From positions 7,564,001 through 7,628,000 of the forward strand of contig NZ_CP108131.1 of assembly GCF_036203305.1 (NCBI RefSeq): a stretch of 64,000 bases of DNA. The letters are read 5' to 3'. Below the pieces are notes generated by a model, which had not been told where the DNA came from, ran no database searches, and saw only the letters and a program-made list of their open reading frames with translations. Source of the stretch: Streptomyces sp. NBC_00190 (GTDB lineage Bacteria > Actinomycetota > Actinomycetes > Streptomycetales > Streptomycetaceae). Numbering within the stretch: the stretch's first letter is position 1; each line of letters begins with the position of its first letter. Shown piece after piece: positions 1-64,000 of the stretch. A program made the translations under genes and the position numbers.

Positions 1-156
1 CCGGCCACGCGCCGCGTCATCGACCAGTCGGTGGAGCACAACTGGGACGTACTGCGCGGCATCGCCCGCCAGTGGGAGGACCACGAGGACTTCCGCCACG
101 AGTTCAAGCACCACGCGTGGGAGCTCGACCACCACCACGCCGCCGCGGCGGGCTGA
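1..156 (+). CDS. C-terminal end of an unrecognised protein (partial)
   Basis: An open frame enters from the left edge and stops with TGA at 154-156, leaving 51 residues. The visible part is helical, charged and rich in His, Glu and Asp, and ends in a His/Ala-rich tail. I do not recognise the family. The gene is convergent with the VOC protein, and a strong hairpin separates the two. The frame has normal G/C-rich third positions, so it looks like the real end of a gene. Confidence 0.6.
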   Translation, partial: PATRRVIDQSVEHNWDVLRGIARQWEDHEDFRHEFKHHAWELDHHHAAAAG

Positions 157-187
157 GCCCACGGATCCGGGACCCCGCCCGCAGACG

Positions 188-235
188 CCGCCACCGTGCC
201 CCGCCGGGCAGGTCCCCCCGGGGCGGCGGTGGCGG
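188..235. terminator. bidirectional hairpin between convergent genes
   Basis: CCGCCACCG at 188-196 pairs perfectly with CGGTGGCGG at 227-235, and GCCCCG/CGGGGC extends the stem inward. It sits between two convergent reading frames, as expected for a shared terminator. No T-run follows, which is normal in streptomycetes. Confidence 0.6.
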
Positions 236-255
236 GCCGGGGGCCGTACGGTGCG

Positions 256-633
256 CTACTCCGACGCCTTGCGGGGCGTGGTCTGCTGGACCGCCCAGCC
301 GTTGCCGTCCGCGTCGGAGAAGTACACGAAGGAGCCCCAGGGCAGGTCCTGGATCTCCGTCACCTCGATGCCCCGGCCGCGCAGGTCCTCGTACGCCTCC
401 TCGATATCGGTGACGACGACCTGCAGGTTGTCCAGCGATCCCGGGGTCATCCGGGTCAGCCCCTTGCCGATCGCGATCGAACAGGCCGACCCCGGCGGGG
501 TCAGCTGTACGAAGCGGATGTCCTCGCTGACGGTGACGTCGTGGTCGGCGTTGAAGCCGAGCTTCTCGTAGAAGGCCTTGGCCCGGTCGACATCGGTGAC
601 GGGCACGGCGACGAGTTCCAGCTTGATGTCCAT
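256..633 (-). CDS. VOC family protein (glyoxalase/bleomycin-resistance fold)
   Basis: This 125-residue protein has the usual single-module VOC length and opening (KLELVAVPVTDVDRAKAFYEKLGF), with the closing strand VYFSDADGNGWAVQQ carrying a typical DPDGN-like turn. VOC proteins dimerise to form a metal or ligand pocket and act as lyases, dioxygenases or drug-binding resistance proteins. The substrate cannot be read from the sequence. It starts 7 bp after the stop of the ABC exporter and is almost certainly cotranscribed with it, which suggests a role in detoxification or resistance. Confidence 0.9.
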   Translation of the reverse strand: MDIKLELVAVPVTDVDRAKAFYEKLGFNADHDVTVSEDIRFVQLTPPGSACSIAIGKGLTRMTPGSLDNLQVVVTDIEEAYEDLRGRGIEVTEIQDLPWGSFVYFSDADGNGWAVQQTTPRKASE

Positions 634-640
634 CCCGGCA

Positions 641-2554
641 TCATGCTCCCGACGCCGCTGCCGCGCCGTCCGACGCCACGTCGGCGGGCGTGTCCGCGGC
701 CGCGAACTGGGTGCGGTACAGCTCCTCGTACCGGCCGCCCGCCGCCAGCAGCTCGGTGTGCGTGCCGCGCTCCACGATCCGGCCGTCCTCGACCACCAGG
801 ATCAGATCCGCCGCCTGTACGGTCGACAGCCGGTGCGCGATCACCACGGCGGTCCGTCCCGCCAGAGCCTCGCCCAACGCCTCCTGCACCGCGGCCTCCG
901 AGGTGGAGTCCAGGTGCGCGGTGGCCTCGTCGAGGATCACCACCCGCTGCCGGGCCAGCAGCAGCCGCGCGATGGTCAGCCGTTGCCGCTCGCCGCCCGA
1001 CAGGCGGTAGCCGCGCTCGCCGACGACCGTGTCCAGCCCGTCGGGCAGCGAGGCGACGAGTCCGTCCAGGCGGGACCGGCGCAGGGCCTCCCAGATCTCC
1101 TCCTCGGTGGCTCCGGGCCGGGCCAGCAGCAGGTTGGCCCGTACCGACTCGTGGAAGAGGTGCCCGTCCTGGGTGACCATGCCGAGCGTCTCGCGGATCG
1201 AGTCGGCGGTGAGGTCCCGTACGTCGATCCCGCCGATGCGGACGGCGCCCGCGTCGGCGTCGTACAGCCGCGGCAGCAGCTGCGCGATGGTCGACTTGCC
1301 GGCGCCGGACGAGCCGACCAGCGCGATCATCCGGCCGGGTTCCGCCCGGAACGACACCTCGTGCAGTACCCGCGTACCGCCCCGGGCGTCGAGGGTGGCG
1401 ACCTCCTCCAGGGAGGCGAGCGAGACCTTGTCGGGCGAGGGGTAGCCGAAGGAGACCCGGTCGAACTCGACGGCCACCGGCCCCTCCGGTACGCGGCGCG
1501 CGTCCGGCTTCTGCGTGATGAGCGGCTTCAGGTCGAGGATCTCGAAGACCCGCTCGAAGCTCACCAGCGCGCTCATCACCTCGACGCGGGCGCCGGCGAG
1601 CGCGGTCAGCGGGGCGTAGAGCCGGGTCAGCAGCAGCGCGAGGGCGACGACGGATCCGGCGTCCAGGGTCCCGCGCAGGGCGTAGTACCCGCCGAGCCCG
1701 TAGACCAGGGCGAGGGCCAGCGCGGAGACCAGGGTGAGGGCGGTGATGAAGGCGGACTGGGCCATCGCCGTACGGATCCCGATGTCCCGCACCCGGGCCG
1801 CCCGGGCCGCGAACTCCGCGGACTCGTCGGCGGGCCGCCCGAACAGCTTGACGAGCGTCGCGCCGGGAGCGGAGAACCGCTCGGTCATCTGGGTGCCCAT
1901 CGCGGCGTTCAGCGCCGAGGCCTCCCGCTGCATGGCCGCCATCCGCGCCCCCATCCGGCGAGCGGGCAGGACGAACACCGGCAGCAGCACGAGCGCCAGC
2001 AGGGTGATCTGCCAGGAGATGCTCAGCATCACGGCGAGGGTCAGCAACAGGGTCACGGTGTTGGCGGCCACCCCGGACAGGGTGTTGCTGAACGCCCGCT
2101 GGGCGCCGATCACATCGTTGTTGAGCCGGCTGACCAGGGCTCCGGTCCGGGTCCGGGTGAAGAAGGCGACCGGCATCCGCTGCACGTGGTCGAAGACCGC
2201 CGTCCGCAGATCGAGGATCAGCCCCTCGCCGAGGGTGGCCGACAGCCGCCGGGTCAGCAGACCCAGGCCCGCCTCGGCGACCGCGATCAGCGCGATGAGG
2301 AGGGCGAGCCAGGTCACCGTGCCGCTGTCCCGGCCGTCCACGATGGCGTCGACGACCCGGCTGGCGAGCACCGGCGTGGCCACCGCCAGCAGCGCGGTCA
2401 CCACGCTGAGCAGGAGGAAGAGGGCGAGCCCGCGGCGGTGCGGGCGGGCGAAGGCGGCGACCCGGCGCAGGCTCGCCCGGGAGACCGGGCGGCGGTCCTG
2501 CTGCGCGTTGATCGCACTGTGCAGCGATGTCCAAGCGGTGACTTCCATGTCCAT
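641..2554 (-). CDS. ABC exporter, fused membrane and ATPase domains
   Basis: This 637-residue half-transporter has six predicted membrane helices in about residues 40-330 and a C-terminal ATPase. Walker A is GSSGAGKS, the signature is LSGGERQR, Walker B is VVILDEA, and the H-loop lies in VVIAHRLST. This is the homodimeric or heterodimeric multidrug/lipid exporter class. The ATG at 2554 is chosen because a promoter with its -10 at 2567-2562 would start transcription at or next to it, so the message looks leaderless. The gene heads an operon with the VOC gene. The substrate is unknown. MerR/SoxR-like control suggests redox-active or toxic compounds. Confidence 0.95.
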   Translation of the reverse strand: MDMEVTAWTSLHSAINAQQDRRPVSRASLRRVAAFARPHRRGLALFLLLSVVTALLAVATPVLASRVVDAIVDGRDSGTVTWLALLIALIAVAEAGLGLLTRRLSATLGEGLILDLRTAVFDHVQRMPVAFFTRTRTGALVSRLNNDVIGAQRAFSNTLSGVAANTVTLLLTLAVMLSISWQITLLALVLLPVFVLPARRMGARMAAMQREASALNAAMGTQMTERFSAPGATLVKLFGRPADESAEFAARAARVRDIGIRTAMAQSAFITALTLVSALALALVYGLGGYYALRGTLDAGSVVALALLLTRLYAPLTALAGARVEVMSALVSFERVFEILDLKPLITQKPDARRVPEGPVAVEFDRVSFGYPSPDKVSLASLEEVATLDARGGTRVLHEVSFRAEPGRMIALVGSSGAGKSTIAQLLPRLYDADAGAVRIGGIDVRDLTADSIRETLGMVTQDGHLFHESVRANLLLARPGATEEEIWEALRRSRLDGLVASLPDGLDTVVGERGYRLSGGERQRLTIARLLLARQRVVILDEATAHLDSTSEAAVQEALGEALAGRTAVVIAHRLSTVQAADLILVVEDGRIVERGTHTELLAAGGRYEELYRTQFAAADTPADVASDGAAAASGA

Positions 2555-2561
2555 GGCGGAA

Positions 2562-2592
2562 ACGGTAGGACCTCAACCGAAGTCGAGGTCAA
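2562..2592 (-). promoter_or_regulatory. MerR/SoxR-type promoter of the ABC exporter
   Basis: On the reverse strand TTGACC (2592-2587) is followed after 19 bp by TACCGT (2567-2562). The long spacer holds the imperfect dyad GACCTCAAC-CGAA-GTCGAGGTC (2569-2590). A 19-bp spacer with a central CCTCAA-type dyad is the hallmark of promoters activated by MerR-family proteins and resembles SoxR boxes. The regulator gene itself is not in the window. The expected start site falls at the ATG. Confidence 0.7.
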
Positions 2593-2694
2593 CCTTTCGG
2601 CCGGCCCTCGCCCTCCCGGGTCTCCAACTCCCGTTCGTACGGGGGATTTCCGCGACTCGCGGCCGCTGTCGGTGCCCGGTGTCATCATCGGTCC

Positions 2695-4764
2695 ATGACG
2701 CAGGGATCCGAGTCCGTACGCTTCGGCAAGAGCACCACCGACACCGTCCTGCACCGCTTCGAACAGTGGGCCCGCGACACCCCGGGGGCCCGCGCCGTCA
2801 CAGCCGGCTCGGAGAGCCTCACCTACGGGCAACTCGACACGCGGGCCAACCGGTTGGCGCACCACCTGCTCGCCTCCGGCCTGCCGCCCGGCGGCCTCGT
2901 AGCCATCGGCACCACCCGGCAGACCGAGCTGGTCGTCGGTATCCTCGCCGTCCTCAAAGCCGACGGTTCCTACGCCGTCGTCGACGCGCAGACGCCCCGC
3001 AACGGCCGCCGGCAGCTCGCCGCGCTCGCGCCCCTCGCACCCTTCGCGCTGCTCACCCACGCGCCGCACCGCGCCGCCCTCGACACCGGTACGGGCCTGC
3101 GCACGATCCGGACCGACGACGACACCGCCGCGATCGTCGCCCGGCCCGGCTACGCGCCCGATTCCGCCGGGGCGTTCGGCCGCGCCGCCGTCCTGTTCAC
3201 GGCGAGCCCCGAGCAGCGCCCCGTGGCCGTCGGCCACGCCCTGCTGCTCGCCGCCCACGAGGGCTGGGCCGAGCTGGCACAGCTGACCCCGCAGGACCGG
3301 CACCTGATCACCGCCCCGCCGGACGTCACCGCTTTCGCCGCAGGCTGGACCCGTGCCCTGTGCTCGGGCGGCAGCCTCGTCCTCCCCGCGAAGGCTCCCT
3401 GGCAGGCCGAGGGAACGGAGCGGGCCCGTCGGGCCATTGCCGCCGAGCGGGTCCGCCAGGCGGTCGCGGCGGAGCGGGTCAGCGTGCTGCACACGGACCC
3501 GGCCGGTGCCTGCGCCCTGCTGATCGACGGCCGCAGGCCCGCCGCCGAAACCCGCAGGACCGGTCCTCCGGCGCTGAGGTCGCTGCGGCTGGCCACCGTC
3601 ACCGGGGACCGCCTGCACCTCGACGAACTGGACGCCCTCAGCGGCCGGCTGCGTCCCGGCGTGCGGATCCTCAACGTCTACGGGCTCACCGAGACCGCCG
3701 GTGTGGGCACCTGCTTCGAACTCCCGCAACTGACCGCCCCCATCGACGCACCGGAGCTGCACTCGCTGCTCGGTACCCCGTTCGCGGGCTGCCAGGTCCA
3801 CGTACTGGACGGGGAGATACACCTCACCCCGCCCGGCGGCGGCGACGCCGTGCCCACCGGGGACCTCGGACTGATCCGCCCCGACGGGCTGCTGGAGTAC
3901 GAGGGCCGGGTCCGGCACAGGATCGCCGTCCCCGGAGGCTCCCTCGACCCGTATCCCGTCGAGGCAGCGATCCGTACCCACCCGGGGATCGGCGCGGCCG
4001 TCGTCACCGGCGTCGACAAGGACGGCGGCCGGCGGATCGTCGCCTACGTGTCCCCGCCGCCCGGCGATCCGGCCTGGGACGCGACCGCGCCGCTGCCCGA
4101 GATCTGGGGCCTGCGCAACCACCTGGCCGGCGTCGTCCTGAAGGACGAGATGCCGCACATCCTCGTCCGGCTCTGGGCCCTGCCGCGCGGCCGGGCCGGC
4201 CAGGAGGACCGGACGGCCCTGCCGCTGCCCACCCAGCCCCCCTCCGAGCGGCCCGCCGTGCACGGCAGCAAGTTCTCCCGGGCGGCGGGCAAGGGCGACC
4301 GGCGCGGCTCCAGCCTGGCCGTCGGCGGATGCCTGTCGGTCGTCCTGGCCCTCTTCACCCTGCTGCTGACCAACGTCCTGTGGCCCGGATCCACGGACCT
4401 CTCCGCCGTGCCCCAACCCTGGGCGTTCCTCTTCTTCGTCCTCTACCTGTTCGAATGCCTGTCCTTCGGCGTGGGCCTCGCCTTCCTCTTCACCGGGCAC
4501 TGGATGATGCAGAGCCGGGAGCGACCCCGCTCCGACGGACTGCCCCGCATCGGTACCCGGGTCGCCCACATCGCCGCGAGCTACCTGCTGCTGGCCTGGT
4601 GGCCGCAGGACAACGCCTACCGGCTGGCGGCCAAACAGGAGTGGGCGCTCCAAGCCCTCCTCGTCTACACCTTCAACATCCCCCTGATGATCGCGGCCGT
4701 CATCGTGGCCCGCTACCTCACCCGGAAACCGGACTCACCCTTCGACTTCGAGGACAGGACCTGA
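2695..4764 (+). CDS. degenerate adenylation domain fused to a C-terminal membrane domain
   Basis: Residues 1 to about 520 follow the NRPS/acyl-CoA synthetase adenylation fold. Motifs seen are LTYGQLDTRANRLA, a YGLTE motif (NVYGLTETA) and PTGDLGL (A7). Two key motifs are damaged: the phosphate loop (usually TSGTTGxPK) reads LFTASPEQRPV, and the A10 catalytic Lys (NGKxDR) is replaced by Gln in AGQEDRTALP. The last 150 residues hold about four hydrophobic segments and no carrier domain. It is probably a membrane-anchored binding or scaffold protein or an altered enzyme, not a standard adenylating enzyme. It is divergent from the ABC exporter and overlaps the 3' end of the ATP-grasp gene by 30 bp. 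Confidence 0.85.
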   Translation: MTQGSESVRFGKSTTDTVLHRFEQWARDTPGARAVTAGSESLTYGQLDTRANRLAHHLLASGLPPGGLVAIGTTRQTELVVGILAVLKADGSYAVVDAQTPRNGRRQLAALAPLAPFALLTHAPHRAALDTGTGLRTIRTDDDTAAIVARPGYAPDSAGAFGRAAVLFTASPEQRPVAVGHALLLAAHEGWAELAQLTPQDRHLITAPPDVTAFAAGWTRALCSGGSLVLPAKAPWQAEGTERARRAIAAERVRQAVAAERVSVLHTDPAGACALLIDGRRPAAETRRTGPPALRSLRLATVTGDRLHLDELDALSGRLRPGVRILNVYGLTETAGVGTCFELPQLTAPIDAPELHSLLGTPFAGCQVHVLDGEIHLTPPGGGDAVPTGDLGLIRPDGLLEYEGRVRHRIAVPGGSLDPYPVEAAIRTHPGIGAAVVTGVDKDGGRRIVAYVSPPPGDPAWDATAPLPEIWGLRNHLAGVVLKDEMPHILVRLWALPRGRAGQEDRTALPLPTQPPSERPAVHGSKFSRAAGKGDRRGSSLAVGGCLSVVLALFTLLLTNVLWPGSTDLSAVPQPWAFLFFVLYLFECLSFGVGLAFLFTGHWMMQSRERPRSDGLPRIGTRVAHIAASYLLLAWWPQDNAYRLAAKQEWALQALLVYTFNIPLMIAAVIVARYLTRKPDSPFDFEDRT

Positions 4765-6543
4765 GCCCGCCCGGCCGAACATCGCGCCGACGGCCTCCGC
4801 CTCGGACCGCACCAGCGCCTCGGCCGCGTCCAGCACCTCCCTGCTGCGCGCGGCCACCAGCACGCCCAGCCAGGGCGCCGGATCGAAGGCGCCCGTCGGG
4901 ATCGCGGGGACGAACACCGCCCCGAGGTCCGCGCAGCCCCGGGCCAGGGCCGCGCACAGCTCGTCCAGCTGCGCCTCGGGCAGCCGCGCGCCCAGCTCCA
5001 CCCGGTCGGCGATCCGTACGAGGTGACCCGCGCCCCGCAGCGCGTCGAGCCGGGCCGCCACCATGAAGGCGATCGACGGCCCGGTCAGCCGCAGGTTCGT
5101 CTCGGTCGGCGCGAGCCGCCCCGCGCCGTCGGTGACGAAGTCCACGTCGAACCAGCCCCGGTAGCCGGAGTCCGCCAACTCCCCGCCCACCGCCCGCCCG
5201 AAGGCCAGCAGCGGCTTCTCCGCCCACCCGGGCACCGCCCCGTGGCCCACCGTCGCCCCCCGGTAGCAGCCGGCCCGCACGTCCATGAGTGCCGCGCCGG
5301 CCTCGTGCAGCCTGCCCTCGGCGTCGACGAAACCGTCGTACGTGAGGTCGCGCGGGGCGTCGTCCTCCTCGGGACCGGCCGGGGCGCCGACGAACGCCTC
5401 CACCAGCAGCGGCCCGCGCGGCAGCCGCCGCAGGGCGGCGCGGGCCCCGCCCGCCGCCCGGACCTCGCCCGGGGTGAGCACCGTGGTGCCCGAACCCCCG
5501 ACACCGTGCTCCGATTTCAAAACAGTGCTCTCGCCCGCCTTGGCCCGGGCCGCGACGAGGCGGACCGCCGCCCGCCGCGAGCCCGCCCGCCACTGCGCGG
5601 GCAGCACGATCCCGGGATGCCCGCCGTCCGCCAGGATCCGGGCGAACAGCTCGTGCGCCGCGGACTTCGACTCGTACCGCAGCTCCCCCTCCCGCCACGG
5701 CCGGTCCGCCAGCATCCCGAACGACCGCGTCCGCCCCCACGGCACGAGGGGCAGCCCGGCCCCGGTCAGCATCTCGGCCAGCGCCGGCCGGGCCCGTACG
5801 GCGTCCGACAGGCCCGGTCCCCGCTCCACCAGGCCGTCGTACACCTCCACCCCCGTCCAGCCCAGCTGCCGGCAGACCAGCTCGGTCCAGCCCCGCGGCA
5901 CGGCCCGGGGCAGCACCAGCGCCGCCGGGTCCGGACTGTAGAAGGCGGCCAGGCAGGCGTAGTCGTGCGCGGCCCGCTGCTCCCGGTCCAAGGAGGCGTC
6001 GGCGAACTGCGCGTTGAACTCCGCGACGTTGCCCACGTGCACGGCCCGTCCGCCCCCGGTCCACGCCCGCGCCCAGTCGGCGAGCGGGACCGGGGACACC
6101 TCGAACCGCACCAGCCCCTCGGGGCCGCCCGGCGCGCCCACCGCCTGCACCGCCTCCACCGCTCCCATCGCCCGGTAGAACCCGGCCGCGTGCGGATCGG
6201 CGTCGATCACCAGGGCGCGCACCCCCAGCTCCACGGCCCGGCGCAGCGCGTCCTGGTACAGCAGCCGCCCCACGCCCCGGCCGATGGCCGACGGTTCCAC
6301 GAAGAGCAGCCCCAGCGAGGCGCGCGGGGCGGGCCCGTCCAGGGACGCGAGCCCGAGCACCGTCCCCCGCTCGTCCTCGGCCACCACGATCCGGCGGGCC
6401 GTCACGTCGAGGGGCCGGATCCGCAGGTCCGGCGCGCAGGAGGCGAGGAACTCCGGCCCGTACCCCCAGTGCGCCTTGGAGCGCATCACCAGCTGCGTCA
6501 AGGACTCCGCCTCGGCCGGCCGCGCGGCTCTGACCTTTACCAT
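4735..6543 (-). CDS. GNAT acetyltransferase / ATP-grasp ligase fusion
   Basis: The start at 6543 is chosen because GGGGAG lies 8 bp upstream and the GNAT domain begins at once (MVKVRAARPAEAESL). Residues 1-150 are GNAT-like, with an acetyl-CoA loop of the form GRGVGRLLYQDALRRA. The rest is an ATP-grasp domain with the flexible loop HGVGGSGTTVL and the metal-binding Glu/Asn motif PTETNLRLTGPS, which resembles carboxylate-amine/peptide ligases of the PGM1 type. Such enzymes join a carboxylate to an amine through an acyl phosphate. The product is unknown. It is 602 residues long and divergent from the DUF350 gene. Confidence 0.85.
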   Translation of the reverse strand: MVKVRAARPAEAESLTQLVMRSKAHWGYGPEFLASCAPDLRIRPLDVTARRIVVAEDERGTVLGLASLDGPAPRASLGLLFVEPSAIGRGVGRLLYQDALRRAVELGVRALVIDADPHAAGFYRAMGAVEAVQAVGAPGGPEGLVRFEVSPVPLADWARAWTGGGRAVHVGNVAEFNAQFADASLDREQRAAHDYACLAAFYSPDPAALVLPRAVPRGWTELVCRQLGWTGVEVYDGLVERGPGLSDAVRARPALAEMLTGAGLPLVPWGRTRSFGMLADRPWREGELRYESKSAAHELFARILADGGHPGIVLPAQWRAGSRRAAVRLVAARAKAGESTVLKSEHGVGGSGTTVLTPGEVRAAGGARAALRRLPRGPLLVEAFVGAPAGPEEDDAPRDLTYDGFVDAEGRLHEAGAALMDVRAGCYRGATVGHGAVPGWAEKPLLAFGRAVGGELADSGYRGWFDVDFVTDGAGRLAPTETNLRLTGPSIAFMVAARLDALRGAGHLVRIADRVELGARLPEAQLDELCAALARGCADLGAVFVPAIPTGAFDPAPWLGVLVAARSREVLDAAEALVRSEAEAVGAMFGRAGSGPVLEVEG

Positions 6544-6638
6544 TTCCTGGTCTCCCCATGGTCTGCGCCAAGGCCGTGAGATAGATTCGGCCTCCCCACG
6601 GCCCATCCTTTCCCACCCACGCGGAGACAGGCTTCTCA

Positions 6639-7061
6639 ATGAGCGACATCATCAACGGACTTGGCCGCACCAGCGCCTTCGGCGCCCTCGGCCTGGTGCT
6701 GCTGATCCTCGGCATCGTCCTCGTGGACGTGCTGACGCCCGGGAAGCTTCCGAAGCAGATCTGGGAGGAGCGCAACCGCAATGCCGCCCTCCTGCTCAGT
6801 TCCGCGCTGCTCGGCATCGGCGGCATCGTCTTCACCTCGATCTGGACCACCTACGACGACTTCGGCAAGGGCCTGCTGTCCACCGCGGCCTTCGGGGTGC
6901 TCGGCCTGGTCCTGATGGCGGTGGCCTTCCTGGTGCTCGACCTGGTGACCCCGGGCAAGCTCGGCGCGATCGTCGTCGACCCGGAGCCCCACCCGGCGGT
7001 CTGGGTCACCGCCTCCTGCAACCTCGCCGTGGCCGCGATCGTGGCGGCCTCGATCGCCTGA
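6639..7061 (+). CDS. DUF350 family membrane protein
   Basis: This 140-residue protein has four hydrophobic segments arranged as two repeats, each ending in D-x-L/V-TPGKL (VDVLTPGKLPKQI and LDLVTPGKLGAIV). The doubled TPGK motif is diagnostic of DUF350. The function is not established. Members often neighbour ATP-grasp or polyamine-type enzymes, and here the ATP-grasp fusion is divergent 95 bp away. The intergenic region carries TAGATT as a possible -10. Confidence 0.85.
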   Translation: MSDIINGLGRTSAFGALGLVLLILGIVLVDVLTPGKLPKQIWEERNRNAALLLSSALLGIGGIVFTSIWTTYDDFGKGLLSTAAFGVLGLVLMAVAFLVLDLVTPGKLGAIVVDPEPHPAVWVTASCNLAVAAIVAASIA

Positions 7062-7077
7062 CGCCCGGACAGGGCGT

Positions 7078-7153
7078 GGCGTAGCACCCCTGGATGACGA
7101 GCGCGCCGCTCCCCGGTGGGAGCGGCGCTCTCGTCGTACTCCGGTGCTACGCC
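7078..7153. terminator. nested double hairpin between convergent genes
   Basis: The outer arms GGCGTAGCACC (7078-7088) and GGTGCTACGCC (7143-7153) are perfectly complementary. Inside them GCCGCTCCC and GGGAGCGGC (7105-7126) form a second perfect stem, extended by GACGAGC/GCTCTCGTC. The outer arm covers the stop codon of the acyltransferase. The position between convergent genes fits a bidirectional terminator. Confidence 0.75.
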
Positions 7154-8376
7154 AGGCCCAGCGCGAACACCGCGAACCCCGCCGCCAGCAGTCCCGCCAC
7201 CGTCCGGCGCACCGCCGTGGCCTTCCGCCCCTCCACCGGCGGACCCTCGAACCGCCGCGCGTACCGGGCGATGCCCACCAGCAGCGCCGCGAACACCGGA
7301 ATCCACGCCAGCCGCGCCGCGATCCAGCCCAGACTGTCCGGCGCCGTCGTCAGCCCCGCCAGCTCCCCCACGAACGAACCGGGAACGGCCGCGGCCAGCA
7401 TGGCCGTCTGGTGCCAGCACAGGATCGTCATCGCGCACAGGTTGATCACGACCACCGGCGCCCACAGGGCCGGCCGGGCCAGCAGCCGCGCCAGCCGGTC
7501 GCGCAGCAGGATCGCCGCGCCCGACTGGGCCGCCGCCAGGGCCAGTACGAGCAGCGACGGCGGGTGGGAGTTGGTCCGCTCCGCACCCGGCACCCCCACC
7601 ATCGACGCCGGGTAGTGGAAGACCGCCAGCAGCGCCGCGAACAGCACCGTCCCGCCGGCCAGCAACAGCCAGGCCCCGCGCCGCCCGATCCGCCCCTCGC
7701 CCCAGCTCACGCCCAGCTGGTACGCGAACAGCCACCCCGGCAGGATGTTGATCAGGGACAGCCAGGACGGCACCGAGTCGGCGAGCGGTCCGTAGCGCAG
7801 GAAGTCCACGACGGCGACGGACACGAGCAGCGGAGCCGCCGCCCAGCCCCCGAGGCGGCGCGCCGCCCGCACGCAGTACGGGGTCAGCGCGGTGACCACC
7901 ACGTACACCCCGACGAACCACAGCGGCTGGATCACCAGCGTCGCCCCGGTCCGCAGCGTCGCCTCCGGCACTCCGGCCGCGTAGAGCACGGGCGCCGCCA
8001 GCGCCCACACCGCCGTCACTCCCAGCACGGGCCGCCCCAGCCGCACGACGCGGCCCTTCAGCCACGCGCCCGTCGACCCCTTGTGGCGCCGGAAGGAGAG
8101 CACCGAGGCGTACCCGCCGACGAGGAAGAAGATGCCGAGCATCTGGAGCACCCAGCTCGCCGGGGCCAGCCCGCCGAAGGCCGACAGCGGGCTGGCGTTG
8201 TGCAGGCCGCCGTCGGGGTCGAGGGCGAACCCGCCGAGCAGCCAGTGCCCGGTCGGCACGGCCAGCAGTGCCAGGGCGCGCAGCCCGTCGACCGCCCGGT
8301 CGCGATGGGCGGGCGTCTGCCGCTCGATCCGGTCGGCCGCGCCCTTGAGCAGCGTGAGCGTACGGGGCGTCGTCAT
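7147..8376 (-). CDS. acyltransferase family 3 integral membrane protein
   Basis: This 409-residue protein has about ten hydrophobic segments. Near the N-terminus is RDRAVDGLRALALLAVPTGHW, matching the catalytic R/H region of acyltransferase-3 proteins, which move acyl groups onto sugars or lipids at the membrane. The ATG at 8376 overlaps the TGA of the upstream hydrolase by 4 bp, so the two are translationally coupled. The pair suggests modification of a surface or secreted molecule. The acceptor is unknown. Confidence 0.88.
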   Translation of the reverse strand: MTTPRTLTLLKGAADRIERQTPAHRDRAVDGLRALALLAVPTGHWLLGGFALDPDGGLHNASPLSAFGGLAPASWVLQMLGIFFLVGGYASVLSFRRHKGSTGAWLKGRVVRLGRPVLGVTAVWALAAPVLYAAGVPEATLRTGATLVIQPLWFVGVYVVVTALTPYCVRAARRLGGWAAAPLLVSVAVVDFLRYGPLADSVPSWLSLINILPGWLFAYQLGVSWGEGRIGRRGAWLLLAGGTVLFAALLAVFHYPASMVGVPGAERTNSHPPSLLVLALAAAQSGAAILLRDRLARLLARPALWAPVVVINLCAMTILCWHQTAMLAAAVPGSFVGELAGLTTAPDSLGWIAARLAWIPVFAALLVGIARYARRFEGPPVEGRKATAVRRTVAGLLAAGFAVFALGLA

Positions 8377-9416
8377 CGGAACTCTCCGTTCGCGATCGCG
8401 GCGAAGGCCGCCAGGGACTGGGTGCCGGGCGCGAAGTAGCCGGTGTGGCCCTGCACGTCGGCGGCGGGCACGCGGCGGGCGCCGAAGCCCGCGGAGGTGG
8501 GGTCGGCGCCGTGGCCGATCCCGGCGAACTCGACGTTCGGCACGTCGGCGATCCAGTCGGAGGGACCCCGGGCCGCCCACACCCGGGCACCGGTGCGCAG
8601 ACCGGCAGCGGTGGCGGCGCGCATGCCGGGGGAGCCGAAGGCCACGACGTCGACGGCGTCCGTGTGCCGCGCCGCCAGCCCGCAGACCACCGAGCCGTAG
8701 CTGTGGCAGAACAGCACCGGATCGGGCGCGCCGACGGCGTCGAGGCCCGAGGTGAACCGGGCCAGGCGGACCGCCCCGGCCTCGGCCAGCCGGCCGTCGG
8801 CCACGTCGAGGCCGACCCCGACCGGGGTGGTGTAACCGGTCCAGGAGATCACCGCGGTGGAGCCGCCGGCTACGGCGCGCAGCGCCCGGGCCATCCCGGC
8901 CGGACCGGTGGCCGGTTTGCGCCGGGCGTCGTGGTTGGCGGCGTCGTTGTCCGAGCCGGGCACGATCACGGAGACGTGCGCCGCGTGCTCCAGGTCTCCG
9001 AACACCTCGGCGACCTGGCCCCGGCCGCGCGGGTCGAAGGCAAGGATCTGCCGGTCCGGCGCGCCGAGCGAGGCGTAGCGGGCCTCACCCGTGGCGGCGA
9101 CGGCGATCCGGTTGGCCTCGTACCGCAGGGGGAGCGGCGCCCCGTCCAGGTTGCCCACGACCAGCGGGTGGGCCCCTGCGAGTTCCCGCCGCGCGGCCTC
9201 GTCCAGCCCGGCGAAGAACCGGGCCACCTCGCGCGGCGTCGCGCTCGCGGGATCGGGCAGCGCACGGCCGGACACCGCGTCGGCCCGCCAGGCGGCGGTG
9301 CCGGGCGGCGGCCCGGTGACCGCCCGCTGGCTGTCGCCGGAGGCCCATCCCGCGGTCCCCCCGACGACGGCCACCGCCAGCGCGGCCGTGACCATCGTCC
9401 TTCCGAAGCGGCGCAT
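8373..9416 (-). CDS. secreted alpha/beta hydrolase, DUF1023-like
   Basis: The 347-residue product starts with a clear Sec signal (MRRFGRTMVTAALAVAVVGG...). The nucleophile elbow lies in LFCHSYGSVVCG, with Ser between His and Tyr, as in the DUF1023 branch of alpha/beta hydrolases. The conserved YDRQ-like region reads APDRQILAFDPRGRGQ, and a late GIGHGADPTSAGFG may supply the His. The activity is probably an esterase or lipase, but no substrate can be assigned. It is coupled to the acyltransferase. A perfect 8-bp-arm palindrome lies just upstream. Confidence 0.88.
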   Translation of the reverse strand: MRRFGRTMVTAALAVAVVGGTAGWASGDSQRAVTGPPPGTAAWRADAVSGRALPDPASATPREVARFFAGLDEAARRELAGAHPLVVGNLDGAPLPLRYEANRIAVAATGEARYASLGAPDRQILAFDPRGRGQVAEVFGDLEHAAHVSVIVPGSDNDAANHDARRKPATGPAGMARALRAVAGGSTAVISWTGYTTPVGVGLDVADGRLAEAGAVRLARFTSGLDAVGAPDPVLFCHSYGSVVCGLAARHTDAVDVVAFGSPGMRAATAAGLRTGARVWAARGPSDWIADVPNVEFAGIGHGADPTSAGFGARRVPAADVQGHTGYFAPGTQSLAAFAAIANGEFR

Positions 9417-9428
9417 GCCCCTTCTCCT

Positions 9429-9445
9429 CTCCTCGTGACGAGGAG
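9429..9445. promoter_or_regulatory. 17-bp palindrome upstream of the hydrolase
   Basis: CTCCTCGT-G-ACGAGGAG is a perfect inverted repeat 13 bp before the hydrolase start codon. It could be an operator or a short hairpin near the ribosome site. No regulator can be assigned. Confidence 0.35.
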
Positions 9446-9532
9446 GAAGGTAGGAAGGAGGTGCCCGCGCGGACGTCCGACCGTGGAGCCAAGTCGGATG
9501 TCATACCCCGGTAGGGGGTGGAGGAGAGGGGG

Positions 9533-10213
9533 TCAGCCGGCGTCGCCCGGGCGCACCAGGCCCGCCTCGTAGGCGAAGATCACCGCCTGGGCCCTGTCCC
9601 GCAGGTCGAGCTTGCCGAGCACCCGCCCGATGTGCGTCTTGACCGTCTGCTCCGCCAGCACCAGATGGCCGGCGATCTCCTGGTTCGACAGCCCGCGCGC
9701 GATGAGCTCCAGTACCTCGGTCTCACGCGGGGTGAGCCCGTTCAGCCGCAGCGCCGGGTCCTTGCGCGGCGCCGGCCGCTGCTGGACGAAGTCCGCGATC
9801 AGCCGCCGGGTCACCGAGGGCGCCAGCAGGGCCTCGCCCGACGCGACGACCCGTACCGCCGCGATCAGATCGGCCGGCGGGGCGTCCTTCAGCAGGAACC
9901 CGGAGGCGCCCGCGCGCAGCGCCTCGTACACGTAGTCGTCGATGTCGAAGGTGGTCAGCATCAGCACCCTCGGCCGGTGCACCACTCCGGGCGGGGGGTC
10001 GAGGATCTCGCGGGCCGCCGTGAGCCCGTCCATCTCCGGCATCCGCACGTCCATCAGCACCACGTCGGGATGCGTGGTGCGGGACACCTGGACGCCCTGC
10101 CGCCCGTCGGGAGCCTCACCGACCACATCGATGTCGGCCTGCGCCGACAGCAGCGCGGCGAACCCCGCCCGCACCATGGCCTGGTCGTCGACGATGATCA
10201 CGCGGATGGTCAA
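9533..10213 (-). CDS. NarL/FixJ-family response regulator
   Basis: The receiver domain shows DD near the N-terminus (IRVIIVDDQAMVRAGF), the phospho-acceptor Asp in VVLMDVRMPEMDG, a T and a K (LTTF, LLKDA). The C-terminal LuxR helix-turn-helix reads LTPRETEVLELIARGLSNQEIA. The TTG at 10213 is chosen because it overlaps the kinase TGA (TTGA) and GAGGA sits 6 bp upstream; the next GTG has no ribosome site. The product is 226 residues. It forms a two-component operon with the kinase just upstream. Confidence 0.92.
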   Translation of the reverse strand: MTIRVIIVDDQAMVRAGFAALLSAQADIDVVGEAPDGRQGVQVSRTTHPDVVLMDVRMPEMDGLTAAREILDPPPGVVHRPRVLMLTTFDIDDYVYEALRAGASGFLLKDAPPADLIAAVRVVASGEALLAPSVTRRLIADFVQQRPAPRKDPALRLNGLTPRETEVLELIARGLSNQEIAGHLVLAEQTVKTHIGRVLGKLDLRDRAQAVIFAYEAGLVRPGDAG

Positions 10214-11568
10214 CTCGGATCCTCGCTGCTGGAGTTCAGGGGCAGACGGGCGGCGACCCGGAAGCCGCCGTCGGGCAGCGGACCGGTGTCCAGCGTCCCG
10301 CCGGTCAACCGTACGCGCTCCCGCATCCCCACCAGACCGTGCCCCGTGCCCGAACTCTCCAGCACCACCACGGCGTCCCGGGCCGGACCGTTGACCACGA
10401 GCACGAGCACCTCGTCCTCGTCGACGGTCACCGACACCCGGGTCCGCGCCCCGGGCGCGTGCCGCACCACATTGGCGAGCGCTTCCTGCACGATCCGGTA
10501 CGCCGACAGGTCCACGGCCGGCGGCGCCGCCCCGGCCGCTCCGGCCGCCAGGGACAACTCCACCGGCTGGCCGGCCCGTACGGTCGCCTCCACCAGCTGC
10601 TGCAGCCGGTCGATCCCCGGCTGCGGGGCCCGCTCGCCGTCCGCGCCGCCGCCCGCGCCGTCCCCGCGCAGGACGGTCAGCAGCCGCCGCATCTCGCCCA
10701 GCGACTCGCGCGCGCCGGCCGCGATCGCGGCGAACTCCTCCCGTACCGGCTCCGCCATGCCCGGCAGCCGGTACGGCGCGGAGTCGGCCTGGACGGTGAT
10801 GACCGACATGTGGTGGGCCACCACGTCGTGCAACTCCCTGGCGATCCGGGCCCGTTCCTCCAGCAGCGTCCGCCGGGCCCGCTCCGCCTCGCTGATGCTC
10901 TCCTGCTCGGCGATGCGCTGCTGCGCGTCGCCCAGCCCGCGCACCGCGCCCGTCAGCGCCAGCATCACCCCGCCGAGCACGAAGAGCAGCGCCGCGGTGT
11001 TCATGGTGTCCGCCGGCTGGAAGAAGCCGAGCACGGCCCCGACCCCGCCGGTCACCAGCCACACCCCGACCAGGGTCCGGATGGACTCGCGCAGCCCCAG
11101 GCAGGCCATCAGCACCAGGTAGCCGACGATGGCCATCGGTGTCCACGGCCAGGCGTGCCCGGCCACCTTGTCGGCGTGGATCAGCAGCACCCCGCCGATC
11201 GTGTCCGCTGCCAGGACCACGGCCCAGGCGTGCAGCGGGCGGGTCACGGCGAGCATCAGCGGTACGGTCTGCGCCACTCCCAGCGCGCCCGCCCAGCCGC
11301 CGCCCAGCGCGTAGTCGTTGGTCAGCACCGCGATGGTCACCGGCAGCAGCGTCACCACGAACACGCCGACGACGGCGAACGGCAGCACCCGCTGCCAGGC
11401 CTTGGGCGCCTGTGCGAACAAGGGCTGCGCCGCGCGCGCGGGCGTGCGCATCACCACGGCGAGCTGCGCCAGCGCGCCGGGCACCCGGGCACCGGCGGAC
11501 GGCTCGGCGGTGCGTTCGCGGGTCCGGCGGGGCAGGCGGGGCAGGCGGGTGCGGGCTCTGTCGCTCAT
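10210..11568 (-). CDS. NarL-type sensor histidine kinase
   Basis: This 452-residue protein has about five or six N-terminal membrane segments and no large extracellular loop. It then has a HisKA_3 domain, with the phospho-accepting His in RARIARELHDVVAHHMSVI, and an HATPase_c domain (AYRIVQEALANVVRHA, GHGLVGMRERV). It autophosphorylates and passes phosphate to the overlapping response regulator. The membrane-buried sensor suggests it reads an envelope or membrane-intercalating signal. The nearest candidate targets are the AEC carrier (divergent) and the downstream hydrolase/acyltransferase genes. Confidence 0.93.
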   Translation of the reverse strand: MSDRARTRLPRLPRRTRERTAEPSAGARVPGALAQLAVVMRTPARAAQPLFAQAPKAWQRVLPFAVVGVFVVTLLPVTIAVLTNDYALGGGWAGALGVAQTVPLMLAVTRPLHAWAVVLAADTIGGVLLIHADKVAGHAWPWTPMAIVGYLVLMACLGLRESIRTLVGVWLVTGGVGAVLGFFQPADTMNTAALLFVLGGVMLALTGAVRGLGDAQQRIAEQESISEAERARRTLLEERARIARELHDVVAHHMSVITVQADSAPYRLPGMAEPVREEFAAIAAGARESLGEMRRLLTVLRGDGAGGGADGERAPQPGIDRLQQLVEATVRAGQPVELSLAAGAAGAAPPAVDLSAYRIVQEALANVVRHAPGARTRVSVTVDEDEVLVLVVNGPARDAVVVLESSGTGHGLVGMRERVRLTGGTLDTGPLPDGGFRVAARLPLNSSSEDPS

Positions 11569-11641
11569 GATCGGTCCAGCCTATGTGCCGCGCGCCGTGG
11601 AGGTAGGCTGCATCCCGGTCGATCTGGGGGAGCCGGTACAC

Positions 11642-12589
11642 ATGGGTGGGGCAGCCGCACTGGAGAAGCTCGTGCCGGTGCTGCTGGCCTTCGGCGGCGG
11701 GGTGCTGCTCGCCCGCCGCAAGGTCGTCCCGGCCGAGGCCTCGAAGGCCTTCTCCGACTACGCCTTCCTCTTCGCCGTGCCCTGCTACCTGTTCGGCAAC
11801 ATCTACGCCGGTGATCTCGCGGCCCTCTTCGACTGGCAGGCGATCGGCGGCTACGCCGGTGCGGCGGCCCTCGCCGTGGCCGTGGTCGCGGCGGCGGCCG
11901 TGGCCCACGGGATCCGGGAGCCCCGCGCGGTCGCTCTGCGCGTGATGGCCGGGGTCCAGGTGAACACCGCCTACTTCGCCGTCCCCGTCTTCATCACCGT
12001 GTTCGGGACGGCGGCCCCGATCTTCCCGATCCTGCTGTTCCAGGTGTGCGTCCTGTCCCTGGTCGTCATCTCCCTGATGGAACTGGGCCGTGCGGGACCC
12101 GAGGCGGGCGGTCCCGGCCGGCGCCTTGCCCGCGCGGTCGGTGCCTCGCTGGCCACGCCGCTGGTCCTCGCCTGCAACGCGGCCATCGTGCTCAACCTGC
12201 TGTCGGTGCACATCCCCACGGTGGTCCTGGACGGCGCCGCCTTCGTGGGGGACAGCGCCTCCCCGGTGGCCCTGTTCGCCCTCGGCCTCCACCTCGGCGG
12301 CCTCGGCCTGGACGTGCGGGGCACCACGCGCGAGGAGATGGCCCTCATCGCCTTCAAGTGCCTGGCCTTCCCGCTGCTCACCTGGGCGGTGTGCGGGGCG
12401 GTGTTCGGGATCCGGGGCGAGTGGCTCGCGTACCTCGTCGTGATCGCCGCGATGCCGACCCCGCAGAACCTGTTCATCTTTGCCCAGCGCTACGACGTCG
12501 GCGTCGCGCTCTCCGCGTCCGTCGTGATCAAGAGTTCGGTCGTTTCCCTCCTGTTGCTGCCGGTGTGGCTGCAGACTGTTGCCTCCTGA
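11642..12589 (+). CDS. AEC family transporter
   Basis: The ATG at 11642 follows GGGGGAG by 9 bp. The 315-residue product has about ten membrane segments in two halves, with the polar breaks NTAYFAVPVF and MPTPQNLFIF typical of auxin-efflux-carrier-type proteins. Bacterial members export or take up small organic acids. The substrate is not predictable. It is divergent from the histidine kinase with a 73-bp gap. Its 3' end overlaps the degenerate kdpD frame. Confidence 0.9.
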   Translation: MGGAAALEKLVPVLLAFGGGVLLARRKVVPAEASKAFSDYAFLFAVPCYLFGNIYAGDLAALFDWQAIGGYAGAAALAVAVVAAAAVAHGIREPRAVALRVMAGVQVNTAYFAVPVFITVFGTAAPIFPILLFQVCVLSLVVISLMELGRAGPEAGGPGRRLARAVGASLATPLVLACNAAIVLNLLSVHIPTVVLDGAAFVGDSASPVALFALGLHLGGLGLDVRGTTREEMALIAFKCLAFPLLTWAVCGAVFGIRGEWLAYLVVIAAMPTPQNLFIFAQRYDVGVALSASVVIKSSVVSLLLLPVWLQTVAS

Positions 12590-13446
12590 ACACATCTCGA
12601 CCCGCCGCGGTGGCCTCGCGGGGCGTGCGGATGACGGTGACCTGCGTCCTCACGGCGGGCCGGAGACGCCGAAGCGGGGGTCGGGCACGGGGCTCTGCGG
12701 GGTGTGGGCGGGCGGCTCACCGGATGGCTGCCGACGGCCGCGGCCGTGGTCCAGGCGTCGACCTCGCTGGCGCGCTCCAGCAGGGCCGCGGAATCCATGG
12801 AGAAGGTCTCGCGGAGCCGTTCCAGCAGGGCGTCGAGGGAGTCCTCTCCGCGCAGGACGCTGCCGGCGAGGAAGGAGAGGATCTCGGACTCGGCCCGGAG
12901 CCGGGCGGCCTGGTGGGTGCGGCGGGCCGCGAGGTCGACCACGGACGCCACCGAGACCGCCACCCCCACGAAGATCGCGATGGCCACGATGTTCTTCGGG
13001 TCGGCGATGGTCAGCTGGTAGAGCGGTGGCGTGAAGAAGTAGTTCAGGAGCAGCGATCCGAAGGCCGCCGACGCGAGCGCCGACAGCAGCCCGCCCAGCA
13101 GGGCGGCCGCGACCGTGCACGTCAGGAACAGCAGCATGTCGTTCGCCAGCCCGAGTTCGGGGACGACCTGGCTGAGCAGCAGGGTCAGCAGGGCCGGGCC
13201 GGCGATGCCCGTCACCCAGCCCCAGATGATCCGGGACCGCCCCAGCCGCGCCCTGCGGGCGATCGGCAGGCCGCGGCCCTTGGCCGCGGCGTCGTGGGTG
13301 ACGATGTGGACGTCCAGGTCCGGCCCGGACTCGCGCGCGACGGTCGCGCTGACCCCGGGTCCGAACACGTACTGCCAGGAGCGCCTGCGGCTCACACCCA
13401 GGACGATCTGGGTGGCGTTCACCCCCCCCGGGGCGAACTCCAGCAC
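12490..13446 (-). pseudogene. kdpD: remnant of the KdpD potassium sensor kinase
   Basis: Homology to KdpD starts in the middle of the protein: the end of the USP-like domain (GVNATQIVLGVSRRRSW), the DUF4118 membrane region (TGIAGPALLTLLLSQVVPEL, LNYFFTPPLYQLTIADP) and the start of the GAF-like domain (ESEILSFLAGSVLRGEDSL). It is lost near 12725 after AVGSHPVSRPP. The N-terminal KdpD sensor domain, the phospho-accepting His region and the ATPase domain are absent. The frame happens to stay open to 12490 but runs antisense into the AEC gene. Upstream, the same frame continues to the kdpE stop codon with no ribosome site, so a partial protein is unlikely to be made well. Confidence 0.85.
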
Positions 13447-13485
13447 GTCCGCGTCCCATGATTGCGACTCTGTTCCTGTTCCTGT

Positions 13486-14172
<687 letters not shown>

Positions 14173-14210
14173 CGGTGTGCAGCCTTCCTTCGTCGTGAGC
14201 GGAGCGGTGA

Positions 14211-14267
14211 GGAGCCGGCGGGGTGCGAACGGTGCGCACCCAGCCGGCTCCCGGTTCGGGCGAACCG
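14211..14267 (-). terminator. two tandem hairpins between kdpC and kdpE
   Basis: CGGTTCG/CGAACCG (14252-14267) forms a 7-bp stem immediately after the kdpC stop. A larger one follows: GGAGCCGGC/GCCGGCTCC (14211-14219 and 14243-14251) with an inner GGGTGCG/CGCACCC stem and a 7-nt loop. Together they look like a terminator or attenuator that would reduce kdpE transcription from the kdp promoter. Confidence 0.6.
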
Positions 14268-14945
14268 TCAGTTCCCGGTCAGTGCCTTGAGCGCGGTGTT
14301 GAGCTCCAGGACGTTGACGCGGGGCTCGCCCATGAAGCCGAGGGTGCGGCCCTCGGTGTGGTCGGCGACGAGCTTCTCGACCCGCTCGAGGTCCAGGCCG
14401 TTCTTCTCGGCGACCCGGTGGACCTGCAGTTCGGCGTACGCGGGCGAGATCTGCGGGTCCAGGCCGGAACCGGAGGAGGTGACGGCGTCGGCCGGCACGT
14501 CCTCGGGCCTGACCTTGTAGGTCGCCGTGGAGTTGTCGGCGACCACGGCCTCCTTGGTGTCCGTGACCAGCTTGACAAGGTCCGGGTTGTCGCCGGCCTT
14601 GTTGGTGGCGCCGGAGAGGATGAGGGAGTACTGGGTGTTGACGCTGTTGGTGCCGAGGCCGCCCGAGAGCCGGGGCTGGAACCACTTCAGGTCCGGCTTC
14701 GCCGCCTCCTCCGGGTCGTCCGGGTCCTGCTTGGGCAGGTTGTAGGTCTGCCCGATGAGGGAGGAGCCGACGACGTTGCCGCTCTTGTCCTTGATCTCGG
14801 AGCCGTTGGCCTTGTCGTGGAACAGGGCTTGGGCGATCCCGGTGACGGCGAGCGGGTAGAGCACGCCGCACACGATCGTCAGGACGAGCAGGGCCCTCAG
14901 ACCCGCACCGATCAGACGTGCTGTGTTGCCTACGGAGTTGTTCAT
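14268..14945 (-). CDS. kdpC: potassium-transporting ATPase subunit C
   Basis: This 225-residue protein has one N-terminal membrane anchor (LRALLVLTIVCGVLYPLAVTG) followed by the conserved SSLIGQ motif and the family hallmarks FQPRLSGG, SGSGLDPQISPAYAELQV and NVLELNTAL. KdpC stabilises the KdpFABC complex and raises its affinity for ATP. It starts 3 bp after kdpB, so they are one operon. All expected motifs are present and the length is normal. Confidence 0.96.
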   Translation of the reverse strand: MNNSVGNTARLIGAGLRALLVLTIVCGVLYPLAVTGIAQALFHDKANGSEIKDKSGNVVGSSLIGQTYNLPKQDPDDPEEAAKPDLKWFQPRLSGGLGTNSVNTQYSLILSGATNKAGDNPDLVKLVTDTKEAVVADNSTATYKVRPEDVPADAVTSSGSGLDPQISPAYAELQVHRVAEKNGLDLERVEKLVADHTEGRTLGFMGEPRVNVLELNTALKALTGN

Positions 14946-14948
14946 GGC

Positions 14949-17054
14949 TCAGCCGATTCCGGGGATGAGGGAGATGAGGAGGTCAATGATCTTGATGCCG
15001 ATGAACGGGGCGACGAGGCCGCCGAGTCCGTAGATGCCGAGGTTGCGGCGGAGCATCTTGTCGGCGCTGGTCGGCTTGTACTGCACGCCCTTGAGGGCGA
15101 GCGGGACGAGCGCGATGATGATCAGCGCGTTGAAGATGACGGCGGACAGGATCGCGGACTCGGGGGAGGCCAGGCCCATGACGTTGAGCTTGTCGAGGCC
15201 CGGGTAGACCACGGCGAACATGGCCGGGATGATCGCGAAGTACTTCGCGACGTCGTTGGCGATGGAGAAGGTGGTCAGCGCGCCCCGGGTGATCAGCAGC
15301 TGCTTGCCGATCTCGACGATCTCGATGAGCTTGGTGGGGTTGGAGTCCAGGTCCACCATGTTCCCGGCCTCCTTGGCGGCCGAGGTACCGGTGTTCATCG
15401 CGACGCCGACGTCGGCCTGGGCGAGTGCGGGCGCGTCGTTCGTGCCGTCGCCGGTCATGGCGACGAGCTTGCCGCCCGCCTGTTCCCGCTTGATGAGGGC
15501 CATCTTGTCCTCGGGCGTGGCCTCGGCGAGGAAGTCGTCCACACCGGCTTCTTCCGCGATGGCCTTGGCGGTCAGCGGGTTGTCGCCGGTGATCATGACG
15601 GTCTTGATGCCCATGCGGCGCAGCTCGTCGAACCGCTCCCGCATGCCCTCCTTGACGACGTCCTTGAGGTGGATGACACCCAGGACCCGGGCGCCCTTCT
15701 CGTCGTCGACGGCGACGAGCAGCGGGGTGCCGCCGGCCTGCGAGATCGTGTCGGTGAGCGTCTGCGCGTCGTCCGCGACGTCGCCACCGCGCTCGTTCAC
15801 CCACGCGATGACCGACCCGGTCGCACCCTTGCGGACCAAGCGGCCGTCGACGTCCACACCCGACATGCGGGTCTGGGCGGTGAAGACGATCCATTCGGCG
15901 TGGGCGAGCTCGCCCTGGTGGCGTTCGCGCAGTCCGTACTTCTCCTTGGCCAGGACCACGATCGAGCGGCCCTCGGGGGTCTCGTCCGCGAGCGAGGACA
16001 GCTGAGCGGCGTCGGCCAGTTCGGCGTCGGTGACGCCCTTGACGGGTACGAACTCGGAGGCCTGCCGGTTGCCGAGGGTGATGGTGCCGGTCTTGTCGAG
16101 CAGCAGTGTGGACACGTCGCCGGCGGCCTCGACCGCGCGGCCGGACATGGCCAGGACGTTGCGCTGGACGAGCCGGTCCATGCCGGCGATGCCGATGGCC
16201 GAGAGCAGCGCGCCGATGGTCGTCGGGATCAGGCAGACCAGCAGCGCGGTGAGGACGATCATCGACTGCTTGGCGCCGGCGTAGATCGCGAAGGGCTGGA
16301 GGGTGACGACGGCGAGCAGGAAGACGATGGTGAGGGACGCGAGCAGGATGTTGAGCGCGATCTCGTTCGGAGTCTTCTGCCGGGCGGCGCCCTCGACCAG
16401 GTTGATCATCCGGTCGATGAAGGTTTCGCCGGGCTTGGTGGTGATCTTGATGACGATCCGGTCGGAGAGGACCTTCGTCCCGCCGGTGACGGCGCTGCGG
16501 TCGCCGCCGGACTCCCGGATCACGGGCGCGGACTCGCCGGTGATGGCGGACTCGTCGACCGAGGCCACGCCCTCGACGACGTCGCCGTCGCCGGGGATGG
16601 TGTCTCCGGCCTCGCAGACCACCAGGTCGCCGATGCGCAGATCGGTGCCGGGGACCTGTTCCTCGCCTGTGCCGTCCTTGGTCAGGCGGCGGGCGACGGT
16701 GTCGGTCTTGGCCTTGCGCAGGGTGTCGGCCTGGGCCTTGCCGCGGCCCTCGGCCACGGCCTCGGCGAGGTTGGCGAAGATCGTGGTCAGCCACAGCCAG
16801 GCGGTGATGGCCCAGCCGAACCAGTCCGTCGGGTCCTTCAGCGCCAGCACGGTGGTGACCACCGAGCCGATCAGGACCACGAACATCACCGGTGACTTGA
16901 CCATCACGCGGGGGTCGAGCTTGCGCACGGCGTCCGGGAAGGACTTCAGCAGCTGCTTGGGGTCGAACAGCCCCCCGCCGACGTGGCGGCCGTCCGGCTT
17001 GTGGCCGGTGGGTACGTCCTGGTGCGGAGCGCGGGTCGGAGTCACGGTCGACAT
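14949..17054 (-). CDS. kdpB: potassium-transporting P-type ATPase subunit B
   Basis: The catalytic subunit (701 residues from this start) has the phosphorylation motif [13 protein letters not shown], the actuator loop SAITGES, the nucleotide-binding [11 protein letters not shown] and the hinge [23 protein letters not shown] chose the ATG at 17054 because AGAGGA precedes it by 5 bp. An ATG at 17087 that overlaps the kdpA stop (ATGA) is an alternative adding 11 residues. It hydrolyses ATP to drive K+ moved through KdpA. A second, separate KdpB lies at 19888-22038. Confidence 0.95.
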
Positions 17055-17083
17055 GACGTCCTCTTGATTCCTGGTGTCGGAGG

Positions 17084-18748
17084 TCATGACGCCAGCCCTT
17101 CGGCGAGCGGACCCAGCGCGAGCGCCGGGAAGTAGGTCAGACCCGTGATGATGATGATCGTGCCGACGAGCAGGCCGGCGTAGAGGGGCTTGTCGGTGCG
17201 CAGGGTTCCCGCCGTCTCCGGTACGGGCTTCTGCTCGGCGAGCGATCCGGCCAGCGCGAGGACGAACACCATCGGGAGGAACCGGCCGAGCAGCATCGCG
17301 ATGCCGATGGTGCTGTTGAACCACTGCGTGTCGGCGTTCAGGCCCGCGAAGGCGGAGCCGTTGTTGTTGGCGCCCGAGGTGTAGGCGTAGAGGATCTCCG
17401 AGAAGCCGTGCGCTCCCGGGTTGGCCATGGAGGTGACCGGGGTGGGCAGGGCCATCGCCGCGGCGGTGAAGCACAGCACCAGCGCCGGGGTGATGAGGAT
17501 GTAGCAGGCGGCGAGCTTGATCTCGCGGGTGCCGATCTTCTTGCCCAGGTATTCCGGGGTGCGGCCGACCATCAGACCCGCGATGAACACGGCGATGATC
17601 GCCATGACCAGCATGCCGTACAGACCGGAGCCCACACCGCCGGGCGCGATCTCGCCCAGCTGCATGCCCAGCATCGCGATACCACCGCCGAAGCCGGTGT
17701 AGGAGGAGTGGAAGGAGTTGACCGCGCCGGTGGAGGTGAGCGTGGTCGCCACGGCGAAGATGGACGAGCCGCCGACGCCGAAGCGGGTCTCCTTGCCCTC
17801 CATCGCCCCGCCCGCGATGTCGAACGCGGGACCGTGGTGGGCGAATTCGGTCCACATCATCAGCGCGGTGAACCCGAGCCAGATGACGGCCATCGTCGCC
17901 AGGATCGCGTAGCCCTGCTTGACCGAGCCGACCATCTTGCCGAACGTGCGGGTGAGCGCGAACGGGATGACGAGGATGAGGAAGATCTCGAAGAGGTTGG
18001 AGAAGGGGGTGGGGTTCTCGAAGGGGTGGGCGGAGTTGGCGTTGAAGTAGCCGCCGCCGTTCGTACCCAGTTCCTTGATGGCCTCCTGCGAGGCGACCGC
18101 ACCGCCGTTCCACTGCTGCGTGCCGCCCAGGAACTGTCCGACCTCGTGGATCCCGGCGAAGTTCTGGATCGCGCCGCAGGCGACCAGGACGATCGCGCCG
18201 ATCACGGAGATCGGCAGCAGGATCCGGACGGTGCCGCGCACCAGGTCCGACCAGAAGTTGCCGAGCTCACCGGTACGGGAGCGTGCGAAGCCCCGTACGA
18301 GGGCCACCGCGACGGCCATGCCGACCGCGGCCGAGACGAAGTTCTGCACGGCGAGGCCGCCGGTCTGTACGACGTGGCCCATGGCCTGCTCGCCGTAGTA
18401 CGACTGCCAGTTCGTGTTCGCGACGAAGGACGCGGCGGTGTTGAAGGCCTGGTCCGGGTCGATCGACTGGAAGCCGAGCGAGCCGGGCAGGCTGCCCTGC
18501 AGGCGCTGCAGCAGGTAGAGGAACAGGACGCTCACGGCCGAGAAGGCCAGGACGCCGCGGAGGTAGGCGGGCCAGCGCATCTCGGCGTTCGGGTTGGCAC
18601 CGATGGCCTTGTAGATCCACTTCTCCGGCCTGTAGTGCTTCTCGGAGGAGTAGACCCGGGCCATGTAGTCGCCGAGCGGACGGTACGCCAGCGCGAGCGC
18701 GGCGATCAGCGCGAGCAGCTGGAGCACACCAGCGATCTGGGGACTCAT
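17084..18748 (-). CDS. kdpA: potassium-transporting ATPase subunit A
   Basis: The 554-residue channel-like subunit has about ten membrane segments and four selectivity-loop regions, including [30 protein letters not shown] and [11 protein letters not shown]. These carry the conserved Gly residues that bind K+. It starts 6 bp after the kdpF stop. It is the only KdpA in the window, although two KdpB proteins are encoded. Confidence 0.97.
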
Positions 18749-18754
18749 GTCAGC

Positions 18755-18844
18755 TCAGAACCTCTCCGGGTACACAAGGGCGAGGACGAGGTAACCCAGC
18801 AGGGAGACGGCCACGGCGAGGCCGACGATGTTCTCGACGGTCAC
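18755..18844 (-). CDS. kdpF: KdpF small subunit
   Basis: GTG at 18844 opens a 29-residue single-helix peptide (TVENIVGLAVAVSLLGYLVLA) ending LVYPERF, which matches KdpF in length and in the terminal YPE(R/K)F. KdpF stabilises the KdpABC complex in the membrane. Its start overlaps the stop of the 27-residue peptide upstream (GTGA), so its translation is coupled. Confidence 0.92.
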   Translation of the reverse strand: MTVENIVGLAVAVSLLGYLVLALVYPERF

Positions 18845-18924
18845 AGCTTGGCCACCCCTCGGGCGATGAGAGCCACCAGCGCGAAGACCGCGACCGTGGT
18901 GACGACGAAGGCCAGATCGGCCAT
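18841..18924 (-). CDS. 27-residue single-helix microprotein heading the kdp operon
   Basis: ATG at 18924 is preceded by AGGAG at 7 bp spacing, the best ribosome site in the operon. The peptide MADLAFVVTTVAVFALVALI followed by ARGVAKL is one membrane helix with a short basic tail. Its stop overlaps the kdpF start by 4 bp. It resembles KdpF in size and placement but lacks the YPERF end. It may be a second small subunit or a translational leader for kdpF. The codon use and the strong ribosome site support real translation. Confidence 0.75.
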   Translation of the reverse strand: MADLAFVVTTVAVFALVALIARGVAKL

Positions 18925-19012
18925 CGTGAGCTCCTGATGAAGTGATGAAATGGAATCGGCCGGTGTGGCCGAGACCGAGCAAACCGCGCGTCGCCCCCCG
19001 CGTTAAGAGGCT

Positions 19013-19061
19013 TTGATGACCTCCATACGGGCACACGGGAACCTTTAACGCCCCCCATACG
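19013..19061 (-). promoter_or_regulatory. four direct hexamers at 0, 11, 32 and 43 bp upstream of kdp
   Basis: Reading the reverse strand, CGTATG begins at 19061, CGTTAA at 19050, CGTATG at 19029 and CATCAA at 19018. The spacing of 11, 21 and 11 bp puts all four on one helix face in two pairs. The same spacing occurs upstream of the universal stress gene. OmpR-family regulators bind such 11-bp direct repeats. The last repeat is about 90 bp before the first start codon of the operon. An inverted GCGTTAA copy is also present at 19000. Confidence 0.6.
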
Positions 19062-19095
19062 CGGACCGCCGCCGACCTCCCGTGAAGTGCGGCTT

Positions 19096-19556
19096 TCATG
19101 CCTTCCGGGCCAGTCCGGCGGTGTCCAGGGCCGCGCCGGCCTGGGCGGCGAGGGCGACGGCGACCAGGCGGGCCTCCTCCGGGGGCAGGGGACCCGGAAC
19201 CGGGTCGAGGAGGAACGGGCCGTAGTAGTGCCCGCCACCCACGACGCGGAGTTCGGTCTCGCCGTCGGGCCAGGCGTCGTAGTCGACGATCCGGCCCCGT
19301 GGCGGAGCCAGACCCCGGCGCCGTGTTCCAGACGGGGGCGGTGCCCGATCAGGCTGCCGTACTCGAAGCGGCAGCCGCGCAGGCCCAGCAGGCCGACGAG
19401 TTCCCTGCGCACGTGCTCGACCACGGCCTCGGGCGAGCCGCCGTCCTCGGCCAGGCGGGCGGCCGCCTGGAGGCGGGCCAGGTGCCCGGCGTCGGTGACG
19501 ACCACGGCCTGGAGCCGTCGGACCCGGACGGCGAGTTGGGAGACGATCAGGCCGAA
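19096..19556 (-). pseudogene. 5'-truncated and frameshifted DUF4118-type sensor fragment
   Basis: The frame upstream of 19505 reads GLIVSQLAVRVRRLQAVVVT, the end of a DUF4118 membrane region, then AGHLARLQAAARLAEDGGS and RRELVGLLGLRGCRFEYG. Near 19290-19305 homology jumps to another frame (RIVDYDAWPDGETELRVVGG, HYYGPFLLDPVPG, VAVALAAQAGAALDTAG) that ends at 19096. The membrane-spanning N-terminus is missing, and no start codon with a ribosome site precedes the homology. DUF4118 proteins are KdpD-like membrane proteins. This one lies between the kdp promoter and the second kdpB. Confidence 0.75.
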
Positions 19557-19623
19557 ATGCGGTACGCCGGGACACCGATGCGGTGATCTGCCGACTGCGG
19601 TTCCGCATCACTGCCGACGCCCG

Positions 19624-19640
19624 CTGACGTGCTCTTGACG
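19624..19640 (-). promoter_or_regulatory. CGTCAA-N5-CGTCAG direct repeat
   Basis: The reverse strand carries CGTCAA (19640-19635) and CGTCAG (19629-19624), 11 bp apart. CCGACG at 19614-19619 (CGTCGG on the reverse strand) lies 10 bp further on. The same pair occurs at 24565-24581 and 24600-24616. It sits upstream of the broken DUF4118 gene and about 250 bp before kdpB2. Confidence 0.5.
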
Positions 19641-19822
19641 GCCGTTTGGCGCGTCCCGTGCGCCGTCGTCAAGATGCCGCCAATTCCCCTCCCCGTACGA
19701 CCGGTTGACCCAGAATCGGCAGTAGGTTCCTGCCTGTCGCGCTGCCGGAGGCCCCGATTTCGCATACGACGGCCGAGGGGGTCCCATGTGCGGGGCCGCC
19801 GGCAGCGCTCCTTCAATCCCGT

Positions 19823-19852
19823 GCCCCTGCCCGCCGTCGTGCGGGCAGGGGC
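19823..19852 (+). terminator. perfect 11-bp hairpin in the leader of the second kdpB
   Basis: GCCCCTGCCCG (19823-19833) and CGGGCAGGGGC (19842-19852) are exact complements around an 8-nt loop. The stem ends 35 bp before the kdpB2 ATG and just before its ribosome site region. It may act as an attenuator or a terminator of an upstream transcript. No known riboswitch core was recognised in the 270 bp upstream. Confidence 0.55.
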
Positions 19853-19887
19853 CGCCCTGTCGAATCCGCTCCTCAGAAGGTCATCCG

Positions 19888-22038
19888 ATGTCTTCCGCTG
19901 CCACGCGGCACGTTCCCCCGGGTCTCGGGAATCCTCCGCAGCCCCCGGTCACCCGGCCGCCCCGCAGGCGCCCCGGACCGGCGAACATGCTGGAGCCCGG
20001 CCAGCTCGCTGCCTCGGCCCGGGAGGCCGCCGCCAAGCTGCACCCGCGCGAACTGGTCGGGAAGCCGGTGCTGTTCGTCGTCGCCGTGGGATCCGTACTC
20101 ACGACGCTGTCCGCGCTCATCCACCCGTCGGTGTTCACCTGGGTGATCAGCGTCTGGCTGTGGCTGACCGTACTCTTCGCCAACTTCGCGGAGGCCGTCG
20201 CCGAGGGCCGCGGCCGTGCCCAGGCCGCCTCGCTGCGCAAGGCCCGGACCGACACGGTCGCGGTCCGCCTGAAGCACTGGACGTACGGGACGAACCTGCG
20301 TACCGCGGAGACCGAGGTGGTCACGCCGGCCGAACTCCAGCCGCTCGACTTCGTGCTCGTCGAGGCCGGGGAGCTGGTCCCGGCGGACGGTGACGTCGTC
20401 GACGGTGCGGCGATGGTCGACGAGTCGGCCGTCACCGGCGAATCCGGCCCGGTCCTGCGGGAGTCGGGTGGCGACCGGTCGGGCGTCACCGGCGGTACGA
20501 CCGTCCTGTCGGACTCGGTCGTCGTACGGGTCACTTCCCGTCCCGGCGAAAGTTTCATCGACCGGATGATCGCCCTGGTCGAGGGCGCCTCCCGGCAGAA
20601 GACCCCGAACGAGATCGCGCTGAACATCCTGCTGGCCGCGCTCACGGTCATCTTCATCCTGGTCGTCGTCAGCCTGGAGCCGATGGCGGGCTACGCGAAG
20701 GCCGCCCAGTCGACCACCACTCTGGTGGCCCTGCTGGTCACCCTGATCCCCACCACCATCGGCGCCCTGCTCTCCGCCATCGGCATCGCCGGCATGGACC
20801 GGCTCGTCCAGCGCAACGTGCTCGCCATGAGCGGCCGCGCGGTGGAGGCAGCCGGAGATGTGAACACCCTCCTCCTCGACAAGACCGGCACCATCACCCA
20901 CGGCAACAGGGAGGCAACTGCCTTCATCCCCCTGCCGGGAGTCGACCACAGCACGCTGGCGGACGCCGCCCAGCTCTCCTCCCTGGCCGACGAGACGCCC
21001 GAGGGCCGGTCGGTCGTCGAGCTCGCCGCCCGGTACGGCCTCACCCCGCCGGCCGAACACGAGCTGGCCAACCCCCGCTTCACGGAGTTCAGCGCCCGCA
21101 CCCGGATGAGCGGGATCAACCTGAGCTGGGACAACGGCGTCGGCCTCGCCATCCGCAAGGGAGCGGCGGCCCAGGTGATGGACTGGGTGGCGATGCGCGG
21201 CGGAACCGTGCAGGCGGAAGCCGCCAGCTGGTCCGCGCAGGTCTCGCAGTCCGGTGGCACCCCGCTGCTGGTCGCCGTCCACGACTGGGACGGGCCGCGG
21301 GTCCTCGGGATCATCCACCTCAAGGACGTGGTCAAGGACGGCATCCGGGAGCGGTTCGCGGAGCTGCGCGCCATGGGGATCCGTACGGTCATGGTGACCG
21401 GGGACAACGAGCTGACCGCCCGGGCGATCGCCGCCGAGGCCGGCGTCGACGAGTACCTGGCGGAAGCCACCCCCGAGGACAAGATGGCCCTCATCAAGCG
21501 GGAGCAGGCGGGCGGCAAGCTGGTCGCGATGACCGGCGACGGCACGAATGACGCCCCCGCTCTGGCCCAGGCCGATGTCGGCGTGGCCATGAACACGGGT
21601 ACGTCGGCCGCCAAGGAGGCCGGGAACATGGTGGACCTGGACTCCAACACCACCAAGCTCATCGAGATCGTCGAGATCGGCAAGCAGCTCCTCATCACCC
21701 GAGGCGCGCTGACGACCTTCTCGATCACCAACGACGTCGCGAAGTACTTCGCGATCATCCCGGCCATGTTCACCGCCGCCTACCCGGGCCTGGAGGCGCT
21801 GAACATCATGGGCCTGCACAGCCCCCGGTCCGCGATCACCTCGGCGATCATCTTCAACGCGCTGATCATCATCGCGCTCATCCCACTGGCCCTGCGCGGC
21901 GTCCGCTACCGGCCCGCCTCAGCCCACGACCTGCTGCGCCGCAACCTCGCCGTCTACGGCCTGGGCGGGCTCGTCCTGCCGTTCGTCGGGATCAAGCTCA
22001 TCGACCTCCTCGTCTCCCACATCCCCGGCATCGGATGA
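19888..22038 (+). CDS. second, stand-alone KdpB-type P-ATPase
   Basis: The ATG at 19888 follows AGAAGG by 8 bp. The 716-residue product is closely similar to KdpB over its length, with [20 protein letters not shown] and [20 protein letters not shown], and the membrane segments [20 protein letters not shown]. All catalytic residues are intact. It differs by a Pro/Arg-rich N-terminal extension and a 10-15 residue insertion before the actuator domain. No second kdpA or kdpC follows; an APC permease does. It may swap into the KdpFAC complex under other conditions or have gained its own role. Confidence 0.93.
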
Positions 22039-22133
22039 GTTCCGTCAGAGGCTCGTCGAACGTCCGGTGGCCTCGGTGCAGGCCGCCCCCGCCGCCACCG
22101 GGAGTACGTCCACTACGCCACCGGAAGGAAAGG

Positions 22134-22161
22134 CGTTAAGGGCGCGTCAGGATTTCGTCAG
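22134..22161 (+). promoter_or_regulatory. triple hexamer repeat upstream of the APC permease
   Basis: CGTTAA (22134), CGTCAG (22145) and CGTCAG (22156) recur at exact 11-bp intervals, about 100 bp before the permease start. They match the CGTCAA/CGTCAG and CGTTAA hexamers near the kdp operon and the stress gene. A weaker pair, CGTCAG/CGTCGA, lies at 22043 and 22054. Confidence 0.55.
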
Positions 22162-22260
22162 ATGAGGATATGGACGTATTGGCTGTGTTCTCGCTGCGTA
22201 CGCTGGCCCAGCCGTCGACGACGATGGCCGAATCCATGCCGTACGACAGGAGCGCCCACG

Positions 22261-24195
22261 ATGGCCACCCCTGCCCGCTCCTCGCGCCTGCGCGCGTGGC
22301 TGCTGGAAGGTTTGACCGACCGCCGCCACAAGCAGCAGCAGCACCCCGAGACCGCGCACGAGGGCAAGACCTGGTGGCGGGTGATGTGCCTGACCGGCCT
22401 CGACTACTTCTCCACCCTCGGCTACCAGCCGGGCATCGCGGCGCTCGCGGCCGGTCTGCTCTCACCTGTGGCGACGATCGTGCTGGTGCTGCTGACGCTG
22501 TTCGGCGCGCTGCCCGTCTACCGGCGTGTGGCGGAGGAGAGCCCGCACGGCGAGGGCTCGATCGCGATGCTGGAGCGGCTGCTGTCGTTCTGGAAGGGCA
22601 AGCTGTTCGTCCTGACCCTGCTGGGCTTCGCGGCGACCGACTTCCTGATCACGATCACGCTGTCGGCGGCCGACGCGACCGCTCACATGGTGGAGAACCC
22701 GCATCTGACCAGCACGCTGAACGGCCACCAGGTACTGATCACCCTGATCCTGATCGCCCTGCTCGGCGGGGTGTTCCTCAAGGGGTTCAGCGAGGCCATC
22801 GGCGTGGCGGTGGTCCTGGTCTTCTCCTACCTCGCGCTCAACGTGGTCGTCATCGGGAACGGCCTGTGGCAGGTCGCGAGTGAGCCGCAGGTCATCGGCG
22901 ACTGGAAGCAGGCGCTGATCGCCGAGCACGGCAACCCGTTGATGATGATCGCCATCGCGCTGGTGGTCTTTCCCAAGCTGGCGCTCGGCCTGTCCGGGTT
23001 CGAGACGGGCGTCGCGGTGATGCCGCACGTCCAGGGCTCCCCGGACGAGACGGACGAGAAGCCCGCCGGCCGGATCCGGGACACGAAGAAGCTGCTGACG
23101 ACCGCGGCCGTAATCATGAGCGTCTTCCTGATCACGAGCAGCTTCGTCACCACGCTGCTGATCCCGCCCGCCGCGTTCCAGCCGGGCGGCGAGGCCAACG
23201 GCCGCGCCCTCGCCTACCTGGCCCACGAGAACCTGGGCTCCGCGTTCGGCACGGTCTACGACGTCTCGACCATCCTGATCCTGTGGTTCGCGGGCGCCTC
23301 CGCGATGGCCGGCCTGCTCAACCTGATGCCGCGCTACCTGCCCCGCTACGGCATGGCCCCGCACTGGGCCCGCGCCCTGCGCCCGATGGTCATCGTGTTC
23401 ACCCTCATCGCGTTCCTCGTCACCTGGATCTTCGACGCCGACGTCGACGCCCAGGGCGGCGCGTACGCCACCGGTGTCCTCGTCCTGATCACCTCGGCCG
23501 CCGTCGCCGTGACCATCGCCGCCCGCCGGGCCGGGGAGCGCGGCTGGACCATCGGCTTCGGCGTCATCTCCGCGGTCTTCGTCTACACCACCGCCGTCAA
23601 CGTCGCCGAGCGCCCCGACGGCGTGAAGATCGGCGCCTGCTTCATCGCCGGCATCATGGCCCTCTCGCTGCTCTCCCGCCTCGCCCGCGTCTTCGAGCTG
23701 CGCGTGACCCATGTGGAGCTCGACGACATGGCCCAGCGCTTCATCCGCGACACCGCCAACCGGACGATCCGCTTCATCGCCAACGAGCCCGACAGCCGGG
23801 ACCTCGAGGAGTACCGGCAGAAGAAGGCCCAGATCCGCGAGGACAACGACATCCCGTCCGAGGACGACGTCATGTTCGTCGAGGTGACCGTCCTGGACGC
23901 GTCCGAGTTCGAATCCGGGCTGTGGGTACGGGGCGAGGTGCTGCACGACCGCTACCGCGTCCTCACCCTTGAGTCCTCGTCCATCCCCAACGCGCTGGCC
24001 GCGCTGATGCTCTACGTACGGGACGAGACCGGCCAGCGCCCCCACATCTACTTCGAGTGGACCGAGGGAAACCCGATGGCCAACTTCCTGCGCTTCTTCC
24101 TCTTCGGCCAGGGCGAGGTCGCTCCCGTCACCCGCGAGGTGATCCGCGAGGCCGAACCGGACCGGGCCCGCCGCCCGCACGTGCACGCCGGCTGA
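22261..24195 (+). CDS. APC superfamily permease with a cytoplasmic C-terminal domain
   Basis: The ATG at 22261 follows AGGAG by 9 bp. The 644-residue protein has about twelve membrane segments from residue 50 to 465, beginning [24 protein letters not shown], followed by a soluble domain of about 180 residues. The shape, membrane core plus soluble tail, resembles KUP/KimA-type potassium carriers as well as amino-acid permeases. The substrate is not proved. Its place after kdpB2 and its shared repeat sites favour a role in ion or osmotic balance. A strong terminator follows. Confidence 0.88.
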
Positions 24196-24219
24196 CCGTT
24201 CCGTTCGGGAAACGCAAGA

Positions 24220-24261
24220 AATCCCGCCGGTCCCTCGCTATGGCGGGGCACCGGCGGGATT
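24220..24261 (+). terminator. rho-independent-type hairpin after the permease
   Basis: AATCCCGCCGGT (24220-24231) and ACCGGCGGGATT (24250-24261) are perfect 12-bp complements, followed by CTTCT. It lies 25 bp after the permease stop. Confidence 0.85.
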
Positions 24262-24311
24262 CTTCTACGGTGACCGCTACCTGGGGCCCCGACCGTGCCG
24301 TTCGCCGAACC

Positions 24312-24443
24312 ATGCTGGCCCTCGGCGCGGCCGGCCTGGCCCTCATCGCCGTCGGCGCGATCCTCGACGCGCTCTGGCTGCTGGGCATCGGCGCCTGGGC
24401 GGTCATCGGCGCGATGCTGATCGAGCTCGTCTACCGTCCGTAG
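24312..24443 (+). CDS. small two-segment membrane protein
   Basis: The 43 residues from ATG 24312 (MLALGAAGLALIAVGAILDA then LWLLGIGAWAVIGAMLIEL) form two hydrophobic stretches and end VYRP. A GTG at 24270 would give 57 residues. An ATG at 24240 lies in the terminator loop and is unlikely. Neither start has a clear ribosome site, but codon bias is normal and the hydrophobic pattern is coherent. The function is unknown. Confidence 0.5.
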   Translation: MLALGAAGLALIAVGAILDALWLLGIGAWAVIGAMLIELVYRP

Positions 24444-24564
24444 CCACGGTCGCTGCGCGCCGATGTCGCGCCGGCGCAAGGCCTTCCAGGGTTTCGCGGC
24501 GGACAAGGAGCCGGACAGCGCCGTCGTGGACCGCGCCGCGCACCAGCGCCCTTGTGGCCTGCCC

Positions 24565-24648
24565 CTGACGGGACCTTGACGACGACCGGCGGTGGGAGGC
24601 GTCAACAACGCGTCAGAATCGCGGGCGGCAGCGTCAGAAGCCCGTCAG
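24565..24648. promoter_or_regulatory. six-hexamer cluster upstream of the universal stress gene
   Basis: On the reverse strand CGTCAA and CGTCAG sit 11 bp apart (24581-24565). On the forward strand CGTCAA (24600), CGTCAG (24611), CGTCAG (24632) and CGTCAG (24643) fall at offsets 0, 11, 32 and 43, the same spacing as in the kdp promoter. The last copy is 68 bp before the stress gene start. This is the densest occurrence in the window. Confidence 0.65.
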
Positions 24649-24715
24649 CGAACCGGCCTCATGGCTCATCTCTGCCGTTGGATGAGTCACCCGAACGGAG
24701 CGGAGGGAGGAACGC

Positions 24716-25229
24716 GTGCCGAAGGTGGTCGTCGGTGTCGGCGAAAGCCTGGGCAGCCTGGCGGCACTGCACCGGGCAGCCGCAGAGGCCCGGCTGCGGC
24801 GGGTGGAGCTGTGCGCCGTGCTGGCGTGGCAGGCTCCAGGCGGTGGGTTGGTAAGCCGGAACACGTTCGGAGGCCCGGGCCCGGTCCTGACACTGTGCCG
24901 GTCGGCCGCCGTGGAGCGGCTGCGCGAGGTACTCGACAGCGCGTTCGGAGCCGAGTGCCCGGGAGTTGCCCTCGCGGCCTTCACGGTGCGGGGCACGGCG
25001 GGCGCGGCACTCGTCGACGCCGCCCGTGACCCGGACGACCTGCTCGTGGTGGGGGGGCTCGCGAGGACCGCTGCGCCGCCTGGTCCGCCCCCCGGTCGCC
25101 CGTTACGTCCTCGCGCACGCTGCCTGCCCCGTCCTGACCGTGCCCCCGTCCCCGCTCCAGGCCGCATACGACGTGGCCCATCGCCGCAACTCCTGGCGGC
25201 TGCCGCTCGACGTGCGAGAACTCGCGTGA
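24716..25229 (+). pseudogene. universal stress protein with a +1 frameshift in a G tract
   Basis: GTG at 24716 follows GGAGG by 6 bp and opens a USP fold (PKVVVGVGESLGSLAALHRA). At DDLLVVG the frame meets seven consecutive G residues near 25051-25057. One G fewer restores the ATP-binding motif GGSRGPLRRLVRPPVARYVL and the normal end CPVLTVPPSPL...DVRELA at 25229. As read, the frame runs to 25279 with unrelated Arg/Pro-rich sequence. Either a sequencing slip in a homopolymer or a true slippery mutation explains it. USPs bind ATP or sense stress, and this one lies in the potassium/stress cluster. Confidence 0.8.
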
Positions 25230-25274
25230 CGCGGCGATCGATGCCGCGGGGCCGCTTCGGTTCCGCCAGAAGGG

Positions 25275-25325
25275 CGTAGGCGTCCCGTCAGGATCCGCAG
25301 AACGGCCCGCCTGCGCCTTTAGCGT
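25275..25325 (+). promoter_or_regulatory. 11-bp repeat and -10 of an apparently leaderless gene
   Basis: CGTAGG (25275) and CGTCAG (25286) lie 11 bp apart, just upstream of where a -35 should be (the sequence there is a poor match). TAGCGT (25320-25325) is a good -10, and it ends 7 bp before the ATG at 25333, so transcription should begin at the start codon. This layout fits activator-dependent, leaderless expression. Confidence 0.55.
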
Positions 25326-25332
25326 CCTGCAC

Positions 25333-25929
25333 ATGGAATACGGATCCGGCGGTTCGGGACCACGACGCGCGCGGGGCGGCACGGAGCCTCGTGCGGTGCC
25401 GACTGCCTCCGGCACCATCGCCGTACACGACGCCCACTGGGCCGGTGAGCGCCGTACGGCGATCCTCGCGGCCGGGCTCCTCGTCTCGGCGCTGCTGATC
25501 GTCGACGGGGCCGCCGGCTCGGCCACCTGGCCTCGGGCCGCCCTGTGGACCGGCCTCGGCCTGCTGCTCTTCGTCGTCCTGCGCCCGCCCCTGGTACGGG
25601 TTTCGCCCGGCCGCCTGACCGTCCGCACGCTGTTCGCCGAGCGCACCGTACACACCGACGCCCTGCTCTCGGTCCACTGGTCCGACGGGGTGGCCCAGCG
25701 CGTGATCCTCCGCGACACCGAAGGCCGGCATGTGGAGATCGACCCGGGCGTTCTGGTCCGCAACCCCGCCCTGTGGCACCGCTTCGACGCCGACGCCCGG
25801 ACGTCGTTGCGGCACGACACGCTGCGGTCCGGGGCGAGCGCCCTGCGACAACTGGCTGAGCGCATCGACCGGGAGGCGGCCCGATCCGTGTTCAAGGTCT
25901 CCGGTCTGAGCACCGTGGCCGGCCGGTGA
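25333..25929 (+). CDS. two-helix membrane protein with a PH-like soluble domain
   Basis: The 198-residue product has a polar N-terminus, two hydrophobic segments (residues about 38-85: TAILAAGLLVSALLIVDGAA, AALWTGLGLLLFVVL) and a soluble half with the short strands VRVSPGRLTVRTLFAERTV and VEIDPGVLVRNPALW, reminiscent of bacterial PH (DUF304-like) domains. There is no ribosome site, but the -10 placement supports this start. The function is unknown. Shared repeat sites link it to the stress cluster. Confidence 0.75.
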   Translation: MEYGSGGSGPRRARGGTEPRAVPTASGTIAVHDAHWAGERRTAILAAGLLVSALLIVDGAAGSATWPRAALWTGLGLLLFVVLRPPLVRVSPGRLTVRTLFAERTVHTDALLSVHWSDGVAQRVILRDTEGRHVEIDPGVLVRNPALWHRFDADARTSLRHDTLRSGASALRQLAERIDREAARSVFKVSGLSTVAGR

Positions 25930-26129
25930 GCGCGCGCCTTCGGCCTGCCCGAGCGTTCGCGGTCCCCCTGCGCCCGGGCAGCCCCGATGGACTCCTGCTC
26001 CGGCGCCCTCAGCTGTGAGCAGGTATGTGCAGGGCGAAGTGGCGGAACACGCCTTACTTCCCCGAGGCCACTTAGGCCTCCGGAGGCATCCGCTCGTACC
26101 CCCGGGCGGGATCGGCTCGTTGACCAGGT

Positions 26130-26531
26130 ATGGAACTGCCGACCATCGCGGTGCCGGGCGTCGGGGAACGGGCCGACGCCGTGGCCGATGCCGCCTGCCA
26201 CCTCTACGACACCGTCGCACCCTGGGGGATCCTCCCGGCGGTGGCGGGGGGCGGCTGGAGCCGGACCGCCGCCGAGGACGCCGCCGAGGCCATCGAGACC
26301 ACCGCGCACGCCCTCGCGTACGTCGACCCGGGCGCCGAGCTCGTGCTGGCGCCCGTCCACGCCGCCCTCGCCGAACTGCGCCGACGGCTCGGCCTCGCGC
26401 CCGCCGACCCGCTGACCGCTGCCGGGCTCCCGGCGACCCCGCGCACCGTCGGCAACCCGCGCCGGACCCGCCGGGTCCGGGCGCTCACCCCGCCTTCGCC
26501 CCGGCAACCGCCTTCTCGTACAACTTCCTGA
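26130..26531 (+). CDS. hypothetical Ala-rich protein
   Basis: An open frame of 133 residues begins MELPTIAVPGVGERADAVAD and has a helical, Ala/Glu-rich body for about 95 residues, followed by an Arg/Pro-rich tail that lies over the 3' end of the convergent protease gene (47-bp overlap). No ribosome site is evident and I recognise no family. The body has good codon bias. The tail may be non-native if a stop has been lost. The 200 bp upstream (25930-26129) hold no other recognisable feature. Confidence 0.4.
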   Translation: MELPTIAVPGVGERADAVADAACHLYDTVAPWGILPAVAGGGWSRTAAEDAAEAIETTAHALAYVDPGAELVLAPVHAALAELRRRLGLAPADPLTAAGLPATPRTVGNPRRTRRVRALTPPSPRQPPSRTTS

Positions 26532-27618
26532 TGTCCGCGCCGAAGTAGGAGCTGTAGGAGGTGTCGGCGGTGTCCCCGCCGGTCTTCCAGCCGCCGATGA
26601 CCCCGACCACGTCACCGGTTCCGGTCCGCGTGTCGTACCGGTTCAGGAAGGGGCCGCCGCTGGTTCCGCCGGGATAGCCCGTGCAGTCGATCCGCAGGAA
26701 CGATCCGGGGATCCGGGCGTCGGTACTGGTGAACTTCGTCGTGCGGTTGACGCACAGGCGCGGGCGGGCGGCGGAGGCCGGGTACCCGATCAGGGTGACC
26801 TGCGCGTGCGCGTAACCGGCGCCGGTGACCAGGCGGTTCCCGCCGACCACGTCCTGCACCGGGAACCCGTGGGAGTCCGGCCCCACCTGCGCGAAGGCCA
26901 CGTCGAGCGTGGCCGCGCGGTCGGGGCCCTGGGACCGGTAGCGCGGGTCGATCCAGATCTTGGAGTGCCCGCCCGCGTCCCGCAGGACCGGGAAGATCCC
27001 GTACGGCTGCGGGTTCGCGCGCGTGTACAGCGGTACGAACGCCACCTGCCGGGTGTCGGAGCCGAGCAGGCAGTGCGCCGCGCTGAGCACCAGGTTGCGC
27101 CCGGGGGAGGCGACCACGCTCGCGGTGCAGAAGTAGGCCCCGCCGTCCTTGACCGCGAACATCCGCCCGACGACCGGGACGCCGCCGAAGTCCTGGCCGA
27201 TCCCGGGACCCGCGGGGGCGGGGCGCGCGGGAACCGGTCTCACGATCGCGGCCGGAGCGGGTGTCGGCGTCGGGGTCGGCGTCGGAGCGGGCGTCGGAGT
27301 GGGGGTGGCGACCGGAGCGGGGGCCGACGGGGTCCCGGCCGGGGTCAGGGACAAGATCTCCGAAGGGACCGCGGAGGACACAGGCTGTTCCCCCGCCACC
27401 GGGGACGGGGACGGGCTCGCCGCCGGCGGCGCGGGCTCCACCGGGGGCAGCGGAAGGGCCGAGGCCATCCGCTCGGCGGTCCAGAAGGACTGGGCCTCCC
27501 GGGCGGACCAGCGGCCCACGGCCGCCTGCGCGGCGCCGCCCGCCTCGGCGACGGGCAGCGGCCCGGCCGCCAGCAACAGGGCGGCCGCCGCGGCGGCGAG
27601 GGTCAACGTACGTCGCAT
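26485..27618 (-). CDS. secreted trypsin-like serine protease
   Basis: The 377-residue protein has a signal peptide (MRRTLTLAAAAAALLLAAGP), a long Pro/Thr/Ala linker with TPTPTP repeats (residues about 60-130), and a chymotrypsin-fold domain. The triad can be read as His in LSAAHC, Asp in ATLDVAFAQ and Ser in YPGGTSGGPFLN. It should cleave proteins outside the cell, with the linker acting as a flexible spacer or cell-wall span. It sits 9 bp downstream of the oxidoreductase gene on the same strand and may be cotranscribed. Confidence 0.92.
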   Translation of the reverse strand: MRRTLTLAAAAAALLLAAGPLPVAEAGGAAQAAVGRWSAREAQSFWTAERMASALPLPPVEPAPPAASPSPSPVAGEQPVSSAVPSEILSLTPAGTPSAPAPVATPTPTPAPTPTPTPTPAPAAIVRPVPARPAPAGPGIGQDFGGVPVVGRMFAVKDGGAYFCTASVVASPGRNLVLSAAHCLLGSDTRQVAFVPLYTRANPQPYGIFPVLRDAGGHSKIWIDPRYRSQGPDRAATLDVAFAQVGPDSHGFPVQDVVGGNRLVTGAGYAHAQVTLIGYPASAARPRLCVNRTTKFTSTDARIPGSFLRIDCTGYPGGTSGGPFLNRYDTRTGTGDVVGVIGGWKTGGDTADTSYSSYFGADIRKLYEKAVAGAKAG

Positions 27619-27627
27619 GCGGGACTC

Positions 27628-29139
27628 CTAGAGGGCCTGGGGGAAGCGGAAGAGGCGGTCGGGGTCGTAGGTACGGCGGACCTGTTCCAGCCGGGCGAGG
27701 TTCGGTCCGTAGTAGGCCTCGCGCCAGCCGTCGAGCTTCGGGTCGGTGTAGTTCTGGTACGCCCGGCCGCTCGCCCAGGGCCGCAGGGCCTGCCAGAGAC
27801 CGTCGAGCCAGCCCTGGTGCCGGGCGACCTCGGCGGCCGTCGCGGACTCGGGCCAGTAGGCGAGGTACTGGGCGAGGAAGGCGCTGTCACGGTGGACGAA
27901 CGCGGTGGCGGCGGCCGCGACCCGGTTCACGGCGCCACCGCAGACCCCGTCGAACTGCACCACCCCGAGGCCGCCGCGCGGAACCGCGGATCCGTAGCGC
28001 CGGACGGCGGCCAGCACGGCGCCGACCGCCGCGTCGGGCAGCCCGGCGCCCGTCCAGAAGTCGGAGCGCGCCGCGTACGAATCCCGGCCCAGCCGCCCCC
28101 GCGGGTCCCGGCCGGGCAGCGTGCCCGGCAGCCGGCACTGCTCCGCGGTCCGCTCCAGACAGCCCGACATGGCCCGTACGGTGTCCCCGTAGCTCCGTAC
28201 GACCGTCCAGCTGTCCGACGCCGGCCGGCCGACCAGGTCCGAGAGCCGGGTCAACTGCCCTTCCAGCTCGGCGCGCCCGTCGAGGCACACGACCCGGACC
28301 GCCGGGGGTGGCGCGGTGGTACCTGATTCGACCGTGAACTCCACCTGGCTCCAGAACGGGTCCGGGAGCCCGGCCAGCCAGCGCTGCCAGCCGCGCAGCA
28401 CCGCCGCCGAGTCGGCGGCGGCCCAGTGGAGTTCGGCGAAGGCGCAGTCGCCCACCGGGTGGGTGCGGAAGCGGAATTCGGTGACCACCCCGAAGTTGCC
28501 GCCCCCGCCGCCCCGCAAGGCCCAGAACAGCTCGGCGTCCCGGTCGGCGGAGACCTCGCGGACGGCGCCGTCGGGGGTGACCACGCGGGCCCCGGTGAGC
28601 CGGTCGGCGGTGGTGCCGTGGGCCCGCGCGGCCAGCCCCAGACCGCCGCCGAGGGCGAGTCCGGCGATGCCGACGGAAGGGCACAGTCCGGTCGGGACGG
28701 CGAGCCCGCGTGCGGCGAGGGCGGAGTTCACGTCCCCGAGCCGGGCTCCCGCTCCGATCCGTACGCCGTCCCCGTCGGCGGCCACCGCAGCCATGGCTCC
28801 GGCGTCGACCACCAGCCCGCCCGCGCGCGTCGACCACCCGGCGTAGCCGTGCCCGCCGCCCCGCGCGACCACCGGCACGGCGGAGCGCCGGGCGAAGTCC
28901 AGACAGACGGCCACGTCGCCGGCGTGCGCGGGATAGGCCACCGCGCCCGGAGCCACGGCGTCGTACCGCGGCTGGAACAACTGCCGCGCCTCGGCGTAGT
29001 CCCGGTCGCCCGGGAGCACCACCCGCCCGTCGATCCCGCGGGCGAGCGCGCCGTAGTCCGGACCGCGGACGGTCGCCGCGACGGAGGCGAGGACGGCCGC
29101 GGCCACGCTGCCCAGGACCCGGCGCCGGTGGAGGCTCAT
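27628..29139 (-). CDS. Tat-exported FAD-dependent oxidoreductase, BBE type
   Basis: The N-terminus SLHRRRVLGSVAAAVLASVA is a Tat signal. The PCMH-type FAD domain carries ARGGGHGYAG, whose His is the usual covalent flavin site, and GLCPSVGIAGLALGGG, which may supply a second (cysteinyl) link. The C-terminal BBE motif is present (AYQNYTDPKLDGW, AYYGPNLARLEQVR). Enzymes of this class oxidise sugars or alkaloid- and polyketide-like alcohols. It is 503 residues long and shares a strand with the protease. The substrate is unknown. Confidence 0.93.
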   Translation of the reverse strand: MSLHRRRVLGSVAAAVLASVAATVRGPDYGALARGIDGRVVLPGDRDYAEARQLFQPRYDAVAPGAVAYPAHAGDVAVCLDFARRSAVPVVARGGGHGYAGWSTRAGGLVVDAGAMAAVAADGDGVRIGAGARLGDVNSALAARGLAVPTGLCPSVGIAGLALGGGLGLAARAHGTTADRLTGARVVTPDGAVREVSADRDAELFWALRGGGGGNFGVVTEFRFRTHPVGDCAFAELHWAAADSAAVLRGWQRWLAGLPDPFWSQVEFTVESGTTAPPPAVRVVCLDGRAELEGQLTRLSDLVGRPASDSWTVVRSYGDTVRAMSGCLERTAEQCRLPGTLPGRDPRGRLGRDSYAARSDFWTGAGLPDAAVGAVLAAVRRYGSAVPRGGLGVVQFDGVCGGAVNRVAAAATAFVHRDSAFLAQYLAYWPESATAAEVARHQGWLDGLWQALRPWASGRAYQNYTDPKLDGWREAYYGPNLARLEQVRRTYDPDRLFRFPQAL

Positions 29140-29286
29140 GCCTCCTTCCTCCCACCGCCCGCGCCGATCGCCGTGAAGGCGGGCCCACAGAGGCCGGGTT
29201 GACCCCCGAACGGCCCACAGCCGAAACGATCCGGCTTCTCATATATCCCGTTCGGGCCCGGCGGCGATCACCTTAGGCTGCGCCCC

Positions 29287-30474
<1,188 letters not shown>

Positions 30475-30513
30475 CCGGGGATCCCGGCCGCCGGCAGCTG
30501 CGGCCGCCGGGGC

Positions 30514-31167
30514 TCAGGCCTTGCGCGCGAGCAGGAACCCCTGCGGACCCTTCTCGTCGCCGTCGGGTTCCCGCACCAGGCGGCCCACCTCGGCGAGGCC
30601 GGCCCCGGCGAGCAGCCCGGCGATCAGGTCCGGCGGGGTCCAGTACACGTCGAGGTCGACCGGATGCCCGTACGCGTGCTCCAACCGGATCTTGCGGTCG
30701 CCCGCTTTGAAGCCGATCAGCACGTAGCCGCCCGGGGCCAGGACCCGTGCGAACTCGGCGAATAACGTGGGCAGTCGGGACGGCGGGGTGTGCACCGTGG
30801 AGTACCAGGCCAGCACCCCGCCGAGTACCCCGTCCGCCACGTCCAGCGCGGCCATCGAGCCCACCTCGAAGCGCAGCCCCGGATACGTCCGCCGGGCCAC
30901 GGCCACCATCGCGGGGGACAGGTCGACGCCGAAGGCCCGTACGCCGAGCGAGTCCAGATGCGCCGTCACCCGGCCCGGACCGCAGCCGAGGTCCGCGACG
31001 GCGCGGCCCGGCCCGCCCCGGTCGCCGCGCACGTACTCGGCGAACGCGGCCAGCATGGACCGGTCCAGCGGCTTGCCGGACAGTTCCGTGCCGAGTATCC
31101 GGGCGTAGTCGGTGGCGACGGTGTCGTAGGAAGTCTGTACGGAGCTCAGGTTCCAGGTCTCTGTCAT
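30514..31167 (-). CDS. SAM-dependent methyltransferase with a TTA codon
   Basis: The 217-residue class I methyltransferase has motif I VADLGCGPGRVTAHL, the acidic post-I GVDLSPAM and motif IV/V LGGVLAWYSTVH. The start MTETWNLSSVQTSYD at 31167 is chosen because homology to UbiE-like enzymes begins there. Codon 135 (30765-30763) is TTA, the rare Leu codon that needs the bldA tRNA in streptomycetes, so translation may be limited to late growth. It is convergent with the P450. The substrate is unknown. Confidence 0.88.
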   Translation of the reverse strand: MTETWNLSSVQTSYDTVATDYARILGTELSGKPLDRSMLAAFAEYVRGDRGGPGRAVADLGCGPGRVTAHLDSLGVRAFGVDLSPAMVAVARRTYPGLRFEVGSMAALDVADGVLGGVLAWYSTVHTPPSRLPTLFAEFARVLAPGGYVLIGFKAGDRKIRLEHAYGHPVDLDVYWTPPDLIAGLLAGAGLAEVGRLVREPDGDEKGPQGFLLARKA

Positions 31168-31182
31168 GCCCCTGGACAGTAT

Positions 31183-31203
31183 CCTCCGGACTCCGTCCGG
31201 AGG
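31183..31203. repeat. 21-bp perfect inverted repeat
   Basis: CCTCCGGAC and GTCCGGAGG flank TCC. It lies 16 bp before the methyltransferase start and 23 bp after the siderophore-synthetase stop. It could be the operator of the methyltransferase or a terminator for the synthetase. Absence of a T-run leaves both open. Confidence 0.5.
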
Positions 31204-31226
31204 GAATCCCGTCCATGTGCTCCGGC

Positions 31227-32741
31227 TCACCCTCCGGTCAGGGGATTGGGCAGCTCCGCCCACTGATCACCCGGGACACCGGGGCTCAGCCGCATCAGCG
31301 TGAGCGCCTTGGTGGGCAGCGGGCCGGTCAGCAGCGCTTCGGTGTCGGCGGTCGCGGGCAGGCCCGCCGCCTCGGCGAAGGCGTCGGCGAAGGCCCCGGC
31401 CGAGCCCGCCGTGGCACCGAGCGCACCGGTCAGAAGCGACCCGAACAGCTTGCGCCGCAGCGCGGCCACGTCGTCGGTGATCAGCCTGCCGGACAGGGGC
31501 GGCACCGGCAGCCCGTGCCGGACCAGCCGGGCCGGGCTGATCCGGATGTCGGCGAGGTCCCGGTAGACCAGCCGCAGCGGGGCGCCGGTGGCGGAGAGGA
31601 CGACCAGGAGGTTCTGGCCGTGGGCCTCCAGCGCCACCCCGAGCTCCAGCACGCGCAGGCACACCGAGAGCGCGAGACGCGCGAACTCGGCGCGCCAGGC
31701 GGCCGAGCGCGCCTGCGGGAACGAGGCCAGGGCCGCCACCGGCAGCACCCGCTCACCGGCGGCGGCGTCCGCGTAGACCTCCGGCGGCTCGCGCAGCACG
31801 GCCGCCAGGTCCGGGCTGTGCGCGGTCGCCGCGCTCAGGGTGCGGGTGAAGCGCAGCCGGCCGTCGAGGCGCTCGGACAGCCTCTGGGCGAAGTCGGACA
31901 CGGCCGCCGCCGTTTCGACGGAGTAGCCGGAGATGTCCCGTACGGAGGAGGTCAGCCGGGTGCTCAGCGCCGTCTTGACGTGCGCGCCGCCCGCCACCGG
32001 GGCGAGGGTGCGCAGGGCCATCAGCGGATGCGCCGCGAAACCGTCCCGCACCCGCTCGTGCTTGAGGGTGTGCGCCGCCTGCCAGGGATGCACCGGGACC
32101 ATGATCCGCCCCGCGTCCCGCAGCTCCGCCGGCCAGTCACCGGTGACCAGGCACTCCTCGGCCCGTACGGGGACCAGGCCGAGCTCCACCACGGGGCGGT
32201 GCTCGGGGGCGTACGCCAACTGCTCGGCCACCGAGAAGCCGGGCCGGGAACGGCAGTTCGGGTGGTACGGATGCCCGTCGACCACCCGCTGCTCCCACTG
32301 CCAGGTGGTGAGCGCGGCGACGTCCGGGTCGGCGGGCGCCTGCCCGGCCCGGGAGAGCGCGAGGGAAGCCGTGCTGCCGTCCAGCTCGGCGGCGAACTCC
32401 TCGCCGTGCGGGACCCCCAGCGCCGCCACCAGCCGCGCGGCGTGCCGGTAGGGCTTGCCGTCGAGCAGCAGCTCCGTCACGTACGCGTCGGTGGCGTAGG
32501 CGTCCGGCGGCGGGCCCTCCAGTCGCCCGCCGCCCGCCAGCAGCAGTTCCAGGCCGGTGCGGCCCCGCTCGCGGGCCGCCACCCACGGCAGCGGTTCGAA
32601 GGCGAGCGCCCGCCACAGCCGGGTCAGCACGGCCGCCCGGGCGCCGTCGAGCGCGGCGCTGTACGCGGGCTCGAGCGCGGGCCGCACGGCGGCCAGTTCC
32701 GCGGCGACGGCCTGTTCGGCGGGGGAGACGGGAAAGTACAT
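31227..32741 (-). CDS. NIS siderophore synthetase (IucA/IucC family) 1
   Basis: The 504-residue protein has GHPYHPNCRSRPGFS, the ATP-binding VKTALSTRLTSSVRDISGYS and the C-terminal EAHGQNLLVVL/YRDLADIR region of the IucA/IucC superfamily. These enzymes adenylate a carboxylate such as citrate and join it to a hydroxamate or amine. It is divergent from a second synthetase, and the two probably act in one pathway. No decarboxylase, monooxygenase or transporter for the siderophore is within the window. Confidence 0.93.
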   Translation of the reverse strand: MYFPVSPAEQAVAAELAAVRPALEPAYSAALDGARAAVLTRLWRALAFEPLPWVAARERGRTGLELLLAGGGRLEGPPPDAYATDAYVTELLLDGKPYRHAARLVAALGVPHGEEFAAELDGSTASLALSRAGQAPADPDVAALTTWQWEQRVVDGHPYHPNCRSRPGFSVAEQLAYAPEHRPVVELGLVPVRAEECLVTGDWPAELRDAGRIMVPVHPWQAAHTLKHERVRDGFAAHPLMALRTLAPVAGGAHVKTALSTRLTSSVRDISGYSVETAAAVSDFAQRLSERLDGRLRFTRTLSAATAHSPDLAAVLREPPEVYADAAAGERVLPVAALASFPQARSAAWRAEFARLALSVCLRVLELGVALEAHGQNLLVVLSATGAPLRLVYRDLADIRISPARLVRHGLPVPPLSGRLITDDVAALRRKLFGSLLTGALGATAGSAGAFADAFAEAAGLPATADTEALLTGPLPTKALTLMRLSPGVPGDQWAELPNPLTGG

Positions 32742-32775
32742 CGGAGGCTCCGCGGATCGGGTTGTCGCTTGACCG

Positions 32776-32793
32776 GATGATCACCTCATCATC
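32776..32793. promoter_or_regulatory. inverted repeat between divergent siderophore genes
   Basis: GATGAT-CACCTC-ATCATC is centred in the 106-bp divergent spacer, well placed to control both synthetases. It does not match the DmdR1/DtxR-type iron box. The regulator is unknown; the GntR protein downstream is one candidate. Confidence 0.45.
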
Positions 32794-32847
32794 GCGGATA
32801 CTGAAGATCACGACCGGAGGTCGCGTCCCGCGATCCCGGCGCACCGG

Positions 32848-34407
32848 ATGGACCGAATGGAACCAGTGGACCTCAACGCCGCCGCCGACACCTATGCCGC
32901 CACCCCGCTCCTGAACTGCCTGCTCCGGGAGGCCGCCGAATCCGCCGAGGAGCACGGTGCGGGCGTCCACCGGCTGCGCGGCAGCGGGCGGCTGCTCCGG
33001 GTGCGGGGCGGCCGTCGGCCGGTGCGCCCCGAACTGCGCCTGGCGGGCGGCTGGCGTCTGCTCAGCCACTCCGAGCTGGTCAAACTCACCTCCGACGAAC
33101 TGGGCCGGTACACCGGGGTTCCGAACGACGAACTCCCGGTCGAGATCACCGACAGCCGGGACGCGGTCGCCGCACTGCTGGCCGCCCGCGCCACCGCCGA
33201 GCCCCCGGTGGACCCGTACCTGCTCTCCGAGCAGTCCCTGGTCATGGGCCACCCGAACCACCCCGCCCCCAAGGCCCGGGGCGGGGCGCCGGTCGGCAGC
33301 TGGCTCCCGTACGCGCCGGAGGCCCACGCCCGCTTCCCGCTGGCCTTCCTGGGGCTGCGCGAGGACCAGGTGGCGGAGGAGGGCGGACCGGCCGCCGCCG
33401 CGGCGATCGACTCCCTGGCCGATGCCCTCGACGGGCCGCGCCCGCCCGCCGGCTACCGGCTGCTGCCCGCCCATCCCTGGCAGCTGGACCTGATCGGCTG
33501 CCGGACGACGGTGCGCGAGGCCTTCGCCGACGGGCGGCTGCTGCGGCTGGGCGAGAGCCGCCGGCCGGCCTGGCCGACCGCCTCGATCCGGACCCTGTAC
33601 GTGCCGGACCGGTCCGCCGACCTCTTCGTGAAGTTCAGCCTCGACGTCCGGATCACCAACGACGTGCGCCGGCTGTGGCGGCACGACCTGCTGAAGCTGC
33701 GCCGTACCGACGCGGCGGTCGAGGCCGGCTTCGCCGCGCTGCGCCGGGCCGGTTCGGGAGCGGCCTGGCTCGCCGACCGCGGCTACCGGACCGCCGGCTT
33801 CGCCTTCGAGCAGCTCGCGGTGCTGGTCCGGGACGGCTTCCACGACGGGCACGCGCACGCCGCGCCCGGGGCCACCCCGCTGCTGGCGGCCGCGCTCGCC
33901 GAGGGCTACGCCGGAAGCCCGCTGGCGGGCACCGCCGACCCGGCCGCCTGGTGGCGGGCGTACCTGCGCCAGGTCGTGCCGCCGGTGCTGGAGCTGTTCG
34001 CCCGCCACGGTGTCGTGCTGGAGGCGCACCTGCAGAACAGCCTGGTCGCCGTCGACGCGGCGGGCATGCCGGTGCAGGCCCTCTTCCGCGACGCGGAGGG
34101 GGTCAAGCTGCTGCCCGACCTGGACCGCGCGGCGGCCTGGCAACGGCTGGTCTACTGCCTGGTGGTCAACCATCTGGCGGAGATCGCGGGGACGCTGTGC
34201 GAGCGGCATCCGGACATCTCCGCGCTCGTGTGGCCGGCCGTACGGGAGGAGTTCGTACGCTACGACACCACGCGCGGCCTGCCCGAGATCGCGCAGCTGC
34301 TCGCCGCCCCCGCCCTGCCCGCCAAGACCAACCTGCTGCTGCGCTGGACCCGTGCCGACGGCGCGGACGCCCGCTACCTGCCGCTGCCGAACCCGCTGCG
34401 GGGGTGA
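32848..34407 (+). CDS. NIS siderophore synthetase (IucA/IucC family) 2
   Basis: The 519-residue protein has GHPNHPAPKARGG, YRLLPAHPWQLD, VKFSLDVRITNDVRRLW and VLEAHLQNSLVAVD...FRDAEGVKLL, the conserved order of the family. It is clearly different from synthetase 1, so they probably perform different condensations. ATG 32848 and ATG 32857 are both possible; neither has a strong ribosome site. The C-terminal FhuF-like Cys motif is absent. Confidence 0.93.
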   Translation: MDRMEPVDLNAAADTYAATPLLNCLLREAAESAEEHGAGVHRLRGSGRLLRVRGGRRPVRPELRLAGGWRLLSHSELVKLTSDELGRYTGVPNDELPVEITDSRDAVAALLAARATAEPPVDPYLLSEQSLVMGHPNHPAPKARGGAPVGSWLPYAPEAHARFPLAFLGLREDQVAEEGGPAAAAAIDSLADALDGPRPPAGYRLLPAHPWQLDLIGCRTTVREAFADGRLLRLGESRRPAWPTASIRTLYVPDRSADLFVKFSLDVRITNDVRRLWRHDLLKLRRTDAAVEAGFAALRRAGSGAAWLADRGYRTAGFAFEQLAVLVRDGFHDGHAHAAPGATPLLAAALAEGYAGSPLAGTADPAAWWRAYLRQVVPPVLELFARHGVVLEAHLQNSLVAVDAAGMPVQALFRDAEGVKLLPDLDRAAAWQRLVYCLVVNHLAEIAGTLCERHPDISALVWPAVREEFVRYDTTRGLPEIAQLLAAPALPAKTNLLLRWTRADGADARYLPLPNPLRG

Positions 34408-34465
34408 GGGGAGGGTGAGTAACCGGCCAAGGTGGTGCCCGGACCGCGTCCCGCTCTCACATAGA

Positions 34466-34475
34466 GGTATAGACC
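34466..34475 (+). promoter_or_regulatory. GntR/HutC-type operator
   Basis: GGTATAGACC resembles the GGTCTAGACC core bound by DasR/HutC-type GntR regulators and lies 58 bp before the GntR gene, so autoregulation is likely. Confidence 0.45.
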
Positions 34476-34533
34476 AATGCTACGTTGGGCGGGCAGACCG
34501 CGCAGTCCTTGACCACCCGTCAGAGGAGAAGCC

Positions 34534-35307
34534 ATGCCCCCCTCCCCATCGCGGGGCGGCGGCCCGGCCGCCATGCCCAAGTACCTGCGGATCGCCGCGG
34601 CGTTGCGGCAGGAACTCGACCGCGTCGCGCACGTCCCCGGCGGCAGACTGCCCTCCGAACGCAGCCTGGCCGCCCGCTACCAGGTCAACCGGCAGACCGT
34701 CAGGGCCGCGCTCCGGCACCTGCGCGAGGACGGCCTCGTCGTCACCGGCCGCCGCGGCACCCGGTCCGTCGCCGTGGACGCCGCGGCTGCCGCACCCCTG
34801 TCCGCCCCCGTCCCCTCCCCCCTCCTCGCGCAGAGCTGGCTCACGCTGGTGACCGTGCCGCCCTCGCTCGCCGCGCTGCTCGGCATGAGCGGCGGGGAGC
34901 GCACCCTCGTCCTGCACCGGCGCGAACGCGGCCCGGCGGGCGAGGCGCTGCGGCACGCCGTCACCTACCTGAGCCCGGGCGCCGTCGCGCGCAGTCCCGA
35001 ACTGGCCCGCTACCGCGACCGGCCGGCGCCGGTCCGCGACGAGGACCTGGACCCGCTGTACCACTGGCTCGACCGGGCCGCGGGGGACGGCCGGGTCGCC
35101 GAGACCCTCACCATGACCCGCACCACGCATCCGCCGGCCGCCGCGTCGCAGGCCGGCGGCCTGACCGTGCGCCGCACCCTGCACGACGCCTCCGGCCGGC
35201 TGCTGGCCGTCACCGATCTGGCCTTCCCCACCTGGGACCGGCTGACCTTCCACCGCGACCCCGAGCGCCCGTACTCCGTGAAGGGCTCAGAAACGCAGGG
35301 CCCATGA
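34534..35307 (+). CDS. GntR/HutC-family transcription regulator
   Basis: The 257-residue protein has an N-terminal winged helix (GRLPSERSLAARYQVNRQTV, RHLREDGLVVTGRRGTRSV) and a C-terminal UTRA-like ligand domain. GAGGAG lies 6 bp before the ATG. HutC-type regulators repress sugar, amino-acid or phosphonate genes until an effector binds. The target here may be itself or the siderophore genes just upstream. It overlaps the subtilisin gene tail to tail by 21 bp. Confidence 0.9.
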   Translation: MPPSPSRGGGPAAMPKYLRIAAALRQELDRVAHVPGGRLPSERSLAARYQVNRQTVRAALRHLREDGLVVTGRRGTRSVAVDAAAAAPLSAPVPSPLLAQSWLTLVTVPPSLAALLGMSGGERTLVLHRRERGPAGEALRHAVTYLSPGAVARSPELARYRDRPAPVRDEDLDPLYHWLDRAAGDGRVAETLTMTRTTHPPAAASQAGGLTVRRTLHDASGRLLAVTDLAFPTWDRLTFHRDPERPYSVKGSETQGP

Positions 35308-36849
35308 GTCGATGTAGCCGGTGTTGCCGCTCCGCGTGTCGAACACGCGCAGTCGCCAGACCCCGTTCGCGGTCCTTGAGGACGCGTCGATCGCGATGAC
35401 CACGGTGTAGTCGGTCTCGATCCACGCCTCCCACTCGTCCTTGACGGGGTATGCCGTGCCGTCCGGGGCGATCACGTCGATCCGCAGGTCCCCGACGTCC
35501 GGATGCCTGACGGCGATCTCGACGTCGAGGTCCGCCGGGGCCGTACCGGACACCCCGCTCACGGTGATGGGGGAGTCGACCGTCGCCTGATCGGCCACCG
35601 GGTAGTCCGTGGTGTTCGCGAACCGCCGACCCGGCGGCCGCTGCGGTGAACCGCCCGCGTAGAGCAGCCGGTTGGCGGAGCCCGGGCCCGGGTCGATGAC
35701 CGATCCGGTGCTGGCGTAGGCGGTGAGGGCCGCGCCGACCTGGGCCGGGGTCGCCGTCCGGTGGGTGGAGAGGTGGAGCGCCGCCACCCCGGTGACGTGC
35801 GGGGTCGCCATCGAGGTACCCGACATGGTCGTGTACCAGTCGTCGGAGAAGTACGCGGCCGACGAGATGGAGTCCCCGGGGGCGAACAGGTCGACCAGAG
35901 GCCCGTAGTTGGAGTAGGAGGCGCGGTGGTCGTAGTCGCCGACCGCCCCTACCGTCAGCGCCGCCTGGACCCGGGCGGGGGAGTGGCCCGAGGCGTCGAT
36001 GTCCTGGTTGCCGGCGGCCACCGCGTAGGTGATCCCCGAGGCGATGGAGTTGCGGACGGCGGCGTCCAGTACGTCGTCGGGGTCCCCGCCCAGGCTCATG
36101 TTCGCCACCGCAGGCTTCGCCGCGTTGCGCGTCACCCAGTCGACGCCCGCCACCACCTGCTCCGTGGTGCCCTGGCCCGTGTAGTCGAGCACCCGGACCG
36201 CGACGATCTTGGCCTGTTTGGCGACCCCGTGCGTGGAGCCCGCGACCGTACCGGCGACATGGGTGCCGTGGCCGTGGTCGTCCTCGGAGCTCATGTCGTC
36301 GTCGACGGCGTCGTAGCCGTAGGAGGCGCGCCCGCCGAAGTCCTCGTGCGTGATGTGGACGCCGGTGTCGATGATGTACGCGGTGACGCCCTGCCCGGCC
36401 GAGTCCGGGTAGGCGTAGGCGGCGTCCAGCGGGAGACGCCGCTGGTCGATCCGGGACAGACCCCAGGAGGGCGGGTCCGGCTGGGTGGCGTCGAGCTTCA
36501 GCGTCCGGTTCTGCGCCACCTCGGCGACGGCAGGGTCCGCGGCGAGCCGCCTGGCCTGCCGCTCCGTCAGCTGTGCGGAGTACCCGTTCAGCGCGGCGTC
36601 GTACGTGCGGCGGATCTTTCCGCCGGAGCGTTCGACCACGCTCCGGCCCCGCGCGGTACGGGACGTCGCGCGGGCGGGGTCGAGGAGGACGAGGTAGCTG
36701 CCGGCGACGGCTCCCGGCGCGCCCGCGTAGCGGACGGACCCCTCCGGCGGACTCGCCGCCGAGGCCCCGGTGTGCAACCCGAGCGCGAGCGCGGCGGCCA
36801 GCGCGAAGGCGGCGCCGCAGCGCCGCCATAAATGCGGTCTCGTGTTCAT
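35287..36849 (-). CDS. secreted subtilisin-like protease with propeptide and P-domain
   Basis: This is a signal peptide (residues 1-32), an I9-type propeptide (YLVLLDPARATSRTARGRSV, YDAALNGYSAQLT) and an S8 catalytic domain. Its triad is Asp in YIIDTGVHITHEDFG, His in GHGTHVAGTVAG and Ser in GTSMATPHVTG, with oxyanion Asn in AVAAGNQD. After residue 400 comes a proprotein-convertase P-domain (VDSPITVSGVSGTAPADLDV, WRLRVFDTRSGNTGYIDSW). The enzyme should be exported, cleave its own prodomain and degrade extracellular proteins. It is 520 residues and looks complete. Confidence 0.95.
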   Translation of the reverse strand: MNTRPHLWRRCGAAFALAAALALGLHTGASAASPPEGSVRYAGAPGAVAGSYLVLLDPARATSRTARGRSVVERSGGKIRRTYDAALNGYSAQLTERQARRLAADPAVAEVAQNRTLKLDATQPDPPSWGLSRIDQRRLPLDAAYAYPDSAGQGVTAYIIDTGVHITHEDFGGRASYGYDAVDDDMSSEDDHGHGTHVAGTVAGSTHGVAKQAKIVAVRVLDYTGQGTTEQVVAGVDWVTRNAAKPAVANMSLGGDPDDVLDAAVRNSIASGITYAVAAGNQDIDASGHSPARVQAALTVGAVGDYDHRASYSNYGPLVDLFAPGDSISSAAYFSDDWYTTMSGTSMATPHVTGVAALHLSTHRTATPAQVGAALTAYASTGSVIDPGPGSANRLLYAGGSPQRPPGRRFANTTDYPVADQATVDSPITVSGVSGTAPADLDVEIAVRHPDVGDLRIDVIAPDGTAYPVKDEWEAWIETDYTVVIAIDASSRTANGVWRLRVFDTRSGNTGYIDSWALRF

Positions 36850-36938
36850 GTGGCCAAGGCTGGGGCCGTTGCGGAGCAGGGCACAAGGGGGCCGGGGGCT
36901 GCTGGGGCGGGAGTGCGGAATGTGAGTGCGGGAACGGG

Positions 36939-36955
36939 CCTAAGCGTCGCTTAGG
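36939..36955. terminator. perfect short palindrome at the regulator stop codon
   Basis: CCTAAGCG-T-CGCTTAGG covers the TAA stop of the winged-helix gene. A hairpin terminator or protein site is possible; the loop would need to open inward. Confidence 0.4.
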
Positions 36956-37340
36956 AGGGCTCCGCCAAGAGGTCCGGGACCGGAGCGATGCCCAGGAGCT
37001 CGGTGGCTTCCGCGTCGCTGATGTCAGGAGCCGGCGGCGGAGCGTCGGGGTCCGCGGAGGCGCCGGTCAGCAGGGCGAGCAGGCCGGCCACTTGGACACC
37101 CGCCTCGGCCGGGTGGCGGAAGACCGCGCCCGGGGAGATGTCGTACCGATTGCGTCGGCCGTCGCGGACGCGCCGCAGATATCCGTCCGTCTCCAGGTCG
37201 GTGACGATCGTCTGCACGGTCCGCTCGGTCAGTCCGCACACGGCGGCGACGTCCCTGAGCCGCACGGCCGGGTCCCGGGCGATGGTCACCAGAACGCGGG
37301 CGTGATTGGTCAGGAATGTCCAGTTTTGTCGCTGAGACAT
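36951..37340 (-). CDS. winged-helix transcription regulator, MarR-like
   Basis: The product from ATG 37340 is 129 residues: SQRQNWTFLTNHARVLVTIA, then a winged helix with recognition helix LTERTVQTIVTDLETDGYLR and wing RVRDGRRNRYDI. An ATG at 37349 would add three residues. It is divergent from the sigma factor gene. A perfect 12-bp palindrome lies in the shared region and may be its site. It could act on the sigma gene, though nothing in the sequence proves this. Confidence 0.85.
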   Translation of the reverse strand: MSQRQNWTFLTNHARVLVTIARDPAVRLRDVAAVCGLTERTVQTIVTDLETDGYLRRVRDGRRNRYDISPGAVFRHPAEAGVQVAGLLALLTGASADPDAPPPAPDISDAEATELLGIAPVPDLLAEPS

Positions 37341-37390
37341 GCTCCCCATGCGGTCATGATGCGATACGCGATTCATGTGATGCAAGACGT

Positions 37391-37402
37391 GAAATGCATT
37401 TC
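37391..37402. promoter_or_regulatory. 12-bp palindrome in the divergent region
   Basis: GAAATGCATTTC is a perfect palindrome in an unusually A/T-rich stretch between the regulator and the sigma factor gene, 51 bp from the regulator start. A TTGACG at 37412 may be a -35 for the sigma gene. Confidence 0.4.
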
Positions 37403-37495
37403 CGGTAATTCTTGACGTACGACCAGAAGCGGTCCACCATCTACGGCAGTCAAGGTCCCGCGCCGCAAGCCGACCAGCCCAAGGAGCGAACCCCC

Positions 37496-38437
37496 ATGCC
37501 GGTCCCTGCCCCGTCCCCCCATACCGCCACCGCCTCCGCGGCACTCCCCACCCCCCGTCGGAGCGCCGAAGCGGCCCGCCTCGCGGGCCTGCCCCGGATC
37601 GACGAGCCGCGCGAGGTGGCCCCGGCGGACGCGAGGGAGCTGTCGAAGGTCTTCTTCCGGCGGCTGCGCGAACTGACCGAGGGCACCGCGGAGTACCAGT
37701 ACGTCCGCAACACCCTCATAGAGATGAACGCCTCACTCGTCCAGTACGCCGTGCGCCGCTTCCGCAACCGCGGCGACGGTGGTGACATGGACGACATCGT
37801 CCAGGTCGGCACCATCGGCCTGATCAAGGCCATCGACCGGTTCGACCCGGCCCGCGAGAACGAGTTCTCCACGCTGGCCATGCCGTACATCACAGGCGAG
37901 ATCAAGCGGCACTTCCGCGACACCTCCTGGGCCGTCCGCGTCCCGCGCCGGCTCCAGGAGCTGCGCATCGACATCGCGAAGGCGAAGGAATCGCTGACCA
38001 TCGAGCTCGACCGCTCGCCCACCGTCGCGGATCTCGCCGGCCACCTCGGCCTCTCGGAGGAGGAGGTCATAGAGGGCCTCTTCGCCGCCAACGGCCACAC
38101 CAGCGGTTCCCTGGACGCCCCGCAGGCCGCGCACTGCGAGTACGGAGGCGGCCGGACGGAGGGGCAGACCCTCGCCGACGTCATGGGCGAGGAGGAGCCG
38201 GCCATGGAGCTGGTCGAGGACATCCAGACCCTGGCGCCGCTGCTGGAACAGCTCACCGACCGCGAGCGCCGGATGCTGCGGATGCGCTTCGGCGAGGAGC
38301 TGACACAGGCGCAGATGGGCGCCGCTCTCGGCATCTCGCAGATGCAGGTCTCGCGCCTGCTGACCCGGCTCCTGCAGCACCTGCGTGCCTCGATGCTGAC
38401 GGACGAGCCGGAGGGCGCGGGCGCCGGACATACGTGA
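37496..38437 (+). CDS. RNA polymerase sigma factor, SigB/SigF/SigG family
   Basis: The ATG at 37496 follows AAGGAG by 9 bp; the product is 313 residues. Region 2 is YVRNTLIEMNASLVQYAVRRF, DIVQVGTIGLIKAIDRFDP and EFSTLAMPYITGEIKRHFRD. Region 3 is SPTVADLAGHLGLSEEEV. Region 4 is LTDRERRMLRMRFGEELTQAQMGAALGISQMQVSRLL. This family drives stress, osmotic and sporulation genes and recognises GTTT-N15-GGG promoters. Such a promoter stands directly downstream, before the betaine transporter. No anti-sigma gene is adjacent. Confidence 0.95.
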   Translation: MPVPAPSPHTATASAALPTPRRSAEAARLAGLPRIDEPREVAPADARELSKVFFRRLRELTEGTAEYQYVRNTLIEMNASLVQYAVRRFRNRGDGGDMDDIVQVGTIGLIKAIDRFDPARENEFSTLAMPYITGEIKRHFRDTSWAVRVPRRLQELRIDIAKAKESLTIELDRSPTVADLAGHLGLSEEEVIEGLFAANGHTSGSLDAPQAAHCEYGGGRTEGQTLADVMGEEEPAMELVEDIQTLAPLLEQLTDRERRMLRMRFGEELTQAQMGAALGISQMQVSRLLTRLLQHLRASMLTDEPEGAGAGHT

Positions 38438-38453
38438 GGTAGATCACCTTTGC

Positions 38454-38478
38454 GTTTGCTCAGGTGAATACAGGGCAC
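38454..38478 (+). promoter_or_regulatory. SigB-type promoter of the betaine transporter
   Basis: GTTT (38454-38457), 15 bp, then GGGCAC (38473-38478) matches the SigB-family pattern (GTTT-N14-16-GGGTAY) except for one base. It would start transcription near 38485, about 130 nt before the first transporter gene. Confidence 0.6.
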
Positions 38479-38497
38479 GAGCGCGGCTGGAGCGGAA

Positions 38498-38532
38498 CCG
38501 TGCTCTCCGGCACATGGTGACGGAGAGCACGG
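38498..38532 (+). ncRNA. 12-bp hairpin in the betaine transporter leader
   Basis: CCGTGCTCTCCG (38498-38509) and CGGAGAGCACGG (38521-38532) are perfect complements around an 11-nt loop. It lies within the predicted leader, just after the expected start site. It may terminate readthrough from the sigma gene or act as an attenuator. No ligand-binding core is recognised. Confidence 0.5.
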
Positions 38533-38617
38533 CGCACGCGGGCGGATCCCGTCCCGCTCCACGGCCCGCGCTGGCCCGTCCGGCGCGCGCCGTACCCGTA
38601 CGACCCGCGAGGTACAT

Positions 38618-39679
38618 GTGTCCACGCTCCAGGCCGAGCACGTCTACAAGGTGTTCGCGAGACACCGCGACGACCAGGCGGCCGCGGTCCGCGCGCTCGA
38701 GGCCGGCACCAGCCGCGACGAGCTGCGCGCCGACGGAACGACGGCCGCGGTGATCGACGCCTCGTTCCGCGTCGAGCCGGGACAGATATTCGTCGTCATG
38801 GGTCTGTCTGGATCCGGCAAGTCCACGCTGCTGCGCATGCTCAACGGGCTCCTGGAGCCCACCTCGGGACGCATCCTCTTCGACGGCGAGGACCTCACCG
38901 CGCTCAGTCCGCGCGAGCTGCGCCGCGTACGCGCCACCAAAATCAGCATGGTGTTCCAGCACTTCGCGCTGTTCCCGCACCGCGACGTCCTGGAGAACGC
39001 CGGCTACGGACTGGAGGTCCAGGGCGTCCCCCGGGCCGAGCGCGAGCGCCGGGCCGCCGAGGCCCTGGCGCTGTGCGGGCTCGGCGGCTGGGAGAAGTCC
39101 TGGCCCGACGAGCTCTCCGGCGGCATGCAGCAGCGCGTGGGACTGGCCCGCGCCCTGGCCACCGACGCCGACCTGCTGCTGATGGACGAGTCGTTCAGCG
39201 CCCTCGACCCGCTGATCCGCCGCGACATGCAGGACCAGCTCCTCGAACTCCAGCGGCGGCTGAAGAAGACGATCGTCTTCATCACCCACGACCTCAACGA
39301 GGCCATGCGCCTGGGCGACGGCATCGCCGTCATGCGCGACGGCCGCATCGTCCAGCAGGGCACCGCCGAGGACATCCTCATCCGTCCCGCCGACGAGTAC
39401 GTCGCCTCCTTCGTCCAGGACGTGGACCGCTCGCGCGTGCTCACGGCCGACGCCGTCATGGACGAGGCGCCCGCCGGGGCGGACGCCTGCGGCTGCCCCA
39501 CCGTCAGCGCCGGCACCGCGCTCGCCGACCTGTGCGCGGTCAGCGCCCGGGTCCCGCACCCGGTCGCCGTCACCGACGAGGACGGCGCCGTCATCGGCTC
39601 CGTACCGAAGGACCGCCTCGTCGCCTTCCTCGGTGACGAACAACGGCCCCCGATGGCCTGTGCGGAGGTGGCCGCCTGA
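38618..39679 (+). CDS. glycine betaine/proline ABC transporter ATPase
   Basis: GTG at 38618 follows GAGG by 6 bp. The 353-residue ATPase has Walker A GLSGSGKST, signature ELSGGMQQRVGLARALA and Walker B DLLLMDESFSALDP. An insertion before Walker A is typical of the OpuAA/ProV family. A short C-terminal CBS-like segment (ALADLCAVSARVPHPVAVTD) suggests ionic-strength sensing, though only one module is complete. The stop overlaps the next start (TGATG). It powers uptake of compatible solutes under osmotic stress. Confidence 0.94.
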   Translation: MSTLQAEHVYKVFARHRDDQAAAVRALEAGTSRDELRADGTTAAVIDASFRVEPGQIFVVMGLSGSGKSTLLRMLNGLLEPTSGRILFDGEDLTALSPRELRRVRATKISMVFQHFALFPHRDVLENAGYGLEVQGVPRAERERRAAEALALCGLGGWEKSWPDELSGGMQQRVGLARALATDADLLLMDESFSALDPLIRRDMQDQLLELQRRLKKTIVFITHDLNEAMRLGDGIAVMRDGRIVQQGTAEDILIRPADEYVASFVQDVDRSRVLTADAVMDEAPAGADACGCPTVSAGTALADLCAVSARVPHPVAVTDEDGAVIGSVPKDRLVAFLGDEQRPPMACAEVAA

Positions 39680-41472
39680 TGCCCCGCCTACACCTCGGCG
39701 CCTGGGTCGACAGCGGTGTCGACTTCCTCCAGCGCCACCTGTCCTGGCTCTTCGACGCCATCAGCGCGCTCGTCACCGGCCTCTACGACGGCATCGACGC
39801 CGCGCTCTCCGCCCCCGCCCCGCTGCTGTTCGCGGGCATCCTCGCGCTCGCCGCCTGGTGGCTGCGCGGGCTCCTCGCGGGGCTGCTGGCCTTCGCCGGC
39901 CTCGCGCTCGTCGACTCCGTCGGGCTGTGGTCCGAGGCCATGTCGACGCTGTCGCTGGTCCTGGTCGCCACCCTCGTCACGCTGTTCTTCGCGATCCCGC
40001 TCGGCATCTGGGCTTCGCGTTCCGACCGGGTCAGCGCCGTCCTGCGGCCCGTCCTGGACTTCATGCAGACCATGCCGGCCATGGTCTACCTCATCCCCGG
40101 CATCATCTTCTTCGGGGTGGGCGTGGTGCCCGGCATCATCGCGACCATCATCTTCTCGCTGCCGCCGGGCGTACGGATGACCGAGCTCGGCATCCGCCAG
40201 GTCGACGCGGAGCTGGTCGAGGCGGCCGAGGCCTTCGGCACCACCCCGCGCGACACCCTGGTCCGCGTCCAGCTGCCGCTGGCCCTGCCGACCATCATGG
40301 CGGGCGTCAACCAGGTCATCATGCTCGGCCTGTCCATGGTCGTCATCGCCGGCATGGTGGGCGGCGGCGGACTCGGCGGTGCCGTCTACCGGGCCATCGG
40401 CAACGTCGACATCGGCCTCGGCTTCGAGGCGGGCGTCTCCATCGTCATCCTCGCCATGTACCTCGACCGGATGACCGGGGCCCTCGGCCGCCAGGTCTCC
40501 CCGCTCGGCAGGCGCGCCCTCGCCAAGGCGCGGGCCGCCGCCACCGGCGCGGCCAAGGTGTGGAACCACCGCCCCCGGCCCGCCTACGCCGTCACCGGCG
40601 CCGTCGTACTCGCGCTCGTCGCGGGCGGGCTCGGCACCTTCGGCGGCTCCACCGCCGAGGGCGGACCGGCCGGTGCCGCGAACATCGGCAAGGGCCGCAC
40701 GGTCTCCATCGGCTACATCCCCTGGGACGAGGGCATCGCCTCCACCTTCCTGTGGAAGGAGCTCCTGGAACGGCGCGGCTTCAAGGTCGACACCAGCCAG
40801 CTGGAGGCCGGCGCCCTCTACACCGGCCTGGCCGGAGGCCGGATCGACTTCCAGACGGACGCCTGGCTGCCCGTCACGCACGCCCAGTACTGGGAGAAGT
40901 ACGGGAACAAGCTGGAGGACCTCGGTTCCTGGTACGGCTCCACCTCGCTGGAGCTGTCCGTGCCCTCGTACGTGAAGGACGTGCGCTCGCTCGCCGACCT
41001 CAAGGGCCGGTCCGGGGAGTTCAAGGGCCGGATCATCGGCATCGAGCCGAGCGCCGGCGCCATGTCCATCCTGAAGGACAAGGTCCTGGGCGAGTACGGC
41101 CTGGAGGGCGAGTACCAGGTCGTCGACGGCTCCACCCCCGGCATGCTCGCCGAGCTCAAGCGGGCCTACGACAAGAAGGAGCCCGTCGTGACCGTGCTGT
41201 GGTCCCCGCACTGGGCGTACTCCTCCTACGAGCTGACCAAGCTGGTGGACCCGAAGGGCGTCTGGGGCAAGGGCGACGGCATCCACACCCTGGCCCGCGA
41301 GGGCTTCGCCGCCGACGAGCCCGACGTGGCGCGCTGGCTGCGGTCCTTCAAGCTCACCGAGGAGCAGCTGACCGGCCTGGAGGCGAAGATCCAGGACACC
41401 GGGAAGGGCAAGGAGCAGCAGGCGGTCCGTGCCTGGCTGGCCGAGCACCCCGAGGTCGACAAGCTGCCCTGA
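39679..41472 (+). CDS. glycine betaine ABC transporter permease fused to substrate-binding protein
   Basis: The 597-residue fusion has a membrane part (residues 1-300, with the permease EAA loop EAAEAFGTTPRDTLVRVQLPLA and IMLGLSMVVIAGMVGGGGLG), one more helix near residue 310, and a C-terminal OpuAC-like binding domain (VSIGYIPWDEGIASTFLWKE, DAWLPVTHAQYWEKY, WSPHWAYSSYELTKL) rich in the Trp/Tyr residues that cage quaternary amines. Permease-receptor fusions are known in OpuA-type transporters. It is translated with the ATPase as one operon. Confidence 0.94.
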   Translation: MPRLHLGAWVDSGVDFLQRHLSWLFDAISALVTGLYDGIDAALSAPAPLLFAGILALAAWWLRGLLAGLLAFAGLALVDSVGLWSEAMSTLSLVLVATLVTLFFAIPLGIWASRSDRVSAVLRPVLDFMQTMPAMVYLIPGIIFFGVGVVPGIIATIIFSLPPGVRMTELGIRQVDAELVEAAEAFGTTPRDTLVRVQLPLALPTIMAGVNQVIMLGLSMVVIAGMVGGGGLGGAVYRAIGNVDIGLGFEAGVSIVILAMYLDRMTGALGRQVSPLGRRALAKARAAATGAAKVWNHRPRPAYAVTGAVVLALVAGGLGTFGGSTAEGGPAGAANIGKGRTVSIGYIPWDEGIASTFLWKELLERRGFKVDTSQLEAGALYTGLAGGRIDFQTDAWLPVTHAQYWEKYGNKLEDLGSWYGSTSLELSVPSYVKDVRSLADLKGRSGEFKGRIIGIEPSAGAMSILKDKVLGEYGLEGEYQVVDGSTPGMLAELKRAYDKKEPVVTVLWSPHWAYSSYELTKLVDPKGVWGKGDGIHTLAREGFAADEPDVARWLRSFKLTEEQLTGLEAKIQDTGKGKEQQAVRAWLAEHPEVDKLP

Positions 41473-41511
41473 CCTCGAGGCGCACCGGCGCGGGCGGGGG
41501 ACCGGCAGGCG

Positions 41512-41529
41512 CGCGCCCGGCCGGGCGCG
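41512..41529 (+). terminator. hairpin after the betaine operon
   Basis: CGCGCCCGGCCGGGCGCG is a perfect 18-bp palindrome 40 bp after the transporter stop. The rest of 41473-41758 shows no gene, apart from the likely promoter of the zinc-ribbon gene. Confidence 0.6.
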
Positions 41530-41758
41530 GGACCGTACGAGGTTCCGCGCCCCGCCGGCGCTGCCCGCCGGTGCCGCCCTCCGGCCTGGTGGCGGCCTGC
41601 GGCGGGTGCGGTTGATCACCAAGTGCCCGCAAGTGGACCGGAATCCTCCTGCAGACCACACCTCTGACCAGCCGGAACTCTGGACGATTCGCCCGTGCGG
41701 CGGAGAGCCGCTCCATGGCACAGTGCGGTCAGGCCAACCGCACGACCAGGGAGCGTCC

Positions 41759-41965
41759 ATGCGCGATCAGCACTCCACGCCGCTCGCCGCCGCACCCGGG
41801 TGCCGCGCGCAGCCTGCCCCGCTGCCCCGCTGTCCGGTGTGCGCGGGGATGCCGGAACGCATCTCGTGGCGACAGCGGCCGGGACAGCCGGTGGTGCTGG
41901 CCTTCGACCCCTGCGGTCACCGGTGGACCTCACCGGCCCCGCCGGTGCTGGCCGTCACACCGTGA
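41759..41965 (+). CDS. small zinc-ribbon-like protein
   Basis: ATG 41759 follows AGGGAG by 6 bp and gives 68 residues. CPVCAG and DPCGHRW supply Cys and His residues spaced like a one-strand zinc ribbon. The rest is Pro/Ala-rich. I do not know its function. It overlaps the 3' end of the convergent DNA ligase gene by 11 bp. Confidence 0.65.
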   Translation: MRDQHSTPLAAAPGCRAQPAPLPRCPVCAGMPERISWRQRPGQPVVLAFDPCGHRWTSPAPPVLAVTP

Positions 41966-44027
41966 GGAAGGCGGCGATGCGCTCGGCGAAGGCCTCCTCG
42001 CCGACGATCTCGATGCCGGCCTCCTCGGCCTTGGCCACCTTGCCACCCGCCTTCTCGCCCGCCACCAGCAGGGTCGTCCGCCCGGATATGCCGCTCGCCG
42101 ACTTCCCGCCCGCCCGCTCGATCAGCTCCCGCACCTTGTCGCGGGTGTCGTACGCCGCCAGCGCGCCCGCCATCCGACCGGTGACCACCACGGTCTGACC
42201 GGCCAGTGGTCCCGGCCCGGCCCCGGCCCCGGCCCCGTCGCCGTCCCCTGCGGCGGCGGGTACGGCCTGCGGCTCCGTGAGGTTGACCCCGGCGGCCGCG
42301 AGCTTGTCGATGACCGGCCCCAGCTCCGCGACCTGCGCGACGATGGCGGCCGCCTTCGTGTCGCCGACCAGCTCCACCCCCGTCATCGCGGCCGCGTCGG
42401 CGGCCCGGACGGCCTCCATCGTCCCGAAGTGCCGGGCGATCCGCCGGGACATGCCCCGCCCCGTGCCGACGATGCCGAGCGCGCAGAACACCCGGGACAG
42501 CGGCCTGCCCTTCGCCGCCCCGATCTGCTCGACCAGCTTCGCCGCCCGCTTCTCGCTCCCGGCGGCCTGGGCGAGCCGCGCCTCGTCGAGGGTGAACAGG
42601 TCCGCCACGTCCCGGACGTGACCGGCCTCGACGAGCGCCCGTACGTACTTCTCGCCCAGGCCGTCGATGTCGAGCTGGTCCCGTCCGGCGGCATACAGGA
42701 TCGCGGCGATCCGCCCGCAGTCGGCGGGCTGCGCGCAGCGCCACCGCTCCTGCGACCGGTCGATCTCCCCGGCGCAGCCCGGGCACACGGCCGGCGGCTC
42801 GATCGGCCGCTCCGCCCCGGTGCGCAGCTCGACCACCGGAGCCTCGACGCGCGGGATGACGTCCCCCGCCTTGTACACGGTCACGGTGTCGCCGAGGCGC
42901 AGCCCGCGGCGCTCGATGTCGGCGGGGTTGTGGAGCGTGGCGTGCCTGACCACCGAGCCGTCTATCTCCACCGGTTCGAGGACCGCGGTGGGCGCGAGCA
43001 CCCCCGTGCGCCCCACCGACCAGGTCACATCGAGCAGCCGGGTACGCCGCTCCACGGCCGGCAGCTTGTAGGCGGTCGCCCAGTGCGGGTGGCGCGATCC
43101 GGTGCCGACCGCGGTCTGTTCGGCCAGGGCGTCCAGCTTGACGACCACCCCGTCTATCCCGAAGGGCAGCCCGGCGCGGAGCGCGGCGATGCGGTCGACC
43201 TGCTCCTGCACTTCGGCGAGCGTGGCCACCACGGCCAGACCGGCGGGGGTGGCCGCCGCGGTCTGGACGCCCGCCCGCGCGACATGGGCCATGACCTCGG
43301 AGTGGCTGGTGCCGGGAAGGGCGCTGCCGCCGTCGAGTTCGACCGCGCCGAAGGCCCAGAAGGTCATCTCCACCGTGTACGGGCGCCCCTTGGCACGCAG
43401 CGTGCCTGCCGCGCCGTTGCGGGGATTGGAGAACGGGCCGGCCCCGTGCTCGGCACGTATCGCGTTGGCCCGCTCGAACTGCTCAGCCGTCAGCAGGACT
43501 TCGCCGCGCACCTCGAAGGAGGCGTCCGTGGCCAGCTCCCTGGGCAGCCCGGCGATCGTGCCGATCGCGTGCGAGACGTCCTCGCCGCCGGTGCCGTTGC
43601 CCCGGGTGACGAGCTGGACCAGCCGGCCCCCGCGGTACCGCGCGGCCAGCGAGGCCCCGTCCAGCTTCGGTTCGACCGCGTACCCGCCCATGACCGGGGC
43701 CCCGAGCCGCCGGAGCACCGAGGCCTCCCAGTCGAGCAGGTCCTGCGGGCTGAACACGTTGCCCAGCGAGAGCATCGCGGCGGTGTGCGCCACGTCCCCG
43801 GCAGGTACGGCCCCGCCCGCCACCTTCCCCGTCGGTGTGGCGGGGTCGGTGTGCTCCGGGTAGCGCTCCTCGTAGGCCTTTATCAGGCCGAGGAGGAGGT
43901 CGAACGAAGCGTCGTCCAGGGCGGATTCCCCGGAGCCGTAGTACGCGGCCGAGGCCCTCAGGGCGGCGCCGATCGCGTCGGCGTACTCGTCGCGGTCGGC
44001 CAGGGCGGGAGCGGTGGTCGTCGTCAT
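41955..44027 (-). CDS. ligA: NAD-dependent DNA ligase
   Basis: The start at 44027 gives 690 residues. The N-terminal Ia domain is short. The adenylation motif is VEPKLDG with Lys121 as the AMP acceptor. Then come the OB fold (GRTGVLAPTAVLEPVEI), a Cys4 zinc finger (CPGCAG... CAQPADC), helix-hairpin-helix repeats and a C-terminal BRCT domain (GQTVVVTGRMAGALAAYDTR). All ligase motifs look intact. Streptomycetes often carry more than one LigA; this one, in an accessory setting with a divergent zinc finger, may be the second, repair-type copy. Confidence 0.92.
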   Translation of the reverse strand: MTTTTAPALADRDEYADAIGAALRASAAYYGSGESALDDASFDLLLGLIKAYEERYPEHTDPATPTGKVAGGAVPAGDVAHTAAMLSLGNVFSPQDLLDWEASVLRRLGAPVMGGYAVEPKLDGASLAARYRGGRLVQLVTRGNGTGGEDVSHAIGTIAGLPRELATDASFEVRGEVLLTAEQFERANAIRAEHGAGPFSNPRNGAAGTLRAKGRPYTVEMTFWAFGAVELDGGSALPGTSHSEVMAHVARAGVQTAAATPAGLAVVATLAEVQEQVDRIAALRAGLPFGIDGVVVKLDALAEQTAVGTGSRHPHWATAYKLPAVERRTRLLDVTWSVGRTGVLAPTAVLEPVEIDGSVVRHATLHNPADIERRGLRLGDTVTVYKAGDVIPRVEAPVVELRTGAERPIEPPAVCPGCAGEIDRSQERWRCAQPADCGRIAAILYAAGRDQLDIDGLGEKYVRALVEAGHVRDVADLFTLDEARLAQAAGSEKRAAKLVEQIGAAKGRPLSRVFCALGIVGTGRGMSRRIARHFGTMEAVRAADAAAMTGVELVGDTKAAAIVAQVAELGPVIDKLAAAGVNLTEPQAVPAAAGDGDGAGAGAGPGPLAGQTVVVTGRMAGALAAYDTRDKVRELIERAGGKSASGISGRTTLLVAGEKAGGKVAKAEEAGIEIVGEEAFAERIAAFLTV

Positions 44028-44225
44028 GTCCTGATCTTCGCGCAGGGGTCTGACAACGGCCCTGCGACGGCGGGTGCGTGGACGCGGTGGTGCGATGTGC
44101 ATAAAGATGCTTGATGGGGTACGACTTCGAGCATCTTCCTTCAGGAATTCCCGGCGGAGCGCTATCTTGCCAGGTGCATGCCAAAGCGGTGTGTCCGCGA
44201 TCCGGACCGCACGAGGAGCTGCCCC

Positions 44226-47200
44226 ATGAGACTGCCAGGCATCCCCAGGACCCCAGGACGCCAGGGCCGCCCGGCCCGCACTCCCCGGCGGCGGCGCATC
44301 CCCGCCGCCCTGCTCGCCGCCGCCCTCGCCGTCGGCGGCCTGTCCGCCGCCGGACCGGCCGCCCCGCCCGCCGCCGCGTCCCCCGCCGCGCCCGCGGCCA
44401 CGGCGGGCAACGTCACCGGCTTCAGCCAGGCCGGGAACACCTTCACCGTCACGGCCTCCAGCGGAGCCAAGGCCCGTGTGGTCGTCGCCCGCGCCGACAT
44501 CTTCCGGCTCTGGCTCTCGCCCGACGGTGCCTTCACCAACGACCCCGCCGGCAGCGACCTCGCCCCCACGACCGACTTCGGCTCCGTCACGACGAACTGG
44601 GCCGACGCGGGCACCTACTACCGGATCACCACCGCGGCCCTGTCCATCCGGGTCAACAAGTCGCCCCTCCAGTTCTCCGTCTACCGGGCCGACAACACCA
44701 CCCCCGTCTGGCAGGAGACCCAGCCCACCAGCTGGACCGGCAGCCAGAGCACCCAGTACCTGGCCCGGGGCGCGGACGAGCAGTTCTACGGCACCGGCCT
44801 GCGCCTGGGCGAATGGGCGCTGCGCGGCAAGACCGTCCCCGTCGCGGTCGACAACAAGTGGCGCGAGAACACCAACGCCAGTCCCGCCCCCTTCTACATG
44901 TCGACCAACGGGTACGGCGTCATGCGCAACACGTGGGCGCCGGGTTCCTACTCCTTCAACGCCCCCACCGCCCTGACGCACGACGAGAAGCGCTTCGACG
45001 CCTGGTACTTCACCGGTGACTCCCTCAAATCGGTGCTCGACGCGTACACCGACGTCAGCGGCAAGCCGTTCATGGCGCCGATGTGGGGCTTCGAACTGGG
45101 CAACGCCGACTGTTTCAACGCCTCCAACCCCGACTACCAGGGCGACCACAACCGCGCCCGCCACCAGACCACCCCCGACGTCGTCGGGTACGCGGCCGAC
45201 GCCCGAGCCGCCGACATGCCCTCGGGCTGGTTCCTGCCCAACGACGGCTACGGCTGCGGCTACACCGCGCCCCTCAAGTCGACGGTGGACGCGCTGAAGG
45301 CCAAGGGCTTCCAGACCGGTCTGTGGACCTCCACCGGCCTCGGCTCCATCGCCGACGAGGTGGGCACGGCCGGGAGCCGCGGCGTGAAGACGGACGTGGC
45401 CTGGATCGGCAGCGGCTACAAGTACGCCTTCAACGGGGTGCAGCAGGCCGTCGACGGCATCGAGAAGAACTCCGACGCCCGGCGCTACGTCTGGACCGTC
45501 GACGGCTGGGCCGGTACCCAGCGCAACGCCGTCGTGTGGACCGGCGACACCTACGGCACCTGGGACGACATGCGCTGGCACGTCCCCGCCATCGCCGGCG
45601 CGGGCCTGTCCGGCATCAACTACGCCTCCGGCGACGTCGACGGCATCTTCGGCGGCAGCCCCAAGACGTACACCCGGGACCTCCAGTGGAAGGCCTTCAC
45701 CCCCGCCTTCATGACCATGTCCGGCTGGGGGGCGGTCAACCCGGCCGCCGGCTACCAGGACAAGCAGCCCTGGCGCTTCGCCGAGCCGTACCTCTCCATC
45801 AACCGCAAGTACCTCCAGCTCAAGATGCGGCTGATGCCGTACCTCTACACGATGAGCAAGGCCGCCAACGAGACCGGCGTGCCCAGCACCCGTGCGATGG
45901 TCCTCGAATACCCCGACGACCCGGTGGCCCGCGGGAACCTCACCAGCGGCCAGTTCATGGCCGGGGACTCCCTCCTGGTCGCACCCGTCGTCTCCGACAC
46001 CGACGTCCGGGACGGGATCTACCTCCCCGCCGGCACCTGGACGGACTACTGGACGGGCCGTACCTACGCGGGCCCGGGCTGGCTGAACGGCTACCGCGCC
46101 CCGCTGGACACACTGCCCCTCTTCGTCAAGGGCGGCGCGATCGTGCCGATGTGGCCGCAGATGAACTACACCGGTGAGAAGCCGGTCTCCACCCTCACCT
46201 ACGACATCCACCCCCGCGGCAACTCCTCCTTCAGCCTCTACGAGGACGACGGCCGCACCCGCGCCTACCAGTCCGGGGCCTACGCCCGCCAGCAGGTGGA
46301 CGTCACCGCCCCGGCGGCGGGATCCGGCACCGTCACCGTCTCCGTCGGGGCCTCCACCGGCAGCTACACCGGCAAACCGGCCTCCCGCGGCTACGAGTTC
46401 ACCCTTCACGTGGCCTCCGCGCCCACCGGCCTCACCGCCGACGGAGCCGCACTGACGCGCCTGACCTCCAAGTCCGCCTATGACGCGGCCACGTCCGGCT
46501 GGTTCTTCGACCCCTCCGACCGCTCGGGCGTCCTGTGGGTCAAGACGGGTACGAAGACGGGCGCGTTCAGCGTCTCGGCCACCGGCACCGGCATCCCGCC
46601 GGCGGGCGCCCTGCCCACGTCCGCCCCCATCGCCCAGTCGGGCTGGTCCCTGGTCTCGGCGGACAGCCAGGAGAGCAGCGCCGAGAACGGGGCCGCCACC
46701 AACGCCTTCGACGGGAACCCGGCCACCCTGTGGCACACCGCGTGGTCGTCCGCGAAGCCCGCCCCGCTCCCGCACGAGATCCAGATCGACCTCGGGGCCC
46801 GCTACGCGGTGGACGGCCTCGGCTACCTTCCCCGCCAGGACGGCGGGGTCAACGGCCGCATCGGCGGGTACGAGGTCTACGTCTCCGACACCACCGCCGA
46901 CTGGGGCTCACCCGTGGCGAGCGGCACCTTCGCCGACACCGCCGCGGCCAAGACCACCGCCCTGTCCGTGAAGAGCGGCCGCTACCTGCGCCTGAAGGCA
47001 CTCACCGAGGCCGGTGCCCGCGGCCCGTGGACCAGCGCCGCCGAGATCACCCTCACCGGCCGCCCGGCCCCGTTTCCGGCCGACGCCACCCTCGTCAACG
47101 CCGCCTCCGCGAGCTGCGTGGACCTGCCGCACAGCGCCACCACTCCGGGCACCGAACCCACCCTCTACACCTGCCACGGCGGCCCCAACCAACGCTGGAC

Positions 47201-47447
47201 CCTCCAGTCCGACGGCCGCCTCACCGGCCTCGGAGGCGTCTGCCTGGACGCCGCGAACGCCTCCCGCGTGAGCATCCGGACCTGCGACGGCAGCGCCGGC
47301 CAGTCCTGGCAGGCGGGTCCCCAGAGCAGCCTGCGCAACGTCGGCCAATGCCTCACCCCGGCCGGTGCCGCCACCGCCAACGGTACCGTCCTCACCCGCG
47401 CCGCCTGCGACAACACCCCCGCCCAGCGCTGGACCTTCACTCCCTGA
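44226..47447 (+). CDS. secreted GH31 glycoside hydrolase with F5/8C and ricin-B domains
   Basis: The ATG at 44226 follows GAGGAG; the product is 1073 residues with a signal peptide. A beta-sandwich precedes the GH31 barrel, where VKTDVAWIGSG probably holds the nucleophile Asp (near residue 390) and VVWTGDTYGTWDDMRW the acid/base Asp (near 440). After barrel-associated beta domains come a discoidin/F5-8C-type module (SADSQESSAENGAATNAFDG) and a ricin-type lectin (VNAASASCVDLPHSAT, QRWTLQSDGRL, QCLTPAGAATANGTVL). It should cleave alpha-glucans or alpha-galactosides outside the cell. Exact specificity is not readable. Confidence 0.94.
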   Translation: MRLPGIPRTPGRQGRPARTPRRRRIPAALLAAALAVGGLSAAGPAAPPAAASPAAPAATAGNVTGFSQAGNTFTVTASSGAKARVVVARADIFRLWLSPDGAFTNDPAGSDLAPTTDFGSVTTNWADAGTYYRITTAALSIRVNKSPLQFSVYRADNTTPVWQETQPTSWTGSQSTQYLARGADEQFYGTGLRLGEWALRGKTVPVAVDNKWRENTNASPAPFYMSTNGYGVMRNTWAPGSYSFNAPTALTHDEKRFDAWYFTGDSLKSVLDAYTDVSGKPFMAPMWGFELGNADCFNASNPDYQGDHNRARHQTTPDVVGYAADARAADMPSGWFLPNDGYGCGYTAPLKSTVDALKAKGFQTGLWTSTGLGSIADEVGTAGSRGVKTDVAWIGSGYKYAFNGVQQAVDGIEKNSDARRYVWTVDGWAGTQRNAVVWTGDTYGTWDDMRWHVPAIAGAGLSGINYASGDVDGIFGGSPKTYTRDLQWKAFTPAFMTMSGWGAVNPAAGYQDKQPWRFAEPYLSINRKYLQLKMRLMPYLYTMSKAANETGVPSTRAMVLEYPDDPVARGNLTSGQFMAGDSLLVAPVVSDTDVRDGIYLPAGTWTDYWTGRTYAGPGWLNGYRAPLDTLPLFVKGGAIVPMWPQMNYTGEKPVSTLTYDIHPRGNSSFSLYEDDGRTRAYQSGAYARQQVDVTAPAAGSGTVTVSVGASTGSYTGKPASRGYEFTLHVASAPTGLTADGAALTRLTSKSAYDAATSGWFFDPSDRSGVLWVKTGTKTGAFSVSATGTGIPPAGALPTSAPIAQSGWSLVSADSQESSAENGAATNAFDGNPATLWHTAWSSAKPAPLPHEIQIDLGARYAVDGLGYLPRQDGGVNGRIGGYEVYVSDTTADWGSPVASGTFADTAAAKTTALSVKSGRYLRLKALTEAGARGPWTSAAEITLTGRPAPFPADATLVNAASASCVDLPHSATTPGTEPTLYTCHGGPNQRWTLQSDGRLTGLGGVCLDAANASRVSIRTCDGSAGQSWQAGPQSSLRNVGQCLTPAGAATANGTVLTRAACDNTPAQRWTFTP

Positions 47448-47453
47448 CCGCGC

Positions 47454-47983
47454 TCACCCGCCGAGCACGGCCTGGCACTCCCGCCAGGCCGGCTCGCTCA
47501 GCAGACCCCGGAACCGGCCGAAGAGGGAGAGCAGTTCGCCGCCCCACGCCTCCCGGAAGGCGGGGTCGGTCCGCGCGAGATCGAGCTCGTTGGCGGCGGA
47601 CAGCTCGGCGAAGTCCCGGCGCAACTGCGGGGCGGGGAGTGGACGAGGCCGGTGAACCGGTCCCGTACGGCCGACTCCCCCTCGCCGAGCACCGGATAGG
47701 ACGCCGCCCGGTCGAAAGAGGCGTAGAAGTACACGACGGCCTCGGCCTCGGCGCCGATGACCGCGGCCAGTTCGGCCCGCCGGGCGACCGGCAGCAGGGC
47801 GGTGGCGAAGCCGTCCGTCCGGTAGAACGCGTGGCACAGGCCGGCCTGTTGGAGCGCGGGCCGTGCTCCCCAGGCGGCGAGCAGCTCCCGTACGCGTCCC
47901 AGGTGGGCGAGGAGGGTTCCGCCGGGATGCGCGACGCGCTCGGCGCCGAGCTCCCGGAGCCATGCGACGGCTTCGTCCGGCAC
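47454..47983 (-). pseudogene. DUF6817-like protein with a 1-bp frameshift
   Basis: GTG 47983 opens VPDEAVAWLRELGAERVAHP and continues through FYRTDGFATALLPVARRAEL to DRFTGLVHSPP near 47650. The homologous continuation (PQLRRDFAELSAANELDLAR, WRECQAVLGG) is in another frame. Adding one base in the C-rich run CTCCCCGCCCCG restores a full protein of about 176 residues. This is either a real frameshift or a sequencing slip. DUF6817 has no known function. The gene is divergent from the LysR regulator. Confidence 0.7.
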
Positions 47984-48140
47984 GGGACACGTCCCTTCGG
48001 GGGGTGGTGGTGGGTCGGCACCCGTCCCCGCCGTCGCCTGGGGTCCGGACCGTGGCGACGGCGGGGACGGGTTGCCGCCCGGGCCCTGCACCGATCTTGA
48101 TCCAGCCCAAGTCCCAAGTCAATCCACCGATTTGCTCCCC

Positions 48141-48164
48141 ACATCCAAGGGATACCTTGGATGT
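48141..48164. promoter_or_regulatory. 24-bp inverted repeat before the LysR gene
   Basis: ACATCCAAGG and CCTTGGATGT flank GATA with no mismatch. It ends 1 bp before the GTG start of the LysR gene and lies in the divergent region, as expected for an autoregulatory LysR site. Confidence 0.6.
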
Positions 48165-48165
48165 C

Positions 48166-49077
48166 GTGACCCTCGACGATCTCCGCGTGTTCGTGGCCGT
48201 CTGCCGCGCGGGCAGCCTCAGCGCCGTCGCCCGCGACCTCGGCCGCACCCAGTCGGCCGTCAGCCAGCACGTCCGCCGCCTGGAGAAGCAGACCGGCGCG
48301 AGCCTCCTGGAGCGCCACGCCCGCGGGGTCGTGCCCACCGAGGCGGGCCGCATCCTCCAGGCAGCCGCCGCCGACGGCATCGCGGGCCTCGACGGCGCCC
48401 TGCGCCGCCTGGACGACCTCGTACGGGGAGGAGGCGGCTCGGTGCGCGTCACCACCGGCGCGACCACCGTGCGGCACTTCATGTCCGAGGCCGTCGTCAC
48501 CTTCCGCCGCCGGCACCCCGAAGTGAGCCTGGAGTTCCAGACGGAGAACTCCAGCCGCAGCTGTTTCGACGCCCTCGCCGCCGACGACCTCGACCTCGCC
48601 TGGATCACCATCGGCGCCCCGGTCCGCGGCATCGAGCAGCGTCCCGTCATGGCACTGCCCTGGGTGCTCGCGGTCGGCGCCGACGACCCGCTCGCCGCCC
48701 GCGCCCGGATCGACCCCGCCGACCTCGCCGGAATCCGCCACATCCGGCTGCCGGAGAACTCCGCCTCCCGCGCGCACCTGGACGCCGCCTTCGCGGAATT
48801 CGGCATCCGGGTGAGCTCGGACACCAGCGTCGCCGACTGGGACACCGCCCTGCTGCTCGCCGAACTAGGCCTGGGCCACGCCGTCGTACCCGCGCTGCCC
48901 GGCTGGCGGGTCCCCGGCACCGACGGGCCGCTGCGCCTGGTCCCCGTCCCCGGCCTGCCGCCCCTCAAGGTCGGCTGGGCGGTCCGCCGCTGGGCCGCCC
49001 TTACCCCGCTGGCCCGCGGCTTCGCCGACGAGGTCGCCCGCAGCTGCACGGCCCGCGCCGCGGCCGGGCAGGAGTGA
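48166..49077 (+). CDS. LysR-family transcription regulator
   Basis: GTG 48166 opens TLDDLRVFVAVCRAGSLSAV with helix-turn-helix ARDLGRTQSAVSQHVRRLEK, then the periplasmic-binding-protein-like effector domain (SVRVTTGATTVRHFMSEAVV, DLDLAWITIG, GLGHAVVPALPGW). The product is 303 residues. No ribosome site is seen; the inverted repeat sits there instead. It is divergent from the DUF6817 gene, a likely target. Its last 213 bp are antisense to the end of the MFS frame. Confidence 0.92.
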   Translation: MTLDDLRVFVAVCRAGSLSAVARDLGRTQSAVSQHVRRLEKQTGASLLERHARGVVPTEAGRILQAAAADGIAGLDGALRRLDDLVRGGGGSVRVTTGATTVRHFMSEAVVTFRRRHPEVSLEFQTENSSRSCFDALAADDLDLAWITIGAPVRGIEQRPVMALPWVLAVGADDPLAARARIDPADLAGIRHIRLPENSASRAHLDAAFAEFGIRVSSDTSVADWDTALLLAELGLGHAVVPALPGWRVPGTDGPLRLVPVPGLPPLKVGWAVRRWAALTPLARGFADEVARSCTARAAAGQE

Positions 49078-50349
49078 CGCCGGCAGCAGCCCCGCGGCGG
49101 CCAGCAGGGCCAGGGCCGTCGGCGAGGAGCCCGTCACCCCCGCGCCCGCGGCGACGGCGATCCCGAGGGCCGGGCCGATGTTCGCGGCCGTCTGCTTGAG
49201 CCCGCCGACCACACCCGCGTACCCGGCCGGGGCCTCCCCGACCACGGTCCCGGTGGCGGTGACCATCACGGTGGTGAACCCGGCGCCGAGCAGCGCGAAT
49301 CCGAGCGCCGAGGCGGGCTCGGCGTCGAGCATCGCGATGCCGAGCACGACCAGCGCGGTACCGGTCAGCGCGGTCGGCCGCGGTCCCTGCCGACGCGACG
49401 CCAGCCCCGCCACCGGCGCCCCCGCGACCATCAGCGCGGTCAGCGGCAGCACCCGCAGCCCGGTGTCGAGCGGGTCCAGCCCCTGTACGTCCTGGAGTCG
49501 GAAGGTCGCCGTGAACAGCGCGCCGAACAGCCCGGCGGAGACGGCGAGCAGTAGCGCCATCGAGGCCGCCACCGGCCGCGACCGGGCCACGGCGGGCGGT
49601 ACGAGCGGCAGCGCGGCGCGCCGCTCGCGGCGCAGGAACAGGATCCCGAGCACGGCGGCGCCGCCGAACCCGAGCAGCGTCGGCGTACCGGTCCAGCCGT
49701 GCGCCGGCACACCGACCAGCGCGTGCACGAAGACGGCGAGGGACGCCGCCAGCAGGGCCGCGCCGGTGAGTTCGAGCCGCCCGGGCTCCGCGCGGGGCGG
49801 CGCCGGCGCCCGTACGGCGAGCGTCAGCACGGCGATGGCCAGCGCGAGCGGCACGTTGACCGCGAACACGGCCCGCCACCCCCACTGCGCGACCAGCACG
49901 CCCCCGAGCAGCGGACCGGCCGCCGCGGCCAGCCCGATCGCGCCGGTCCGCACCGCGATCGGCGTGGCCAGCCGGTCGGGCGGGTACGCGAGCCGCAGCA
50001 GCGCCAGCGTCGCGGGCTGGAGCAGCGCCCCGAACACGCCCTGCACGGCGCGCAGTGCGATCACCCAGCCCACGCCGGGCGCGAAGGCGATGCCCGCCGA
50101 GGCCGCGGCGAATCCGAGGACTCCGGTGAACAGCAGCCGCTGGTGCCCGTACCGGTCGCCGAGCCGCCCGGCGACGACCAGGAAGGCGGCCACGGCCAGC
50201 AGATAGGCCGTGCTGGTCCACTGGACCTCGGCCACGCTCGCCCCGAGACCACGCCGCAGGCTCGGCTGCGCCACCGTCAGCACGGTGCCGTCCAGGGCGA
50301 CGAGCGCGGCCCCCGAGACGCTGACGGCCAGCGCCAGACGCCGCCTCAC
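48865..50349 (-). CDS. MFS efflux transporter (DHA2-like)
   Basis: GTG 50349 overlaps the TetR stop by 4 bp (GTGA). The protein has about twelve to fourteen membrane segments with DGTVLTVAQPSLRRGLGAS, the loop GRLGDRYGHQRLLF (motif A) and LQPATLALLRLAYPPDR. Homology appears to end near residue 425. The last 70 residues (hydrophilic, Gly/Ala/Asp-rich) are antisense to the LysR coding region, so the natural stop may have been lost. It should export a drug-like compound under TetR control. Confidence 0.9.
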   Translation of the reverse strand: MRRRLALAVSVSGAALVALDGTVLTVAQPSLRRGLGASVAEVQWTSTAYLLAVAAFLVVAGRLGDRYGHQRLLFTGVLGFAAASAGIAFAPGVGWVIALRAVQGVFGALLQPATLALLRLAYPPDRLATPIAVRTGAIGLAAAAGPLLGGVLVAQWGWRAVFAVNVPLALAIAVLTLAVRAPAPPRAEPGRLELTGAALLAASLAVFVHALVGVPAHGWTGTPTLLGFGGAAVLGILFLRRERRAALPLVPPAVARSRPVAASMALLLAVSAGLFGALFTATFRLQDVQGLDPLDTGLRVLPLTALMVAGAPVAGLASRRQGPRPTALTGTALVVLGIAMLDAEPASALGFALLGAGFTTVMVTATGTVVGEAPAGYAGVVGGLKQTAANIGPALGIAVAAGAGVTGSSPTALALLAAAGLLPASLLPGRGAGRAAAGDLVGEAAGQRGKGGPAADRPADLEGRQAGDGDQAQRPVGAGDPPAGQRGYDGVAQA

Positions 50350-50948
50350 GAGGACTCCGGAGCCGGACCGAGGTGCGCGTCGAGGGCGGCGTCGACGATC
50401 CGGTCCACCGTCGCGGCGGGCAGGACCAGCGGCAGACTGCCCCACGCCCACAGCTGCGCCACGCCGTGCAGGTTGGCCCACAGCGCGGCCGCGGTGACCT
50501 CGGGGTCGTCCGCCCCGCAGCGGGAGACGAGGGTGGCGAGCAGCTCGAACAGCGGCCGTGTCGACTCCCGCAGCCGTGGTCCGCCTGACGGCTCCTGGCC
50601 GGTGCTGTCCAGCAGCTCGTGCCGGAACATCAGCTCGAACATGCCGCGGTGCTCCAGTGCGTAGCCCACGTACGCGCCCCCCAGCGCCCGCACCCGCTCG
50701 CGCGGCGACGCGGCCCCGGCGCTCGCCGCCGCGAACCGGGCGCCGAGGTCGGCGAACCCGCGCCGGGCGATGGCCGACAGCAGCGCCTGGTGGGTGGGGA
50801 AGTAGCGGCGCGGCGCGCCGTGGGAGACCCCGGCCCGGCGGGCGATCTCGCGGAGCCCCAGCGCGGAACGCCCCTCGGTCAGTACGAGTTCCACGCCGAC
50901 GTCGATCAACCGCTCGCGGAGCGGGCCCTCCTGGCTCTCCTGTGTCAT
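50346..50948 (-). CDS. TetR-family repressor
   Basis: The ATG at 50948 gives 200 residues; a GTG at 50954 would add two. The helix-turn-helix is LREIARRAGVSHGAPRRYFP, and the C-terminal ligand domain is all-helical. A twin palindrome overlaps the start codon, with -35-like TAGACA (50983-50978) and -10-like TAGACA (50960-50955) 17 bp apart. The message is therefore probably leaderless and blocked by its own product. It is coupled to the MFS pump. Confidence 0.92.
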   Translation of the reverse strand: MTQESQEGPLRERLIDVGVELVLTEGRSALGLREIARRAGVSHGAPRRYFPTHQALLSAIARRGFADLGARFAAASAGAASPRERVRALGGAYVGYALEHRGMFELMFRHELLDSTGQEPSGGPRLRESTRPLFELLATLVSRCGADDPEVTAAALWANLHGVAQLWAWGSLPLVLPAATVDRIVDAALDAHLGPAPESS

Positions 50949-50983
50949 AGACACTGTCTACCAAGATTCCTAGACAGTGTCTA
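50948..50983. promoter_or_regulatory. nested double palindrome operator of the TetR/MFS operon
   Basis: TAGACAcTGTCTA (50948-50960) and TAGACAgTGTCTA (50971-50983) are each palindromic and are also exact inverted copies of each other, 23 bp centre to centre. They cover both promoter elements and the start codon, a classic layout for two TetR dimers. The next 245 bp (50984-51228) hold no recognisable feature other than the ribosome site of hypX. Confidence 0.85.
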
Positions 50984-51228
50984 CTCGTCGGCGGTGGAGA
51001 GCCGGGAACCGCGGCATCCGGGTGTCGGCCTCCGGGACGCCGCGCTGCGGCCGAGTGGCCCCCGCCAGGGCCGCTTTCGAGTGACACCGCCGCTCGGCGG
51101 CGGGCGCGGCCCCGTCGGCGTCGCCGACCATCTCAGGCGGCCGGTCATGACGATTTCGAGGTCCCGCCCGGTCACGATCAGCCGGGGCGCCCAGGCGTCG
51201 CGGCTCCGGGCCGCCGCTGGGAGATCAC

Positions 51229-52998
51229 GTGCACGTCCTGCTCGTCGCGAGCGCGTTCAACAGCCTCACCCAGCGCGTCCACGCCGAACTGCGGGACCGC
51301 GGTCACAGCGTGGCCGTCGAACTCGCCCTGCCCCATGTCCCGCTCGCCGACGCCGTCCGCCGCCACCGGCCCGACCTCGTCCTCGCGCCGATGCTGCGGA
51401 CCGCCGTCCCCGAGGAGGTCTGGGCCGCGCACACCTGCCTGATCGTCCACCCGGGACCGGTCGGCGACCGCGGTCCCTCCTCCCTCGACTGGGCGATCCA
51501 CGAGCAGGTGACCCGATGGGGCGTCACCGTCCTGCAGGCCGAGGCCGAGATGGACGCCGGCGCCGTCTGGGCCCACGTCGAATGCCCCGTACCGCCGGTG
51601 GGCAAGAGCGACCTCTACCGCGGTGAGATCGCCGACGCGGCGCTGGAAGCCGTACACCTCGCCGTCGACCGCTTCGCCTCCGGCACCTACACCCCCCGGC
51701 CGCAGGCCGCCGGACATCCGCGCCCCGCCCTGCGCCAGGAGCACCGCCGGATCGACTGGGAGGCCGACTCCACCGAGCGCGTCCTGCGCGCCCTGCGCGC
51801 CGCCGACTCACAGCCCGGCGTACGGGACGAACTGCTCGGCGCCGAGTGGTTCCTGCACGGCGGCCACGCCGAGGACCGCCTGCGCGGCCGCCCCGGGGAA
51901 CTGCTGGCCACCCGGGCGGGCGCGATCTGCCGGGCCACCGCCGACGGCGCCGTCTGGATCCCCGAACTCCGGGCCCCGCGCGCCCCGGGCGGACCCGCCG
52001 CCCCCAAACTTCCCGCCACCGTGGCGCTCGCCGGCCGGCTGCCGGCACTGCGGGAACACCCCGCCCCGCTCCACACCGACCCGCGCCGGCGCACCTGGTC
52101 CGACATCGGCTACCGGGAAGAGGGCCAGACCGGCTTCCTGTCCTTCTCCTTCCCCGGCGGCGCCATGAGCACCGCCCACTGCCGGCGCCTGCTGAACGCC
52201 TACCGGATCGCCTGCACCCGCCCCACCACCGTCCTCGTCCTCGGCGGCGGACGGGACTTCTTCTCCAACGGCATCCACCTGGGCGTCATCGAGGCGGCCG
52301 CCGACCCGGCCGAGGAGTCCTGGGCGAACATCAACGCCATGGACGACTTGGTCGAGGCCGTGCTCACCACCACCGACCGGCTCGTCGTCGCCGCCGTCGG
52401 CGGCAACGCCGCCGCCGGAGGCGCCGTCCTCGCCCTCGCCGCCGACGAGGTCTGGTGCCGCTCCGGCGTGGTGCTCAACCCGCACTACCGCCTGATGGGG
52501 CTGCACGGCTCCGAGTACTGGACCTACACCCTGCCGCGCCGCGTCGGCACCGGCGTCGCGGACCGCCTCACGTCCGAGGCCCTGCCGCTGAGCGCCGAGG
52601 CCGCGCACCGGCTCGGGCTGGTCGACCGTACGGTCCGCTGCGCGCCCCAGGCCTTCGCCGCGGAGACGGCGCGGCTGGCGGCCCATCTGGCCGCCCTGCC
52701 CGCGACCGCCTCCCGGATCGCCCGGAAGAAGGCGCACCGCGACCGCGACGAGGCGCAGAAGCCCCTGGCCGCCTACCGGGAGGCCGAGCTGGCCCTGATG
52801 CGGCAGACCTTCTTCGACCCGGACGCCCCCTACCACGCCCTGCGCCGCGCCTTCGTCCGCAAGGAGCGGGCGACCGCGACACCGCCCCATCTGGCCCGTT
52901 CCGCGGCGGGGCGGCACACTGCCCCGCCGCCCTCCCGGCAGCGCCCGGTCACTGGACTGGCCGCACATGACGCGGCACGCGGAGCCGCGGGCTGTTAG
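51229..52998 (+). CDS. hypX: hydrogenase maturation protein HypX
   Basis: GTG 51229 follows GGGAG by 5 bp. The 589-residue protein joins an N-terminal formyltransferase-like half (VLLVASAFNSLTQRVHAELR, CLIVHPGPVGDRGPSSLDWA) to a C-terminal enoyl-CoA-hydratase-like half (VLVLGGGRDFFSNGIHLGVI, GGNAAAGGAVLALAADEVW). HypX makes CO for the active-site iron from formyl-tetrahydrofolate, a route used by aerobic [NiFe] hydrogenases. It precedes the structural genes by 73 bp with a hairpin in the gap. Confidence 0.93.
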   Translation: MHVLLVASAFNSLTQRVHAELRDRGHSVAVELALPHVPLADAVRRHRPDLVLAPMLRTAVPEEVWAAHTCLIVHPGPVGDRGPSSLDWAIHEQVTRWGVTVLQAEAEMDAGAVWAHVECPVPPVGKSDLYRGEIADAALEAVHLAVDRFASGTYTPRPQAAGHPRPALRQEHRRIDWEADSTERVLRALRAADSQPGVRDELLGAEWFLHGGHAEDRLRGRPGELLATRAGAICRATADGAVWIPELRAPRAPGGPAAPKLPATVALAGRLPALREHPAPLHTDPRRRTWSDIGYREEGQTGFLSFSFPGGAMSTAHCRRLLNAYRIACTRPTTVLVLGGGRDFFSNGIHLGVIEAAADPAEESWANINAMDDLVEAVLTTTDRLVVAAVGGNAAAGGAVLALAADEVWCRSGVVLNPHYRLMGLHGSEYWTYTLPRRVGTGVADRLTSEALPLSAEAAHRLGLVDRTVRCAPQAFAAETARLAAHLAALPATASRIARKKAHRDRDEAQKPLAAYREAELALMRQTFFDPDAPYHALRRAFVRKERATATPPHLARSAAGRHTAPPPSRQRPVTGLAAHDAARGAAGC

Positions 52999-53005
52999 CA
53001 AGAAA

Positions 53006-53031
53006 GGCGAGGCAGCAAACGCCGCCTCGCC
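53006..53031 (+). terminator. hairpin between hypX and the hydrogenase small subunit
   Basis: GGCGAGGC (53006-53013) and GCCTCGCC (53024-53031) form an 8-bp stem with a 10-nt loop, 40 bp before the small-subunit ATG. It may be a partial terminator or a processing site. Confidence 0.5.
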
Positions 53032-53071
53032 CCCTAGTCCGCCCCGAGCCCCTCCCCAAGGAGGCATCCTC

Positions 53072-54127
53072 ATGGATCCAGCGACGTCGGCCCCTGTGGA
53101 AGACCCTCCGATCCACATCCTCTGGATCAACGCGGGACTGAGCTGTGACGGCGACTCCGTCTCCCTGACAGCGGCGATGCAGCCCAGCATCGAAGAGATC
53201 GTGACGGGCGTACTGCCCGGACTGCCCAAGATCCAGGTGCACTGGCCCCTGATCGATTTCGAATGCGGCCCGGTCGGCGGCGCGGACACGTTCATCGAGT
53301 GGTTCTTCAAGGGCGAGCGGGGCGAGATCGACCCGTTCGTGCTGGTCGTCGAGGGCTCGATCCCCAACGAGAAGATCAAGCCCGAGGGCTACTGGTGCGG
53401 ATTCGGCGACGACCCGGAGACCGGTCAGCCCATCACCACCAGCGAGTGGATCGACCGGCTCGCCCCCAAGGCCCTCGCCGTCGTCGCCATCGGCACCTGC
53501 GCCACGTACGGCGGCATCCACGCCATGGAGGGCAACCCCACCGGCGCCATGGGCGTGCCCGACTACCTGGGCTGGAACTGGACCTCCAAGGCCGGCATCC
53601 CGATCGTGTGCGTGCCGGGCTGCCCGATCCAGCCGGACAACTTCTCCGAGACCCTGACCTACCTGCTCTACCAGGCGGCGGGCTCGGCCCCGATGATCCC
53701 GCTCGACGACAAGCTGCGCCCGACCTGGCTGTTCGGCGCCACCGTCCACGAGGGCTGCGACCGCGCCGGCTACTACGAGCAGGGCCAGTTCGCCGAGACC
53801 TACGACTCGCCCGAGTGCCTGGTCAAACTCGGCTGCTGGGGTCCCGTCGTCAAGTGCAACGTGCCCAAGCGCGGCTGGATGAACGGCATCGGCGGCTGCC
53901 CCAACGTCGGCGGCATCTGCATCGCCTGCACGATGCCGGGCTTCCCCGACAAGTTCATGCCCTTCATGGACGAGCCTCCCGGCGCCAAGGTGTCGACCAA
54001 GGCCAGCGGCGCGTACGGGGCCGTCATCCGCAGGCTCCGCTCGATCACCGCGCACACGGTGGACCAGGAGCCCAAGTGGCGCCGCAGCGGCCAGAGGCTG
54101 ACCACGGGCTACCGCCCGCCCTGGTGA
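53072..54127 (+). CDS. hhyS: group 1h [NiFe]-hydrogenase small subunit
   Basis: The ATG at 53072 follows AAGGAGG by 9 bp; the product is 351 residues with no Tat signal. The proximal-cluster motif reads NAGLSCDGDSVSL, where Asp replaces the usual second Cys, a mark of actinobacterial (group 1h/5) enzymes. Further ligands are in IGTCATYGG, VCVPGCPIQP, HEGCDRAGYY, CLVKLGCWGPVVKC, NGIGGCPNVGGICIACTMPG. It passes electrons from H2 to the respiratory chain. The group 1h enzymes oxidise H2 at atmospheric levels. Confidence 0.96.
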   Translation: MDPATSAPVEDPPIHILWINAGLSCDGDSVSLTAAMQPSIEEIVTGVLPGLPKIQVHWPLIDFECGPVGGADTFIEWFFKGERGEIDPFVLVVEGSIPNEKIKPEGYWCGFGDDPETGQPITTSEWIDRLAPKALAVVAIGTCATYGGIHAMEGNPTGAMGVPDYLGWNWTSKAGIPIVCVPGCPIQPDNFSETLTYLLYQAAGSAPMIPLDDKLRPTWLFGATVHEGCDRAGYYEQGQFAETYDSPECLVKLGCWGPVVKCNVPKRGWMNGIGGCPNVGGICIACTMPGFPDKFMPFMDEPPGAKVSTKASGAYGAVIRRLRSITAHTVDQEPKWRRSGQRLTTGYRPPW

Positions 54128-54190
54128 CGGACCCGCAGGTCCTCACCTCGCTCACGAACTCCGTACAGAAGAAGGGTCACGGCAGACACG

Positions 54191-55975
54191 ATGGCACCGA
54201 AGACGAAGGCGGCCGGTGACGGCAGCGGCCTGGTGGAGATGGCCTGGGATCCGATCACCCGGATCGTGGGCAGCCTCGGCATCCACACGAAGATCGACTT
54301 CAAGCAGAAGCGGGTCGCCGAGTGCTACAGCACCTCGTCGGTCTTCCGCGGCTACAGCGTCTTCATGCGCGGCAAGGACCCCCGCGACGCGCACTTCATC
54401 ACCAGCCGCATCTGCGGGATCTGCGGCGACAACCACGCCACCTGCTCCGTGTACACGCAGAACATGGCCTACGGGGTGAAGCCGCCCCACCTCGCCGAGT
54501 GGATCATCAACCTGGGCGAGTCGGCGGAGTACATGTTCGACCACAACATCTTCCAGGAGAACCTGGTCGGGGTCGACTACTGCGAGAAGATGGTCCGCGA
54601 GACCAACCCCGGGGTCCTGGAGCTCGCCGAGCGCACCGAGGCCCCGCACGCCGGCGACCACGGCTACCGGACCATCGCCGACATCATGCGCTCCCTCAAC
54701 CCCATCGAGGGCGAGTTCTACCGCGAGGCCCTCCAGGTCAGCCGCTACACCCGGGAGATGTTCTGCCTGATGGAGGGCCGCCACGTGCACCCCTCCACGC
54801 TCTACCCGGGCGGCGTGGGCACCATCGCCTCCGTCCAGCTCTTCACGGACTACATGAGCCGCCTGATGCGCTACGTGGAGTTCATGAAGAAGGTCGTGCC
54901 GCTCCACGACGACCTCTTCGACTTCTTCTACGAGGCCCTGCCCGGGTACGAGGAGGTCGGCCGGCGCCGCGTGCTGCTCGGCTGCTGGGGCGCGCTCAAC
55001 GACCCCGAGCACTGCGACTTCACGTACGCCAACATGTCCGACTGGGGCCGGAAGATGTTCGTCACCCCGGGTGTGATCGTCGACGGCAAGCTGGTCACCA
55101 ACGACCTCACCGAGATCAACCTCGGCATCCGCATCCTGCTCGGCAGCTCGTACTACGACGACTGGGCGGGCCAGGAGCAGTTCGTCACGCACGACCCGCT
55201 CGGCAACCCGGTGGACCCCCGCCACCCGTGGAACCAGCACACCATCCCCGCCCCGCAGAAGCGGAACTTCGACGACAAGTACAGCTGGGTGATGTCACCG
55301 CGCTGGTTCGACGGCAAGGACCACCTCGCGCTCGACACCGGAGGCGGCCCCATCGCGCGCCTGTGGTCCACGGCCCTGTCCGGGCTCGTCGACGTCGGCT
55401 ACGTCAAGGCCACCGGGCACAGCGTGGTCATCAACCTGCCGAAGACGATGACCAAGCCCGAGACGCGCTTCGAGTGGCAGATCCCGAAGTGGAGCAACGC
55501 CCTGGAGCGCAACCGCGCCCGCACCTACTTCCAGGCGTACGCCGCCGCCATCGCCCTGCACTGCGCCGAGAAGGGCCTCGCCGAGGTCCGCGCCGGACGC
55601 ACCCAGACCTGGGAGAAGTTCGAGGTGCCGGACGAGTCCATCGGCGTCGGCTTCACCGAGGCCGTACGGGGCGTGCTCTCGCACCACATGGTGATCCGCG
55701 ACGGCAAGATCGCCAACTACCACCCCTACCCGCCGACCCCGTGGAACGCCAGCACCCGCGACACCTTCGGCACGCCCGGACCGTACGAGGACGCCGTCCA
55801 GAACACCCCGATCTTCGAGGAGAACACCCCGGAGAACTTCAAGGGGATCGACATCATGCGCGCCGTGCGCAGCTTCGACCCCTGTCTGCCGTGCGGAGTC
55901 CACATGTACGTGGGCGGCGGCAAGACGGTGAAGTCGATGCACGTGCCCACCGGCCTGAGCGGACTGGGCGGATGA
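54191..55975 (+). CDS. hhyL: group 1h [NiFe]-hydrogenase large subunit
   Basis: The 594-residue catalytic subunit carries the L1 motif SRICGICGDNHATCSVYTQN (near residue 73) and L2 DPCLPCGVH (near 562), the four Cys ligands of the Ni-Fe centre. About 25 residues after the L2 His form the C-terminal peptide removed by the maturation protease encoded at 59274. It starts 63 bp after the small subunit, and its stop overlaps the next gene (ATGA). Confidence 0.97.
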   Translation: MAPKTKAAGDGSGLVEMAWDPITRIVGSLGIHTKIDFKQKRVAECYSTSSVFRGYSVFMRGKDPRDAHFITSRICGICGDNHATCSVYTQNMAYGVKPPHLAEWIINLGESAEYMFDHNIFQENLVGVDYCEKMVRETNPGVLELAERTEAPHAGDHGYRTIADIMRSLNPIEGEFYREALQVSRYTREMFCLMEGRHVHPSTLYPGGVGTIASVQLFTDYMSRLMRYVEFMKKVVPLHDDLFDFFYEALPGYEEVGRRRVLLGCWGALNDPEHCDFTYANMSDWGRKMFVTPGVIVDGKLVTNDLTEINLGIRILLGSSYYDDWAGQEQFVTHDPLGNPVDPRHPWNQHTIPAPQKRNFDDKYSWVMSPRWFDGKDHLALDTGGGPIARLWSTALSGLVDVGYVKATGHSVVINLPKTMTKPETRFEWQIPKWSNALERNRARTYFQAYAAAIALHCAEKGLAEVRAGRTQTWEKFEVPDESIGVGFTEAVRGVLSHHMVIRDGKIANYHPYPPTPWNASTRDTFGTPGPYEDAVQNTPIFEENTPENFKGIDIMRAVRSFDPCLPCGVHMYVGGGKTVKSMHVPTGLSGLGG

Positions 55976-56499
55976 GCGCGGCCGTCGACGCCCGGCTGGC
56001 CGGGCAGCGGGTCGAGGAGGTCCTCGACCGGCTGGCCGCCACCGGCGACCGGGCGGCCTGCGAGGCCGCCGAGGAACTCGTGCGCGTGCTCATGGACTTC
56101 TACGGCGCCGGACTCGCCCGGATCGTCGAGCGGCTCGGCGGCGGCCCGCTCGAAGGGGTGCTGGACGACGAGCTGGTGGCGAGCCTGCTCTCGCTGCACG
56201 GTCTGCACCCCGAGGACGTCCACACGCGGATCGCACGCGCCCTGGACGCCGCGGAGGACCCCGTGGAACTGCTCGGCTTCGAGGAGACCACCGGCGTGCT
56301 GCGGCTGCGTCCCCGGGCCGCCGCCACCGGATGCGGCTGCGGCGGCAGCGGCCCGGAAACCGTCCGGCGGACGCTGGAGGACGCCCTGGTCTGCTTCGCC
56401 CCGGAGGTGACCGGGGTGGAGATGGAGCCCGCCGCCGCCCCCGGACCGCCCCTGCTCCAGATCGGCGTCCGGCCGCACACCCCGGTCCGGGTGCCGTGA
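55972..56499 (+). CDS. NifU-like hydrogenase accessory protein
   Basis: The 175-residue product starts inside the large-subunit stop (ATGA). Its N-terminal 100 residues are helical. The C-terminal half (TGCGCGGSGPETVRRTLEDA, FAPEVTGVEM) matches a NifU C-terminal-like fold with a Cys-x-Cys pair. It may help build or deliver the iron-sulphur clusters of the small subunit. Its role is inferred from fold and place. Confidence 0.8.
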   Translation: MSAAVDARLAGQRVEEVLDRLAATGDRAACEAAEELVRVLMDFYGAGLARIVERLGGGPLEGVLDDELVASLLSLHGLHPEDVHTRIARALDAAEDPVELLGFEETTGVLRLRPRAAATGCGCGGSGPETVRRTLEDALVCFAPEVTGVEMEPAAAPGPPLLQIGVRPHTPVRVP

Positions 56500-57146
56500 C
56501 GGGGCCCGCAGCCGCGACGGACCTGCGGCGCGGCCTGCGCCGGTTCACGGGCCCGCGCCCGCCCCGGCCGGAGCGCTGCGAACTCTGCGCGGTGGCGGTG
56601 CCCGAGGACGGCCACCGCCACCTGGTGGAGACCGAGAAGCGGACGCTGGTCTGCGCCTGCACCGCCTGCGCCCTGCTGTTCGACCGGCCGGGCGCGGCCA
56701 CCGGGCGGTACCGGACCGTTCCGGACCGCTACCTCGCCGACCCCGGCCACCGGCTCGACGAGGGCGCCTGGGAACGGCTCCAGATCCCGGTCTCCGTGGC
56801 GTTCTTCTTCCGTAACGCCGCCCTCGACCGGCTGGTCGCCCTCTACCCGAGCCCGGCCGGAGCCACCGAGAGTGAACTCGACCCCGCGACCTGGGAATCC
56901 GTACTGGGCGCGAGCCGGCTGTCCGAGCTGCTCGAACCCGACGTGGAGGCGCTGCTGCTGCGCCGCTCGGCGGGACGCACCACCTGCCATCTGGTGCCGA
57001 TCGACATCTGCTACGAGCTGGTGGGACGGATGCGGCTGCTGTGGCAGGGCTTCGACGGCGGCGCCGAGGCCCGGGCTGAGCTGGACGCCTTCTTCGAGCG
57101 GGTGGAGCGGCGGGCCCGGGCCGTGGCGGAGGACGGAGTCCGATGA
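56496..57146 (+). CDS. DUF5947 family protein
   Basis: GTG 56496 overlaps the preceding stop by 4 bp. The 216-residue product has two Cys pairs (CELCAV and CACTAC), possible metal ligands, then TEKRTLVCACTACALLF and LQIPVSVAFFFRNAALDRLV. DUF5947 proteins occur in actinobacterial group 1h hydrogenase loci. No activity is known. It may bind a metal or a cluster during assembly. Confidence 0.8.
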   Translation: MTGPAAATDLRRGLRRFTGPRPPRPERCELCAVAVPEDGHRHLVETEKRTLVCACTACALLFDRPGAATGRYRTVPDRYLADPGHRLDEGAWERLQIPVSVAFFFRNAALDRLVALYPSPAGATESELDPATWESVLGASRLSELLEPDVEALLLRRSAGRTTCHLVPIDICYELVGRMRLLWQGFDGGAEARAELDAFFERVERRARAVAEDGVR

Positions 57147-57841
57147 CGGACCTCGCCTTCACCTGCACCGGCGTGCGCGCCGACCCCTACGCGGCCGGTC
57201 CCACCCTCGTCTTCCGGCTGCGGATCACCGCAGCCGGGGACGCCCGGGTCCACGCCCTCGCCCTGCGCTGCCAGATCCGCATCGAACCGGCCCGCCGGAG
57301 CTACGGCCCCAAGGAGGCCGACGGCCTCGCCGACCTGTTCGGCGAGCGCGCCCGGTGGGGCACCACCCTGCAGCCCGTCCAGTTCGCCCAGGTCGCCGTC
57401 ATGGTGCCCAGTTTCACCGGGGAGACCGAGACCGAACTGGTCGTGCCCTGCACCTACGACATGGACATCGCGGCGACCCGGTACTTCGACGCCCTGGAGG
57501 ACGGGGAGGCGCCGCTGCTGATGCTGTTCTCCGGGACCGCCTTCACCGGCGCCGGCGGTTTCCGCGTCGAGCCCGTGCCCTGGGACCGCGAAGCCTCGTA
57601 CCGGATGCCCGTGAACGTCTGGCGCGACATGGTCGAGCAGCACTTCCCGGGCTGCGGCTGGCTGCGGCTGCCCCGCGACACCATGGCAGAACTGCTCGCC
57701 TTCCGCTCGCGGCACGCCCTCGCCTCCTGGGAGTCGACCGTACGGGCCCTGCTCGACGCGGCCACCCCCGCCGAACCCCCGCCGCCGCCCGTCCGGTTCG
57801 GCTCCGTACCGCCCCGTGTCACCGAGAGGACCGCGACATGA
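57143..57841 (+). CDS. DUF6084 family protein
   Basis: The 232-residue product is coupled by ATGA to the gene before it. Sequence blocks such as LAFTCTGVRADPYAAGPTLV, EPARRSYGPKEADGLADLFG and WRDMVEQHFPGCGWLRLPRD recur in hydrogenase-linked DUF6084 proteins. It appears soluble and beta-rich, without metal-binding clusters. No function is known. Confidence 0.82.
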   Translation: MTDLAFTCTGVRADPYAAGPTLVFRLRITAAGDARVHALALRCQIRIEPARRSYGPKEADGLADLFGERARWGTTLQPVQFAQVAVMVPSFTGETETELVVPCTYDMDIAATRYFDALEDGEAPLLMLFSGTAFTGAGGFRVEPVPWDREASYRMPVNVWRDMVEQHFPGCGWLRLPRDTMAELLAFRSRHALASWESTVRALLDAATPAEPPPPPVRFGSVPPRVTERTAT

Positions 57842-59277
57842 CCACGACGGCCACGACGGCCGCGGCGGACCCCCGCTTCGCCACCGCCCGGCAGGTGGCC
57901 GACGCCGTCCTCTTCGAGGGGTACGTGCTCTACCCGTACCGCGCCTCGGCCGCCAAGAACCGGCTGCGCTGGCAGTTCGGCGTCCTGGTACCGCCCGAGT
58001 GGGGACAGGCCCACGACGAGCACGCGCACCAGCAGACCGAGATCCTGATGGAGCCCAGGGGCGAGGCGAGCCTCTCCGTGGAGCTGCGCTTCCTGCACGC
58101 CCGGCGCCGCACCGTCCAGCGGGCCGGGGACGGCGGCACCTTCACGGAGGTCGCCGAACTCCACCTGGACGACCGGGTCCTCGTCCCCTGGGACGAGGGC
58201 ACCGAGGAGCGCGTCGAGCTGTCCGCGACGACGGCCGAGCTGGTGGGCGAGGGCATCACCCTCCCGTTCCGCCGACCCGCCCGCGAGGACACCGAGGACG
58301 TGCTCGACGCCCAGGGCCGCACCGTGGGCCGCCTGGTGCGGCGCAGCGAGGAGATCGTCGGAGTCGTGCGGCTGCGGGCCACCGAAGTGCCCGTACCCTA
58401 CCGGGTGTTCAAGCTCACCGCGGTCGTGGAGAACGCCAGCCCCTGGACACCTCGGCCCGGTTCGGACGACCGCGACGCCGCGCTGCCCCATTCGCTGGTC
58501 GCCGCCCACCTGCTGCTCGGCCTGGACTCCGGTTCCTTCCTGTCCATGACCGACCCGCCCGAGTGGGCCAAGGGCGCGGTCGCCTCCTGCGTCAACCGGC
58601 ACACCTGGCCCGTACTGGCGGGTGAACCCGGCCGCGCCGACGTGGTCCTGTCCTCTCCGATCATCCTGGAGGACCACCCGGCCATCGCCCCCGAGAGCGC
58701 CGGCGCCATGTACGACGCCACCGAGATCGACGAGATCCTCGCCCTGCGCACGGCCGCCCTCACCGAGCAGGAGAAGCGCGAGGCGCGCGGTACGGACGAC
58801 CGCGCCGCCGCCGTGATCGACCTGGCCGACTCCATGCCGCCCGAGGTGCTGGAGCGCCTGCACGGAGCGGTCCGCGCCCTGCGCGAGATCACCGACCCGG
58901 GCGCGGCGCCGCCGGACGTACCCGAACTGATCACGGAACTCCCGGACGAGGAAGCGGTGTTCAGGCCGGACACGCCCTGGTGGGACCCGGCCGGGGGCGA
59001 CACCGCCGACCCGGCCCGCGACCGGATCACGATCGACGGCGTACCGGTGGGCGTGGGCAGCCGCGTCCTCCTCCGCCCGGGCCTGCGCCGCACCGACGCC
59101 CAGGACCTGTTCCTCCAGGGCATGGCCGCACGGGTCGAGGCGGTCCTGCACGACGTCGACGGGGGAGTGCACCTCGCCGTGACCGTCGAGGACGACCCGG
59201 GCGCGGACATCCGCCGCGAGCAGGGCAGATTCCTCTACTTCCAGCCCGACGAGCTCACCCCGCTGGAGGACGCGTGA
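57838..59277 (+). CDS. uncharacterised hydrogenase-associated protein
   Basis: This 479-residue protein starts at ATG 57838 over the DUF6084 stop. It begins TTTATTAAADPRFATARQVA and has LFEGYVLYPYRASAAKNRLR, HDEHAHQQTEILMEPRGEAS and a Gly-rich C-terminal domain (DRITIDGVPVGVGSRVLLRP) that looks like a small barrel. No enzyme motif is recognised. Strict coupling within the operon points to an assembly role. Confidence 0.85.
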   Translation: MTTTATTAAADPRFATARQVADAVLFEGYVLYPYRASAAKNRLRWQFGVLVPPEWGQAHDEHAHQQTEILMEPRGEASLSVELRFLHARRRTVQRAGDGGTFTEVAELHLDDRVLVPWDEGTEERVELSATTAELVGEGITLPFRRPAREDTEDVLDAQGRTVGRLVRRSEEIVGVVRLRATEVPVPYRVFKLTAVVENASPWTPRPGSDDRDAALPHSLVAAHLLLGLDSGSFLSMTDPPEWAKGAVASCVNRHTWPVLAGEPGRADVVLSSPIILEDHPAIAPESAGAMYDATEIDEILALRTAALTEQEKREARGTDDRAAAVIDLADSMPPEVLERLHGAVRALREITDPGAAPPDVPELITELPDEEAVFRPDTPWWDPAGGDTADPARDRITIDGVPVGVGSRVLLRPGLRRTDAQDLFLQGMAARVEAVLHDVDGGVHLAVTVEDDPGADIRREQGRFLYFQPDELTPLEDA

Positions 59278-59852
59278 GCGGCAGAACGCTGGTCGCCGGC
59301 ATCGGCAACGTCTTCCTCGGCGACGACGGCTTCGGCGTCGAGGCCGTGCGCGGCCTGTCCGCGCACCCGCTCCCGGACGACGTCGAGGTGGTGGACTTCG
59401 GCGTGCGCGGAGTCCACCTCGCCTACCAGCTCCTCGACGGCTACGACACGCTGGTCCTGGTCGACGCCACCGCACGCGGCGGCGACCCGGGCACGCTCTA
59501 CCTCATCGAGGCCGATGCGGGGGGCCCGGCCCCGCCGGGCGGCGCCGTCCTCGACGGCCACCACATGTCCCCCGACGCGGTCCTCGCGCTGCTGGACACC
59601 CTGTGCGCCGGCACCGGAAGCACCCCGCCCCGGCGGACGCTGGTCGTCGGCTGCGAACCCGCCTCGATCGAGGAGGGCATCGGCCTGAGCGCACCGGTGG
59701 CCGCGGCGGTGCCGCGCGCCGTCCGGATGGTCCTGGACCTGCTCCGGGCCGAGACCGAGACCGAGGCCGAGACCGAGCCCGCCGCTTCGACCGGATCCCC
59801 GACGGGATACGAAGCCGTCATGCCTTCCCGAGAACTGAGGAGTACCCCGTGA
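59274..59852 (+). CDS. hydrogenase maturation protease (M52 family)
   Basis: GTG 59274 overlaps the preceding stop. The 192-residue protein shows the HyaD/HycI signature VAGIGNVFLGDDGFGVEAVR with the Ni-sensing acidic residue, then VVDFGVRGVHLAYQLLDGYD and HHMSPDAVL. It cleaves the large-subunit tail after nickel insertion. The last 40 residues (Glu/Thr repeats) are extra. Confidence 0.92.
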   Translation: MSGRTLVAGIGNVFLGDDGFGVEAVRGLSAHPLPDDVEVVDFGVRGVHLAYQLLDGYDTLVLVDATARGGDPGTLYLIEADAGGPAPPGGAVLDGHHMSPDAVLALLDTLCAGTGSTPPRRTLVVGCEPASIEEGIGLSAPVAAAVPRAVRMVLDLLRAETETEAETEPAASTGSPTGYEAVMPSRELRSTP

Positions 59853-59953
59853 GCAAGGCCATCATCAGCGGCGTGACCGCCGCCATCACGGTCGTCGTAC
59901 TGACGCAGCTGCTCCCCGACATCAAGCGCTACCTGCGCATGGTCCGGATGTGA
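59849..59953 (+). CDS. 34-residue DUF6893-like microprotein
   Basis: GTG 59849 overlaps the protease stop by 4 bp and encodes SKAIISGVTAAITVVVLTQL followed by LPDIKRYLRMVRM. It is one hydrophobic helix with a basic end, so probably membrane-anchored. Its coupling to the hydrogenase genes suggests that it helps place the soluble enzyme at the membrane, but this is inference. Confidence 0.8.
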   Translation: MSKAIISGVTAAITVVVLTQLLPDIKRYLRMVRM

Positions 59954-60025
59954 GCCGGCGCCCGCCCCGGCGCCCGAATGGCGTACGGGGCGTGGCGCGC
60001 GTCGGCGTGCCCGACCGCACCGTCC

Positions 60026-60060
60026 CCGTCCTGCCGGTGTAATGAGCCCCGGCAGGACGG
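60026..60060 (+). ncRNA. 12-bp hairpin at the hypA ribosome site
   Basis: CCGTCCTGCCGG (60026-60037) and CCGGCAGGACGG (60049-60060) are perfect complements around an 11-nt loop. The right arm holds the first bases of the GGAG ribosome site before hypA (ATG 60067). It may be a partial terminator separating the operons or a brake on hypA translation. Confidence 0.6.
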
Positions 60061-60066
60061 AGTCCT

Positions 60067-60462
60067 ATGCACGAGATGTCGATCGCCACGGCCGTCGTCG
60101 GCCAGGTGGAGGAGGCGGCCCGGGCCGGCGGCGCGAGCGCCGTCACCACGGTCCGGCTCCAGGTCGGGGAGCTGGCGGGAGTGGTCCCCGACGCGCTGGC
60201 CTTCTGTTTCGAACTGGCCTGTGCCGGGACGGTGCTCGAAGGCGCCGGACTCGTCACGGAGACGGTCGCGGCCCGCGCACGCTGCGGCGCGTGCCCACGC
60301 GAGTGGCCGACCGGCATGCCCCCCGACCTGTGCTGCCCCGGCTGCGCGCGGGCCGGGGACGTGGAGCTGCTCTCCGGTCGTGAGCTGCAGATCGTCAGCG
60401 TGGACTGGGAGGACGGCCCGCCCTGCGCCCGTACCCGCGAACCGATCTCCGAGGAGGCCTGA
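60067..60462 (+). CDS. hypA: hydrogenase nickel incorporation protein HypA
   Basis: The 131-residue protein has the nickel-binding start MHEMSIATAVV (His2) and two zinc-binding Cys pairs, CGACP and CPGCA. It hands nickel to the hydrogenase large subunit with HypB. The length is slightly more than usual owing to a short acidic tail. It lies 3 bp before hypB. Confidence 0.95.
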   Translation: MHEMSIATAVVGQVEEAARAGGASAVTTVRLQVGELAGVVPDALAFCFELACAGTVLEGAGLVTETVAARARCGACPREWPTGMPPDLCCPGCARAGDVELLSGRELQIVSVDWEDGPPCARTREPISEEA

Positions 60463-60465
60463 ACC

Positions 60466-61274
60466 ATGTGCCGAGTGGTCGATCTACGGCAGGCGGTGCT
60501 CGCCAAGAACGACGAGGTGGCGGGCACCCTGCGCGCCGAACTCACCGCACGCGGAACCGCGGTCGTCAACCTGCTCTCCAGCCCGGGCAGCGGGAAGACC
60601 GCGCTGCTGGAGCGCGAACTGTTGCTCGCCCGGGAGCGGGGGGTGCCGGTGGCCGCGCTGACCGCCGACCTCGCCACCGAGAACGACGCGGTACGCCTGG
60701 CCCGTTCCGGCGTACCGGTCAAGCAGGTGCTGACCGACGGGCTGTGCCACCTGGAGGCGGGGATGCTCGGCCGGCACCTGGACGGGTGGCTGCCCGAGGA
60801 CACCCGGATCCTCTTCGTGGAGAACGTCGGCAACCTCGTCTGCCCGGCCTCCTACGACCTCGGCGAGTCCCTGCGCGTGGTCCTCGCCTCGGTCACCGAG
60901 GGCGAGGACAAGCCGCTGAAGTATCCGACCGCCTTCGGGCTGGCTCAGCTGGTGGTGGTGACGAAGACCGACATCGCGGAGGCCGTCGAGTTCGACGAGG
61001 CGGCCTTCCGCGCGAACGTCCAGCGCGTCAACCCCGGCGTGGAGGTGGCGCTGACGTCCGCCCGCGCGGGGGAGGGCGTGGGCCTGCTTCTCGACCGGGC
61101 GCTGGCGGTCGGCGCGGGCGCGGCGGCGCACACGCCGGTCATGGCGCGCGATCCGCACGCACATGGACATCGGCATGGGCTTGGGCACGGACACAGTCAC
61201 GGCGACGGGCACGATCACGATCACGGCGACGGGCACGGGCACGGGACCCCGCAGCCCGTGGCGCAGACCCGCTG

Positions 61275-61275
<1 letters not shown>
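60466..61275 (+). CDS. hypB: hydrogenase nickel incorporation GTPase HypB
   Basis: The 269-residue GTPase has the P-loop NLLSSPGSGKT, the dimer nickel-site region ENVGNLVCPASYDLGE and the guanine motif VTKTDIAE. After residue 225 it carries a His/Gly/Asp-rich tail (HGHRHGLGHGHSHGDG and on), a nickel-storing stretch that in many HypB proteins is near the N-terminus instead. The stop overlaps hypF (TGATG). Confidence 0.95.
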
Positions 61276-63686
<2,411 letters not shown>

Positions 63687-63699
63687 CGAAGGAGAACCC

Positions 63700-64000
63700 A
63701 TGTGCCTGGCGGTACCCGGCCGAGTGCTCGACATCGGGGAGAGGGACGGCACCCGCATGGCGACCGTCGATTTCGGCGGCGTGCAGAAGGAGGTCTGCCT
63801 GGAGTACCTGCCGGACCTCCAGGTCGGTGAGTACGCCATCGTCCACGTGGGATTCGCCCTTCAGCGCCTCGACGAGGAGTCGGCCAAGCAGACTCTCGAA
63901 CTCTTCGCCCAACTCGGCATGCTGCAGGAGGAGTTCGGCGATCCCTGGGAGGCGGCCGCAGCGGCCGGAGGCGCCCCCTGGCCCTTCGACGACGAACCGG
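63700..64000 (+). CDS. hypC: hydrogenase maturation protein HypC (runs off the window)
   Basis: ATG 63700 follows GAAGGAG. The sequence MCLAVPGRVLDIGERDGTRM has the essential Cys2 and the HypC/HupF start, followed by VDFGGVQKEVCLEYLPDLQV and VGEYAIVHVGFALQRLDEES. One hundred residues are visible without a stop, with a tail (GDPWEAAAAAGGAPWPFDDE) that exceeds most HypC proteins. HypC shuttles the iron with its ligands to the large subunit. hypD and hypE are expected beyond the edge. Confidence 0.94.
   Translation, partial: MCLAVPGRVLDIGERDGTRMATVDFGGVQKEVCLEYLPDLQVGEYAIVHVGFALQRLDEESAKQTLELFAQLGMLQEEFGDPWEAAAAAGGAPWPFDDEP

Follow-up and report, generated by a model that had tools for sequence, protein, structure and literature searches.

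Conserved 11-bp Direct-Repeat Arrays as Predicted KdpE Sites in Streptomyces, with a Putative KimA-like Potassium Transporter

Introduction

OmpR/PhoB-family boxes such as those of PhoP differ from the boxes described here in half-site sequence and target genes. According to the accessible part of the published work, PhoP of M. tuberculosis uses 7-bp repeats with a 4-bp spacer and thus shares the 11-bp direct-repeat period (PMC4832192). The KdpE site of E. coli kdpFABC likewise comprises two 6-bp direct repeats with 5 bp between them; as given in the available text, it differs in being AT-rich (TTTATA/TTTACA) and a single dimer site (PMC3264566). In M. smegmatis, KdpE binds a site in PkdpF, upstream of kdpF, whose 22-bp minimal sequence contains CGTAAA-N5-CATCAA, and it does not bind its own kdpD promoter, as stated in the accessible sections of that paper (PMC5401905).

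For Streptomyces, a review, in its available portion, quotes unpublished data that S. venezuelae needs KdpDE neither to develop nor to grow in the presence of 0.5 M NaCl or KCl. The kdpFABC operon of S. coelicolor is described, again in accessible text, as mainly down-regulated on salt; neither text, in its accessible portion, deals with K+ limitation. No description of a Streptomyces KdpE site was found in the mostly open-access literature searched.

Results

The 64-kb stretch of DNA analysed here (the window) contains all the hexamers named by an earlier sequence-only reading, each at the position assigned to it. The four-box arrays at the kdp and stress-gene promoters both have the 0/11/32/43 geometry it described, and the permease triple and the pairs at 19640 and 24581 are in place (Table 1). 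The pair that it listed before the PH-like gene is also present, with a first hexamer, CGTAGG, that departs from the consensus. The kdp promoters favour CGTAWG/CGTCAA and the other genes CGTCAG/CGTCAR. The triple lies 127 bp upstream of the permease gene. The 19640 pair is located between a KimA relic and the second kdpB, oriented away from kdpB, and has counterparts in the same place and orientation at five other loci (L028, L041, L044, L060, L085). Both minus-strand pairs, at 19640 and 24581, face away from the nearest gene. The broken DUF4118 gene that the same reading placed at 19.6 kb was not recovered: the open reading frame at 19096-19611 (minus strand) gives no Pfam match at E 0.001, and the DUF4118 domain lies in the kdpD remnant (12490-13446), not beside the 19640 pair.

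Table 1. Coordinates of genes and candidate regulatory elements in the window
Feature	Position	Strand	Basis or remark
kdpD remnant, DUF4118 part only	12490..13446	-	residues 312-556 of about 835
kdpE1, OmpR-family response regulator	13486..14172	-	best PDB matches are E. coli KdpE
kdpC	14268-14945	-	Pfam KdpC
kdpB	14949-about 17036	-	NCBIfam kdpB, 1044.2 bits
kdpA	17084-18748	-	Pfam KdpA
kdpF	18755-18844	-	
27-aa membrane ORF	18841-18924	-	overlaps kdpF
GGTTTGCTC block, candidate core-promoter element	18977..18985	-	inferred role
kdpFABC promoter array, 4 half-sites, 0/11/32/43	19013..19061	-	CGTATG 19061-19056, CGTTAA 19050-19045, CGTATG 19029-19024, CATCAA 19018-19013; array in 80/81 promoters
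Half-site pair CGTCAA (19640)-N5-CGTCAG (19629)	19624..19640	-	pattern search
Weaker pair CGTCAA-N5-CGCCAA, oriented to second kdpB	19667..19683	+	half-site scoring
Second kdpB	19786..22038	+	NCBIfam TIGR01497, 969.6 bits
Permease half-sites CGTTAA 22134, CGTCAG 22145, CGTCAG 22156 (0/11/22)	22134..22161	+	pattern search
644-aa KimA-like APC permease, candidate K+ transporter	22261..24195	+	fold and residue comparison
Half-site pair CGTCAA (24581)-N5-CGTCAG (24570)	24565..24581	-	back to back with stress-gene array
Universal-stress array CGTCAA 24600, CGTCAG 24611, CGTCAG 24632, CGTCAG 24643 (0/11/32/43)	24600..24648	+	
Universal-stress-family gene	24716..25279	+	homologue match split over two frames
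PH-like pair CGTAGG (25275)-N5-CGTCAG (25286)	25275..25291	+	half-site scoring
PH-like gene, membrane protein by appearance	25333..25929	+	no family over cut-off

The island encodes a putative KdpE, kdpE1, in line with the earlier claim. The genome has two such KdpE copies, 73% identical, for which KdpE is the best NCBIfam and PDB match, although both stay under the NCBIfam cut-off of 325 (KdpE1 242.7 bits, KdpE2 254.7 bits). Their common stretch TNYLRVYMAQLRRKLEA covers the positions of the arginines in the E. coli KdpE recognition helix. The only full-length KdpD found in the genome is the product of an 880-aa gene at C1:5923625 (Pfam KdpD 329.3 bits; top NCBIfam match KdpD, 514.4 bits against a cut-off of 1123), with a pair 45 bp ahead of the presumed gene start. 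As the island has only a fragment of kdpD, the KdpE encoded there would depend on this distant KdpD or on another kinase; for both KdpE copies, the full-length protein is the most probable partner. An Rfam scan of 12-27 kb gave nothing at gathering score; therefore no catalogued riboswitch accounts for the region.

Six strict CGTYAR-N5-CGTYAR pairs occur in the window, against 0.06 expected from 300 first-order (dinucleotide) shuffles (maximum 1). Among CGTYAR start-to-start distances of 6 to 49, only 21, 22, 32 and 43 occur besides 11. Across the genome, in a comparison of spacings of the kind that had been proposed, gap 5 gives 13 strict pairs versus 2 in the reversed-pattern control, while gaps 4, 6 and 8 give 6 (control 6), 22 (control 20) and 2 (control 4). 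Gap 5 is thus below gap 6 in raw count, and it is the only one of these four clearly above its control. Six of its 13 pairs are in the island and one immediately precedes the sole full-length kdpD; the remaining six have no obvious regulatory placement. The pattern CGTMAGN5CRTCAR was uninformative genome-wide (6 matches, 4 in the control).

The spacing recurs in relatives. The surroundings of 80 kdpA genes from Streptomyces, which are the best 80 among 576 confirmed matches, amount to 1.62 Mb and contain 93 CGTYAR pairs at 11 bp, 74 at 32 bp, 23 at 21 bp and 13 at 22 bp, with 0-7 at each other distance from 6 to 36; these loci are not fully independent, since at least three strains contribute two each. 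Such conservation of the 11- and 32-bp spacings supports the earlier suggestion of an OmpR-family factor binding as two dimers on one helix face. Outside kdp promoters, a kdp-trained PWM found 143 places at spacing 11 with a score of 13, and 3-57 at each of 12 other spacings (6-18). As the PWM was trained and the array model refitted on kdp promoters, their scores are not independent, and reliance was placed on fixed patterns and spacing-slid counts.

With the refitted model, the 0/11/32/43 array was present at 80 of the 81 kdpFABC promoters from Streptomyces (loci from the best 80 of 576 matches). Beyond the genus it recurs at 6 of the 19 kdpA loci that could be tested. An 11-bp pair was found upstream of kdpA at 81/81 loci versus a mean of 3.1 at other spacings; here and wherever a mean is given below, upstream counts at spacing 11 take in the window and L006 copies, and the comparison is the mean of 13 other spacings. 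Within the 81 promoters the spacers are far less conserved than the boxes, and the fourth base of box 1 is C in about 22%. The GGTTTGCTC block lies about 35 bp 3' of the last half-site start, its first two T columns being 99% and 95% conserved. In a comparison by eye, the Streptomyces proximal pair matches the KdpE site mapped in M. smegmatis, CCGTAAAGAAACCATCAAGGCC, whose CGTAAA-N5-CATCAA corresponds to boxes 3-4 (CGTAAG-N5-CATCAA) in many of the Streptomyces promoters. Whereas one site is described for M. smegmatis in the accessible part of that study, two pairs are usual in Streptomyces, where kdpD and genes other than kdp have sites as well.

Pairs at spacing 11 also stand upstream of other genes, scored on a hand-set half-site scale (thresholds 11.0 and 11.4). 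Core KdpD genes carry one in 15/41 cases (mean 1.1 at other spacings) and KdpD-like genes in 7/9 (mean 0.2). In a larger genus sample KdpD reached 21/30 at a score of at least 11.4, other spacings giving 0-1; most kdpD sites read CGTCAG-N5-CGTCAA. The universal-stress gene (USP) has a pair in 5/7 (mean 0.4) and, in the larger sample at the same score, in 14/30, with none at other spacings except 6 at 21 bp. The 30-locus samples are the best-scoring matches, not random draws. The 0/11/32/43 array is seen in both the kdp and the USP gene classes; distant USP genes mostly have no strong site (1/20 at 11.4 or above, 8/20 at 11.0 or above). A pair precedes 8 of 9 PH-like copies, the window copy included (mean 0.2), and 10 of 17 copies of the second kdpB (mean 0.7). 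One KimA-like branch has it in 7/14 (mean 0.1; 7/17 in an extended count), and the other KimA branch, including this genome's own KimA, in 1/7 only.

For the permease the count is 7/14 (mean 0.6), and 9/29 in the larger genus sample at 11.4 or above, with none at other spacings. This pair is nearly confined to one clade, with 9/10 among close relatives and 0/19 in the 78-80% group; isolated cases are L094 and two loci from other genera, L133 and L144. The regulon rim varies by lineage. No upstream pair was found for KdpB (0/81), KdpC (0/79) or KdpE (0/43), which are weak controls, being inside operons, nor for response regulators about 40% identical (0/22). Kinase-free genomes were considered as a test of KdpE identity and set aside: G017 (L236) has no site, but neither do 11 of 19 others at score 11.0, so that G017 says nothing on KdpE identity; the L254 sequence in this comparison comprises 159 bases.

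The permease reaches the cut-off of no family in Pfam or NCBIfam, and PF13520 is precomputed for 0/120 of its listed relatives in one listing and 5/120 in another. An AlphaFold model from 34 close relatives was poor (pLDDT 56.1), and a broader alignment raised it to 78.6. The top structural match of the model is KimA, over both membrane and cytosolic parts (PDB 6s3k, 8b70, 8b71). KimA is the B. subtilis K+/H+ symporter, and its D36, Y43, T121, S125 and Y377, taken from the accessible part of its description (PMC6994465), align with D48, Y55, T131, S135 and Y402 of the permease, each present in 61/61 homologues. Unlike KimA, as far as that text describes it, the permease is without a curated family and without an agreed partner of the proton-coupling E233: both MAFFT runs place Q258 there, hhalign places it differently, and the invariant E248 fits by eye only. 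The D117 equivalent is kept in only 14/61 homologues. Resemblance to this K+ importer in fold and most key residues makes the permease a putative new K+ transporter.

Discussion

The boxes, whose position, spacing, conservation and gene association are directly observed, probably mark a KdpE regulon with tandem-dimer sites. Their arrangement supports an OmpR-family factor that would act on 11-bp direct repeats, often through a pair of dimers on the same face of the helix. The pairs at kdpA (81/81) and kdpD (21/30) and the match to the M. smegmatis site make KdpE the leading candidate. We infer that Streptomyces KdpE binds at these sites, that one factor is common to all boxes, that it activates rather than represses, and that K+ is the signal. 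Several observations weigh against this reading: KdpE of M. smegmatis leaves its own kdpD promoter unbound; both KdpE copies and the full-length KdpD score below their NCBIfam cut-offs; the raw genome-wide count is lower at gap 5 than at gap 6; strong pairs are mostly missing from one KimA branch, from distant USP genes and from permeases beyond one clade; two pairs face away from the nearest gene; half-site letters differ between kdp and the other genes; and the S. venezuelae and S. coelicolor salt data are as cited above.

In the proposed mechanism, each hexamer would be a half-site for KdpE, which is the response regulator in the KdpDE two-component system for potassium and turgor, and a single dimer would span a pair of direct repeats with the 11-bp period. 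The kdpFABC and stress-gene arrays would each take two dimers, separated by 32 bp or about three helical turns and thus on the same DNA face, upstream of the core promoter. Under K+ shortage a KdpD kinase would phosphorylate KdpE, which would turn on kdpFABC and kdpDE itself. The lineage-variable targets would be one KimA branch, the second kdpB, the KimA-like permease, the universal-stress protein and the PH-like protein.

Two OmpR-family regulators could instead share the 11-bp spacing, KdpE acting on CGTAWG/CGTCAA at kdpFABC and a sister on CGTCAG-type boxes at the stress, permease and PH-like genes. The half-site letters do vary with gene class, the rim genes have sites in some lineages only, two KdpE copies diverged to 73% identity are available, and many loci encode, close to kdp, response regulators that share about 40% identity with KdpE2. 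However, the letters intergrade, as the C in box 1 of kdp promoters and the prevailing kdpD sequence illustrate, both gene classes carry the same array, and the recognition-helix stretch is identical in the two copies. We consider a sister regulator unlikely.

ECF-type sigma factors use CGTC-like -10 elements. That the words are parts of such promoters rather than activator sites is suggested by this likeness; it is very improbable nonetheless, as four copies at fixed 11/21/11 spacing do not make a promoter pattern, another conserved block, GGTTTNCTC, is found 35 bp downstream, and, in the accessible account, the equivalent sequence is protected by M. smegmatis KdpE. Chance, or the duplication of some short sequence within the region, could account for the bunching of pairs in one 5-kb stretch of the window, but hardly for their excess over shuffled sequence, for spacers much less conserved than the boxes, or for arrays recurring across species, families and gene contexts, and we give it almost no credence.

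A KdpE regulon thus remains the preferred reading. More tentatively, it is possible that double-dimer KdpE arrays underlie an as yet undescribed K+ regulon in Streptomyces and that its boxes reveal the orphan 'amino acid transporter' branch, with at least 7,996 homologues, to consist of KimA-like K+ importers. K+ supply would then be linked to a stress protein, and a candidate K+ transporter family, at present labelled amino acid transporter, is pointed to. A defined box and gene list make the system directly testable. If the proposal is true, the presence of this array in further actinobacterial families would imply that the one site described in M. smegmatis represents half of a more ancient two-dimer switch, and a second upstream KdpE dimer is predicted in some other actinobacteria.

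Tandem 11-bp repeats in the island and the genome

A sequence-only reading of the window had noted hexamers spaced 11 bp apart in the kdp/stress gene cluster (the island), and proposed from their geometry a regulon of an OmpR-family factor, noting that KdpE is encoded there. Every hexamer it named is found in the window sequence. Strict pairs, CGTYAR-N5-CGTYAR (11 bp from start to start), number six in the window, all within 19624–24648, whereas 300 shuffles average 0.06 and yield 1 at most. The observation itself is real.

The genome-wide spacing check (8.89 Mb) agrees. Gap 5 gives 13 strict pairs versus 2 for the reversed-pattern control. The raw count is higher at gap 6 (22), with 20 in its control; gap 4 gives 6 versus 6, and gap 8 gives 2 versus 4. 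Thus, of the four spacings, 11 bp alone is clearly enriched over its own control. K+ genes hold 7 of the 13 gap-5 pairs: six in the island and one at C1:5923541 (same contig). The latter stands 45 bp upstream of the presumed start of a kdpD, the only full-length copy found genome-wide, with a second kdpE after it. Of the other six, by a crude ORF list, L008 and L018 fall within long ORFs, L009 overlaps the end of an ORF, and L007, L011 and L019 may be inside or outside genes.

Features of the island (window coordinates)
Feature	Position	Strand	Remarks
kdpE, kdpC, kdpB, kdpA, kdpF	within 12.5 to 26 kb	-	
Second kdpB, 644-aa permease (KimA-like, APC), universal-stress gene, PH-like gene	within 12.5 to 26 kb	+	
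kdpD, cut down to DUF4118 part	12490–13446	-	residues 312–556 of about 835
27-aa membrane ORF, MADLAFVVTTVAVFALVALIARGVAKL	18841–18924	-	immediately before kdpF; stop overlaps kdpF start
KimA C-terminus relic, 18 codons	19556–19609	+	in the interval from kdpF to the second kdpB; E 6e-5 at 89% identity
Back-to-back sites	24565–24648	-/+	- strand pair and four-box + strand array, 18 bp between; - strand side without evident gene
Universal-stress homologue match	24716–25054, 25056–25274	+	two frames; frame change at 25054–25056

The window has 73% G+C, and its kdpA most closely resembles Streptomyces kdpA genes. The two-frame match of the stress gene may reflect decay or a sequencing slip. In relatives, for example at loci L028 and L041, a full KimA gene lies between kdpA and the second kdpB. 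The 27-aa membrane ORF occurs in 59/81 kdp loci by a strict pattern, and KdpF in 77/81.

The kdpFABC promoter array

Conservation was examined in 80 Streptomyces kdpA loci, the top-ranking ones among 576 confirmed matches. Around these genes CGTYAR pairs lie 11 bp apart 93 times and 32 bp apart 74 times; 21 bp occurs 23 times, 22 bp 13 times, and other distances from 6 to 36 bp occur 0–7 times. An array of approximately CGTAWG-N5-CGTCAA-N15-CGTAWG-N5-CRTCAA, at offsets 0/11/32/43, is present in 80 of 81 kdp promoters, the window included; the lone exception (L056) fits 0/11/31/42. Between boxes 2 and 3 the sequence is largely unconstrained. A conserved block, GGTTTNCTC, lies 35 bp downstream of the box 4 start; if it is near the -10, box 4 would fall just upstream of the -35 region.

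Outside the genus, the 30 best-scoring kdpA loci among 198 genomes in the phylum (6 inside Streptomyces, 24 outside) were compared with up to 100 random geometries. The four-box score exceeds all of these, with all or nearly all boxes fitting, in 12 loci: 6/6 in the genus and 6/24 outside (family f3, L153, L155 and L157; f12, L156; f38, L161 and L162), box 1 of L155 being weak (CGCCGG). Since L171 and L173–L176 start mid-gene, leaving their promoters unscanned, the out-of-genus count is 6/19 testable loci. Two f5 loci also beat the random geometries (L158, and narrowly L159), yet have different tandem 11-bp arrangements. At L154, L160, L163–L170 and L172 the four-box score does not exceed all of the random geometries.

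Other putative targets

Upstream regions with an 11-bp pair were counted and compared with the average at 13 other spacings (in brackets), host-genome copies included. The pair precedes 8/9 PH-like genes (0.2), 7/9 KdpD-like genes (0.2), 15/41 core kdpD (1.1), 5/7 universal-stress genes (0.4), 10/17 second kdpB genes (0.7) and 7/14 permease genes (0.6).

Larger samples of best-scoring loci were scored on a hand-set half-site scale. For kdpD, 21/30 have the pair at a score of at least 11.4 (other spacings 0–1) and 23/30 at 11.0 (0–6). For the universal-stress gene, 14/30 have it at 11.4 or more (other spacings 0, except 6 at 21 bp) and 22 of the same 30 at 11.0 (0–2, except 13 at 21 bp); the four-box score of 21.5 is reached in 15/30, a figure without random-geometry control. 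More distant universal-stress genes carry the pair in 1/20 at 11.4 and 8/20 at 11.0. The permease has it in 9/29 at 11.4 (other spacings 0), divided by clade: 9/10 in the close clade and 0/19 in the 78–80% clade, with isolated cases at L094 (75%) and, outside the genus, L133 and L144. Among KimA genes, the branch 35–40% identical to host KimA has the pair in 7/17 (7/14 and 0/3 by two start-setting methods), and the branch at least 60% identical, including the host's own KimA, in 1/7.

Half-site pairs also stand upstream of a long membrane-protein gene (L045:4488, L046:3312, L025:4184), which may also belong to the regulon. The L045 gene scores 249.4 bits against NCBIfam GlnX-family signal transducers (cut-off 250).

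KdpE as candidate regulator

In a study of the M. smegmatis kdpF promoter, the minimal KdpE site is given as CCGTAAAGAAACCATCAAGGCC (PMC5401905). This site holds CGTAAA-N5-CATCAA, matching CGTAAG-N5-CATCAA, the boxes 3–4 found in many Streptomyces promoters. The site used by E. coli KdpE likewise comprises two 6-bp repeats with 5 bp between (PMC3264566). KdpE of the island shares 73% identity with the distant KdpE2, and both contain the stretch TNYLRVYMAQLRRKLEA, whose arginines align with R193 and R200 of the E. coli recognition helix, both numbers having been placed on our alignment. Against KdpE as the regulator, both copies score below the NCBIfam KdpE cut-off, and KdpE of M. smegmatis showed no binding to PkdpD (PMC5401905). 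With the island sensor truncated and its adjoining kdpE intact, control would need the distant KdpD or another kinase.

Our literature search found no description of a Streptomyces KdpE site. A 2023 review states that the Kdp system had not previously been analysed in Streptomyces, and mentions unpublished data in which neither development nor growth at 0.5 M NaCl or KCl required it (PMC10117811). A 2026 transcriptome study reports S. coelicolor kdpFABC mainly down with added salt (PMC13011467).

The reading of these tandem 11-bp repeats as marks of a KdpE regulon is a well-supported hypothesis; within it the repeats would often be occupied as two dimers, 32 bp apart. The target counts across samples point to a regulon with a firm core, kdpFABC and kdpDE, and a lineage-dependent rim. 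The core of this putative regulon (kdpFABC, kdpD) is unaffected by the counts for KimA, the permease and the out-of-genus loci.
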